A stretch of 29,106 bases of DNA from a virus, in the IMG/VR virus record IMGVR_UViG_3300042691_052111, positions 1 through 29,106 of that record; one strand, written 5' to 3'. Each line of letters opens with the position of its first letter. The first letter of the stretch is position 1. A model generated the notes under the pieces. That model was not told the DNA's origin. It did no database searches and saw nothing but the letters and a program-made list of their open reading frames with translations. Shown piece after piece: positions 1 to 29,106 of this stretch. The position numbers and the translations under genes were made by a program.

Positions 1-505
1 TATTTTTTTTAACTTTATGTATAAACCAATTTTTTGTAATTACAGAAAAATATGAAAACGCTTTTGATCCTCTGGAGGAATCATATTTATCTAAAATTGT
101 AGTTAAAAATATTTTGCATTCACTTTTTAAATCATCAATATTTGGTAATGAATTAAACTTATAGGTATATACAATTTTTTCTACCATTTCATGAAAAGCA
201 GGCTCAATTAAGGTAGTATATAAATAAGTTTTTTTATTATTATCACAGATAGAAGCATATTCTAGAATTGCTTCTTCGTGTAATTTAGTAAAATATTGAT
301 TTTTAACTACTTTTTGTTCTTGTTTAACGATAGGTTGTTGTTTAGGAGTAACTGGAAAAGTAATTATTTTTTTTTCAATCTTTAAAACGCTTTTAAGTTT
401 TTTATTCTTTTTTAAAGGTTTATTAGATTTTGGTAATTGTTGCTTTTCTTTCTTTAACTTCTTCTTTTTCGTTAAAAGAATCTTCTTTTTCTTGTATTTC
501 TTCAT
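1..505 (-). CDS. gp55-like late-transcription sigma factor (partial, runs off the left edge)
   Basis: 168 residues are visible; the C-terminus lies outside the window. The visible core (about residues 75-165) contains EPAFHEMVEKIVYTYKF, then DDLKSEC, FLTTILDKYDSSRG and KAFSYFSVITKNWF. This order resembles the short sigma-70 region 2 of T4 gp55-type factors, which direct the host RNA polymerase to late promoters. The first ~45 residues are almost pure lysine (MKKYKKKKILLTKKKK...). The ATG at 505 is the first ATG after an in-frame stop. It has no clear Shine-Dalgarno sequence and overlaps the upstream membrane-protein gene by 83 bases, so the start is uncertain. Translation could be coupled to that gene. 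Confidence is good for the sigma-like family and lower for the exact start. Confidence 0.7.
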   Translation of the reverse strand, partial: MKKYKKKKILLTKKKKLKKEKQQLPKSNKPLKKNKKLKSVLKIEKKIITFPVTPKQQPIVKQEQKVVKNQYFTKLHEEAILEYASICDNNKKTYLYTTLIEPAFHEMVEKIVYTYKFNSLPNIDDLKSECKIFLTTILDKYDSSRGSKAFSYFSVITKNWFIHKVKKN

Positions 506-779
506 TTTCACTTTCAATAATTGAGTTCTTATATATACTGCAAGCATCAATAACTATTTTTGTATTAGTAATAGCAGAAGCCAAAACAGGATCTCCATAA
601 TAATTTTCCATTTGTAATAATGGTTGCAATAAAGCAATATATTCATTTAATAATTTCTGTAATTCATCTACGTTATTTACACCATAATATAAATTTTGCA
701 CTAATTTACGAGTATACCAAACAAAAATTATATTAATAGCAATAGATATACCTAATATTATAGACGTAAGAAAAATCAT
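423..779 (-). CDS. small membrane-anchored phage protein with acidic tail
   Basis: 118 aa starting at the ATG at 779, preceded by AGGA nine bases upstream; a GTG at 806 would add nine residues but has no better signal. An N-terminal hydrophobic segment (about residues 2-22) is followed by a soluble helical part with a YGVNNVDELQKLL stretch, a MENYYGDPVL motif, and a glutamate-rich tail. Short proteins with one N-terminal membrane span and a YYGDP-like motif are common in T4-like phages near sigma factor genes; the function is not known. The last 83 bases are also read in another frame as the lysine-rich start of the sigma factor. The start lies just past the stop of the zinc-ribbon gene. Confidence 0.7.
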   Translation of the reverse strand: MIFLTSIILGISIAINIIFVWYTRKLVQNLYYGVNNVDELQKLLNEYIALLQPLLQMENYYGDPVLASAITNTKIVIDACSIYKNSIIESENEEIQEKEDSFNEKEEVKERKATITKI

Positions 780-780
780 A

Positions 781-1035
781 TTACATTGTCCTATTCTTAT
801 AGTCACTCTGACTATCTAGCAAAAGCTTTCTGTTGTCTTCTATCGCTTCTTTTACTCTAGTACCAGCCGCCAATTTGTCTTTGTCTCTTTCTGGTAAAGA
901 GGTTAAGAGTGTTGGGACTTTATTAACTTCACCAACATGATGACAATCCAAGCACTCAGTGAGAATATCATTCATGCCATGAAAAGCTTTAAATGTACTT
1001 TCACATTTATTACACTTATAAAAATAAGTAGGCAT
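781..1035 (-). CDS. FmdB-like zinc-ribbon protein
   Basis: 84 aa from the ATG at 1035 (AGGA, eight bases upstream). The N-terminus MPTYFYKCNKCE with a second pair ECLDCHH forms the CxxC...CxxC zinc ribbon of the FmdB/putative regulatory protein family, which has the typical start MPxYxYxC. The C-terminal half (about residues 45-84) is charged and helical. Such proteins are frequent in phages and may bind nucleic acid or RNA polymerase, but no function is established. It is tightly spaced with its neighbours and sits two genes upstream of the sigma factor in the same transcript. Confidence 0.75.
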   Translation of the reverse strand: MPTYFYKCNKCESTFKAFHGMNDILTECLDCHHVGEVNKVPTLLTSLPERDKDKLAAGTRVKEAIEDNRKLLLDSQSDYKNRTM

Positions 1036-1039
1036 ACAA

Positions 1040-1210
1040 TTATTCCTGTTTAGCAGCAAAAATACTCGCTGGTGGATTAGCAACAAGCAATAATCCTTCT
1101 TCAGATTGAAAATCAAAAGATTTTAATAATGGAACAATATCGGTTTGTTCCATTATAGATTTTTGTAAGGCTACCATTATGCATCCAAGGGCTTGATCTG
1201 AAAGTTTCAT
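1040..1210 (-). CDS. conserved small phage protein, 56 aa
   Basis: Read from the ATG at 1210, with GGAG eight bases upstream. The protein begins MKLSDQALGCIMVALQKSIM and ends with an ANPPASIFAAKQE tail. The MKLSDQALG...ALQKSLMEQ type of N-terminus is one I recognise from small conserved proteins of marine T4-like phages; the function is unknown. It fills the gap between the GDP-fucose-synthase-like gene (one base upstream) and the zinc-ribbon gene (four bases downstream), consistent with cotranscription. Confidence 0.7.
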   Translation of the reverse strand: MKLSDQALGCIMVALQKSIMEQTDIVPLLKSFDFQSEEGLLLVANPPASIFAAKQE

Positions 1211-1211
1211 A

Positions 1212-2108
1212 TTATTTCTCCAAATATTCTAGTGTTTTTTTAAAACCGTCTTTAAAAGTTGTAAATACAAAATTATCTAATATTTTTTTTAATTCTTTAT
1301 TACTACCGTCTTTTCTATATTGACCATCTAAATTATTGTTAAAAACAAAATTAATTTTTTTATTGCTAATATCTTTAGCGATTTCACACATATCATAAAT
1401 TGATAAATTTTCGTCTGGGGCAACAATTATTGGTAATTCTGTATTGTGATTATACAATAATTCTGGTATAATTTTACATAAATCATCAACAAAAAGCTGT
1501 TGACGCAATGGTTTACCAGTGCCCCACATTTCTATAGTGTCTCCATTAGAAGCTTTATGTATTTTATTCGCTAATGCAGCTACAAAATGTGAATTAACAG
1601 ATTGGAAATGATCTTCTGGACCGTATATATTAGATGGACAAAAAGTAGAATAATTTAAATTATATTCTTTTCTGTAAGATAAGCATTGTATGTGTAATAG
1701 TCTTTTAGAATAGCCATATGACAAATTACTAATCGGTGGCGGTCCTAATTCTAGATCTTGTTCTGAAAAGGGATATGAATTAATAGTTTCTGGAAAAGCA
1801 CACGTACTAAGACTTGCCAATACTCTTTTAGTACCACTTATTCTAGCAGCTTCAACAACATTCGTATTTATAAATACATTTTTATAAAAAAATTCTCCTT
1901 GATGCTCATTGTTATCCTTTACTCCTCCAACTCTTGCTGCTAAATGAACAACGGCATCTGGTTTAATATCTTCAAACATTTTTAATGTTTGTTCATAAGA
2001 CATTAAATTATACTGTTTAGAAGTTGGATAAATCCATTCTGGTTTATATTTTTGTAATCTTTTACCTAAAAAACCAGAACCACCAGTAACTAGCACTTTA
2101 GTAATCAT
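1212..2108 (-). CDS. GDP-L-fucose synthase-like NAD(P)-dependent epimerase/reductase
   Basis: 298 aa from the ATG at 2108 with GAGGAAAA just upstream (the upstream in-frame TTG at 2120 would bury that site). It is an extended SDR fold: GGSGFLG nucleotide-binding motif near the N-terminus, SLSTCAFPE (catalytic Ser plus the Cys typical of GDP-fucose synthase), YGYSK (Tyr-x3-Lys), and SHFVAAL corresponding to the family's SHVIPAL motif with its active-site His, then WGTGKPLRQ. The family (Fcl/WcaG) epimerises and reduces GDP-4-keto-6-deoxymannose to GDP-L-fucose. The substrate could come from the Gmd-like protein at the far end of the same locus. A ColC-like (GDP-colitose) role is an alternative. 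Confidence 0.82.
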   Translation of the reverse strand: MITKVLVTGGSGFLGKRLQKYKPEWIYPTSKQYNLMSYEQTLKMFEDIKPDAVVHLAARVGGVKDNNEHQGEFFYKNVFINTNVVEAARISGTKRVLASLSTCAFPETINSYPFSEQDLELGPPPISNLSYGYSKRLLHIQCLSYRKEYNLNYSTFCPSNIYGPEDHFQSVNSHFVAALANKIHKASNGDTIEMWGTGKPLRQQLFVDDLCKIIPELLYNHNTELPIIVAPDENLSIYDMCEIAKDISNKKINFVFNNNLDGQYRKDGSNKELKKILDNFVFTTFKDGFKKTLEYLEK

Positions 2109-2925
2109 ATTTTTCCTCAAAAAAAGTACCTGCGTTACAGTTATTTTTAAAAAATTCTTTTGTTTCTTTATTAAAGAAATCAGTAATCCATAAATTAATA
2201 ATTTCTAAATATTGGTCTTTAGGTAAATTACCAAATCCTTCACAATAATGAAAAACTTTAATCTGTTTATTATCAAAGCTATATAATTTATTGTCTTTAA
2301 TATAATATTTTTCAGTATAAGGTTTCCAAGGTTTTGTATAAGGTTTAGCTATAATATTTCCTTTACATCTGACATTGTATATAACATTACTAGAAGCGTA
2401 TGGTCCATCAACAATAGTTGTTTTATATTTTTTATCCTTCCAAACTACTTCATTTAAACCACCTTGTTCAAAATATGTATCGTGAGAAAAAGATTTCTTT
2501 ATAATATCTAATAAAGCATCTGAATTATTAAAGCATACAACGTCTGCATTTAGATGCGTTTCTTTATCAGGCGTACAAAAATCTTTTAAACATAATTGAT
2601 ATGGATAATCTAAAGTTGCCAATATATCGTGTTCATCATTATCTATGAACTCAGATAATCTATCGCATGTAATAGTATCAGAGCCTAATATGATAACTTT
2701 TTTATATCCATGCTTAACCATTACTTCATAACCAAGCATGTATTTCAAAATACCAAATGATATATCATTTTTATAACATTTATAATTTTTTATATTTTCT
2801 TCTGTAATAAGAAATGTATTTATATTTGGATGAAAAACAGTAAAACTGTTATAAGCTACTTTAGAAATTTTTTCATATCTTTTACCAAAAGATAATATTA
2901 CACAACAAATATCTTTATCTACCAT
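2098..2925 (-). CDS. putative GT-A fold glycosyltransferase (GT8-like)
   Basis: 275 aa. The start ATG at 2925 has GAGGA upstream and overlaps the end of the preceding gene by seven bases. Features fit a GT-A nucleotide-sugar transferase: VIILGSDTI, with a DxT in place of the usual metal-binding DxD, then HLNADVVCFNN (like the NAGVMLFN of GT8), EQGGLNEVV (like the DQxxLN of GT8), and a C-terminal KVFHYCEGFG (His/Gly-rich, like the HYxGxxKPW loop). Donor and acceptor are unknown. The C-terminus overlaps the start of the fucose-synthase-like gene by 11 bases. The assignment to GT8 rests on motif order only. Confidence 0.65.
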   Translation of the reverse strand: MVDKDICCVILSFGKRYEKISKVAYNSFTVFHPNINTFLITEENIKNYKCYKNDISFGILKYMLGYEVMVKHGYKKVIILGSDTITCDRLSEFIDNDEHDILATLDYPYQLCLKDFCTPDKETHLNADVVCFNNSDALLDIIKKSFSHDTYFEQGGLNEVVWKDKKYKTTIVDGPYASSNVIYNVRCKGNIIAKPYTKPWKPYTEKYYIKDNKLYSFDNKQIKVFHYCEGFGNLPKDQYLEIINLWITDFFNKETKEFFKNNCNAGTFFEEKYDY

Positions 2926-3869
2926 TTATATTCCTCTTTATAAAAGTTTACAATATTCTGTATTTCTTTATCAAAAACTTTTTTACTATTCCAACCTAAA
3001 TTTTTTAGTTTAGAGCAATCGAGAGAGTATCTAACATCTTGTCCTATTCTTTTATAGGAATAATCAACATATTGTTTATAATCTACTTTCTCATTATAAA
3101 AACAATGAATAATTTTTTCTATTGTTTGATTATTGGTTTGTTCATAGCCAGCAGAAATATTGTACTTTTCATTTACTGTGCCATTATTTATAATATACAT
3201 TATAGCATCTGCTGTATCTTCCACATGTATCCAACTTCTAACTGGAGTGCCGTTATTGTGTAATTTAATCTTTTTGTTTCTTAAAAGATTATATACTGAA
3301 AGAGGAATAAGCTTTTCTGGATATTGTCTTGGACCGTAATTATTGGTTGGTCTAATAATTATATATTCTAGATTATACGTTCTACTCCAAGATGTCACTA
3401 GCATTTCAGCAGATGCTTTGGAAGCGGCGTATGGATTACTAGGATTTAATAAATCTTCTTCTTTAAATGAACCAGAATTAATATCACCATATACTTCATC
3501 AGTGCTAATTTGAATAAAAACAGGTTTTTCTACTGAATTACTGTGTTTTAGTCTTATCAATTCTAATAAGTTTCTTACTCCCTCTATATTAGAATCAATA
3601 AACGGCTTACTATTAACAATGCTATTATCTACATGTGATTCGGCAGCAAAATTTATTACATAATCACAATTTTTTAAATATTTTAAATTTTTTATATCTT
3701 CGTGAATAAAAGTAAAATTAGGATTTTTTTTAAATTCTTCAACAATATTTAAATTAGAAGCATAAGTTAATTTATCAATACCATATACTCTCCATCCTTT
3801 TTTTAATGCTAAAGATGTAAAATAAGATCCTATAAAACCAGCACAACCTGTAATGTAGACTATTTTCAT
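2919..3869 (-). CDS. dTDP-glucose 4,6-dehydratase-like protein (RmlB/RfbG type)
   Basis: 316 aa from the ATG at 3869; the longer reading to 3905 overlaps the upstream gene without a ribosome site. Motifs: GCAGFIGS (Rossmann), DKLTYASNL (typical of RmlB), FAAESHVDNS, STDEVYGD (Thr-Asp-Glu active site), YAASK (Tyr-x3-Lys), and RPTNNYGPRQYPEKLIP. The family converts an NDP-glucose to the 4-keto-6-deoxy sugar, the entry step to most deoxysugars. The sequence is closest to the dTDP enzymes. The neighbouring RfbH-type enzyme normally uses the CDP sugar, so the nucleotide used here is open. No nucleotidylyltransferase is visible in the window, so the NDP-glucose would come from the host or another part of the genome. 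Confidence 0.85.
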   Translation of the reverse strand: MKIVYITGCAGFIGSYFTSLALKKGWRVYGIDKLTYASNLNIVEEFKKNPNFTFIHEDIKNLKYLKNCDYVINFAAESHVDNSIVNSKPFIDSNIEGVRNLLELIRLKHSNSVEKPVFIQISTDEVYGDINSGSFKEEDLLNPSNPYAASKASAEMLVTSWSRTYNLEYIIIRPTNNYGPRQYPEKLIPLSVYNLLRNKKIKLHNNGTPVRSWIHVEDTADAIMYIINNGTVNEKYNISAGYEQTNNQTIEKIIHCFYNEKVDYKQYVDYSYKRIGQDVRYSLDCSKLKNLGWNSKKVFDKEIQNIVNFYKEEYKW

Positions 3870-3873
3870 AAGT

Positions 3874-5223
3874 TTAATAAAGATTAATCTTTGCAAAAAA
3901 TGCATCTACGACATATTTAATATAATTAAGTTTTTCTTCTGTTAAACCAGCAAAAGTTCCCAAGAAAAATGTATCTTTTGTAACTTTATTTGCAACAGGA
4001 AAAAGACTATTTAAATCGCCATATTCGCTAGCAAGTTTTTGATAGCCGGGATGAAATAAAATGTTACCACTAAAATACGATCTAGTTTGAACTCTATTGG
4101 CTTCTAGATAATCTACTATATCTTGTTTAGAAAATGGACAATTATCTTTTAAAGTCAATAAGAATCCAAACCAACAAGGATCAGAATTTTCCATAGCTTT
4201 TGGTAAATAAAAATATTTATCATATGGTTTAAATATGTTTAAAAGTTTTTCAAAATTATCTCTTCTGGCTTGTTCAAGAGTTGGTAACTTTTTAAGTTGT
4301 TCTAAGCCAATAGCTGCTTGAAGATCGAGTGGTTTTAAGTTATAACCAATTTCGTCAAAAACGTATCTATGATCATAAATGGCATCTGGCATACCGGGAA
4401 GCCAATTTCTAAATCTATTACCACAAGCAGTTTTGTCAGTTACGCATCCGGGTTTAGAAACATTGCAATAACACGCTCTTCCCCAATCACGAAAACTAGC
4501 TAAAGTCATTTTAGCCTGTCCATCATTTGTTGCTACAAAACCACCCTCTCCCATTGTCATATGGTGCGCGGGAAAGAAAGAGCAGGTAGAAAGATGACCA
4601 AACGAACCGAGCTTTTTATCTTTATACGTAGAGCCAAGGGCATCACAAGCGTCTTCTAAAAATACTAAATTATACTTTTTTACTAAAGCTATTAATCTGT
4701 CCATATCTGGTGGATTTCCAAGAACATGAGCAAATATTATCCCTCTAATCTCTGGGTCTTCTTGAAGTTTTTTTTCTACTTCGTCAAGATTAAGATTAAG
4801 GCTTGGTAATTCAACGTCTACAAATACTGGCTTAAGATTATTTTGTAATAATGGATTAATAGTAGTTGGAAAACAAACAATTGGAGTAATAAACTTAGCG
4901 CCATCTGGTAGATTGTATAATTTTTTAGATTTAGCGGCTGTTACCATTAACAGATTAGCAGAACTACCAGAATTGGTAAGAATACCTAATTTTTTTCCTA
5001 AAAGTAATGGAAATTTATTTTCAAATTCTTTAGAATTTTCTCCAAGAATAAGCCAACCGTTTAATAATGTATTAACAGCAGCAATATATTCTTTATCGTC
5101 AAACACCGGACCAGAATATGAAACCCAATCTTTTTCTTTATTCCAAGAAACATTATTTTTTTCATTAATATACTCAGAAATTAATTCTAATATTTGTTTC
5201 TTTTTATTCTCTAAGTTTGACAT
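3874..5223 (-). CDS. rfbH: RfbH-type PMP/[2Fe-2S] NDP-4-keto-6-deoxyhexose 3-dehydrase
   Basis: 449 aa, close to the ~437 aa usual for RfbH/E1 (CDP-6-deoxy-L-threo-D-glycero-4-hexulose 3-dehydrase). It has the DegT/DnrJ/EryC1 aminotransferase fold, but the PLP lysine is replaced: SFFPAHHMTMGEGG places His220-His221 where aminotransferases have Lys, as in E1. Cysteines lie at 193, 251, 253, 260 and 267. C193-x57-C251-x-C253 fits the known E1 iron-sulfur pattern exactly, and the last cysteine (before GNRF) is displaced by a six-residue insertion. The enzyme removes the C3 hydroxyl on the way to 3,6-dideoxyhexoses and needs a reductase partner (E3/RfbI) that is not seen here. ATG at 5223, AAAGGA upstream, 20-base overlap with the preceding reductase gene. 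Confidence 0.88.
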   Translation of the reverse strand: MSNLENKKKQILELISEYINEKNNVSWNKEKDWVSYSGPVFDDKEYIAAVNTLLNGWLILGENSKEFENKFPLLLGKKLGILTNSGSSANLLMVTAAKSKKLYNLPDGAKFITPIVCFPTTINPLLQNNLKPVFVDVELPSLNLNLDEVEKKLQEDPEIRGIIFAHVLGNPPDMDRLIALVKKYNLVFLEDACDALGSTYKDKKLGSFGHLSTCSFFPAHHMTMGEGGFVATNDGQAKMTLASFRDWGRACYCNVSKPGCVTDKTACGNRFRNWLPGMPDAIYDHRYVFDEIGYNLKPLDLQAAIGLEQLKKLPTLEQARRDNFEKLLNIFKPYDKYFYLPKAMENSDPCWFGFLLTLKDNCPFSKQDIVDYLEANRVQTRSYFSGNILFHPGYQKLASEYGDLNSLFPVANKVTKDTFFLGTFAGLTEEKLNYIKYVVDAFFAKINLY

Positions 5224-6037
5224 TTATAATTTCCTTTAATGATTGTTCTAAACCTTTAAAACGTATTGGTAATTGGTCAATAAGCTGTGAGCTACCAGTA
5301 TATTCTTTATCAATAGAATTATTAAGCATAGTAGCATGATTTTCGCTATTAGTATAATCAATAATTTTTTTTGCTATATCAGACAGAAAATATTTATTTT
5401 TATAAACTATATTTATATCTTTAAATAATTCTTTTTCTATATTATTAATATAATATTCTAATACTAGGCACAAATCATAGGCAGAAACAAAATCTATTTT
5501 CTTTTCTTTATTAATAATAATGCTTTTATTATTTTTAATATTATTTAATGAATTAGTTATAAATCTATTGCTGCTTTCATATAAGCCAAAGCAGCCAAAT
5601 ATTCTAAAGTTATAAATTTTTTTATGATTTATGCTTTCTCTAGCAATAATATTTTTTGATAATCCATAATAATCTATCGGATTACGATTGAATATTTCTA
5701 TCTCAGAAATATTGGATATTTCTAATCTACGATCAAAAGCTGCACCAGAGCAAAAATTAAATAGATAACCAAATTTATTTTTATTATCTAATAAATTATT
5801 AAACATATTTAGGTTTGAAACCAAAATATTATAATTATCAGTTATATCTCTTTTACCACCTACAACACAAGTATTTATTATTATATCGTATGTATTTTTA
5901 GAAAAATAATTATTAACAGATAATTTATTATCTAAATCTAGATCATTTCTATTTATATATTTAAAATTATGGTTATTAAAAAAGTTTTTAATTTCTTTTG
6001 CTAAGAAACTGTTTGATCCTATAACCAAAATATTCAT
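5204..6037 (-). CDS. NAD(P)-dependent SDR reductase/epimerase of the sugar locus
   Basis: 277 aa, extended-SDR type: MNILVIGSNSFLAKEI at the N-terminus (a degenerate GxxxxLG nucleotide loop), NTCVVGG, FCSGAAFD (catalytic Ser region) and YYGLSK (Tyr-x3-Lys), then FRIFGCFG. It resembles RmlD/WcaG-like reductases acting on keto-sugars. Lying between the TPP-enzyme pair and the RfbH-type dehydrase, it is a candidate to reduce the 4-keto or branched-chain keto product (as the YerF-type reductase does in yersiniose synthesis). This is inferred from context only. No clear ribosome site precedes the ATG at 6037, which follows the upstream stop by one base, suggesting coupled translation. Confidence 0.7.
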   Translation of the reverse strand: MNILVIGSNSFLAKEIKNFFNNHNFKYINRNDLDLDNKLSVNNYFSKNTYDIIINTCVVGGKRDITDNYNILVSNLNMFNNLLDNKNKFGYLFNFCSGAAFDRRLEISNISEIEIFNRNPIDYYGLSKNIIARESINHKKIYNFRIFGCFGLYESSNRFITNSLNNIKNNKSIIINKEKKIDFVSAYDLCLVLEYYINNIEKELFKDINIVYKNKYFLSDIAKKIIDYTNSENHATMLNNSIDKEYTGSSQLIDQLPIRFKGLEQSLKEIINVKLRE

Positions 6038-6038
6038 A

Positions 6039-6563
6039 TTAAAATTGATGCTGCTCTACAAGAATAGTAGATATACCATCTTCTCTCTCATAAGCAAACT
6101 TATAAGCTGGCAAAATTTGTTCTGCTTTTGTAAGTTTTACGACATTGACAGTTTTAAGAATACTACCAAATGCATCAGAAAAATCGCCTAGATGTTGTTC
6201 TTGTGGATTAATTGGTTCTGTAGCGCCAATAGCAACTCTTATAATTACTTTTGGCTTATAAGCCCCATCAGAAATAATTGATAATTTATCTAAATGATTT
6301 ACTAATTGGTCTGCTGCTAGCAAAAGAAAATTCCATCTAGGATATATGCTAACAGGAGTATAGCCAGTTAATGAAAGGCCAGTAGAAATTCCTAATTGTA
6401 AATTTTCTGCCACTGGCATTTCCATTTTTTTTGAATCATGAATTTTTTCAAATGTTTTTGCTATTGCAATTCCACCATATTTAATTCCTTGACCCAAAAA
6501 GATTGTATCGTTTTTTTCTGCCAACCAAAGCATTGCTTTTTCTAGCTCTTCTAAATAATTCAT
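6039..6563 (-). CDS. TPP-dependent dehydrogenase E1 beta-like subunit (pyrimidine-binding domain only)
   Basis: 174 aa from the ATG at 6563 (AGAGGAAATT upstream); longer readings lack a site. It matches the transketolase pyrimidine-binding domain of E1-beta proteins: MPVAENLQLGISTGLSLTGY carries the conserved Glu that activates the thiamine aminopyrimidine, YPRWNFLLLAADQLVNHLDK matches the F-x-D...A-x-DQI-x-N region, and PQEQHLGDF matches the QHSQ region. Normal E1-beta is ~325 aa; the C-terminal transketolase_C domain is absent. It forms a pair with the adjacent alpha-like gene, ten bases away. Pairs like this act in sugar pathways, for example AviB1/AviB2 of avilamycin, implicated in adding a two-carbon branch. 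That role here is inference. Confidence 0.78.
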   Translation of the reverse strand: MNYLEELEKAMLWLAEKNDTIFLGQGIKYGGIAIAKTFEKIHDSKKMEMPVAENLQLGISTGLSLTGYTPVSIYPRWNFLLLAADQLVNHLDKLSIISDGAYKPKVIIRVAIGATEPINPQEQHLGDFSDAFGSILKTVNVVKLTKAEQILPAYKFAYEREDGISTILVEQHQF

Positions 6564-6573
6564 AATTTCCTCT

Positions 6574-7182
6574 TTAAAATAAAACTTTTTCACCGATACC
6601 TGCATGCGGGAAGGCATTTTTATATTCATATCTGATGCATTTGGTAGATAATGAAGAAATTTTTTCTATATCATTACCCCATACTTCTCTTGTTGGAGTA
6701 GTGACACTAATCTTATTATCGGCTATAACAAATGTAATTGGTAAGTCATGAACCTCTGAATATCTTATACACTCTTGAACGGTGCCGGTATAATATGCCA
6801 TGTCACCAATAAAACACCAGACATGGTTTTTGCTGTTATTTCTTTTAATTCCTAAAGCAGTACCAGTAGCAATCGGAGCATTACCGCCAACTATTGCTGA
6901 AGAGATTATATTATATTCTTTAAAAGAAAGAGCTATAGATTTATTTCTCAATATAGCATCTTTTACTTTATCAGCTGGTACGCCTTTTAATAAGCACTCT
7001 AAATGGCTAGCCCAAGTAAAAAAACAATGATCATCGTGATTAATTTTTTTAAAAATATCAATTAGTATTTCTTCGTTTCCACCACGTAAATGTATTGGAG
7101 ACTTAATTTTTTTATCTTTAAAAAGTGCAAAAACTTCAAGTTCAAATTTTCTTAAATCGTCTTTTGTGAGTCCTGTGTCCAT
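6574..7182 (-). CDS. TPP-dependent dehydrogenase E1 alpha-like subunit (short)
   Basis: 202 aa from the ATG at 7182 (GGAGAG upstream). Family features: HLRGGNEEI (like HLSIGQEA of E1-alpha), FFTWASHLECLLKG, IVGGNAPIATGTALGIK, and the thiamine-diphosphate/Mg motif GDM-x27-N (GDMAYYTGTVQE...IADN; usual consensus GDG-x26-28-N). Normal E1-alpha is ~320-360 aa, so this is a reduced version. With the following beta-like gene it would form a heteromeric TPP enzyme in the cytoplasm. Position in a nucleotide-sugar cluster argues against central metabolism and for C-C bond formation on a keto-sugar. It overlaps the end of the GT2 gene by 31 bases. Confidence 0.78.
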   Translation of the reverse strand: MDTGLTKDDLRKFELEVFALFKDKKIKSPIHLRGGNEEILIDIFKKINHDDHCFFTWASHLECLLKGVPADKVKDAILRNKSIALSFKEYNIISSAIVGGNAPIATGTALGIKRNNSKNHVWCFIGDMAYYTGTVQECIRYSEVHDLPITFVIADNKISVTTPTREVWGNDIEKISSLSTKCIRYEYKNAFPHAGIGEKVLF

Positions 7183-7904
7183 TTTTCTCTCCAATAGTTT
7201 TGTATTATAATATCATATTTAATATTTGATTTGTGCATACCCCAAGTAGCTTGCTCTTCATGCCATCTATAATAATATCCTAACCATTGAGGAACTGGAA
7301 ATACAAAAATATTTTTATCAGCTAAATTAAAATACATATCATAATCCGCAGCACCGCTATATAGTTCTGGCTTTGTTTTTAACAAGCCGGTATCATATAA
7401 TTTTCGATTATATACAACAGTCGGTGTGTTAACAACACATTTTTTTAATAATTGTTGTTTAAAATCGCTTATTGAATTATAAGAATGATTAATAACTTGT
7501 AATTCTTTATTATTTTGCACACCTTTAATGCCACTTTGCAAAGCTAATATATTATTAGGGGCTTTAGAGAATATATCAATATTATTTTGAATAAAATTTG
7601 GATGTAAATAATCATCCGATGCCATTATATGGCAGTAATCTCCAGACATTTTTTCTAATGCTTTATCTCTTGCCTCTTCCCAACAGAATGGATAGATGTT
7701 TGGAGCAGTATCAATATTCAAACTGTTATATTTGTTTTCTTTTATTTTTTTTAAAAGATCATAACTGCCATCCGTACTCTCATTATCTATACAGAAAACT
7801 TCTATATTTTTATATGTTTGCGAATAAATAGAATCTATACATTGTTCAATGTATTTTACACAATTATATAATGGTACAATTATTGATACTTTTGGATTAA
7901 ACAT
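7152..7904 (-). CDS. family 2 glycosyltransferase
   Basis: 250 aa, classic GT2 (GT-A fold): VSIIVPLYNCVKYIEQCIDS at the start, IDNESTDGS (nucleotide-binding Asp), then GDYCHIMASDDYLHPNFI with the DD metal-binding motif near residue 98. The C-terminal part is hydrophilic with no membrane segment, so it is probably a soluble enzyme transferring a sugar to a glycan or a protein. The ATG at 7904 overlaps the previous stop by eight bases. Donor and acceptor cannot be told from sequence. Confidence 0.85.
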   Translation of the reverse strand: MFNPKVSIIVPLYNCVKYIEQCIDSIYSQTYKNIEVFCIDNESTDGSYDLLKKIKENKYNSLNIDTAPNIYPFCWEEARDKALEKMSGDYCHIMASDDYLHPNFIQNNIDIFSKAPNNILALQSGIKGVQNNKELQVINHSYNSISDFKQQLLKKCVVNTPTVVYNRKLYDTGLLKTKPELYSGAADYDMYFNLADKNIFVFPVPQWLGYYYRWHEEQATWGMHKSNIKYDIIIQNYWREKWTQDSQKTI

Positions 7905-8805
7905 TTGTTTTATAAATTAATTCTTTTACTCTATTAATATACGTATGATTATTTAATACGTAATTCTTGTTATTATTTTTTAATTTTTCTAAACTATTTT
8001 TATCTAAAGATAAATATTTATTACATAATTCTATATATTGTCTATTAGAATTAGCTAATTCTAAATCTGGAAACAATCTAGATAATTGTTTTATATTATC
8101 TGAAACTAGTATACCATTTATACCAAGACTTTTAAAAGTTCTCTCATTAGTATCTAAGCCTAATTTTCTTTGATAAGCATCATGAATGTTTATTGATATT
8201 TTGCTATTATAAATAATATTTTTTTCTTGTTCATGAGTAATGTTTTTATCAATGAAGAAGCCACATTTTAAATTACTTTTTTTAAATTCTTCAAATACTT
8301 CTAACATGATTTTATATTTTTCATCATATGCATTATTTGCTCTACCACCTATAAAACATACATCGAAACAATAATTGCTCCTATCCTGTAGCTCAGAATA
8401 AGAGATGCTATCAAAAGCTAATGGCAGGGTATTAACGTCGCCCCATTCATCGTAATACTTACATTGATCTAAAAAAGTCCATTTATATATATTTTTATTA
8501 CTTTTTATATCATTTATCAAACTTTTATCTATTAAACTAACAAAGTTAGGATGTAATCCCCAAGGATTTTCAAAATAAGTTGGCTGCACAAAAAGAAAAA
8601 CTTTGTTTGCATTATTTATAATATTAATATTTTTTTTTGTAATACATGAATCTAAAGTCATTAATAAATAATTTTTTTCATTTATTAATTCTTCTAAATA
8701 ATCATAAAAATAAACATCATAACCTATAGACTTCCAAGCATTATAATATCCATCATATATCCATTTTCCAGCATATGAAGAATGCTTTTTTATAAAAACT
8801 TTCAT
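7897..8805 (-). CDS. CgeB-like glycosyltransferase
   Basis: 302 aa. The C-terminal half has the pattern of the CgeB/YkvP-type GT-B glycosyltransferases: FDVCFIGGRANNAYDEKYK, NSKISINIHD, NERTFKSLGINGILVSDN (the Glu-containing donor-binding loop) and a final NHTYINRVKEL. The N-terminal half, MKVFIKKHSSYAGKWIYDGY, is the matching acceptor-side Rossmann domain. It overlaps the preceding gene through an ATGA junction, so translation is probably coupled. The neighbour upstream is a second member of the same family, so the pair may arise from divergence after duplication; their sequences are clearly different now. Confidence 0.75.
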   Translation of the reverse strand: MKVFIKKHSSYAGKWIYDGYYNAWKSIGYDVYFYDYLEELINEKNYLLMTLDSCITKKNINIINNANKVFLFVQPTYFENPWGLHPNFVSLIDKSLINDIKSNKNIYKWTFLDQCKYYDEWGDVNTLPLAFDSISYSELQDRSNYCFDVCFIGGRANNAYDEKYKIMLEVFEEFKKSNLKCGFFIDKNITHEQEKNIIYNSKISINIHDAYQRKLGLDTNERTFKSLGINGILVSDNIKQLSRLFPDLELANSNRQYIELCNKYLSLDKNSLEKLKNNNKNYVLNNHTYINRVKELIYKTNV

Positions 8806-9719
8806 ATTTTATTAATCTCTTGTAAGATATTTTCTAATCTTACTTTAGAATCATGATTTTTTAAAAATCTTTTATAACCAGCTTCAGCAACGCTATTACA
8901 GAATTTTTCATTTGATAATAAATATTTAAGCTTTTCTAACATCTCATCATGTTGTTTAAATGTAATAATCTCTTTGTTAATTTCAAATAAATCTTCTAGA
9001 CCTTCAGTATATTGTGTTAATAGCGTTGTTTTTACTGATGGTATTTCAATCATCCTTAACTTCATTTGTGTACTTTTGTTTGGGTCATTTTCATTTATAC
9101 TAAAATTTATCCCAACTTTTGATAAAGAATAATTATTCATCATTTCTTCTTGTGAAACACCAAAAAACATATTAACATTTATAGAATGTGATCTAAGACT
9201 TTGTATCATGTTTGCTCTTTGATTATTTAAAGAACCGCAAAAAGCTACATCATAGTTTTTTCCACTATTAATAAGTGATAAATCCGAGTTAGTATGCCAT
9301 AGGCCAAGAATAATATTTTTATAACCTATATCTTTAAACTTTTCTAAATATCTTGGTTCTGGTGTCGAGCAAGCAGAAAACTTCCAGCATTGTTGTTTAG
9401 AGGTAGTATCAAATCTCCATGTATCATCACAAAACCAATTAAAAGTTTTTATATTTCCTTGTTTAGTAATATTTTCTATTTCCTCTAAAGGTTCATTTGG
9501 CATAAAATATTTATCAAAAGTTAAACAACAGAATATTAATTCTGGCTTAAACTCTTCTACAACTTTTAAAAAAGATAATTGTTCTTTTTCAGAAATATCA
9601 TAAAATTTTACTTGATGACCTAATTGTAGTAATGGGATATAAAAATTCCAATACCCAGCATCAATTCTTTTAAAAATACCTCTTTGTAAATATTTATTCA
9701 TTACCAAAAGAATTTTCAT
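8802..9719 (-). CDS. CgeB-like glycosyltransferase
   Basis: 305 aa. GT-B fold of the CgeB group: MKILLVMNKYLQRGIF, then FNWFCDDTWRFD and CSTPEPRYLEKFKDIG (typical of CgeB-like enzymes), YDVAFCGSLNNQRANMI, SLSKVGINFS, QMKLRMIEIPSVKTTLLTQY (donor loop) and the tail LKNHDSKVRLENIL. The start ATG at 9719 forms a TAATG junction with the preceding stop and has GGAG upstream. Function is sugar transfer in the surface-glycan pathway; specificity unknown. Confidence 0.78.
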   Translation of the reverse strand: MKILLVMNKYLQRGIFKRIDAGYWNFYIPLLQLGHQVKFYDISEKEQLSFLKVVEEFKPELIFCCLTFDKYFMPNEPLEEIENITKQGNIKTFNWFCDDTWRFDTTSKQQCWKFSACSTPEPRYLEKFKDIGYKNIILGLWHTNSDLSLINSGKNYDVAFCGSLNNQRANMIQSLRSHSINVNMFFGVSQEEMMNNYSLSKVGINFSINENDPNKSTQMKLRMIEIPSVKTTLLTQYTEGLEDLFEINKEIITFKQHDEMLEKLKYLLSNEKFCNSVAEAGYKRFLKNHDSKVRLENILQEINKI

Positions 9720-10558
9720 TACATTAACTCCTGCACTGTCTTGGTTATTGATATTCTTTTATCTTTCATTAGTTTTATTAATTCAATACCTTTTATGTTA
9801 AACCAATCTTCATAAGAAGCTCCTACTTTATCATTAATAATAACAGAAAGATTTAACATTCTACTTTCCACTACTAATCTTGAGAGAGTTTCGGGAGTTT
9901 GAGGAAAAAAAACTAATTTTTTATTTTTACTTAATTCTTGTAAAAAATCTTCATATTTTAAATTTGGTATTAACTTATATGGTAAGTTTTTAACTTCACA
10001 ATATTTTATAGCTCCAGCCGTATTTTTATGCCAATTATTACTTTCCATAATAGCACAAGTATCTTCTTTAGAATTATTACATAAATTCTCTAGCATATTA
10101 AGAGTATTTACAGGCCAAATATTACCACCTAAATTTATTAAATTAACATTTTCTAAATTATTTTTAATAATATTTTTATGAAATATACTTTGGCAAAGAA
10201 CAGCAACCGCTTTTGTATAAAAAGATTCATTTATAATTTGGTTTTTAGGAGCAATATAATTTGGAAAAATAGCTGGGTTTCTTGTTATAAGGTATTTATG
10301 ATCGTGTTCATAAATAATATATTTACAATTATTTGTTATAAATTCTATACATGCTTTGTGTAATTGTACAAAATTAGCAACAATAAAAAAACAGTCTTTA
10401 TTACTTTTTACGTAATCATAGCTACAATTTCTAGAATTTATTTTTTGTATATTATAACCAAGATTGTTTAATATATTTATTAATTCATCATTGTTTAATT
10501 CTCCACCACCGGCTATTTCATTAGAAAAATAGTCAGCAATAAAAATTATTTTATTCAT
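9719..10558 (-). CDS. GT-B glycosyltransferase (GT4-like)
   Basis: 279 aa. The N-terminus MNKIIFIADYFSNEIAGGGE has the Gly-rich acceptor loop of GT4-like enzymes; ETLSRLVVE is the E-x7-E signature of the donor site. ESNNWHKNTAGAIKYC replaces the usual 'R..KN...' segment. The protein is shorter than the 350-400 aa usual for GT4, mostly because it ends soon after the E-x7-E region. Codons are very AT-rich. The ATG lies inside the end of the preceding gene (eight-base overlap). Confidence 0.7.
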   Translation of the reverse strand: MNKIIFIADYFSNEIAGGGELNNDELINILNNLGYNIQKINSRNCSYDYVKSNKDCFFIVANFVQLHKACIEFITNNCKYIIYEHDHKYLITRNPAIFPNYIAPKNQIINESFYTKAVAVLCQSIFHKNIIKNNLENVNLINLGGNIWPVNTLNMLENLCNNSKEDTCAIMESNNWHKNTAGAIKYCEVKNLPYKLIPNLKYEDFLQELSKNKKLVFFPQTPETLSRLVVESRMLNLSVIINDKVGASYEDWFNIKGIELIKLMKDKRISITKTVQELM

Positions 10559-11795
10559 GCTCTTTTATGCTTTCATCTAATTTGATATCCTTTAGCCAAC
10601 TTTCAACATCAAACTTGGTATATATCAAATTTGAAAATTTATCTTGTAGTTTCTTTTCATTTAAGAAATCTTTTACATATGGAGATAATTTTTTAGCTAC
10701 TGATTTATACCTACCATGATCTTTATAACAATCTCTTAATTTTGTTTTATAACTTAACATATTTGGATACGCCCAAGAAGTTCCAGCTTCTAAAACACCA
10801 GCCCAAACATGTTCATTGGCTATTGGTTTAATATCATAATCTATTTTTCCAAACATCCTTTTTTCTGAACCGTCATCATCTTTCATATATAGGAAATCTG
10901 TATGGCCGCTCCAATCCGTAGCTATAACTGGAAGAGCATTTGCTGCTGCCTCCATAAGCGGTAAACCATAACCCTCTCCATGAGTAGTAGAGACAATTGC
11001 TTTAATTTTTGGGTTACTATATAAACTGTACATTTCAGATTCCGACAAATGACCATGCAGTAGAACAACAGAACATTTACGCTCTTTGTAGCTCAATAAA
11101 AGATTTTTTAGTCTTTTTTCAGTGATACTTCTGTCAATTGTAGAATCATTTGCGGTATTAATTTTCAATACTAAACCAACTTCATCATTTTTAAATTCTT
11201 CTAAAAATCCAATTATTGTTTGTTCTAAATTTTTTCTTGGTGACCATTGACAAACGCATAAAAAATTAAAATCATTTTTTAGTTCAAGATCTAGATCTTT
11301 TACTTTTTGTTCTCTGAAAGGCAAATGTACTACTTCTACTGGAGCTGTTACCTTATATTGCTTACCGGAGTTATCACCAAACACAGTATCAATAAATCCT
11401 TTTTTAGCATGTTCACTGATTACAATAATTTTATCCATTATTTGCGATGGTTGAAACCATGCTGGTGATATCAAGTTTGTTTCTATACCAGCTGTGTAAC
11501 CTATGTTTATTGGGGCAATCTTTTTCCATTCATTAGGAATAGATATCTGTATACAGATATCAAAAGCAGGTTGGTTATTGCTTTGTTGATAATATAATTG
11601 TGTTTTCATTATACAATTATCTATTTGCTTTCTTTCTTCGTTGTTTTCAAATAACCATCCTGTGTTTCCCCAAGCTGTTGGCATCAAATATAAATCAATA
11701 TCCGTATTGTTTTGTAAAGCTCTAAAAGCAAAACGAGCCATTTCTCCATACCCACTTCTAGATAAAACAGGTCCAGTAATAATTATCTTTTTCAT
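10551..11795 (-). CDS. GT4 family glycosyltransferase
   Basis: 414 aa, GT-B fold. MKKIIITGPVLSRSGYGEMA holds the acceptor-side Gly-rich loop; NDFNFLCVCQWSPRKNLEQT is the donor-domain start with the conserved Arg-Lys; THGEGYGLPLMEAAANALPV carries E-x7-E; ATDWSGHTDFL follows. Full length for the family. AAAGGA precedes the ATG at 11795. With the following and preceding genes it forms a run of six glycosyltransferases read in one direction. Confidence 0.85.
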   Translation of the reverse strand: MKKIIITGPVLSRSGYGEMARFAFRALQNNTDIDLYLMPTAWGNTGWLFENNEERKQIDNCIMKTQLYYQQSNNQPAFDICIQISIPNEWKKIAPINIGYTAGIETNLISPAWFQPSQIMDKIIVISEHAKKGFIDTVFGDNSGKQYKVTAPVEVVHLPFREQKVKDLDLELKNDFNFLCVCQWSPRKNLEQTIIGFLEEFKNDEVGLVLKINTANDSTIDRSITEKRLKNLLLSYKERKCSVVLLHGHLSESEMYSLYSNPKIKAIVSTTHGEGYGLPLMEAAANALPVIATDWSGHTDFLYMKDDDGSEKRMFGKIDYDIKPIANEHVWAGVLEAGTSWAYPNMLSYKTKLRDCYKDHGRYKSVAKKLSPYVKDFLNEKKLQDKFSNLIYTKFDVESWLKDIKLDESIKEHE

Positions 11796-11796
11796 T

Positions 11797-13038
11797 TTAT
11801 AATTCCTTTACTCTATAAGATGTATAGTTTTTTCTTGTTTCCCAAGAACCATGTTTTTCATGAAATTCAGTGAATATTTTATCCCATCTATTACAAAAAT
11901 TATCAAAATTATAGTTCTTTAAAACATGTTGTCTACCCTTTTCACCAAGAGCTTTTCTTTGTTCTCTGGTCATATTGTGGATTTTTAACATTGCTTCAAC
12001 AACATCTTTATTAGATACTCTGTCTTCATAGATCCAAGGTGTATCTAAAGATCCAATTACAGCCTTGCTGCTAGGTTCTATTCCTACTCCAAATTCTTCT
12101 ACACCATCTGTAACTTGTTCGCGTAAACCACCAGTTTTATTAACTATTACTGGTGTTCCGCAAGATAAAGACTCTAAACAAGAAAGACCAAATCCCTCTG
12201 CATCGCTTATATTGATAGTACAATCAGCGGCATTATAGAACTTTGCCATTTCATTAGGATGAATTTTAGCTGGTGATAAAATAAAATTATTAGGTGTTAA
12301 TCCTAATTCTTCTGCAATTGCTATAAGATCTTGACCATTTGGATCTCTTGGATCGGTATGCATTAATAAACAAGCTTTATCATGCCCCACAATATCTAAA
12401 AATTCTTTAAACCACCAGACTACGCTACCACTCATTTTTCTACGAGCATTCCTATTAGTCCAGAAAAATAAAGTTTTATTTGGATTATAGATATTTTTAT
12501 AATCTTCAAAATCTAATGGTTTATAAAATTGTGGATCTACTGCATGAGGAAGGTATTCTTCTTCAACTTCTGGAGCGACTGTTCTTACAATATCGCTGGT
12601 AACTTTAGAAATAGAAACAATTTTATCATTACTAAGATAAAATGGTCTATTATAATTAGGATAAGGATAATTATCCCATACATGATAATACATCATGGGA
12701 ACATTAGCTCTTATTTCTTGTTCAATAGACCATAACCACGTATAAAATCTTGGATCTGTCATAAACCATAATATATCTGGTTTTTCTCTCATTAATAGAC
12801 TTCTGATGAGATCGGGGTTTCCATAGCCTTCTACTGGAAATATAACATAATCATCGCCATATTCATTAAACTTTATTGGTCTATTATCTGCATGTTTTAT
12901 GGCACCACCAAGAGAAATAATTTTATATTTTCCCGTTTTCATTAAACTTTCAAGAATATAATTAGTTTGTGTACCAACTCCGCTAGGTGATCTGGGATGA
13001 TCGCTAATCGTTAGAATCTTAATTTTTTTGTCTGACAT
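11797..13038 (-). CDS. GT4 family glycosyltransferase
   Basis: 413 aa, full-length GT-B enzyme. ISDHPRSPSGVGTQTNYI is the acceptor-side glycine loop, LFFWTNRNARRKMSG the donor-domain start, ISDAEGFGLSCLESLSCGTP the E-x7-E signature, and NKTGGLREQVTDG the following loop. A YHVWDNYPYPNYNRPFYLSN stretch in the linker is of a type I associate with phage-encoded and cyanobacterial GT4 proteins. AAGGA precedes the ATG at 13038, which overlaps the gmd-like gene by 20 bases. Confidence 0.85.
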   Translation of the reverse strand: MSDKKIKILTISDHPRSPSGVGTQTNYILESLMKTGKYKIISLGGAIKHADNRPIKFNEYGDDYVIFPVEGYGNPDLIRSLLMREKPDILWFMTDPRFYTWLWSIEQEIRANVPMMYYHVWDNYPYPNYNRPFYLSNDKIVSISKVTSDIVRTVAPEVEEEYLPHAVDPQFYKPLDFEDYKNIYNPNKTLFFWTNRNARRKMSGSVVWWFKEFLDIVGHDKACLLMHTDPRDPNGQDLIAIAEELGLTPNNFILSPAKIHPNEMAKFYNAADCTINISDAEGFGLSCLESLSCGTPVIVNKTGGLREQVTDGVEEFGVGIEPSSKAVIGSLDTPWIYEDRVSNKDVVEAMLKIHNMTREQRKALGEKGRQHVLKNYNFDNFCNRWDKIFTEFHEKHGSWETRKNYTSYRVKEL

Positions 13039-14008
13039 TTAATTTTTCCTTATCTAAATCTGAATTGTACATTAATTCTGCTAATTCTTTTAATGATGTT
13101 TTTGGATTCCAGCCAAGAACATTCATTGCTTTATTTGCATCAGCTAACAATAATGGTACTTCACTGGGTCTTTTATATTTTTCATCTATAACCACATAAT
13201 CCATTAAATTATAACCAGCTATTTCAGAAACGCAATTAATAAAATCTAAAATAGTTCTAGTTTTTCCTGTTCCTATAACATAATCATCTGGTTTATCTTG
13301 CTGTAGCATTAGCCACATAGCTTCTACGTATTCTTTAGCATAGCCCCAATCTCTTTTAGCATCTAAGTTTCCTAGCCTAAGTTCTGTTTGTAAACCTAAT
13401 TTAATACGTGCTGCTGCTTTTGTTATTTTTCTAGTAACAAATTGTTCGCCACGCCTTGGAGATTCATGATTAAATAAAATGCCAGAACAAGCAAAGATAT
13501 TATATGCTTTTCTATAGTTAATTACTAAATTATGTGCGAATACTTTAGAACAAGCATAAGGAGAAACTGGAGAAAGTATTGTATTTTCATTCTGTGGAGC
13601 ACTAATATTATCTCCAAACATTTCGCTAGTAGATGCTTGATAGAATTTAATATCTGGCTTTAGGTTTCTAATTGCTTCTAAACAATTTAGAACTCCTGTT
13701 GCATTTATACTAAGTGTACTCTCAGGAGTTTCAAAAGATATTCCTACATGACTTTGCGCTGCTAAATTATAAAATTCATCAGGTTTATGATGCTGTATCG
13801 CTCTCCAAATAGATGAAGCATCAGTAAGATCACCGTGTTCTATAATAAAATTAGGATAAGATAAAAGATGTTCTATATTATAGAATTTTTTATCTTCCAT
13901 AGAACTTCTTCTTACTAAACCAATAACTTTATAATTTTTTTCTAATAGTAGTTCTGCTAAATAACTACCATCTTGACCATTTACACCTGTTATAATCGCT
14001 GTTTTCAT
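13019..14008 (-). CDS. gmd: GDP-mannose 4,6-dehydratase-like protein
   Basis: 329 aa from the ATG at 14008 (AGGA upstream, TAATG junction with the preceding nuclease gene). Motifs: ITGVNGQDGSYLAE (GxxGxxG, with the QDG diagnostic of Gmd), GDLTDASS, NLAAQSHV, STSEMFGD (Thr/Ser-Glu active site), SPYACSK (Tyr-x3-Lys), NHESPRRGEQFVTRKI and LGNLDAKRDWGYAKEYVEAM, all close to the Gmd consensus. It converts GDP-mannose to GDP-4-keto-6-deoxymannose with bound NADP. It is somewhat shorter than the ~370 aa E. coli enzyme. Its natural partner, the GDP-fucose-synthase-like protein, lies 11 kb away at the other end of the locus. Confidence 0.9.
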   Translation of the reverse strand: MKTAIITGVNGQDGSYLAELLLEKNYKVIGLVRRSSMEDKKFYNIEHLLSYPNFIIEHGDLTDASSIWRAIQHHKPDEFYNLAAQSHVGISFETPESTLSINATGVLNCLEAIRNLKPDIKFYQASTSEMFGDNISAPQNENTILSPVSPYACSKVFAHNLVINYRKAYNIFACSGILFNHESPRRGEQFVTRKITKAAARIKLGLQTELRLGNLDAKRDWGYAKEYVEAMWLMLQQDKPDDYVIGTGKTRTILDFINCVSEIAGYNLMDYVVIDEKYKRPSEVPLLLADANKAMNVLGWNPKTSLKELAELMYNSDLDKEKLNVRQKN

Positions 14009-14781
14009 TAAGGACAATCCTTAGTATTATTATATTCACAATATTTACAATTTAACCTATTTTTAGGAAAAAAAGATTTATTAATACTATATAACGCTTT
14101 TAACAATAAGTTAAAAGCGTTTTGTGTTTTTTTATCTCCACTTGTAACACGAAATATTTCAACTTGATCTTTTTTAGCAATTCTTTTAAGAAGTGCAAAA
14201 TGTGTTTCAATATTTTTTGGATCTATTCCATGTTTTTGAGCATAAAAATATTTATAGAATGTTAATTGATATGTAATCATAGGATCGCTTTTCTTTTTAG
14301 CATCCCAACCCCATGCACAAGTTTTCCAGTCTATAATATGAACTTTACCGTCTTCTGTTTTAATAATTAAATCTATGTATCCTTTAAAGTTATAATTTAA
14401 TTCTGGGACTTGTTTAATCGATTCATAAATATCTTCTTCAGCAGCCAGCACAGAAAAGTTACCAAAATACTGCTTAAGCGCTGGTAATGCTAGCGCTGAT
14501 AGCATTACACCTTGTTCTTTCATTTCAGTAATGAGCTTTTCATCAAACTTAACATCATTGGGTACTTTTGATAGTTCATCATTAAATTTATTAGTAAAAA
14601 TTTCTATTTCATTAAGAGAATTATCAAGTAATTTTTTTTCACAAGCCTCATGAAGAGAAGTACCAAATATGGTATATTCGGTGTGTTTATATTTTTGTAT
14701 ATTTTCTACGTATGTTAGTTTATATTTAAACGGACAATCGTTCCAAGTCTTTAATGCAGAAAAAGAAATATGATTAGACAT
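14008..14781 (-). CDS. PD-(D/E)XK nuclease with probable Fe-S cysteines (RecB/Cas4-like)
   Basis: 257 aa from the ATG at 14781; the longer reading has no ribosome site. The N-terminus SFSALKTWNDCPFKYKLTYV is the conserved start of the RecB-family PD-(D/E)XK proteins of phages, GTSLHEACE is motif I, YKGYIDLII and HIIDWKTCAWGWD provide the catalytic Asp and D-x-K residues. One Cys near the N-terminus and three near the C-terminus (CKYCEYNNTKDCP) match the four-Cys iron-sulfur arrangement of Cas4/AddB-type nucleases. A role in DNA processing or recombination is likely. It is the first gene behind the consensus promoter at 14806-14834 and is followed directly by the glycan locus. Confidence 0.85.
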   Translation of the reverse strand: MSNHISFSALKTWNDCPFKYKLTYVENIQKYKHTEYTIFGTSLHEACEKKLLDNSLNEIEIFTNKFNDELSKVPNDVKFDEKLITEMKEQGVMLSALALPALKQYFGNFSVLAAEEDIYESIKQVPELNYNFKGYIDLIIKTEDGKVHIIDWKTCAWGWDAKKKSDPMITYQLTFYKYFYAQKHGIDPKNIETHFALLKRIAKKDQVEIFRVTSGDKKTQNAFNLLLKALYSINKSFFPKNRLNCKYCEYNNTKDCP

Positions 14782-14805
14782 TATGTACCTACACTTTCTA
14801 GGCAC

Positions 14806-14834
14806 ATTATATCTATAAATTACTGTTTTGTCAA
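14806..14834 (-). promoter_or_regulatory. perfect sigma70-type promoter for the nuclease and glycan locus
   Basis: On the minus strand TTGACA (14829-14834) is followed after exactly 17 bases by TATAAT (14806-14811), a full match to the bacterial housekeeping consensus. The -35 box lies in the last codons of the HExxH gene. Expected transcription start is near 14799, about 18 bases before the nuclease ATG. A near-perfect dyad (GTGCCTA / TAGGTAC, seven-base spacer, 14785-14805) spans that start and could be an operator. Confidence 0.8.
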
Positions 14835-15503
14835 GGAAGAGATTTTAAAATATAATTTCGGACATAATTTGTTAAAATACTCTGGTCTTATGTCTGAAAA
14901 ATAATGTTCAAAACCATTTGAAAAATATTCTCTTAGGCTTGTTGCTGCATATGGAGAAAGAAATATATTTGTAGTTAATAACGCTAGCTTATCATATCCA
15001 ACGGTTTTATATAAAAAGTTATCAAATTCTTCATCAAATTCTAATTTGAGATATAAAACAGGATTACAAAATAACTTATTACTTTCTAATATACTACGTA
15101 AACTTTTTCTTTTATTTATAAATTCACTTATTATTTTTTCATCACCATAAATATCTTCTTGAAAATATTCTTCTAAGTTATGCGCTAATTCATGAATAAT
15201 AGATTTATATAAATTTTCTTCATCTATTTGATTGTTACTAAGATAGATTGCTCCATTCATATATACTGATTCTACATTTTTTGCATCTAGTTCTGGAAAC
15301 TTGCCAATATAAACAGCATCTAAATTAGAAAATAAATTTTTAGGTATATTTTGTTCAATTCTTTTTAAGACATTAGATAAATTTATTTCATCATTAGATA
15401 TAAAATCTTTTATCATTACAGGAATATCATTAAATAAATAATATTCTCTATTATTTTTTTTTGCTTTATTAGCAGAAGATTTTATATATTCTATACTACC
15501 CAT
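14820..15503 (-). CDS. HExxH zinc metallopeptidase-like protein
   Basis: 227 aa. IIHELAHNLEEYF gives the HExxH zinc-binding and catalytic site near residue 104; a downstream Glu in SLREYFSNGFEHYF is a plausible third ligand, making it a gluzincin-like enzyme (pattern similar to lethal-factor-type ATLF domains). No signal peptide or membrane segment is seen. T4-like phages encode such proteins with unknown targets; head-protein processing or host protein cleavage are possibilities, not shown here. It overlaps the preceding small gene by eight bases, and its 3' end carries the -35 box of the glycan-locus promoter. Confidence 0.7.
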   Translation of the reverse strand: MGSIEYIKSSANKAKKNNREYYLFNDIPVMIKDFISNDEINLSNVLKRIEQNIPKNLFSNLDAVYIGKFPELDAKNVESVYMNGAIYLSNNQIDEENLYKSIIHELAHNLEEYFQEDIYGDEKIISEFINKRKSLRSILESNKLFCNPVLYLKLEFDEEFDNFLYKTVGYDKLALLTTNIFLSPYAATSLREYFSNGFEHYFSDIRPEYFNKLCPKLYFKISSLTKQ

Positions 15504-15741
15504 TTTTTTCTTTACTTTCTATATCCGCAAAAGCTTGCTTATATCCTCTAATAAAATTTTCTTCTGCTACTGTTAATACAAATTCTGGAAATTCATCGGC
15601 CATAACATTAATTAACATTTCTACAGTAACTTCATCATTTTGTGGCTTTAATTTATTACCAACATAATCAACAAGCCATGCTTTAATAGGAGTGATTTTT
15701 TCTACAACCTTATCTAGTTCTTCGTTTTTAATATCTTCCAT
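15496..15741 (-). CDS. conserved small phage protein, 81 aa
   Basis: An acidic helical protein (MEDIKNEELDKVVEKITPIK... EEFPEFVLTVAEENFIRGYK-like segment) without cysteines or membrane segments. It resembles short conserved proteins of T4-like phages that I cannot assign a function. The start ATG at 15741 follows the phoH stop by one base and is preceded by TATAAT rather than a ribosome site, so translation coupling with phoH is likely. Confidence 0.65.
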   Translation of the reverse strand: MEDIKNEELDKVVEKITPIKAWLVDYVGNKLKPQNDEVTVEMLINVMADEFPEFVLTVAEENFIRGYKQAFADIESKEKNG

Positions 15742-15742
15742 A

Positions 15743-17056
15743 TTATAATACAGTAGCTGCCAAAGATGCTACGGCAGAACGTTCGCCTTTCTTTAATGTT
15801 ATGTGGCCTACAATTTCATAAGACTTTAATTTTTCTACAGCATATGTAAGACCGTTAGTTGTAGCATCTACATAAGCATTATCAATTTGTTCTATATCGC
15901 CAGTTAAGATAATTTTAGTACCTTCACCAACGCGAGTAATTATAGTCTTTAACTCATGTGATGTTAAATTTTGTGATTCATCAATAATAATATAGGCATT
16001 AGCTATAGAACGACCACGAATATATGTTAGCGCTTCCATTTCTATGGTTCCCTGCTCCATCATCATTTTAAGATGTTCTTTGTCTTCGCCCATAAGAAAT
16101 TCTAGATTATCTTGTACCGGCGCTAACCACGGTGACATCTTTTCTTCTAGAGTTCCCGGTAAATAACCAATGTCTTTACCCATTGGTTGTACTGGACGAG
16201 ACACAATAAGTTTTGTGTATACTTTATCTTCAAGAATTTGTTGAAGACCAGCCGCCAATGCATTGAGCGTTTTACCACTTCCTGCGCGTCCAATAAGCGA
16301 TACAACCTTTATTTCTGGATCCATAAGCAATTCAAGAGCAAATTGTTGCTCTTTATTCTTTGCGTGTATGCCCCAAATACCATTCTTATATTCTTTAGCC
16401 TTTGTTAATGGCAAATTATATGCTTTAAATCTAGCCAATGCTGTTTTTTTATCATTAGCATTTGATACAAGCATGATAAATTGATTTGGATATAACTTAA
16501 TGTCTTTTTCATCAAGCAGTATTTTTTCACCAGCATAGAAACGATCAATAAATGCATCGTCTACAAGATACTGGGTGAAGCCAGTAAACACTTCTTCTAC
16601 TCTTTCTACTATTTGATTTGGTACAAAGTCTTCAGTCAATACACCAACAGAGTCGCACTTAACTCTCATGTTAATATCTTGCGAAACAAGAATAACATTT
16701 TTATTAGTGCCTGCTTCTTTTATTTGTGTTAAACCGCAGGCAAGGATCTGATTATCAGGATGCGCTTTATCATATGCATTTGGCAATAGTGTAAGGTCGC
16801 AATTTAGTGTGCGTATTGTGCCTTTACCTTTGCCAAGTTTAATGCCCTCAACTATATCGCCGCTCTCACGAAGAGCATCTAATTTACGAATGAATTGTCT
16901 TGCATTTGCACCAACTCCATCTTGACGTTTTTTATGCTTATCTACTTCTTCTAAAACCTTTAGAGGTAAACCAACATCATTATTCTTATACGAATTAATT
17001 GCTTCTGCATCGCTCAACAATACGTTCGTATCGAGAATATATAGTTTTTTTGACAT
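15743..17056 (-). CDS. phoH: PhoH2-type protein: PIN nuclease domain fused to PhoH ATPase
   Basis: 437 aa, the usual length of the PIN-PhoH fusion. The N-terminal PIN domain (about 1-145) starts LYILDTNVLLSD and has acidic residues D9, D101 (HPDNQILACGL) and D127 (VSQDINMRVKC), as expected for a PIN ribonuclease. The C-terminal PhoH domain has Walker A GRAGSGKT (256-263), SRPVQPMGKDIGYLPGTLEE and Walker B AYIIIDESQNL. Cellular PhoH2 proteins are described as sequence-specific RNA helicase/ribonucleases; most phage PhoH lack the PIN domain, so this is the cellular-like form. AAGGA precedes the ATG. It lies in the same block as the methyltransferase, ClpP and tmRNA, which suggests RNA metabolism. 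Confidence 0.9.
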   Translation of the reverse strand: MSKKLYILDTNVLLSDAEAINSYKNNDVGLPLKVLEEVDKHKKRQDGVGANARQFIRKLDALRESGDIVEGIKLGKGKGTIRTLNCDLTLLPNAYDKAHPDNQILACGLTQIKEAGTNKNVILVSQDINMRVKCDSVGVLTEDFVPNQIVERVEEVFTGFTQYLVDDAFIDRFYAGEKILLDEKDIKLYPNQFIMLVSNANDKKTALARFKAYNLPLTKAKEYKNGIWGIHAKNKEQQFALELLMDPEIKVVSLIGRAGSGKTLNALAAGLQQILEDKVYTKLIVSRPVQPMGKDIGYLPGTLEEKMSPWLAPVQDNLEFLMGEDKEHLKMMMEQGTIEMEALTYIRGRSIANAYIIIDESQNLTSHELKTIITRVGEGTKIILTGDIEQIDNAYVDATTNGLTYAVEKLKSYEIVGHITLKKGERSAVASLAATVL

Positions 17057-17100
17057 TATTAATTCCTTGATTTAATTTTTGTACCACTGTAAATAGTATT

Positions 17101-17661
17101 TTATGCTTTCTTTTTATGATATTTCATTAAAAAATCATTCATAGCAATACTGCCCGCAACTGCGGCATTCATACTCCTAACACTTCCATATTGGGGAATA
17201 TAAACATATCTATCGCAAATAGCGAGTGTTTCTTGAGTAATACCAATTCCCTCTTCGCCAATAATAATTAGCGGATTCTCAGGCCACTCAAAATTATAAA
17301 TACTTTCTGCTTGAGGGACGCTATTTTCAAGAGCAACGAATGTATACCGCTCTTTAAGCTTTATAAGCTCTCCACGGTCCTTTAGATTAATTATGTCGGT
17401 ATAGTGATGCGTTCCAACGGTTCCACGCCTATCGTATTGTTTACGACCAAGATAGAACATTTCACGACCATTCATGGCGTTACATGAACGAAGAACGCTA
17501 GACAAATTAAAATCTCCAACAAGATTTTCCATCATAACTGCAAATGGAAAAGATTTTTGTTGGAGATCTTTTTTAATTAATTCTGTAGTCCACTGAGTAA
17601 GGCGGTCATGCTTGTACTTATCAACAATATTATAATTTTGAATGTTAGGGTTGGTTTCCAT
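17101..17661 (-). CDS. SpoU/TrmH-family (SPOUT) RNA 2'-O-methyltransferase
   Basis: 186 aa, a compact SPOUT protein of TrmL/TrmH length. Motif 1 is FNLSSVLRSCNA (51-62, with the conserved Asn and Arg), motif 2 LIIIGEEGIGI (131-141), motif 3 YIPQYGSVRSMNAAVAGSIA (154-173), which form the SAM-binding trefoil knot. The family methylates ribose 2'-OH in tRNA or rRNA; the target here is unknown. The long N-terminus (VDKYKHDRLTQWTTELIKKD) may bind RNA. A six-base-pair hairpin (GAGAAG/CTTCTC, 17665-17682) sits directly before the start codon and there is no clear ribosome site, so start control is possible. Confidence 0.85.
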   Translation of the reverse strand: METNPNIQNYNIVDKYKHDRLTQWTTELIKKDLQQKSFPFAVMMENLVGDFNLSSVLRSCNAMNGREMFYLGRKQYDRRGTVGTHHYTDIINLKDRGELIKLKERYTFVALENSVPQAESIYNFEWPENPLIIIGEEGIGITQETLAICDRYVYIPQYGSVRSMNAAVAGSIAMNDFLMKYHKKKA

Positions 17662-17673
17662 AGTGAGAAGATT

Positions 17674-17928
17674 CTACTTCTCTTGTTTATACTTGGCAAG
17701 CTGTTTCTCTAGAGCATCTAAAAAAAGAGCATTAAATTTTTCTTGTGACCAAGTATCCCAATTCATTGCTTTAGTTAGATTAGTTTGGAACTCTTCACTA
17801 ACATCAAAATGAATCGTGCAAGTACCATCTGGATTGTCTACAATATCTGCAACAGTAATAGAGCCTATAATGCCTTGAAAATTATCTACGCTAGATTCCG
17901 TCTTCAAAGTAGGGTCTGATGGATTCAT
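17674..17928 (-). CDS. hypothetical phage protein, 84 aa
   Basis: Begins MNPSDPTLKTESSV and continues with a beta-rich part (GIIGSITVADIVDNPDGTCT, IHFDVSEEFQ) then a helix (ALFLDALEKQLAKYKQEK). The NPDGTCTIHFDVS motif resembles small conserved phage proteins of unknown function. The first 38 bases overlap the end of the preceding gene in another frame, typical for this block. Confidence 0.65.
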   Translation of the reverse strand: MNPSDPTLKTESSVDNFQGIIGSITVADIVDNPDGTCTIHFDVSEEFQTNLTKAMNWDTWSQEKFNALFLDALEKQLAKYKQEK

Positions 17929-18118
17929 AAAGTTTCTCGTCGTTTGTAGGTAATTCTAACCATGTAGCTGCATAGTCTTCACTATGTAATTCCCATATTC
18001 TTCTGCATTGTGAATTCTCAGCATAATAACCTTTATCAATTAAAAGTCTTTGAATACGATTAATATCTTCTATATGTTCTCTATTTATTTCTTTTACTTT
18101 GATTGTTTTAAGAGGCAT
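17891..18118 (-). CDS. hypothetical phage protein, 75 aa
   Basis: Begins MPLKTIKVKEINREHIEDIN; a helical N-terminal half, then GYYAENSQCRRIWELHSEDY and a proline-containing acidic C-terminus. No membrane segment and one cysteine. I do not recognise a function. It sits between the small membrane protein (two bases upstream) and the 84-aa protein (overlapping), on the same transcript. Confidence 0.6.
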   Translation of the reverse strand: MPLKTIKVKEINREHIEDINRIQRLLIDKGYYAENSQCRRIWELHSEDYAATWLELPTNDEKLYESIRPYFEDGI

Positions 18119-18120
18119 GT

Positions 18121-18318
18121 TTATTTTTCTTTTTCTATACAGTTATAATGTATTAATCTATTTTCCATATCCATAGCTATAATTTGGCAAGCCATTTCTA
18201 TATGTCTAGTTCTAAAAACTAATAAACTAGTAGTAATTAACGATATAATTAGAGCAAGCAAACTAAAACCTGCGGCTATTTTCCAAACTGATGTTTTTAT
18301 ACTTTTGTTATTTTTCAT
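18121..18318 (-). CDS. small single-span membrane protein, 65 aa
   Basis: Start at the ATG at 18318, preceded by GAGGG. One transmembrane segment (about residues 11-36, WKIAAGFSLLALIISLITT) is flanked by a lysine-rich N-terminus and a charged C-terminal half with two cysteines, so it is probably an inner-membrane protein with N-in topology. Its ribosome site is the 3' arm of a terminator hairpin lying between it and clpP, so expression is probably limited and may depend on read-through. Function unknown. Confidence 0.65.
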   Translation of the reverse strand: MKNNKSIKTSVWKIAAGFSLLALIISLITTSLLVFRTRHIEMACQIIAMDMENRLIHYNCIEKEK

Positions 18319-18345
18319 AAAAAACCCTCTAAAGTAATTAGAGGG
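18319..18345 (-). terminator. intrinsic terminator after clpP that hides the next ribosome site
   Basis: On the minus strand CCCTCTAA-TTACT-TTAGAGGG forms a perfect eight-base-pair hairpin, followed directly by six T's and then the ATG of the 65-aa membrane protein. It starts eight bases after the clpP stop. The GAGGG in its 3' arm is the only ribosome-binding sequence for the next gene. Confidence 0.8.
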
Positions 18346-18352
18346 ATAAAGT

Positions 18353-18970
18353 TTAATCATTAATTTTATCTACTAAACCATATTTTAAACACTCTTTAGC
18401 ATCAAAATAAATATCTCTTTTTAAAACATCTTTTAGTATTTTTTCTGGGATTTTTGTTTTAGAAAGATAAATATTTTTTATAGCTGTCATCAATTTATTA
18501 TTATTTTGCATATCATCTACTAGCTCTTCATATTTTCCAAATGATGCAGAGGACAATTGATGAATAAGCATATAAGAATGTTTATTAATAGAGCGCTTGT
18601 GTGCCATGACACTTATTAATGTTGCAGCACTAGCAGCAGAACCTTCTACAATAGAATGCACTGGAACTTTACATTTACGAATATAGTCAACTGCCGCTAG
18701 TCCATCAAACAAACTGCCACCGGGACTATTAATATGAAGTTTAATTTCTGGTAATGGTATATCTAATACATTAGCTGTATAAATAAGATCATTACTCATT
18801 TCTTTAAGAGATTTGTTTAAGGTTAATACACTTTCTTTAGAAACTTCTGTATAAAAATATATACTGCTGTCATCAGCAGTAACCTCAAGATTGTCTTCAT
18901 CCCGTTCTCTTGTTTTACGCTTTGGAGAATCTTCTTTTTCTTCTTCAATACGCTTAACAAGTTTAAACAT
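18353..18970 (-). CDS. clpP: phage ClpP-like serine protease
   Basis: 205 aa. The ClpP core is clear: HINSPGGSLFDGLAAVDYIR, VEGSAASAATLISVMAHKR (nucleophile Ser114), YMLIHQLS (His137) and KRDIYFDAKECLKYGLVDKI (Asp186), giving the Ser-His-Asp triad. The first ~32 residues are a highly charged extension (EEEKEDSPKRKTRERDED) rather than the usual ClpP propeptide. Cellular ClpP forms a barrel and degrades proteins fed by ClpX/ClpA, including tmRNA-tagged ones; phage ClpP can also act in head maturation. The tmRNA gene lies 0.8 kb upstream in the same orientation, which makes a role in proteolysis of tagged proteins worth testing. AGGTG precedes the ATG. Confidence 0.88.
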   Translation of the reverse strand: MFKLVKRIEEEKEDSPKRKTRERDEDNLEVTADDSSIYFYTEVSKESVLTLNKSLKEMSNDLIYTANVLDIPLPEIKLHINSPGGSLFDGLAAVDYIRKCKVPVHSIVEGSAASAATLISVMAHKRSINKHSYMLIHQLSSASFGKYEELVDDMQNNNKLMTAIKNIYLSKTKIPEKILKDVLKRDIYFDAKECLKYGLVDKIND

Positions 18971-18977
18971 ATGTCAC

Positions 18978-19232
18978 CTATTTTTTGGTTAGTTTCTTCT
19001 TACTGGTTTTATCTTTTGTTGCAGCTACTTGTTGCTCTACTTCTTTTACTGCATTTACTAAACTTGGATCTACTCTGGATTTAACAACGTATTGACTTTT
19101 TTCTTCACCACATCTTTTAATTTTAAACTGCATAGTAGCAGCCTTCTCAGACAACTGCAAGCTTTTTTTCAGTGAAGCAGCTTCTTCATAAGTATTTACA
19201 TATCTTTCATTTATCCAATTTTGGTCTGACAT
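18978..19232 (-). CDS. hypothetical lysine-rich phage protein, 84 aa
   Basis: Begins MSDQNWINERYVNTYEEAAS (AAGGA upstream), with a short beta-type segment KIKRCGEEKSQYVVKSRVDP and a basic tail DKTSKKKLTKK. I recognise no family. It starts inside the end of the previous gene (26-base overlap) and stops seven bases before clpP, so it is cotranscribed with clpP. A small adaptor or regulator is possible but unsupported. Confidence 0.65.
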   Translation of the reverse strand: MSDQNWINERYVNTYEEAASLKKSLQLSEKAATMQFKIKRCGEEKSQYVVKSRVDPSLVNAVKEVEQQVAATKDKTSKKKLTKK

Positions 19233-19479
19233 GTTTTTTCCTTTTCTTTTTAAAGTCTTCTTCTGTTAGTTCTGGATGTCTACACGCTTTTAACATCATA
19301 GATATATCATATTTTAATTCTTTTGAAGATTCACCCCAAGGTATTTGATAATCAGTATACCCTACTGGTTTACCGCTTAAATCATAATATACTTCTATTA
19401 TACTATATTCTTCATTAAAGTTATTATCTATTCTTTTAAATACTCTATAATTCCAATGACTAATTTTAGATTTTTTCAT
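19207..19479 (-). CDS. conserved phage protein, 90 aa
   Basis: Begins MKKSKISHWNYRVFKRIDNN and continues EYSIIEVYYDLSGKPVGYTD, YQIPWGESSKELKYDISMML, with a basic C-terminus (KKKRKKHVRPKLDK). The SHWNYRV...EVYYD pattern recurs in small conserved phage proteins of unknown function. GAGG lies five bases before the ATG, immediately after the terminator at 19488-19512. Confidence 0.68.
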   Translation of the reverse strand: MKKSKISHWNYRVFKRIDNNFNEEYSIIEVYYDLSGKPVGYTDYQIPWGESSKELKYDISMMLKACRHPELTEEDFKKKRKKHVRPKLDK

Positions 19480-19487
19480 AAAACCTC

Positions 19488-19512
19488 AAAAAATTAGGCG
19501 TGTTATGACACC
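19488..19512 (-). terminator. probable intrinsic terminator after the tmRNA region
   Basis: On the minus strand GGTGT-CATAAC-ACGCC (five pairs, one G-U) is followed by TAA and six T's. A larger hairpin (GATTG-AGTTA-CAATC on the plus strand, 19529-19543) precedes it. It would end transcripts carrying the tmRNA and the stretch after it. The short stem makes it only moderately convincing. Confidence 0.5.
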
Positions 19513-19754
19513 AAAGAGCGATCCCTTGATTGAGTTACAATCGTGATCTTTTCCTATTCCCCAACCAACACAAGGTTCATAATATAGACATTGAGAATAG
19601 CCTCCAGTTTTTGATTATCTACAGGGTTCATCAAAAACCTTCGTCAGCGCTTTCGTTTTTTCTCCCGCTGTTAACGGACTATATCTTTTTTGAATTGGAT
19701 TTTGGCTCACTCATTAAAGATGGCTACCCCTAAGCCAACTACCTAATAAAAATT
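19513..19754 (-). ncRNA. candidate structured RNA downstream of tmRNA, unidentified
   Basis: About 240 bases with no credible gene. GC is about 40% by count (19501-19740), well above the neighbouring AT-rich genes, and hairpins are dense. On the minus strand these include TTGGCT...AGCCAA enclosing GGCT/AGCC (19703-19738), CAGCG...CGCTG (19645-19670), GGTT...AACC (19624-19638) and GATTG...CAATC. A 12-base match to the group I intron S element (AAGATATAGTCC) lies at 19676-19687. The matching P, Q and R elements could not be found upstream, so I do not call an intron. It lies right behind the 3' end of tmRNA and is closed by a terminator-like hairpin. Confidence 0.4.
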
Positions 19755-20100
19755 TGGAGATAGCGAGAATCGAACTCGCGTCCACCAATTACTAGTATAA
19801 AGTCATTCACAAGATTAGTTAAATTTTCTAATTTAACAAAATATCTCATAAATTTCCAACCATCCTTAATGAGAATCGGATCCACCTACAACAAGTAGGG
19901 TAACCATTTTTTACAACGTTGTAACTTTTCTGTTTCTAGGTAAGTTACCAACCCAACTAATTAAGCAGCTAGTGCGTAATCAGAAAGCTCAACATTATCG
20001 TTGGCGTTTACTGTTTTGTAATTGTTTATTATAGTCTATCAATTACTCAGACTTCTTGCACTTTATATTTTGTTTTCAGTGTCGAAACCTAGTTATCCCC
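19755..20100 (-). ncRNA. ssrA: one-piece tmRNA (transfer-messenger RNA)
   Basis: 346 nt. The 5' end GGGGATAACTAGGTTTCGAC and the 3' end TATCTCC form a seven-pair acceptor stem (one G-U), with A as discriminator. CCA is not encoded (AAT follows), so it must be added. The T arm is GCGAG-TTCGATT-CTCGC (19763-19779). Helix P2 forms between TATAAAGT and ACTTTATA on the two sides. Several hairpins follow the tag, as expected for the pseudoknots (CCTAC/GTAGG, TTAAATT/AATTTAA). The tag frame is at 19961-20005. There is no good promoter upstream; the 5' end overlaps the lysozyme stop, so it is probably cut from a longer transcript by RNase P. It is the linear form, not the split form of alphaproteobacteria. 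Confidence 0.93.
19961..20005 (-). other. tmRNA tag-peptide reading frame, ANDNVELSDYALAA
   Basis: Resume codon GCC, preceded by the usual TAAAC, then AND-NVELSD-YALAA and TAA. The encoded tag is 14 residues; E. coli encodes 10 (ANDENYALAA). Start AND and end YALAA match the common pattern, and the final LAA is the ClpX-recognised end in E. coli. Confidence 0.9.
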
Positions 20101-20668
20101 CTAGTTCTTTTAATGCTGATTCGCTGTATTTAACACGGATATCGTGATGAAGTTTTGCATTACCGTTTACTTTGCGAGTAATTTCATCAAGATTCCATGC
20201 ATCAGCTAGTTCTAATAAATTACGATCTTTAAAATATTGGCAAGCAATTCTAGTGCTAATATCTGGTTGACAAGCTAATTCTGGATTATTAACAAGATCT
20301 ACTCCTAGTTTTTTAGACATAGTAGTATAGTTAGCACGACCTGTCAATTGAAGAACACCACGACCAATAAACTTTGGACCGTCGCCAGCTTCTGTATTGC
20401 CAAGATTTTTTCTACCTTCATAAAGAGTACCAGTTGGTTCAGCAGCGTTTTTTGGATCTGCTTTATTATATTTAGATGGTAATTCTTTGTCGTATTTTAA
20501 TTCACCACTTTCGACTCCTACTTGACCAAGAAATGCTGCGATTCTTTTTGGTGTATTGATAGCAAATTCTGGAAATACTTTGTTAAAAGCATCAGTATAT
20601 AATTTTAATTTATCTGCTGATATTTTAGGATATATTTTCTTTAGTTGGGATTCTGTTATTAGTGACAT
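20093..20668 (-). CDS. GH19-type endolysin/lysozyme
   Basis: 191 aa from the ATG at 20668, which AAGGAG precedes by nine bases (the ATG at 20677 abuts that site and cannot use it). It is a single glycoside hydrolase 19 domain: RIAAFLGQVGVESGELKYD with the catalytic Glu (E53), YEGRKNLGNTEAGDGPKFIG, GRGVLQLTGRANYTTM and CQYFKDRN. The family cleaves the glycan of peptidoglycan (or chitin); phage members are endolysins. No signal peptide, so it needs a holin. The stop codon lies inside the 5' end of tmRNA, an eight-base overlap. Confidence 0.88.
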   Translation of the reverse strand: MSLITESQLKKIYPKISADKLKLYTDAFNKVFPEFAINTPKRIAAFLGQVGVESGELKYDKELPSKYNKADPKNAAEPTGTLYEGRKNLGNTEAGDGPKFIGRGVLQLTGRANYTTMSKKLGVDLVNNPELACQPDISTRIACQYFKDRNLLELADAWNLDEITRKVNGNAKLHHDIRVKYSESALKELGG

Positions 20669-21035
20669 ATGTTTCATCTCCTTTCTCTGTTGGTTGATAG
20701 CAGTGTTCTAAATTATATTTTTTTAATATCTTTTTGAATCTGCCATACTGTAATCCTAAATATCTAGCAGCCTCGGTTTTTGACCTAGTAATTGATATAG
20801 AATATTTAAGTAATGCCTCTCTACATAAATTAGGCATAGATTGCCAAAGTGGTAAACCATACAAAGGAACACCAATACTTTTATATACTAATTCTAATTT
20901 AAGAGCTATTAATTCTTCTAATGATAAATTAGAAACCATAATTTCAAAATAATCATTACTTTTATTTTGATTTCTTAAGTCTCTAATAGTAGAATATATA
21001 TTATAGTTTTTATTTATTTTTCTTTGATAAATCAT
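20625..21035 (-). CDS. phage protein with C-terminal Fis-type HTH
   Basis: 136 aa from the ATG at 21035 (GGGAG six bases upstream); an internal ATG at 20939 would give 104 aa starting MVSNLSLEELIALKLEL, without a ribosome site, and is the real alternative. LSLEELIALKLELVYKSIG and LYGLPLWQSM are followed by ITRSKTEAARYLGLQYGRFK, which fits the helix-turn-helix of Fis/NtrC-like C-termini. It probably binds DNA. Small proteins of this kind are widespread in marine T4-like phages. The end overlaps the lysozyme start by 44 bases. Confidence 0.7.
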   Translation of the reverse strand: MIYQRKINKNYNIYSTIRDLRNQNKSNDYFEIMVSNLSLEELIALKLELVYKSIGVPLYGLPLWQSMPNLCREALLKYSISITRSKTEAARYLGLQYGRFKKILKKYNLEHCYQPTEKGDETYVTNNRIPTKENIS

Positions 21036-21300
21036 TAGCAACTCCCAAGATAGCGTAACCTGCTATATCATTCCAAGGAGATTCATCAAAAGCATTTTTA
21101 TTATTAGCTATTCTAAATAATTTATCTATTACTCTAATAATAGCAAGAGCGTCCGTATATTGTTCTGGTTGAATACCATTAGGATATAGGACGCTCAATA
21201 TTTTGTGACATTCAGCGAAAGAACTACCATATGCTGCATTTTTTTTATCTACTAAACTACCAATTTCTTCACCAATTTGTTTATATGTTTTATTAGTCAT
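21010..21300 (-). CDS. Nmad1 (DUF1599)-like protein
   Basis: 96 aa: YKQIGEEIGSLVDKKNAAYG, SFAECHKIL, IIRVIDKLFRIA, SPWNDIAGYAILGVAN. The 'K-NxxYG-xSF ... R-x-DKxxR ... D-xxGYAxL' order fits the nucleotide-modification-associated domain 1 / DUF1599 group, related to all-alpha NTP pyrophosphohydrolases. A nucleotide-pool or modified-nucleotide role is possible. No clear ribosome site; TATAATG lies at the start. The C-terminus overlaps the HTH gene by 26 bases. Confidence 0.65.
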   Translation of the reverse strand: MTNKTYKQIGEEIGSLVDKKNAAYGSSFAECHKILSVLYPNGIQPEQYTDALAIIRVIDKLFRIANNKNAFDESPWNDIAGYAILGVANDLSKKNK

Positions 21301-21320
21301 TATACAACCACTATAACATA

Positions 21321-21530
21321 TTATACTGGTTCGTTAACTACTTTCTTTTTCTTAGTAAGAACTGTCTCGTTAACTTCAGTAATTACAGGTGGTTCTGGTT
21401 TAATTTCTTCAACTTGTGGTTTTTTTTCTTCTATTTTTTCTTCTATTTTTTCTTTTACAGTTAAAATTTCAGTTTTTTGCTGCTCTGCCAATTCTAATCT
21501 ATAAAGTTTTTTTCTTCTTGCTGGGTTCAT
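21321..21530 (-). CDS. hypothetical charged phage protein, 69 aa
   Basis: Begins MNPARRKKLYRLELAEQQKT (AAGGA upstream of the ATG at 21530). A coiled-coil-like stretch (LTVKEKIEEKIEEKKPQVEE) is followed by a proline- and valine-rich part and a lysine-rich end. Low complexity, probably partly unfolded. Function unknown. It is preceded by 68 bases (21531-21598) in which I see nothing else. Confidence 0.6.
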   Translation of the reverse strand: MNPARRKKLYRLELAEQQKTEILTVKEKIEEKIEEKKPQVEEIKPEPPVITEVNETVLTKKKKVVNEPV

Positions 21531-21598
21531 AAATTTTCCTTTTTAGTTTCTTAACAACACTTTTTTTCTATACTATGCTTTACGAATGATAAAAAATA

Positions 21599-22402
21599 TT
21601 ATATTGTTGGTTGTTCAGCTGTTTCTGGTGCAGTCTCAGGCGCAACTGCAGTTTCAGCACTTGCTTCCAATTCAGCTTTCTTTTTCTGTTTCTCAGCTTC
21701 ATATTCTGGAGTTGTTGGTTCGGGAACAATTGTTTTCAATTCGTCTTCAAATTGATCAAAATATAAACCAAGATTTGTTATTAAATATTTATAAAACGTT
21801 TTGCGATCACTTGGGTTTGATAAAAGAGAATAAGATTCTAAAGTTTGTTTTTGGATTTTCTTAAATGTCTCTAAGGCAAATGCTCTACCGGTCGTGTCTT
21901 CTCCCTCGATTGGCTGAAATGCATTTTCTGGGTCTTTTTCTGCTTCTGCAGCAGCAACTTTTTCATCTCGTTTAATATCAATAAACATCTTTTTCTTTGG
22001 ATCTGTATCTTGTTCTTCTAATTCTTCTTGTGGTGCTCCTGTTTGAGCAGGTTCTTTGGTGTTCTTATCATCATCATTAAAATATACAGAGGCAGTAGAT
22101 AATAAATTTTGTGTTGCTTTCATAACATGCGCTCTAAATGATTTACGCTGAGATAAGTCTGTAGTAAGATTCTTATAACCTGTTTCAATAACAGGAATAA
22201 TATTATCTAATAGTTTAGCCAGCAAATTAATGCCAGTAGATTCATGAGGAGCAGTTTCTTTAACTTCTGTTAACATTTTACGTATTAATTTTCTTAAAGC
22301 TTTTTCTTCACGAAGTTCAACACGTAAATTATCTTTTTGTTCTTTACGAATTTTTAATAAAATATTTTTTATATAACTTCTTAATTCTTCTGTTTGTTCC
22401 AT
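21599..22402 (-). CDS. hypothetical phage protein, probably virion-associated, 267 aa
   Basis: Starts MEQTEELRSYIKNILLKIRK (GGAG seven bases upstream). The N-terminal 'LRxYIxNILL' helix resembles the leading helix of many T4-like virion proteins. Then a helical part, an acidic low-complexity linker (GAPQEELEEQDTDPKKKMF), a second folded part (RAFALETFKKIQKQTLESYS ... FYKYLITNLGLYFDQFEDEL), and an Ala/Pro/Glu/Thr-rich tail. No enzyme motif is visible. It starts two bases after the stop of the preceding 497-aa gene. Confidence 0.6.
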   Translation of the reverse strand: MEQTEELRSYIKNILLKIRKEQKDNLRVELREEKALRKLIRKMLTEVKETAPHESTGINLLAKLLDNIIPVIETGYKNLTTDLSQRKSFRAHVMKATQNLLSTASVYFNDDDKNTKEPAQTGAPQEELEEQDTDPKKKMFIDIKRDEKVAAAEAEKDPENAFQPIEGEDTTGRAFALETFKKIQKQTLESYSLLSNPSDRKTFYKYLITNLGLYFDQFEDELKTIVPEPTTPEYEAEKQKKKAELEASAETAVAPETAPETAEQPTI

Positions 22403-22404
22403 TG

Positions 22405-23898
22405 TTAAGACTCCAAATCTTGTTTTTTTACAGCATAACCTTGCGCTGCTGAAGAAGCTCCACCGGCTGTTGACATCTCTTTTACACTTTTAAAATAATT
22501 AATTTGTTTTTCTCTATTACGAACAGCTTGTTTAGAATTATAACATCCTAAGTTTCTTTTTGTTTTTTTTGATAATAAACAATATTTATTACCACGCTTA
22601 GTAATGGTTTCATTAATTATTTTTTCAATATTATTTTCATCTATAACTTTTTTTTCTAAAGATGATTCTGTAAAAGGTTTAAAAACATTTAATAATTCAT
22701 TTATTGGTTTATAAAAACCTGATGGTTTATAAACTTCGCCGTCATAATAAAAAGAAAATTCTTTATTATTAGTATATTTATCTAAGTGTTTTAAATTTTT
22801 TAACTCATTTTTTAATCCTAAAAATGAATTAGAAGTATTAATATAATTAATTGAATTATTAATTTGTTTGTTCAATCGATTAAATGATGTATTATTAGTC
22901 AATAACATATATGCTTGAATAGTTTTTAATAAATTTATAGAATAATTTATTATAATTTCTTCTATTGGTTTAATAGCATTTTTTAATATTTCTTTTTTAC
23001 TAAAATCATTTAAGATATTATTTCTAATATATTCTCTTTGTGGTACTTCAAGTTTATTATAAATATCTTGACTACCTATTCCTTTAATACCTAATACTCT
23101 TTTAGCAATGTTCATTTTTGATAAAGGATTATATGAACCAGTATTAGATTTTTCTAATAAAGCGTTTAATAATATATATACCCTTGAAAGTATGTAATCA
23201 TCTATTGTAGAATCATCACCAAGAACAAACTTACTATTTCCAATATATGAGTTTGTATTACTCAATGAATTGTCAATTTTATTTACAGCATAATTATAAT
23301 ATTCTTGATTTTCGTGTTCTCTTAATTTTCTTATGGCAGCTACTTCATTTGTATAATTTTCATATTTTAATTTATTTTGCCATTCAGTTAAAAGATCATT
23401 AAACTTATTAACTTGTATTGTAACTTCTTTAACTATCATTTTACCAGATTTATCATATTCTCCATGACCATCTGGTAAAACATTAAAATGTTTAGTATTA
23501 TAGTTAAAAGCATTATCAGGTTTTAAAATTATTTCTATTGTATAAAAAATATTGTTATCAGAACCAAATATACTTTCTTGTTCTTCTTGATTCATACTAT
23601 TAATATTTTTTTCTAAGTTATTTAAAGAATAAAATATTTCTTCTTTTAAATTTTCACAAGTTTTTAAATATTCATTAATATTTTTATATTTTTCTTTTAT
23701 TTCTGAAGGGTTGTTAGCAATTAACAATTTTCCTTCTTTAATATTATATGATAATAAAACTTTTTTACCTTTTGGAAGTTCTTGTTTTTCTAGAACAAAA
23801 TTAGAAGTTTTTGATAAAGCCTCTTTTAAATTTTTAAAAGATAGCTTACCATTTTCATATAAACTTCTAATTGATCTTTCAAAAAGTAAATTTTCCAC
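22405..23898 (-). CDS. large phage protein of unknown function, 497 aa (GTG start)
   Basis: Start taken at the GTG at 23898 (MENLLFERSIRSLYENG), which AAGGA precedes by seven bases; the upstream in-frame TTG/GTG codons lie before that site. Helix-rich and Asn/Lys-rich. A notable part is the C-terminus: KYCLLSKKTKRNLGCYNSKQ-AVRNREKQINYFK, a small motif also seen at the ends of other T4-like phage proteins, followed by a Gly/Ala/Ser tail (STAGGASSAAQGYAVKK). Probably a virion or procapsid-associated protein. No catalytic motif recognised. Confidence 0.6.
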   Translation of the reverse strand: MENLLFERSIRSLYENGKLSFKNLKEALSKTSNFVLEKQELPKGKKVLLSYNIKEGKLLIANNPSEIKEKYKNINEYLKTCENLKEEIFYSLNNLEKNINSMNQEEQESIFGSDNNIFYTIEIILKPDNAFNYNTKHFNVLPDGHGEYDKSGKMIVKEVTIQVNKFNDLLTEWQNKLKYENYTNEVAAIRKLREHENQEYYNYAVNKIDNSLSNTNSYIGNSKFVLGDDSTIDDYILSRVYILLNALLEKSNTGSYNPLSKMNIAKRVLGIKGIGSQDIYNKLEVPQREYIRNNILNDFSKKEILKNAIKPIEEIIINYSINLLKTIQAYMLLTNNTSFNRLNKQINNSINYINTSNSFLGLKNELKNLKHLDKYTNNKEFSFYYDGEVYKPSGFYKPINELLNVFKPFTESSLEKKVIDENNIEKIINETITKRGNKYCLLSKKTKRNLGCYNSKQAVRNREKQINYFKSVKEMSTAGGASSAAQGYAVKKQDLES

Positions 23899-23899
23899 T

Positions 23900-24061
23900 T
23901 TATGTTTCCTTATCACCAACAAATATTTTATATGGCGTATTTGTATTCTTTAAAGATGGAACACTGTTTACATGCTGAATAAACGGCCTGTAAACAGTGG
24001 TTCCTCCAGAACTACCACTGAGCCATGAAGGATCAATATTTATTGTAAAGTCCCTAGGCAT
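23900..24061 (-). CDS. small phage protein, 53 aa
   Basis: Read from the ATG at 24061, sharing a base with the stop of the preceding gene (TAATG). Starts MPRDFTINIDPSWLSGSSGG and ends YKIFVGDKET. It ends one base before the GTG of the 497-aa gene. Tight spacing on both sides and a strong stop-start overlap support it as real; no function is known. It contains the inverted repeat at 23962-23999. Confidence 0.6.
   Translation of the reverse strand: MPRDFTINIDPSWLSGSSGGTTVYRPFIQHVNSVPSLKNTNTPYKIFVGDKET
23962..23999. repeat. perfect 11-bp inverted repeat, 16-bp spacer
   Basis: CACTGTTTACA at 23962-23972 and TGTAAACAGTG at 23989-23999, inside the 53-aa gene. No T-run follows, so it is not an ordinary terminator. 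It could be a regulatory stem-loop ahead of the 497-aa gene or a protein-binding dyad. Confidence 0.75.
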
Positions 24062-25212
24062 TATTTTTTAATAAAACGACGAATTAGTTCATTATAAACT
24101 CTTTCTTCTTTAGTTTTAAATGCTTCATTTAATAAACGCTCGCGGGATTCAAAAAGAGTTGGATATGGATTTTTTTTGCTTTCTTGCATTTCTTCAGGTA
24201 CATCTGAAGCTTCTAGACGTGCAATATATGCAGCAATTTCCGCGTCTATTTCTTCTCTTTCTGCTTTTCTTTTAGCTATTAACGCTTCTAATTCTTCATC
24301 AGACATCATTGGAGCATCATCTGCTTCGGCTCTTGCTGCAGCACGTCTTCTGGCTTCTCTTTCTTTATCGGCTATATCAAATGCCATAGCGCTATCATAT
24401 GGATCTACCTTGGAACGCTTACCACGTACTGGCATTTCTTCTGGTTCTTCTACACCTTCATCATCATCTATTTCTAAATCTTTTAAATCATCTGCACTGG
24501 CTTCTTCACCAGTATCTAAATCTTGCCTTTTGTCCTCTTCTTCTTCATCAGGGCGATACATACTCATACCGCCTTTATGTGGAGCAGAACTTCTTTTTAT
24601 TAACTTATCTAAATCTTCAATTTCATGTAGTCTGTCCATATCTTCCTTTTTCATTTCTTTTTTACCTTTTTTTGCTTGTTTAGCAGCTTTTTTCATTGGC
24701 TCTTTTTTGTTGCCGTCATTATCCAAATCTAAGAAATCTGGTTTAGAAGCTTCATTGAGAGTTGTTTTATTTTTTTTAAACATATTTTTTTTCTCCATTT
24801 TCATTGTGTCTGTCCAAGTACGAAACATCATATTTCCACGCTCAAACGCATCTCTTTCCATTTCTTTTAATCCTTCATCATGTAACATATAAGAAGGATC
24901 AGAAGCAGTTAAGGATATGTTTAGATTGTCATTAAAGCCATTTAGCTTTTGATCATGATGTATTAGCTCATGTGCAAAAGATCTAAGTACATCTTTACCA
25001 TGCCTATCAGTTATAAAAAGACAAATTTCTTCTGTTTCTGGATTATAATAACCTGTTTTTCCTAGTATATCTTTTGAATTTTGTTTATCTTTTTTTAAAG
25101 TAACTTTAGGTTTCCTTTTCAAATTTAATAAATTATTGGCAAAATTATAGTATTCTTGAATATAAAATTTCAAGTCTTCATGACTAATATTTTCAAATAA
25201 TAAATTGCTCAT
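24061..25212 (-). CDS. HExxH protein with long acidic region (probable virion-associated metallopeptidase)
   Basis: 383 aa. Residues ~1-130 form a zincin-like domain: TGYYNPETEEICLFI, then SFAHELIHHDQ with HExxH near residue 81, and EMERDAFERGN as possible third ligand. Next comes KPDFLDLDNDGNKKEPMKKA, a D-x-D-x-D-G calcium-loop-like motif I know from T4-like virion proteins. The middle and C-terminus are low-complexity and highly charged (DEEEEDKRQ, RRRAAARAEADD), ending with NPYPTLFESRERLLNEAF and a basic helix. The ATG at 25212 follows a terminator's T-run by a few bases and lacks a ribosome site. Function: maybe processing of virion proteins; inferred. Confidence 0.65.
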   Translation of the reverse strand: MSNLLFENISHEDLKFYIQEYYNFANNLLNLKRKPKVTLKKDKQNSKDILGKTGYYNPETEEICLFITDRHGKDVLRSFAHELIHHDQKLNGFNDNLNISLTASDPSYMLHDEGLKEMERDAFERGNMMFRTWTDTMKMEKKNMFKKNKTTLNEASKPDFLDLDNDGNKKEPMKKAAKQAKKGKKEMKKEDMDRLHEIEDLDKLIKRSSAPHKGGMSMYRPDEEEEDKRQDLDTGEEASADDLKDLEIDDDEGVEEPEEMPVRGKRSKVDPYDSAMAFDIADKEREARRRAAARAEADDAPMMSDEELEALIAKRKAEREEIDAEIAAYIARLEASDVPEEMQESKKNPYPTLFESRERLLNEAFKTKEERVYNELIRRFIKK

Positions 25213-25215
25213 TAT

Positions 25216-25254
25216 AAATAAAAAAACTACTTATGCACTATGTCATAAGTAGTT
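25216..25254 (-). terminator. strong intrinsic terminator
   Basis: On the minus strand AACTACTTATG and CATAAGTAGTT pair perfectly over 11 bases around an eight-base loop, followed by a run of seven T's. It separates the 46-aa gene from the HExxH gene, leaving only three bases before the next ATG. Confidence 0.88.
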
Positions 25255-25280
25255 CTTAGGATAGATAAAATCTTAATTAA

Positions 25281-25421
25281 TTAGTATATTTGGATGTGGA
25301 TTACTGTTTCTTTTTTATCTTCTTTTTCTTTTTTTTGTATATATTTTTGATATTCTTCGTAATAATTTGGTAATTCTAGTAGTAATTCTTTTCTTTTTTC
25401 TTTCTTAGGAGGTAAGAACAT
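25281..25421 (-). CDS. small charged phage protein, 46 aa
   Basis: ATG at 25421 with AGAGGAAA upstream. Starts MFLPPKKEKRKELLLELPNY, a helical Lys/Glu-rich middle (YYEEYQKYIQKKEKEDKKE), ends TVIHIQIY. No recognised family. It lies directly before the terminator at 25216-25254. A good ribosome site and closed spacing support it. Confidence 0.55.
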   Translation of the reverse strand: MFLPPKKEKRKELLLELPNYYEEYQKYIQKKEKEDKKETVIHIQIY

Positions 25422-25464
25422 TAATATTTCCTCTGGGAGAACAGCCCCCTAATATTATTTAGTA

Positions 25465-25662
25465 TTATGCTTGAGCTATAGCATCTATTTTTTTCTTATT
25501 TATATTTTTATAAATCCTTCTGTAATGATCTGGATGATCTATCATAAGCTGAGATAGAAAGTCATTTCTAGCCGAACTTGACATTTTTGTAAAAACATAA
25601 ACAATTTGTTCTATATCTTTTGACGATAATTTATCCGGCATTATTAATTTTTTTAAAAGCAT
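25465..25662 (-). CDS. small phage protein, 65 aa
   Basis: Start taken at the ATG at 25662, which has GAGGA eight bases upstream; an ATG at 25641 (MPDKLSSKDIEQIVYVFTKM) would give 58 aa and looks like a natural N-terminus but has no site. Helical: LSSKDIEQIVYVFTKMSSSA, RNDFLSQLMIDHPDHYRRIY. Function unknown. Overlaps the end of the exonuclease gene by 32 bases. Confidence 0.6.
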   Translation of the reverse strand: MLLKKLIMPDKLSSKDIEQIVYVFTKMSSSARNDFLSQLMIDHPDHYRRIYKNINKKKIDAIAQA

Positions 25663-26230
25663 CGTATGGTTCCTCAAAAGTGAAATACTTATTTTCTGTA
25701 TACTTCATCAACTGTTCCCACACTATTACTGTTCTTTCGCAATCCGCTAAAGCAGTATGCGCCCTTCCACTGTATTTAATATTAAAATATTTGCACATGC
25801 TATCCATTGAACATGATTTTAGTTTTCCTTCATTAACTAGTTGTTGACCCATGCTTTTTGTATCAATATATTTTGGAATTTTAGGAAACTTTATGCCATA
25901 TTTCCAATATTGTTTGGAAATAAAACGTAAATCAAAAATTAAATTTTGACCAATTAAATGATCTGATTTACTAAATATTTCTTCTAAAATATTAAAACAT
26001 TTAACAAAAGAAATAGAATTTTTCCAATCATTTTCATTATAACCATTAATATTTAATGCTTCTGGTGAAGCAGCTAAAATATTGCTAGGTTTTATTTTAA
26101 ATTCATGTTTTTTAAGACAGATTAAATCTGCATTATCTTTTAGTTCATATTCAATAATACCTAATTGAATTATTTCATGCTTTTTTAAATCCAACCCAGT
26201 TGTCTCAGTATCTATAGCGGTGATAAACAT
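25631..26230 (-). CDS. DnaQ-like 3'-5' exonuclease (DEDDh)
   Basis: 199 aa from the ATG at 26230, in a TAATG junction with the HNH gene. Exo I: FITAIDTETTGLDLKKH (D7, E9). Exo II: LIGQNLIFDLRFIS (Asp). Exo III: SGRAHTALADCERTVIVWEQ (His and Asp five apart, the DEDDh signature). The family removes nucleotides from 3' ends, as a proofreading subunit or in DNA/RNA turnover. No polymerase is seen in this window. Coupled translation with the HNH endonuclease suggests joint DNA processing. Confidence 0.88.
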   Translation of the reverse strand: MFITAIDTETTGLDLKKHEIIQLGIIEYELKDNADLICLKKHEFKIKPSNILAASPEALNINGYNENDWKNSISFVKCFNILEEIFSKSDHLIGQNLIFDLRFISKQYWKYGIKFPKIPKYIDTKSMGQQLVNEGKLKSCSMDSMCKYFNIKYSGRAHTALADCERTVIVWEQLMKYTENKYFTFEEPYDAFKKINNAG

Positions 26231-26751
26231 TAAATTCTTTCTAAATAAAATTTCCAACACTCTGGAATATTATTTAAGCCATAATATTCACTATTAATTT
26301 CTTGAATGTATGGAAGCTTGTTTGGTTTTTTTGGTACTTTAAATAGTTTAAAATTTATTTCTTTTAGACTTTTCTCACCTTTTCTTTGATTACAAGAATA
26401 GCAAGAAACAACAACATTTTCCCAAACAGTCTTTCCGCCATCTTTTTTGGGAACAATATGATCTATTGTAAAAGTGCTTAAAGAAACTTTTTTAACACAA
26501 TATTGACATAAACCTTCATCTCGTACCCAAACATTTTTTCTAGAAAAACGGATTGATTGTTTATGCCATGTTTTTTTATTATTTTTAAATGCAATAACAG
26601 CAGGAATTTTTAATTTTATTGATGGTGACTTAATATAAGCATCGTATTCTTCTACGATATTTGCTTTGTTTAGAAATACTAATGTAACCGCTTTTTCCCA
26701 AGTAATAACACCAAGCGGTTCATAAGAAGAAGAAAGAGCTAGAACTTTCAT
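26230..26751 (-). CDS. HNH endonuclease-like protein
   Basis: 173 aa with GGAGG before the ATG at 26751. The N-terminus MKVLALSSSYEPLGVITWEK is typical of the stand-alone cellular/phage HNH proteins (LVLNxSYEPL). The nuclease part has RDEGLCQYC, FTIDHIVPKKDGGKTVWEN (D-H-x-x-P, then N) and VSCYSCNQRKGEKSL: two CxxC pairs holding zinc and the beta-beta-alpha metal site. It need not be a homing enzyme, because no intron interrupts a neighbouring gene. Function may be DNA nicking during packaging, recombination or host DNA cutting. Confidence 0.85.
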   Translation of the reverse strand: MKVLALSSSYEPLGVITWEKAVTLVFLNKANIVEEYDAYIKSPSIKLKIPAVIAFKNNKKTWHKQSIRFSRKNVWVRDEGLCQYCVKKVSLSTFTIDHIVPKKDGGKTVWENVVVSCYSCNQRKGEKSLKEINFKLFKVPKKPNKLPYIQEINSEYYGLNNIPECWKFYLERI

Positions 26752-26807
26752 AGTGCCTCCATAGCACGTACATCATACTAGCTCTTGCTCCGCAGGTAAA
26801 GCCCTTA

Positions 26808-27062
26808 CTATACTTGGACGTGCATAATTTCAGTAGTGCTATTATCAGATTTAATATTTAAGTCTTTAACAAATACACTATTAACATTTCCACATTTAGC
26901 ACATGAGAAAATAGGAATTGGTGCCATCATATCCTTACCTGTCTCGGTAACCAATCCAGAAACATGTTTTATTACAAACGTTTGATTAAATACTTCATTA
27001 CTGCATTTTTCACAAGCAACATTTTTTGCACTTTGTACTTGCATAGCTGTTAAATTAGACAT
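26808..27062 (-). CDS. zinc-ribbon phage protein, 84 aa
   Basis: MSNLTAMQVQSAKNVACEKC, ... FSCAKCGNVNSVFV: two CxxC pairs about 35 residues apart form a zinc ribbon. The middle FVIKHVSGLVTETGKDMM is beta-rich. AAGGAG precedes the ATG. Small conserved proteins of this kind occur in T4-like phages with no known function. The 56 bases after it (26752-26807) carry only a weak hairpin (GTAA/TTAC). Confidence 0.68.
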   Translation of the reverse strand: MSNLTAMQVQSAKNVACEKCSNEVFNQTFVIKHVSGLVTETGKDMMAPIPIFSCAKCGNVNSVFVKDLNIKSDNSTTEIMHVQV

Positions 27063-27072
27063 ATATATCTCC

Positions 27073-27402
27073 TTATAAACTCATAATAATCATACCTGCA
27101 AATGCCATCAACAAACCAACTAATTTATGACCTTGTAACTCATTGCTTAGAATAATAAATGCTGTAGAATACCAAGCTGCATGAAAGAAGAAAGTTTGGA
27201 ACACCGACATCAATGTTAGTGGTAAAATATTAGCTCTTAATTGATAAGCAAAAATACTAGCACTTATAAAGCTAGTTAAATAAGACCAATACCATCCATA
27301 TAAACCATCTCTTATTGCTTTAGATAAAAAAGCAGCAAATATTCCATTGCTTACTAAACAAATAGCAACAATAATAATTTTTATTTGATTTGTCACTGGC
27401 AT
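27073..27402 (-). CDS. four-span small membrane protein (DMT/SMR-like)
   Basis: 109 aa with four hydrophobic segments (about residues 8-27, 37-55, 58-82, 89-108). The end HKLVGLLMAFAGMIIMSL resembles the last helix of small drug/metabolite (DMT superfamily) proteins. Size and topology fit an SMR-like integral protein of the inner membrane, but the SMR glutamate in helix 1 is absent. A holin-like role cannot be excluded since it follows a lytic transglycosylase. No ribosome site; TTATAATATG spans the start. Confidence 0.6.
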   Translation of the reverse strand: MPVTNQIKIIIVAICLVSNGIFAAFLSKAIRDGLYGWYWSYLTSFISASIFAYQLRANILPLTLMSVFQTFFFHAAWYSTAFIILSNELQGHKLVGLLMAFAGMIIMSL

Positions 27403-27413
27403 ATTATAACATA

Positions 27414-28061
27414 TTATAGTTTAATTTTACACATGTCCCATTCCATAATTTTTCTTCTTATTTGCGGCACTTTATTATTCCGATGATCTTTTTTGATCAC
27501 TGCCCAATAAGCACCATTTTTTACAACTATTTTTTCATGACGTTTTATTTGTGCAGTAAGTATCCCTATGCCACATGATAAATTAAAATATGGATCAAAT
27601 ATTGTTTTTCTTATATCATCATCTTCAAATTGTATATCTTGTGTCCAATTAAAATCACAATAATTTCTCCAGTAAGAATCTTCATAACTCAATTGTAGCA
27701 ATCCTTCGCTGGCTATAGTTTTTCTAGTAACACGATCTATTCCCAAGCTTGGTTCTTCCATGCGGGCTTTTTTATTCCAACCGCTTTCATACCAACTCAT
27801 CATAGATATAAGCTGCGCCCAAACATCCACTTGTTCATCACGATTTAGTTTATAAAAATTTGGACAGAACAAATCCATATCCTGAACACGATCAAGGATC
27901 TCAAAATTACGATAGATTTGTTCACGCACATGATCACTCCAACGATAACGCTTTGGATGATCTTTTTCCCAAGCAAGAGGCTTGTGAATGGCGGCTGGCA
28001 CAATACCAGAAAACAAAAAAAGGGCCGCGAGGCCCGAAACAATTTTTTTCCAATTTATCAT
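27414..28061 (-). CDS. secreted lytic transglycosylase-like protein
   Basis: 215 aa. An N-terminal signal peptide is clear: basic MINWKKI, hydrophobic core VSGLAALFLFSGIVPAA, then the mature protein. The lysozyme-like fold is shown by ISMMSWYESGWNKKAR (catalytic Glu92) and SEGLLQLSYEDSYWRN, matching the ES...GLxQ motifs of SLT-type transglycosylases, then CGIGILTAQIKRHEK. It should act on peptidoglycan in the periplasm. It follows two tiny membrane proteins (ATGA junction with the nearer one). An intrinsic-terminator-like sequence lies in its signal-peptide codons. Confidence 0.8.
   Translation of the reverse strand: MINWKKIVSGLAALFLFSGIVPAAIHKPLAWEKDHPKRYRWSDHVREQIYRNFEILDRVQDMDLFCPNFYKLNRDEQVDVWAQLISMMSWYESGWNKKARMEEPSLGIDRVTRKTIASEGLLQLSYEDSYWRNYCDFNWTQDIQFEDDDIRKTIFDPYFNLSCGIGILTAQIKRHEKIVVKNGAYWAVIKKDHRNNKVPQIRRKIMEWDMCKIKL
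28011..28035 (-). terminator. terminator-like hairpin inside the transglycosylase signal sequence
   Basis: On the minus strand GGGCC-TCGC-GGCCC (five G-C pairs, four-base loop) followed by TTTTTTTGTTTT, a canonical intrinsic terminator form. It occupies codons 9-17. The Ser-Gly-Leu-Ala-Ala codons are unusually GC-rich for this genome, arguing that the stem is selected. Confidence 0.65.
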
Positions 28062-28225
28062 GGATTTATATCCCTTTGTAATGTGTTAGCATATCGCGGA
28101 GGCGGTTTAACACTCTTCCAATATATGCTGCCAAAAAAAGCAGTAAGTATTAAAATAGCTCCAAGACCGGCACAAAATATCAAATTAAGTACATCAATTA
28201 ATTCCCTTTTTTCTTTATCACTCAT
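28058..28225 (-). CDS. small single-span membrane protein, 55 aa
   Basis: ATG at 28225. Charged start MSDKEKRELIDV, one transmembrane segment (about residues 13-36, LNLIFCAGLGAILILTAFFG), then IYWKSVKPPPRYANTLQRDI. The stop overlaps the transglycosylase start (ATGA). Position and topology suggest a lysis protein (holin-, pinholin- or spanin-like), but no family match is claimed. Confidence 0.6.
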   Translation of the reverse strand: MSDKEKRELIDVLNLIFCAGLGAILILTAFFGSIYWKSVKPPPRYANTLQRDINP

Positions 28226-28226
28226 A

Positions 28227-28328
28227 TTATATAGCTTTCCATAGCAACCAGATGATGCCGCCAGCTACACATAATAGTACAAACGCTTTGGCTATGTCAA
28301 CCAAGCGGTCAAGTTCATTTTGATTCAT
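28227..28328 (-). CDS. very small membrane protein, 33 aa
   Basis: ATG at 28328 with AAGGA six bases upstream. MNQNELDRLVDIAKAF is followed by a membrane segment VLLCVAGGIIWLLWKAI, which reaches the C-terminus. Its stop comes one base before the next gene's start. Strong ribosome site and conserved spacing favour a real gene. A role in lysis is inferred from its neighbours. Confidence 0.55.
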   Translation of the reverse strand: MNQNELDRLVDIAKAFVLLCVAGGIIWLLWKAI

Positions 28329-28330
28329 GC

Positions 28331-28528
28331 TTATTCCTTTATAATAGGTATAACTTCTAATTGGTCATCATATAGATAAAGCGGCTCCTTATCCACCCCC
28401 CTATCGATCTCTATATAATAAGTACCAGTATATTCTTCTCTGTCTATGCCGCTAACATATCCATAAACATCTTCGTATTTACGAACACGAACAAAATCAC
28501 CCAATTGTACAAGGCATTGGCGATTCAT
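28331..28528 (-). CDS. small beta-rich phage protein, 65 aa
   Basis: Starts MNRQCLVQLGDFVRVRKYED. The pattern GDFVRVRKYEDVYGYVSGID is KOW/SH3-like (a short beta-barrel); EYTGTYYIEIDRG and LEVIPIIKE complete it. Function unknown; such folds often bind nucleic acid or protein. It starts six bases after the preceding stop. Confidence 0.6.
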   Translation of the reverse strand: MNRQCLVQLGDFVRVRKYEDVYGYVSGIDREEYTGTYYIEIDRGVDKEPLYLYDDQLEVIPIIKE

Positions 28529-28534
28529 AAGACA

Positions 28535-28762
28535 CTATTCAGGTTTAGAATTATCTAATAAATAATTTTCTACTGTTACTCCATAGGTATGCATAAAAGC
28601 ACGCTCACAAGCTTCCATAAGCGCTCTATAATCTTCATTATAAAGCATTTCTGCTAATTCTTTTGGCGTATCTCTATAAAATTTTAAAATAGAACCATAT
28701 GAAGCTTCTTCTGTTAATGATTCTTTAATGACTTCTCGTAAATATTCTTTAGTTATTTTCAT
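28535..28762 (-). CDS. small conserved phage protein, 75 aa
   Basis: AAGGAG precedes the ATG at 28762. Starts MKITKEYLREVIKESLTEEA, an N-terminal helix I recognise as recurrent in T4-like phage (often virion-linked) proteins, followed by an acidic helical part ending VTVENYLLDNSKPE. No enzyme motif. First gene after the GC-rich terminator at 28800-28858. Confidence 0.65.
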   Translation of the reverse strand: MKITKEYLREVIKESLTEEASYGSILKFYRDTPKELAEMLYNEDYRALMEACERAFMHTYGVTVENYLLDNSKPE

Positions 28763-28799
28763 AGTTTTCTCCTTTAAAATATATAGTCATAAAAGCAAT

Positions 28800-28858
28800 A
28801 AAAAACCCGCCAACAGTGGGCGTGCCGCCATACAGCAGGGGGCAGAGGCAGTGCGGGT
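28800..28858 (-). terminator. GC-rich, multi-hairpin intrinsic terminator
   Basis: On the minus strand ACCCGC (28853-28858) pairs with GCGGGT (28805-28810) and is followed by TTTTTTATTGC. Inside lie further GC stems (TGCC/GGCA, CGCC/GGCG) that could form an alternative shorter terminator CGCC-CACTGTT-GGCG. It begins seven bases after the stop of the right-edge gene. Confidence 0.8.
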
Positions 28859-28864
28859 ATCTTA

Positions 28865-29106
28865 TTAAATAAGTGTTTGTACTTTTTGTAAATTGCTTAT
28901 GCTATCTTCTATCAATTGTAGAACTTGTGGGTCACCGTTTTGTTGTTTGAAGGTAGAAGCTAGGGTAGCTAGATCTGCCATCATTACATCTATTCTGTCT
29001 ACATTAATTTCGCGTTCTTTTTCTAGCATACCGCGTACATGGCGTACTTCTTCTTCATCATCGCTAGAATATGCTTCTTCTGCTCCAACTGCTTCTAGAT
29101 CTGTTA
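28865..29106 (-). CDS. partial phage protein at the right edge
   Basis: Only the last 79 residues are in the window; the start lies beyond it. Visible: DLEAVGAEEAYSSDDEEEVR, HVRGMLEKEREINVDRIDVM and a helical end QVLQLIEDSISNLQKVQTLI, closed by tandem stops TAA TAA. It is acidic and helical with no recognised domain, and may be a virion or scaffold-type protein. Confidence 0.7.
   Translation of the reverse strand, partial: TDLEAVGAEEAYSSDDEEEVRHVRGMLEKEREINVDRIDVMMADLATLASTFKQQNGDPQVLQLIEDSISNLQKVQTLI

Follow-up and report, generated by a model that had tools for sequence, protein, structure and literature searches.

Minimal TPP enzymes of the E1 type: a mainly viral family with a probable role in the branching of sugars

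Sugar-branching enzymes and the locus in the window

Sugars with carbon branches have been described in a few O-antigens of bacteria and in some antibiotics. In antibiotic biosynthesis, C2 units are added to keto-sugars by E1-type enzymes of the alphaKADH2 group, and YerE places a C2 branch on CDP-4-keto-3,6-dideoxyglucose (PMC12247030; PMC4425429). For KbDH the C2 addition has been observed in vitro, with ketone analogues as acceptors (PMC12247030), and the subunits Pau11 and Pau12 count 325 and 345 amino acids, respectively (PMC4425429). A phage pathway of this kind was unknown to the author of the first-pass annotation, and none was found in the open-access literature.

The window, i.e. the whole stretch of 29,106 bases analyzed, is a linear virus record that includes PhoH, a ClpP-like head-maturation protease and an endolysin among its phage genes. 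A megablast search of the window against phage records yielded zero matches. A minus-strand run of genes (GT2, alpha, beta, SDR, RfbH and 4,6-dehydratase), separated by overlaps or gaps of ~10 bases, has an operon-like organization. The sugar-related features are:

7152..7904, minus strand: GT2 glycosyltransferase (Pfam Glycos_transf_2, 6.5e-23), overlapping the start of alpha
6574..7182, minus strand: alpha-like (PP) subunit, 202 aa (E1_dh, 1.6e-16; GDM-x27-N at about 6715-6807)
6039..6563, minus strand: beta-like (PYR) subunit, 174 aa (PRK09212, 1.3e-10; Glu53 and His124; no transketolase_C domain)
5204..6037, minus strand: SDR reductase, Epimerase/RmlD-like (Pfam Epimerase, 8.4e-12; YGLSK motif read from the sequence)
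3874..5223, minus strand: RfbH, C3-dehydrase (NF011936, 457 bits against a cut-off of 423)
2919..3905, minus strand: NDP-glucose 4,6-dehydratase, RmlB-like, with TDEVYG (TIGR01181, 9.8e-96, below the equivalog cut-off)
1212..2120, minus strand: GDP-fucose-synthase-like SDR (NF047922, 4.2e-45, below the cut-off)
13019..14017, minus strand: GDP-mannose 4,6-dehydratase (PF16363, 5e-121)

Longer versions of the alpha and beta ORFs (206 and 196 aa) differ from those listed solely by their upstream starts. The SDR, whose start adjoins the stop of beta, is a candidate for reducing either the branch or the 4-keto group. The identity of RfbH is clear from its score above the equivalog cut-off, the replacement of the PLP lysine by His (motif FFPAHHMTMGEGG at 4544-4578) and the presence of the Fe-S cysteines; its best PDB match is the CDP-4-keto-6-deoxyglucose 3-dehydrase 3bcx (3.2e-98), in whose alignment the His and Cys residues coincide, and its predicted product is a 4-keto-3,6-dideoxyhexose. 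The 4-keto-6-deoxy sugar that precedes it is predicted to be supplied by the adjacent 4,6-dehydratase, and the GDP-mannose 4,6-dehydratase is a second possible source of a 4-keto-sugar. Considering that the RmlB-like dehydratase resembles the dTDP-glucose enzymes yet scores below the equivalog cut-off, the nucleotide of the sugar in this phage is uncertain. The combination of reductase and RfbH had been noted in the first-pass annotation and equated with the steps of yersiniose-type synthesis; the 4,6-dehydratase, RfbH and SDR do accompany the pair, but a DdhD-type reductase, the partner of RfbH, was not seen within the 29-kb fragment. Heptose genes were not recognized in the locus either. The GT2 gene upstream of alpha is a conserved neighbor in the clade of the window.

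Two observations on the window stand apart from the pair. In phage loci devoid of a TPP pair, the subfamily of its RmlB-like dehydratase still occurred together with a His-type DegT protein (11 of 14), so that dehydratase and RfbH make up a separate phage module, and positions 17101-17661 resemble, by sequence alone, a SpoU/TrmH-type RNA 2'-O-methyltransferase in a phage.

A shortened E1-type pair and its family

The alpha subunit matched E1_dh over profile positions 6-171 of 300 and TIGR03182 (PDH E1-alpha) with 7.6e-21. The beta subunit by itself was recognized by the E1-beta model PRK09212 and only weakly by Transket_pyr (0.025). When family profiles were compared, alpha aligned with residues 44-214 of the 365 of E1-alpha 1ni4_A (7e-22) and beta with residues 5-174 of the 329 of E1-beta 3exe_B (4.7e-17). 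Because the latter profile stops at residue 174, the missing beta C-terminal domain is real, and judged from the profiles the C-terminal part of alpha and the C-terminal domain of beta are absent rather than diverged. Alpha and beta lengths are constant across the family, and the existence of hundreds of homologs of equal length excludes a chance or frame artefact. The closest PDB profiles were those of PDH and branched-chain E1, whereas transketolases were much weaker. The pair therefore has what identifies the E1 (PDH/BCKDH) fold, an alpha PP domain with GD(G/M)-x26-28-N and a beta PYR domain with a catalytic Glu, but it lacks the alpha C-terminal region and the beta C-terminal domain of PDH E1 proper, and it is set apart from transketolase both by sequence and by the absent C-terminal domain.

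The TPP motifs said to be kept proved to be so. In the window the alpha motif (G126-D127-M128...N156) is found at about 6807-6715, beta Glu53 at 6407-6405 and beta His124 at 6194-6192. H31, H60, G126-D127 and N156 were invariant in 63 diverse alpha homologs, and the same holds for E48, P50, E53, R76 and H124 in 55 diverse beta homologs. Relative to the nearest relatives dN was around 0.22-0.25 and dS ranged from 1.0 to saturated, giving a low dN/dS; a frameshifted or decayed E1 gene was ruled out by this purifying selection and the constant lengths. The AF2 model of the window alpha is a complete domain (pLDDT 95.4, pTM 0.91) that superposes on human PDH E1-alpha with a TM of 0.78, and a fused cyanophage relative was modeled as a single PP-PYR unit (pLDDT 86, pTM 0.90), for which human transketolase was the best Foldseek match (TM 0.63). 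Alpha and beta are thus a predicted TPP enzyme with intact TPP determinants.

The pair had been regarded as a single odd split enzyme, a view that did not hold, as it belongs to a widespread and mostly viral family. PHROG 34187 (405 positions, 'unknown function') spans alpha and beta end to end and has as phage members S-SM2, P-TIM68 and one 735-kb uncultured phage; in the cyanophages S-SM2 and P-TIM68 the two subunits are fused and carry the label 'transketolase central region'. IMG/VR contained at least 571 loci with alpha, 322 with beta and 115 that matched the fused query (79 fused among the best 80 of these 115), where viral status is as assigned by IMG/VR. Three gene arrangements were encountered: alpha and beta adjacent, beta-X-alpha, and fused. 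Members in cellular genomes were rare (2/399, 1/292 and 1/289 of those sampled, three of these four being the seed genomes), and some MAG or single-cell contigs may themselves be viral, like a 6.5-kb Prochlorococcus contig (L015). Within the 399 genomes, all of one phylum, the two members reached 232 and 202 bits and the runner-up 109, and nearly all of the rest were full-length E1. Cellular members include an Albibeggiatoa contig and a Verrucomicrobiae contig.

In a tree of 86 concatenated alpha-beta pairs, to which AviB1/B2, Pau11/12 and KbDH do not belong, the 68 short forms were split from the 18 full-length E1 pairs with an SH-aLRT of 100, which places the pair outside those sampled. The plain acquisition of PDH or AcoA was ruled out by this tree and the shortened ends. 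The neighbors of the window in the tree are L019 and L020, and all three loci contain RfbH. On sequence grounds, then, the pair does not represent PDH fragments but is part of a monophyletic group of minimal TPP enzymes of the E1 type, most of whose members are viral.

Genes that accompany the pair

Neighboring genes were clustered for 108 non-redundant loci and partners were counted in the 88 non-redundant loci of at least 12 kb. A His-type DegT C3-dehydrase was found in 45 of these, a SPASM radical-SAM protein in 21 and a Zn-alcohol dehydrogenase in 9, while 13 had none of the three; the three are mutually exclusive, none of the 88 loci carrying two. The corresponding numbers for 70 control loci with other phage sugar genes were 14, 1, 0 and 55, where it should be kept in mind that the co-occurrence counts are non-independent and that the control loci were picked by pattern-limited scans. 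The partner has switched at least 10 times on the tree. Among the DegT-family genes that adjoin the pair, the catalytic column holds a His in 56 and a Lys in 2. The His-type proteins are of two kinds, RfbH-like (nearest 3bcx) and ColD-like (nearest the ColD/WbdK entries 2gms/3gr9), which we take to yield 4-keto-3,6-dideoxyhexoses on different nucleotides. The SPASM gene often sits between beta and alpha, and the Zn-ADH sometimes (L119, L139) takes the same slot, a swap that parallels that of BtrN and Zn-dehydrogenases in 2-deoxystreptamine synthesis. The best NCBIfam match of the SPASM protein was far under the cut-off and its PDB matches were generic.

In the fused clade a Zn-ADH was present in 29 of 31 loci (directly upstream in 27) and an HldE-like kinase in 28. 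Loci without any of the three partners tend to have RmlC-like and SDR genes, a GmhA-like isomerase or GHMP kinases occur at some loci, and some bacterial members have heptose-kinase-like GHMP genes. Azospirillum ramasamyi has a full-length E1 pair followed by a ColD-type dehydrase, which hints at an older bacterial association. RfbH itself was ruled out as a marker of the pair, as none of 80 phage loci recovered with an RfbH query contained it (pattern-limited scan); accordingly, the linkage runs from pair to dehydrase and not in the opposite direction. A crude motif scan of the fetched loci found no AHAS-type TPP proteins, which speaks against a YerE-like alternative there.

Several individual loci deserve mention. 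A B12-binding radical-SAM enzyme, which perhaps methylates a branched sugar, was encoded in 30 of the 88 loci with the pair versus 1 of the 70 controls. On a 199-kb viral contig (L005:5145-7268) a radical-SAM gene lies between beta and alpha whose CxxxCxxC region is split by an intein-like insert (CLVAGTRVV...VVHNC), and an overlapping ORF may be a homing endonuclease. In the Verrucomicrobiae contig (L008:9929-11154) the pair, a ColD-like dehydrase and a GHMP kinase lie a few kb from flagellin-like genes, which suggests flagellin glycosylation. In L059, L064 and L103 an HldE-like kinase and a GmhA-like isomerase directly precede alpha-beta and a SPASM gene follows downstream, and in L073 (2441-14680) the order alpha-beta-SPASM-B12 radical SAM is found amid apparent virion structural genes. 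Both in L059 and in L073 the pair lies among other phage genes with no obvious glycosyltransferases close by, and for L059 this means that the product may not be a surface glycan.

Proposed function, alternatives and relation to known systems

Phages with this family probably use it to equip sugars with additional carbon branches. More specifically, we propose, with a probability of roughly 0.55, that the pair is a minimal TPP carboligase by which an NDP-keto-sugar receives a short acyl anion at its ketone, in the window toward a yersiniose-like octose. The two ORFs would form one heterodimeric (or alpha2beta2) enzyme with TPP at the alpha-beta interface, in which the GDM...N motif of alpha would hold the metal and diphosphate and beta Glu53 would activate the cofactor. 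The enzyme would decarboxylate a short 2-oxo acid, with pyruvate as the likeliest one, and pass the acyl anion to the ketone of the nucleotide-activated keto-sugar, probably C4 of an NDP-4-keto-3,6-dideoxyhexose delivered by the neighboring 4,6-dehydratase and RfbH. The SDR would then reduce the new acetyl branch to hydroxyethyl, and the encoded glycosyltransferases would put the branched sugar on a host or virion glycan, giving the predicted order 4,6-dehydratase, RfbH, TPP pair, SDR, glycosyltransferase. A keto-sugar acceptor is favored by the recurrent linkage, over dozens of loci, to C3-dehydrases of two kinds as well as to further partners that are likely to produce ketones. We infer that what the partners most simply share is an ability to make or prepare a sugar ketone, although the ADH could instead be a reductase; relatives would share the same core, with the keto-sugar prepared by a ColD-like dehydrase, a SPASM radical SAM or a Zn-alcohol dehydrogenase. 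Given that RfbH occurs without the pair, the locus may also make unbranched 3,6-dideoxyhexoses.

A different transfer, in which a ketose or hydroxypyruvate donates a ketol (hydroxyacetyl) unit in transketolase fashion to a keto- or aldo-sugar, with the chain extended or branched along a heptose/octose route, seems unlikely to us. It would fit the kinase and Zn-ADH of the fused clade, the GmhA-like isomerase or GHMP kinases at some loci, the transketolase match of the fused model and a proposal for miharamycin that combines split transketolases with an upstream oxidoreductase (PMC12247030), but the sequence profiles are nearest to PDH/branched-chain E1, the window locus is devoid of recognized heptose genes and the split clade prefers C3-dehydrases. 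Given the HldE-like kinases of the fused clade and the GHMP genes of some bacterial members, the acceptor there may nevertheless be a heptose or sugar phosphate. That the carboligase acts in general on a non-sugar or sugar-phosphate acceptor, the C3-dehydrases merely reflecting shared glycan loci, is still less probable: L059 and L073 are not obvious glycan clusters and RfbH is widespread without the pair, but the 56:2 ratio of His to Lys, the exclusivity of the partners, their repeated switching and the different control loci all argue against it.

That beta has lost its C-terminal domain argues against a role in a lipoyl-E2 complex. A reduced E1 of the PDH/acetoin type, whose acetaldehyde or acetyl product would serve the acetylation of sugars or the energy metabolism of the host, has in its favor the homology to PDH E1 and AcoA, but considering that loss, the lack of E2/E3 among the neighbor families examined (a subset of ORFs), the position outside full-length E1 and the recurrent link to sugar enzymes, we regard it as improbable. 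Least probable is a degenerate or non-catalytic remnant, to which the GDM in place of GDG and the Ala at the nearly invariant alpha Arg58 and Glu154 positions of the window might point; Met is the majority form at the third motif residue (45/63, with Gly in 16), Ala at 58 recurs in 6/63, and the core TPP residues are all invariant, the dN/dS low, the ORFs intact and the fold confident.

Carboligation to a keto-sugar can be extended, at slightly less than even odds, to a so far undescribed class of minimal TPP carboligases, mostly viral and devoid of the C-terminal domain, that would use interchangeable ketone-making partners to produce a variety of carbon-branched sugars destined for glycans of the host or virion, and to which some viral pentose-phosphate 'transketolase' genes may belong. 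If true, phages would have an unrecognized way of altering surfaces or covering their virions, and the family would offer unusually small carboligases of the E1 type with a possible tolerance for ketones, as sought for tertiary-alcohol synthesis. 'Transketolase' labels in viral metabolic surveys can then mask glycan enzymes.

With respect to known systems, AviB1/AviB2 and YerE had been put forward as precedents, and they are so in chemistry and pathway logic but not as close family matches. The alphaKADH2 enzymes (AviB1/AviB2, Pau11/Pau12, KbDH-alpha/beta) are likewise TPP enzymes of the E1 type with two subunits, encoded in sugar clusters with a deoxysugar-pathway context, for which transfer of a C2 unit to a ketone was proposed or shown; they are, however, of full length and from actinobacterial antibiotic clusters, whereas the phage pair is ~200/~174 aa, mainly viral and associated with a C3-dehydrase, rSAM or ADH, a separation based on length. 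YerE/ErwE (yersiniose, erwiniose) share the inferred acceptor class, CDP-4-keto-3,6-dideoxyglucose after DdhC/RfbH, and thereby the pathway logic, but are single-chain flavoproteins of the unrelated AHAS-type decarboxylase superfamily, unlike the two short E1-type chains. PDH and branched-chain 2-oxo acid dehydrogenase E1 have the fold, TPP motifs and alpha/beta organization in common with the pair, yet possess a long alpha C-terminus and a beta transketolase_C domain and work with E2/E3. The cyanophage 'transketolase central region-containing protein' of PHROG 34187 (SSM2_198, AIR93527), to which no function was assigned, is of the same family, with alpha and beta fused into about 400 aa and adjoining a Zn-ADH and an HldE-like kinase, not RfbH.
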